The notes under the pieces: generated by a model
Seen by the model: the letters and a program-made list of their open reading frames with translations, nothing else
The model's database searches: none
Told to the model about the DNA's origin: nothing
Shown here: positions 1-64,000 of the stretch, in pieces
Layout: each line of letters opens with the position of its first letter
Numbering within the stretch: the first letter of the stretch is position 1
Program-made: the position numbers and the translations under genes
Origin: Lepisosteus oculatus
Lineage: Eukaryota; Chordata; Actinopteri; Semionotiformes; Lepisosteidae
NCBI RefSeq assembly: GCF_040954835.1
Contig: NC_090712.1
Coordinates: 7,015,284-7,079,283, forward strand
Direction of reading: 5' to 3'
DNA: 64,000 bases

Positions 1-481
1 TGCTAGCTATGACACTACGTGCCAGGGACAGCAGAGACTGACTGTTGCCAAAATCAATTCTTACTCTACAGCCACACTCCTCTTGATTCAGATAGTCTTT
101 ACACAGGCATAGGAGATGCCTGTACACTTTGAGGGTAATGCCCGTTTCAATATTTAATCTTTGTGCATTTTCGATAAGGGCACAGGAGAGGATAGCTGCA
201 AACAAACCACAATCGCTAAAGCAAGAAATATGGTTCAGAACAGATGCAGTAAGTAGCTTGAGGACAGGGTGTGATGTGAAAACTCCTTTCAGAAGCACTG
301 CTGACGTAGATGTGGTCTGGACATGCCCTCCCACATTGTTATGTATTTGCTTGAGTCTGCCGGTAGGACCAAAACATGATGTGAAGATCTGCCTGAACAC
401 TGCCAGTTTCTGACACACTTTATCATCTGATAAAGGTTCAGCAGTACAGAGCGAGGTCTTTTTATTTGACAGACGAGACAT
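1..481 (-). CDS. mkks: mkks (McKusick-Kaufman/BBS6 chaperonin-like protein), N-terminal part, runs off the left edge
   Basis: MKKS/BBS6 is a group II chaperonin-like protein that, with BBS10, BBS12 and CCT, helps assemble the BBSome for ciliary trafficking. The ATG is at 481 on the minus strand and the frame stays open for 160 codons to the window edge. It starts MSRLSNKKTSLC and then shows CFGPTGRLKQIHNN, the equatorial-domain segment that in human reads CYGPSGRLKQLHN, followed by SCFSDCGLFAAIL and LIENAQRL. These match human MKKS in order and spacing, from memory of that protein. A probable splice acceptor (GATAG, exon from 493) lies 12 nt upstream of the ATG, so this is the first coding exon. 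The gene is partial: the apical domain and C-terminus lie left of the window. The leader carries two further ORFs at 700-849 and 1196-1390. Confidence 0.95.
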   Translation of the reverse strand, partial: MSRLSNKKTSLCTAEPLSDDKVCQKLAVFRQIFTSCFGPTGRLKQIHNNVGGHVQTTSTSAVLLKGVFTSHPVLKLLTASVLNHISCFSDCGLFAAILSCALIENAQRLNIETGITLKVYRHLLCLCKDYLNQEECGCRVRIDFGNSQSLLSLARSVIAS

Positions 482-541
482 CTTTGCTTTAGCCTATCAG
501 AGAAACTAAAGACTTTGAATTTCTTTTAAAGTCCAAGCCAT

Positions 542-586
542 TTTATTTCATGTGGATAATTTACAGAAAGGCCATGCAGATTTATT
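542..586 (-). terminator. two AATAAA hexamers between the mkks leader ORFs and the mkks ATG
   Basis: Read on the minus strand, AATAAA occurs at 586-581 and again at 547-542, after the leader ORF 2 stop (700) and before the mkks ATG (481). This is where premature poly(A) sites would have to lie to give short mRNAs encoding only the two microproteins, as reported for human MKKS. Two hexamers in 45 nt of AT-rich DNA could also be chance. Confidence 0.5.
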
Positions 587-699
587 TATGTCTGACCTCA
601 TTTATAGACCCATTTCAAAGTACAACCTTTTTAATTTAAACTTAAATAGCAAGGATCAGCACATAATGGTCTAGTTTGGCTCTTCCGATTGTGGCATCA

Positions 700-849
700 T
701 TACTTGACATCCTTCTGTTTCAATGCAAGATCCGAACGAGTCGAGCTTTTCACAGTCTTTTGCAATAGATATGTCCCAAGGTGAATACCAAGAAAAGAAA
801 GTCCTGCCACAAGCAGCCAGTTCTTCTGCAACCAACTTCTATTGCTCAT
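700..849 (-). CDS. mkks leader ORF 2: 49-aa single-pass microprotein, probable uMKKS2 homologue
   Basis: This ORF is in the mkks 5' leader, 218 nt upstream of the mkks ATG, and is shorter than usual gene-calling cut-offs. It starts at 849 with A at -3 (CTAACATGA) and stops TAA at 700-702. The 49-residue product begins MSNRSWLQKN and has one hydrophobic segment, WLLVAGLSFLGIHLGTYLLQ (about residues 11-30). A basic tail ending KQKDVK follows. Human MKKS mRNA is reported to carry a leader ORF of about 50 aa (uMKKS2) whose product goes to mitochondria. Position, length and topology agree here; I did not align the sequences. The exon appears to begin at 904 (acceptor TTTCAG). The basic N-terminus plus short membrane span fits a mitochondrial membrane microprotein, which is inference. 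Confidence 0.82.
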   Translation of the reverse strand: MSNRSWLQKNWLLVAGLSFLGIHLGTYLLQKTVKSSTRSDLALKQKDVK

Positions 850-1181
850 GTTAGCAGCCTTTAACGAGGGATCTTTTTGTCATTAATTGGAGATTAATTT
901 CTGCCTGAAATGAAAGGGAAAATTACACATATTGTTAGACTAAGAAATACAATAGAGAACTTCCATATTTAATAGATTTTTTTTAAAAATAGCTTCTCCA
1001 GATAGGTCATTGCCTGAGTCAAAGCAATTCTATTTTGTGCCATTACATCTTCTATAATATTCACTATGAGATTGCAGATGAACATCAATTCTATTTACCT
1101 ACAGCACGAGAAATGGCTGGCACAGGCCAAACTTTAGAATCTTCATTTGAGCCACAGAGCTAAAAAATGACAGCCCAATAC

Positions 1182-1404
1182 CTGTGATCAGTATTCTACT
1201 GCTTTCCTTTTGGGTGACTTTGCTGTTGGGAGACATAGGACACCACGCCGGGCTCTGGCATGTAACTGTCCTCCTTCTTGTGGAAGATAGGATTTGACTT
1301 GATGCTGTACCAACCCCAGTGTACCAGTCCAAGACCCGTGCCCATAACTATAAGCACTTTGTAGTTCTTCCACGCACTTCTTAGTCCCATAGTAACGCTG
1401 GAAC
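1182..1404 (-). other. mkks: mkks non-coding (leader) exon 2
   Basis: Acceptor: TTTCATTTGTAG just before 1404. Donor: CACAG|GTATTG with last exonic base 1182. The exon holds leader ORF 1 almost wall to wall. The preceding exon ends at 1738 (donor AAG|GTGAGT). The next starts at 904 (acceptor CATTTCAG) and holds leader ORF 2. Whether the 904 exon reads straight into the mkks coding exon or is spliced to the acceptor at 493 cannot be settled by eye: no strong donor is visible between 700 and 500. Confidence 0.6.
1196..1390 (-). CDS. mkks leader ORF 1: 64-aa single-pass microprotein, probable uMKKS1 homologue
   Basis: This ORF lies in the second exon of the mkks leader, here placed at 1182-1404 (acceptor TTTGTAG, donor CACAG|GTATTG). 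The ATG at 1390 has A at -3 and G at +4, a strong initiation context. Sixty-four codons follow, to TAG at 1196-1198. The product begins MGLRSAWKNYK, has a hydrophobic stretch KVLIVMGTGLGLVHWGWY (residues 11-28), then a polar tail with MPEPGVVSYV. The human leader is reported to encode uMKKS1 of about 63 aa, also mitochondrial; length, order and topology match. The ORF fills its exon with no competing frame, which argues for a real protein rather than a chance upstream ATG. An in-frame ATG at 1420 lies in the intron and is not used. Confidence 0.83.
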   Translation of the reverse strand: MGLRSAWKNYKVLIVMGTGLGLVHWGWYSIKSNPIFHKKEDSYMPEPGVVSYVSQQQSHPKGKQ

Positions 1405-1739
1405 CTACAAATGAAAACACAGTTTAAAGAAACCAAACAAAAATAAAACAAAATATAAAAAACATCTCCATGCAAATGGTGAAGTCAAACCATGACTGTT
1501 TTAAAACAAAGAACCATTTAATTTGTGACGTTAGCTTCATGACTCTTTACCCTATGATCACTTGCATAATGACTGATTTCATAGAAAGACTACAGAGTGA
1601 ACCATAGCTACGGTTGATAACTGGAAAAATCAAGACACAAAACGTCCGTAGTAAACAAGTATTATTAAACCAAAACCTAGTAAAATATTTTAAATATTCG
1701 TAAGGACTTACAAATACAAGTGACAAAAAAGACTCACCT

Positions 1740-1787
1740 TCAGCAGCTTACAGTTAGAAACACGGCGGCCATTTTGGGTCCTTTCAT
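1740..1787 (-). CDS. mkks exon-1 mini upstream ORF (15 codons)
   Basis: In the first mkks leader exon an ATG at 1787 opens a 15-codon frame (MKGPKMAAVFLTVSC) that stops 1 nt before the last two exonic bases, ahead of the donor AAG|GTGAGT (exon end 1738). A second in-frame ATG at 1772 sits in AAAATGGCCGCC, which is also a good YY1 site. If transcription starts within that motif the longer form would not be made. It may correspond to the most upstream human leader ORF (uMKKS0), but the resemblance is positional only. Confidence 0.4.
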   Translation of the reverse strand: MKGPKMAAVFLTVSC

Positions 1788-2140
1788 TTGCGAATTTCCA
1801 CATATATGCCTGTCAAATATATAAGATGTTTCAGCGCCAAGCACTGCACTATAAGAGACGGTACTATAGTGTAACGAATAATAAGATACAAACTATGAAC
1901 ATGTATTAAGTACTCATTGTTTGTCATTGAAATACACATTCAATCAAAAAACTAGTCGCATCTAATGACACTTCACACTCTGTGTAAACGTCTTTTTCTT
2001 CCATTTTTGTTCTTTTAGTTACCATAACAAGCAAACGTCTTCAAGTGTTTTCAAATTCTGCAGTTTCAGCGATCGTTTCTATGGCATCAAGGACGCCTAT
2101 GGGGGTCCTTCTGTCATCGCAACGTGACCCGTATTCAAAC
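1788..2140. promoter_or_regulatory. head-to-head mkks/slx4ip promoter region
   Basis: The first mkks exon (ending at 1738) and a likely first slx4ip exon (ending at 2183) point away from each other, leaving a shared interval of at most about 350 bp. YY1-type motifs mark both sides: AAAATGGCCGCC on the minus strand near 1766-1777, and CTGATGGCGG on the plus strand near 2140-2149. No TATA box at a convincing distance and no CpG-dense island were seen. The transcription starts are inferred. Confidence 0.5.
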
Positions 2141-2183
2141 CTGATGGCGGAAAGAGAACGTGGAAACATTTGTGCTGCTTTCG
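2050..2183 (+). other. slx4ip: probable slx4ip non-coding first exon
   Basis: A good donor, TTCG|GTACGT, lies at 2183/2184 on the plus strand, opposite the mkks start, and the next slx4ip exon at 3685 begins in non-coding sequence. The 5' boundary given is arbitrary. The stretch contains three in-phase ATGs (first near 2081); if included in the mRNA they would open a 37-codon upstream ORF beginning MASRTPMG that terminates just inside the 3685 exon (TGA after CysHis). Confidence 0.45.
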
Positions 2184-3684
2184 GTACGTAGCGGCTTCGA
2201 TAAAAAAACAACAACAACAACAACGCAGTTTCCATGTAAGGAAAACCAGAAGCTATGCATTATAAAACATTGTTAAAATAAAATTGCATGTCTATTTCTT
2301 AAAGAAAAGGTGCTTGTATTGTTACTATAGTGATAGTTCACAGCTGTTTCCACACATTTCTATGCACTGTAATCTTGTTGACATTTTACGATGGAATGGA
2401 ATCGCTGTAACTATGTGTAGTATCGCAGCTGTACTTGCTCGTTTTACCTAATACAACTAGGTTGTCGGCCCCACACGTCCCGAAGAGCCTTAATATTCAT
2501 TACTGTTTTAAAATTTAGTTTGGAAACAAATGCTTTTTAAAAATAAATTTCACTTGAACATGGAATATTGTCTGTATAATTACATTTTAACACATAAACG
2601 TATTTATCAGGAATACCGAGGATTTATTAGCGTTAGATGTTTTTTTAAAAAGCAAACCCTTCTCATAACATGTATTTATTGTTCGCAATAACTGTTTTCA
2701 TACGTGCACTCTCAAGTTGCTTTTTGACGGTGCAGAATTTTAAGACACATTGGACAGAAGGATTTATATCGGTAATAGCATTTTTAAATTATTTTGAGAC
2801 CAGAGTTGTGCACACATCACTATTGTCATTGCAAAAGTTGTGTTATCAAATATTAAACTATAAGACCATAAGCAAAATGCAAATAATCTGAAATGTATCT
2901 CTGGATTTACTTAATAGGAAGTGTGTGTGTGTATCCTTTAAGTTGCAGTGTTGACGGTGCAACACTTTTCCACAGTAAGTTTTTATTTGAAAGATAAAAA
3001 CGTGATCTAAGGAAAGACACGTGTCAGTAGCGTGCGAGAACCCAAAGCTACGTGTGATATGCTCTGGGGTTTTTATTTCCGCTGGCTTTTTGTTTTTAAA
3101 GAAAGCTGCATCAGTCACCAAATGATAACTGTGAACTACCTTCATATTTTATTCTTTAGTTTTCTTTATAAGATTTGGGCAACAGTGTGGAGTTCTTGTA
3201 CCATACATTTTTGTACAATCATCTCTGCCCCTGCTGATTTTGAACAGCTGTTGTGTTTGACAGCTGTGGGACGGATGCAGAATAACATTCTGCAATCTAT
3301 CATATTTTCCCCATAACCATTAAATACCAGAACCGCAAGGTAATTAAGGTCTGTATTGTTGTGTATCACTTTGAGCGATGACTCAGTGACAGGTTTTGCA
3401 ATTTAGGCATGTTTCTTTTATGATATCATCCATAAAATATTTTTCAAGAAAGTGCTGGGAGGAATTGCTTAGTGCATGAATATGTTTTATAATTCTGAGA
3501 TAAATTTTGCTATCGGGCGTCATAGAAGGTGACGACATTACTGAGTGTGGGAAAATGACCTTTGGGCACAATCAGAAAGTCATTTGTCAAAATGTAATTT
3601 TTTGCATGCCCTGCTCATAGTAATGTAAAAGTAAAGGTGTTCAATTTATATTTCGATGTCTATGTTTTATTTGCTATTTTTCAG
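2184..3684 (+). other. slx4ip leader intron, nothing recognised
   Basis: AT-rich intron between the probable first exon and the ATG exon. Apart from an (AAC) run at about 2208-2225 and a short TG run near 2922, I see no repeat, RNA gene or coding signal in it. Confidence 0.4.
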
Positions 3685-3709
3685 GTTGTCACTGAATGTC
3701 ATGCAAAAA

Positions 3710-41307
<37,598 letters not shown>

Positions 41308-42235
41308 GGGAAGAGACAGTAGGGATAACGCCTCTTGCTGTAATGTTTTGCATGACAAAAAAACCTTTAACATCGTTTTAAATTCAGATCCATCATGTTT
41401 TAATAATTATGACCTTGGCCACAGTTCTCCTAAAACCATGAAAAATATTTTCTATGAAGTGTTTTTAAGTAAAATTCCACAGTACAATTTCTATAGTGAG
41501 ACAGACATTATTTTAAATGGTCTTTTTCCAGTGACAAAAGGGATAGGCCTTTACAACAGCTCACCCGTTCTGATGAATTCTTGTGCAAATATACATGTGT
41601 GTCAGAACAGGAAATAATGCCAAAGGTGGGGACTGATGGCTGGGGACGAAGGCTTCATCAGTTTGCTGTAACAACCCTAAAAAAGCTCATTTTATTAAAT
41701 GCATTCACTCCTAAAAGGGCTGTTTCCAACTGGCGTACCACTTGACTGAAAAGAACACAAGTTCACGTGTGCTTGCTCCACTGTCTCGCTTGTGATAAAT
41801 GTCTTTTGAGGCAGGAACAATTCTTGAGGTTTTGCTTTGGCGAAGGATGGAGGAAGTGAGGTCGTTCCCATCACTGACAATCTGAGGATTCCTGTGTGAA
41901 TAATGCATAGTTGATGTCGAACTGAGGTAATCAGGCAGCTTCCAGAGTGCAGTGTGGACCACCCAGAAAGGTCTCGGAAATACAAGATGCCAAAGGCGGG
42001 GTTGTTCCTTAAACTCCCAAAGCTGATCCAAATGGAAATGGACTCTGAGGTCTGTGAGATTGTTTGAAAGAGCTGTTTTAAAAAGCTCCATGTGCACACA
42101 CCCCTTCTGTAGGGTGTATTATGAAAATATCCCATGCTTTTAATAATCACATTTTAGCAAAAGCAACCACTTAAATGTTATGGATGATTACTAATATGAT
42201 TCTCACACTTTATTAAATAAAATATTGAGACTATT
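41308..42235 (+). other. slx4ip: slx4ip 3'UTR with AATAAA at 42216-42221
   Basis: The TGA is followed by about 0.9 kb ending at the first convincing plus-strand AATAAA (42216-42221, in TATTAAATAAAATATT). The end coordinate is estimated. Two overlapping antisense ORFs (128 and 151 codons at about 41695-42150) are not treated as genes. Confidence 0.5.
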
Positions 42236-43676
42236 AGAAACTGAAATATTAAATTGAATTTTTAAAATTATTTTATTGCATTGTATTGTATACTAATTAA
42301 TTTTAATTAAAAATGATTGGTATCATCGAATGGGATCTTTGTATAATGAAAAGAGTAAAAGCCACTTAGGTTAGAATCTCTCATTGCTGCTTGATGTGAA
42401 AATAGAAGTGTCTATAGTTAATCCACCAGAGAATTATAGGCCAGGTTAATTAAATGGAACAACAATGTTATGACAAAATGTTGAGAACAAACTTCAATAA
42501 TCTTTAAATTAATAAGGAATTTCAAAAAGGTTAAATCATATGTAACAAACCTAAGTAATGGCAATATATCTATTTATTTCAGAATTTTTAATTATCAATT
42601 TTAAAACTGTGAATCCAAGGTAATGTGCAGATTATTTACTAGTTAATAAACAGAAAATGGTGAGTTATAAGAAGTGGAAAAGTGTATTGGGCTGAGGTAA
42701 TTTGTGAAGTGCCACAGGAATCTGTTCTAGGTCCTCTGTTCTTTGATTTCTATATATGATCTAGATTCTGCTTTAGTCAGCAAATGTGAGCTGGAAGAAA
42801 TGTCTGTTTGAAAAGATCTTATGTGTTTTGTGGACTCCTTATAGTCTTTATCCAGACAATATGGTGTCTGGACATTGTCCAGAATGCCAACAAAAATCTA
42901 GAATATATTGTGAAAATTATAGAATTCATGTAAAGGGAAATTGTTAAATTTGTAGAATGCTTTGGTAAGACTACTTTAAAATATTGTGAACAATTGTTTT
43001 TCTCTCCCCCATAAAACAGGAGTAAGAAAACAGGTTAATTTCTTAAATGGATTTTCATCATACTCTGTCCTTTTTGTCCAATATTTATCTTTTCTTATTG
43101 AAACTTTACACTCTTCTCATTACTGGATTGTTCGCATTTTGTGCAAATGAGCTAAATGCTCAGAATTTTAATGACATTGATTTTAAAATTGCAACATGAA
43201 AACCAATTGTTATTTTGCCCTGCAATGCATATCAGTTTTTGGAAGAGCTTCATTTTATCACAAAACTTGTCAGATTCTGGTGGTTTGAATCTGTTGCAGA
43301 CCTTCATAGGTTCTTTTTCTTGAGCTCATCTTCGTTTATTGTTGTGCTTAGAAATATTACGGCAGAAGGGAGAATTAAAGACAACTTAAGAAAGCAAATA
43401 ACCCAACCCAGTCTTAATCTGTGTATAGTCCCACGCTGACGAAGGTAAGGTTGTGTGTATATTGCAGTTTTATTTACACCTCACATTTAATTAAAGGTGA
43501 TGTGATCATTTTAAGTATAGCTTAATTGCTGGTAGATTAACCGATCCTGATGACAGAAATGTGGATGGAAAGATCGGAAAATACTGAAAGAGTAAAGGAA
43601 ATGACAACATCCAAAATTCCAGCAGTTAAGCTTTTAAACAACAGGTACCATATCACTAAAGGTGAGATGATTTCAA

Positions 43677-43925
43677 ACTGGGTGGCACGGAGGTGTGGCA
43701 GCTAGCATTGGCGGTTCGTAGCTCCTGGATCCTGGGTTCAAATCTGGCCTTGTGAACCTTCTGTGTGTATAATCGGTGCATTATCCTTAAAGGTTTTCTC
43801 CCTCTCCTCCAGTTCCCTTCCACAGAACAAACGTCTAGTCTAAGTTTGAGATTAATTGTGGTCTCTAACTGTGTACCTCATAGTCATGTGTTTGTGTCCT
43901 TTCATGGACTGATATCTTGACCAGG
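43677..43925 (+). mobile_element. decayed tRNA-derived SINE-like element, plus orientation
   Basis: It starts GGGTGGCACGGAGGTGTGG (A-box-like), has GGGTTCAAATCTGG (B box, about 43734-43747), then GGTTTTCTCCCTCTCCTCC and TTTCATGGACTGAT. This order of phrases is that of a very common fish repeat (GGTGGCACGGTGG... GGTTCGAAT... TTCTCC... TGGACTGG). Heavily mutated. Confidence 0.6.
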
Positions 43926-43929
43926 GTAT

Positions 43930-44080
43930 TTTGCCTTAAGCTTCCAGGTGATCCTAAACTTAAACAAACTTGCTCAAGGTAACAACAGCGGTGACAGAGT
44001 GGAATCTGAACCCACAACCTTCCAGTTAAAAGTCCAGAGTCCTGACTTCCACTCCACCCTGTTGCTACCTGACAGTGAGT
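43930..44080 (-). mobile_element. decayed tRNA-derived SINE-like head, minus orientation
   Basis: Read on the minus strand from about 44075: GGGTGGAGTGGAAGTCAGGA (A-box region), CTGGACTTTTAACTGGAAGG, then GTGGGTTCAGATTCC (B box, 44001-44012 on the plus strand). It continues into CACCGCTGTTGTTACCTTG and AGCAAG, a typical fish SINE body. Confidence 0.6.
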
Positions 44081-44339
44081 AGTTAAGATCCAGTACTGTG
44101 GCAGCACTAGACAGACTTGACAATCTCAGTCATCTGTATAGTTAATTCTGTCCTTTGGAATATTTATAATACTTTAGCATAAAGAGCTTTGATGAGACCT
44201 GTGCTGTTGTGATATTCAGAAGCCCAACACAATAAAATTAATAGAGGTCATGACAATCTTGTATTCTAAAGAATAATAGAATTCTGTAATACAGGAAAGT
44301 TATTTTTGAAGGACATTGATCAAGTGTACAAACAGTAAT

Positions 44340-44410
44340 ATCCTAAACAGAACTGAACCCACAAACCTTGAGTCATTAGTCCAGACTACTCCTCCACACT
44401 GCTGTGGATT
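44340..44410 (-). mobile_element. second minus-strand SINE-like head fragment
   Basis: The minus strand reads CAGCAGTGTGGAGGAGTAGT, CTGGACTAATGACTCAAGG, GTGGGTTCAGTTC: the same tRNA-like head as at 43930-44080, without a clear body. Confidence 0.45.
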
Positions 44411-45964
44411 TCAGTAATGGGTGTCTCAGTCCCACCCACTACATCATTTACTGATTCACTTGTGCACTGTATGTAAGGCATCACATGCATGGATATTTAG
44501 TGTTGGCTAATGGCACAGTGAAAAAGTCAACCTCTGAACCTCTGGACTAGATCTGAACATGTGTCTCAAGTTGGTGAACCATTCAGGAACCCTTTACTTT
44601 CATATTTTTAAGATTCTTCTAAGCAATGGAAAGTTTCTATGATTAACTCATTAATTCACAGCTCATAGATCAGAAAATGTTGCACTAGAGCACTTAAATA
44701 TAGTTTTGAGCCACTGAGTTAATACCATTGTAAATAGTAGAGGTAATGTCACTAAATATTACAAGATTGTGTACAAGTTTTGAAACACTGACACTGTTTG
44801 TCTATAAAGGCAACATAATGTTCCCATGCCAGTTGTGCTATGTGTAGCTCTTTTAAATGTTCTTGCACGTTTGCATAGATTCGAGCTCCAAAAAAGACCA
44901 CAGATTGAACAAAGTTTCCACTGTTATGCAATTCACGTGGCCTGTCAGCTGTTTGTCTACTGCATATATTAATCGTGACCTTCCCCATAAATAAATCCAC
45001 TGAAAACAAAGCTTAATTCTCTTTTCGTACAAAATATTTAATAAATATTACTTTCAAAAAAATTCACTGCCAGGAACAACACCTCAAAAAAATCATTCTC
45101 AAGTTCTTAACACTAATGTCAATGTACACAAAATATCTCCAGGATCTGAAGGGTTAACGAATGAGATTAACATGACTGAAGAGCCTCTTAAGAAAAGGAA
45201 AGAAATGCACAGCAAAAGCACCGATTCCTCAGTTAGGCAAGGCCATTTGTGTGGTTGCAGTTCTAAAATGTTCCCATTGGATGTTCTACTGTTCAAGTAT
45301 TCACTGTCTAGCTTATTACATTTTGCTAATAAAAGCAGAAAGTAATTACAAAAAATAGATGTACATATGGTTCATTATATAATGAGGAAAAACAGGATTT
45401 TACAAGGATGTACTTTTTTCCTTTCCAAACACCTTGCACTTTTGTGTTTTTAACATGCAACAGATCAGCTACACTATTTTGTTCCCTTAAAATGTTTTCT
45501 TTATGGCAAATTGTGTCTGTCACTACCTTTTTCTAAAACCCAAAGCAGCAAAACTATATTCATTCTCCTTTTTTTCTCACATGCCTTAGGTACTTTACAA
45601 AAAGATGTCCTGGCAAAATTGATACTATATAAATCGTTTCAAACATCTGACGTACAAAACCCTTTTTTTTTCCGGGCAAAAAAATGCCCATCCTATTGTT
45701 AAAAAATAAACTATTCTTTCTAGAACACTTCAAATTTTGGCATTTAGGCAACATGAAACAAATTTTCATCAAAAATAAAGAAGCTGTAAGCTTACAAAGC
45801 TATCAAAACCTTCAAATCTAAACAATACATATAAATAAAAAGGAATGATATTTTAAGGCTCTTGATTATTAAGTTAATAAATCAAATATACACAGTGATT
45901 AATTAAAAAAATATTTACATCTATACAACGTTCTAAATTGACACTTTAAATTCTTCATATTTGC

Positions 45965-46035
45965 AGCAACTGCTGACATTTCGAACCCCCTCCCACCCCC
46001 ACCCCCCAACAAAAAATATAATAAAAAATAAATAA
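45965..46035. repeat. low-complexity C-rich then A-rich tract in the jag1 3'UTR
   Basis: CCCCCTCCCACCCCCACCCCCC followed by an A-rich run; on the mRNA strand a U-rich stretch then a G-rich run that could form a G-quadruplex. Confidence 0.6.
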
Positions 46036-47299
46036 ACTTTTTTGATGGTTGCTGTGGTATGGAGCTGCAAAGGCACTTTCAAATACAGAACTAGTTGTAC
46101 ACCAACCATAAAAAGCCCATGTTAATATGGAAAATGCTAAATGCTATTTATTTTCTGGTAAAAGCAACAGGACTACGTGTGGACTGTGTTGAATACAGTA
46201 CCGGAGAAGGACGTTTCTACTGTCGATCAGGGTTTAGACCGTTTCAGTTCTGCATCCGTCCCCATTTCACTTAAGCCACTGCCTTTGCTGGGAATTGTCT
46301 CTAGTTGCTTACAGGAGGCATAGTTCCCCAAGTTGATTACCGAGTTTTCCAGTATGCTCCACGGGAGCAATCCAGTCCAAACCAGCAAGAGTTTTACACA
46401 AAGCCGACAGGCAGTCTGAAGCTGCGACAGCTTTACTCAAATGACCGTAACTCAGTAAGAAACCAAATGTTTTGTGCTTTTGTTTTCACCTTTTCCTTTT
46501 TTTCCTCGCTCAGGTTTAGCTTTCCTAGGAGTTAAGAAGCAGATACGTGTCCTCATGTCTTCTAGGCGTAGTGTGTGCGTGCCTCTGTGCAGAGGAGACA
46601 GGAGACTCCGGGCCAGAGAGGGGGAGTTACGCAGGGCAGCTGAGGAGTGTTTAAAACTAGGGAACTAGGCGGGGAGGGGGAACAGGAAACTCACAATAGG
46701 CCAATTCTGGTGGGAGCAGGAAAGCCCAGGGCAGCAATAAGAACAAACGTAAAACAAAGAACATCCATTTTTATACCTCCATAGCACAAGCGTAAGAAAT
46801 GGAATGCAAGGTCTTGAGGCCTATGCATTAAACCATATGTATGGCTGGGGAGGGGGGGTTGATGGGGATTAACACAATATTTCTCCATATTTTTTAAAAC
46901 AGAAGGCAGAACAGAAGGGCTGGGAGGGGTGAGACTGTACGTCAGAATTATCCTGCGAGGTAGAGAATTGAAGCAAGAGTGTACATGCACTTTAGAATCA
47001 ATATGTGGGTTAAACAGGAAATGCACATTTTAAGGGTTTATCAACAGGCATGTGCTATAAACCACACAATGCCGACATTTTTAAGCAGCTGTAATGTGAC
47101 AGAGCCAACAGGAAACTGACCATATTTACTAAATATCATAGTAAATATTGATAATTAAAGCCAGAGCCTTTAATGCCAGTACAGAGCTAGAAGAAGCTAA
47201 GCATGAAGGGGGTTGCATGTTTATGTAGATTCTTCTAGTATAATCCTCATCAAAACACAGTAGAGAATCAATATAGAGAACTAACCATGGTCTGGGAAG

Positions 47300-47760
47300 A
47301 GATGCAAGTCCATGGAATTTAAGCTCAAGAATTAGAGAGCACTAGTAAGACCTCATTTGGAGCAGTGTGTTCCTTTTTGGTCACTTTACCACAAAACTGA
47401 TATTATAACCTCAGACAGAATTCAGAGAACATGAACAATTGCTGGACTCAGAAGACAATCTCCTGTGTGTTTAAAGAAATGGAGCTCTTTTAACTTGCCA
47501 GTATATTAAGAGATTTGACCTAAAAGTATAAAATCCTATGGGGCATGGACTGTCCAAAAGTCCACCAAAAGGACTATTTCACTCTCACCAGCAAAACCAG
47601 TACATGGGGCTGCCAGTGGAAACCAAAAAGGGAATCCATTTAAGACTGAGAATATTTCTTTCCACAAAGAGTTGTTGGGATCTAAGGGCTTCCCAGTCAG
47701 GTGGCTGAGGCCTAGTCTCCGGGCTCTTCTAAGAAAACAGGTAGGTTTTAAACCTAAAAC
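47300..47760 (+). mobile_element. decayed CR1-like LINE fragment, antisense within the jag1 3'UTR
   Basis: Plus-strand frames give LVRPHLEQCVPFWS (from 47342) and, further on, YFFPQRVVGI, a stop, GLPSQVAEA. This is the familiar order LVRPHLEYCVQFWSP then FFTQRVVxIWNxLP at the end of CR1-type reverse-transcriptase ORFs. Frameshifts and stops show it is long dead. Limits approximate. Confidence 0.7.
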
Positions 47761-48163
47761 AAATTTAGGTTTACGTAGCTGCAAAACTACCGTATGGAAC
47801 GTCCTGTCATCTGCGACCCTTCTAATGTTCAATCGCTTTGCAAAACGTTTTTAAGCCAAGGGATGGGCCGATCAGCTCCCGAATGCTCTTGACTGTACCC
47901 CCACTCACACACACACCTGCAGCTCGATTTTCGAAAAGGGCACTAGGAACTAGTTTTGCATAGATGTGAAATGCAGCACTTGGGATTCCAGCCAACCACA
48001 GCAACTATCATTGCCAGTGTAAGCCAGCTTGTCAAAACTTAAATTAACACAGGGATTCTATGTAAATAATAACCTTAGACTCAAATATGACACAACAGTT
48101 TAAGAACTACAAACTGAGCATCACCTACAGTGAGTGTTGATGCATCGGCAGCAGTGCCATCTG

Positions 48164-63987
<15,824 letters not shown>

Positions 63988-64000
63988 CTGGAACAAAAAA

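Follow-up and report, generated by a model that had tools for sequence, protein, structure and literature searches.

A candidate uMKKS2 orthologue in the mkks leader of Lepisosteus oculatus: a 49-codon upstream frame with a predicted membrane segment

Human MKKS upstream frames and the gar locus

The peptides encoded upstream of human MKKS (uMKKS) were reportedly first described by Akimoto et al. in 2013. The human gene carries three upstream open reading frames (uORFs) of 43, 63, and 50 codons, with uMKKS2 being a product of 50 aa (PMC9985340), while uMKKS1 is listed in a table as covering 192 genomic nt (PMC9776223). Two MKKS peptides, one of 48 aa and one of 50 aa, are also given at positions 182_326 and 391_541, respectively, of ENST00000347364.3 (PMC5896265), coordinates from which we compute a spacing of 65 nt between the two. 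Mitochondrial membrane fractions were found to contain both uMKKS1 and uMKKS2, and one short human MKKS transcript is polyadenylated within the 5′ UTR (PMC12573267). The MKKS uORF1 and uORF2 products have furthermore served as positive controls, being mitochondrial once tagged (PMC7066179), and later work places "uMKKS" in mitochondria, with the passage cited not specifying which uORF is meant (PMC10908861). The same applies to the MKKS uORF found to repress the main ORF in reporter assays, in a manner partly dependent on its sequence (PMC7530721, section 6), as well as to the human MKKS 5′ UTR coding sequence that displays a PhyloCSF coding signature and is treated by GENCODE as a distinct protein-coding gene (PMC6886504).

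The DNA analysed here (the window, i.e., the whole stretch of 64,000 nucleotides from Lepisosteus oculatus) carries at its edge the 5′ coding sequence of mkks (2..481, minus strand), which continues past the window edge, matches Pfam Cpn60_TCP1 (E 7.8e-17), and has its ATG at 481 (-). A plus-strand frame barely passes the Pfam cut-off for UPF0492 (27.3 bits vs. 27), the family of SLX4IP. Past this frame, the minus strand encodes a Notch ligand with DSL and EGF domains (Pfam), for which the top solved-structure match is jagged-1 (E 1.1e-45). Judged from these sequences, the locus is the mkks–slx4ip–jagged-1 locus of a vertebrate, in the gene order of human chromosome 20p12, and its compactness makes a fish plausible. 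At gathering scores, Rfam yielded no matches within the window. Inspected by eye, mkks exon 1 (-) and the likely first exon of slx4ip (+, donor near 2184) stand head to head across 1738-2191, inside some 450 bases; this arrangement suggests a bidirectional promoter. The motif AAAATGGCCGCC at 1775-1764 (-) resembles a YY1 site. Elsewhere in the window, a plus-strand frame at 24772-25053 resembles, by eye, the C-terminus of a LINE protein, and was without a Pfam match up to E 0.01.

The mkks leader and its two long upstream frames

Exons of the mkks leader were read by eye from minus-strand splice signals, with sites scored using rough weights. Candidate exon 1 (1738..1803, -) extends from the first leader ATG used, at 1803, an end taken for the shuffles described below rather than a mapped transcription start, to a consensus-like donor (AAG/GTGAGT at 1738/1737) that ranks among the best 0.06% of 3484 GT sites on the minus strand. 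Candidate exon 2 (1182..1404, -) contains ORF 1 and is bounded by two weak sites: an acceptor at 1405/1404 (within the top 4.3% of 4123 AG sites, with several AG sites in 480-1860 scoring above it) and a donor at 1182/1181 (within the top 10% of the 3484 GT sites). An alternative exon 2 donor at 1099/1098 scores higher (within the top 2%) and would extend the exon. The leader part of candidate exon 3 (482..904, -) follows an acceptor at 905/904 that lies within the top 0.8% of the 4123 AG sites on the minus strand, with a slightly higher score for the AG 4 nt onward; ORF 2 is situated inside this exon, with 218 nt separating it from the mkks ATG. As ORF 1 and ORF 2 are each contained within a single exon, both are retained with either exon 2 donor, lying 72 nt apart in the main splice model or 155 nt apart with the alternative donor.

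ORF 1 (1196..1390, -; 64 codons and a TAG stop) is a candidate uMKKS1 microprotein frame. Its ATG stands in a strong context, with A at -3 and G at +4, and its product has a basic N-terminus and is predicted to have one membrane segment. The 192 genomic nt of human uMKKS1 would place that frame in a single exon, as is ORF 1. An in-frame Met16 is also present in ORF 1; should the 48-aa human peptide be uMKKS1 begun at an inner Met, that residue would likewise be Met16 (of 63). Upstream, a 29-codon ORF from 1803 corresponds in position to human uMKKS0 (43 codons).

ORF 2 (700..849, -; 49 codons and a TAA stop), the candidate uMKKS2 microprotein frame, is found in the mkks 5′ leader (its exons inferred from sequence), on the mkks strand and after the first long uORF. 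It begins with the ATG at 849-847 and closes with the TAA at 702-700, flanked on one side by the 64-codon ORF 1 (1390-1196) and on the other by the mkks start (481). A preliminary description of this DNA had announced a 49-codon frame with a hydrophobic segment between ORF 1 and mkks, and it was exact as to coordinates, with the flanking frames and the hydrophobic segment confirmed; the strand, which it did not give, can now be added as minus. The 49-aa product is MSNRSWLQKNWLLVAGLSFLGIHLGTYLLQKTVKSSTRSDLALKQKDVK, in which the best 19-residue membrane window spans residues 11-29 (octanol-scale sum -10.07, Kyte-Doolittle mean 1.67), with a net charge of +2 over residues 1-10 and +4 over residues 30-49. 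The start context is adequate, with A at -3. Frame, start context, predicted membrane segment, and gene order are all read directly from the DNA. Single-sequence AlphaFold2 modelling returned one helix for ORF 2 (residues 4-48, mean pLDDT 78.0) and a helix at residues 4-31 for ORF 1 (mean pLDDT 65.3); such models tell only "one helix" for each product, and the modelled helix of ORF 2 is no more than a hint.

Two further elements surround ORF 2. A 10-codon uORF with a weak start context (MTKRSLVKGC; 851..883, -) has a stop that ends one nucleotide ahead of the ORF 2 ATG, a juxtaposition that might permit termination-reinitiation. As candidate signals for polyadenylation between ORF 2 and mkks, a motif search located two AATAAA hexamers (542..586, -), starting at 586 and 547; at least two such hexamers occurred in 530/5000 shuffles, and the pair is thus not beyond chance.

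The leader also contains a candidate splice acceptor immediately before mkks (482..495, -), with its AG at 495-494, 12 nt ahead of the mkks ATG. By splice-site score, it falls within the top 0.8% of the 4123 minus-strand AG sites and is on par with the exon 3 acceptor. Joining exon 1 (from 1803) to this acceptor would yield a 78-nt leader from which both microprotein ORFs have been removed and in which three ATGs are left. The ATG at 1803, which has a weak context, would then be in frame with mkks and add 26 N-terminal residues, with two more short exon 1 uORFs persisting after the join. One could thereby envisage a splice switch under a single promoter, between an mRNA of exons 1-2-3 for two mitochondrial microproteins and an mkks mRNA (exon 1 joined to 495/494) with neither; if so, a single gene would yield either the chaperonin-like protein or the mitochondrial pair as alternative products. 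We consider such a switch decidedly unlikely; an acceptor of this kind can have a chance origin, and it is offered as a lead and not as a result.

Chance expectation, homology searches, and the relationship between the two frames

Given that short open frames are readily produced by chance, ORF 2 could be a meaningless open frame in the leader. Dinucleotide shuffles of the exon-3 leader contained an ORF of 49 codons or more in 659/5000 cases, in keeping with this reading, and shuffles of the inferred spliced leader contained one or more such ORFs in 1783/5000 and two or more in 252/5000. The length of ORF 2 by itself is hence unremarkable and is not evidence. Synonymous codon usage in ORF 2 is likewise not coding-like (-0.072, with 13/41 background ORFs as high). 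For ORF 1, the value was 0.085 (2/41 background ORFs as high), and for held-out mkks it was -0.079, where the background averaged -0.110 (sd 0.094); mkks also fails this test, being indistinct from background, and codon usage is therefore without power to separate coding from non-coding sequence here.

Hydrophobicity and arrangement argue against a chance frame. ORFs that reached 49 codons and had an octanol sum no higher than -10 appeared in 25/5000 shuffles of the exon-3 leader. With a membrane-like segment defined as an octanol sum of -7.5 or lower, shuffles of the inferred spliced leader gave one or more ORFs of this length with such a segment in 92/5000 cases and two that did not overlap, both with such segments, in 1/5000, fractions that flatter the case since the thresholds derive from the observed ORFs and the exon joins are inferences from sequence. 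As a second background, 41 ATG ORFs of 45-75 aa were drawn from 36 kb of the window presumed to be non-coding; hydrophobicity equalled or exceeded that of ORF 2 in 2/41 on the octanol scale and in 5/41 on the Kyte-Doolittle scale. The order of the two frames, their lengths (64/49 vs. 63/50 in human), and their spacing also resemble those of the human pair. With these points weighed together, we give very little credence to ORF 2 being a chance frame.

Database searches were next to silent on both products. Pfam holds no family above cut-off for ORF 1 or ORF 2; its sole match, to ECM10, covers 14 residues of ORF 2 at 18 bits (cut-off 23) and was set aside as sub-threshold. Against PDB sequences, no match was significant (best E 1.4 and 0.37). 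Scans of viral contigs and of genome contigs, the latter with both ORF 2 and ORF 1, gave no relative; these collections are viral and prokaryotic, and their silence is uninformative on conservation. The one hit, a match of 13 residues to a Treponema MAG contig, was dismissed as fortuitous. A human peptide of uMKKS1 has been printed (PMC8448870) and was compared with ORF 1, but its alignment score was reached by 3189/5000 peptide shuffles and 3464/5000 ORF shuffles, a comparison of 17 residues with little power; either fast change of that stretch or absent homology would explain the failed match. Among the matches listed for the open-access literature, we found no fish uMKKS peptide given by sequence, and we do not claim that none has been reported. 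The zebrafish genome has been searched for conserved uORFs, with alignments deposited in supplements (PMC7530721).

The preliminary description had gone further in proposing a joint mitochondrial role for the two products, possibly as a pair. What remains of this proposal is the adjacency of the frames. A related scenario, compatible with uMKKS2 orthology, would have ORF 1 and ORF 2 as tandem duplicates of one ancestral microprotein that are now paired. In a gapped alignment, the two products share their start, RS, KN, LG, and H-x-G-x-Y, and full shuffles reached the alignment score in 149/5000, 20/3000, and 0/3000 cases at three gap costs. When the N-terminus, membrane segment, and tail were kept apart during shuffling (segment-preserving shuffles), however, the score was reached in 790/5000, 306/3000, and 95/3000 cases at the three gap costs, indicating that much of the likeness is what any pair of small membrane proteins would show. 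The resemblance of ORF 1 to ORF 2 is thus not clearly above that of segment-preserving shuffles, and we regard tandem duplication as highly unlikely.

ORF 2 as a candidate uMKKS2 orthologue

The order, size, and topology of ORF 2, together with its spacing from ORF 1, resemble those of human uMKKS2, making orthology the best reading. By analogy with the human gene, ORF 2 is probably the uMKKS2 orthologue, encoding a single-pass mitochondrial microprotein, the translation of which would also help to repress mkks. The frame is most likely real and of a known kind; that it would be translated, that its product would be located in mitochondria, and that it would contribute to repression are inferred from the human literature. 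A match to human uMKKS2 had already been put forward in the preliminary description, and its three elements of order, size (49 vs. 50 aa), and predicted topology all stand, with similar spacing (72 vs. 65 nt) as an addition; orthology itself is retained as the best reading of these resemblances. The accompanying statement that such a frame would normally be missed is true only in part, as GENCODE has a human MKKS 5′ UTR coding sequence as a distinct protein-coding gene (PMC6886504, uORF unspecified in the passage cited).

A mechanism can be proposed in which the mkks leader mRNA effectively serves as a bicistronic transcript that encodes two single-pass microproteins. Ribosomes would initiate at ORF 1 in its strong context; those scanning past ORF 1, or resuming after it, would initiate at ORF 2, 72 nt onward in the main splice model. 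The ORF 2 product, with its short basic N-terminus, moderately hydrophobic helix, and basic C-terminal tail, would then be anchored in a mitochondrial membrane. As a general rule, anchors with basic flanks and a moderately hydrophobic helix are directed to mitochondria and not to the ER. Translation of ORF 1, ORF 2, and the trailing short ORFs would at the same time withhold ribosomes from the mkks ATG, and the leader element would thereby repress mkks.

In the main splice model, the leader from 1803 measures 712 nt and presents 18 ATGs ahead of mkks; 8 of these start at position 700 or below, from the last nucleotide of ORF 2 onward. Going by these numbers, scanning ribosomes would rarely reach mkks on an mRNA of this structure. 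The same ATGs would be repressive regardless of any peptide, and they lend themselves to a reading in which ORF 2 is translated solely as a cis-acting repressor of mkks, its peptide being functionless and degraded; the repression exerted by a human MKKS uORF in reporter assays (PMC7530721) is compatible with this. Yet the human repression is itself partly dependent on the encoded sequence (PMC7530721), both tagged human products are mitochondrial (PMC7066179), and the human 5′ UTR coding sequence bears a coding signature (PMC6886504), to which can be added that a segment as hydrophobic as that of ORF 2 was seen in only 25/5000 exon-3 leader shuffles. A purely cis-acting role is accordingly unlikely in our estimation, and a uMKKS2 orthologue that both yields a membrane microprotein and helps to repress mkks remains our preferred reading.

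If the ORF 2 frame is indeed orthologous, the two-microprotein MKKS leader would date to the common ancestor of ray-finned fish and mammals. This would favour both peptides as functional proteins over mere regulators and would make tests in zebrafish possible. Mutations or knock-outs of mkks leader exons might, by the same token, affect mitochondria besides the chaperonin-like protein.

Comparison with described systems

Outside of MKKS, the nearest parallels are the uORF microproteins of MIEF1 and SLC35A4, which are mitochondrial and are reported to influence translation of the main ORF (PMC7530721, PMC10908861). These belong to other genes and are of 70 and 96 aa, respectively (PMC7066179), and we claim no sequence relationship between them and ORF 2. 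Closer is human uMKKS1 (63 aa; PMC8448870, PMC9776223), the neighbour of uMKKS2, which shares with ORF 1 (64 aa) its place in the leader, a single exon, a strong start, a basic N-terminus, and a single membrane segment by prediction, even as the alignment of its printed peptide with ORF 1 does not exceed chance. The closest described system is human uMKKS2. Though from different species, it and ORF 2 are alike in position, length, spacing, and predicted topology: each is the second of two long uORFs in an mkks leader, the human product being one residue longer, and each follows the first ORF at a similar gap (65 nt in human vs. 72 nt here). For the human product, direction to a membrane has been reported, and the ORF 2 product is correspondingly predicted to contain a single membrane segment.
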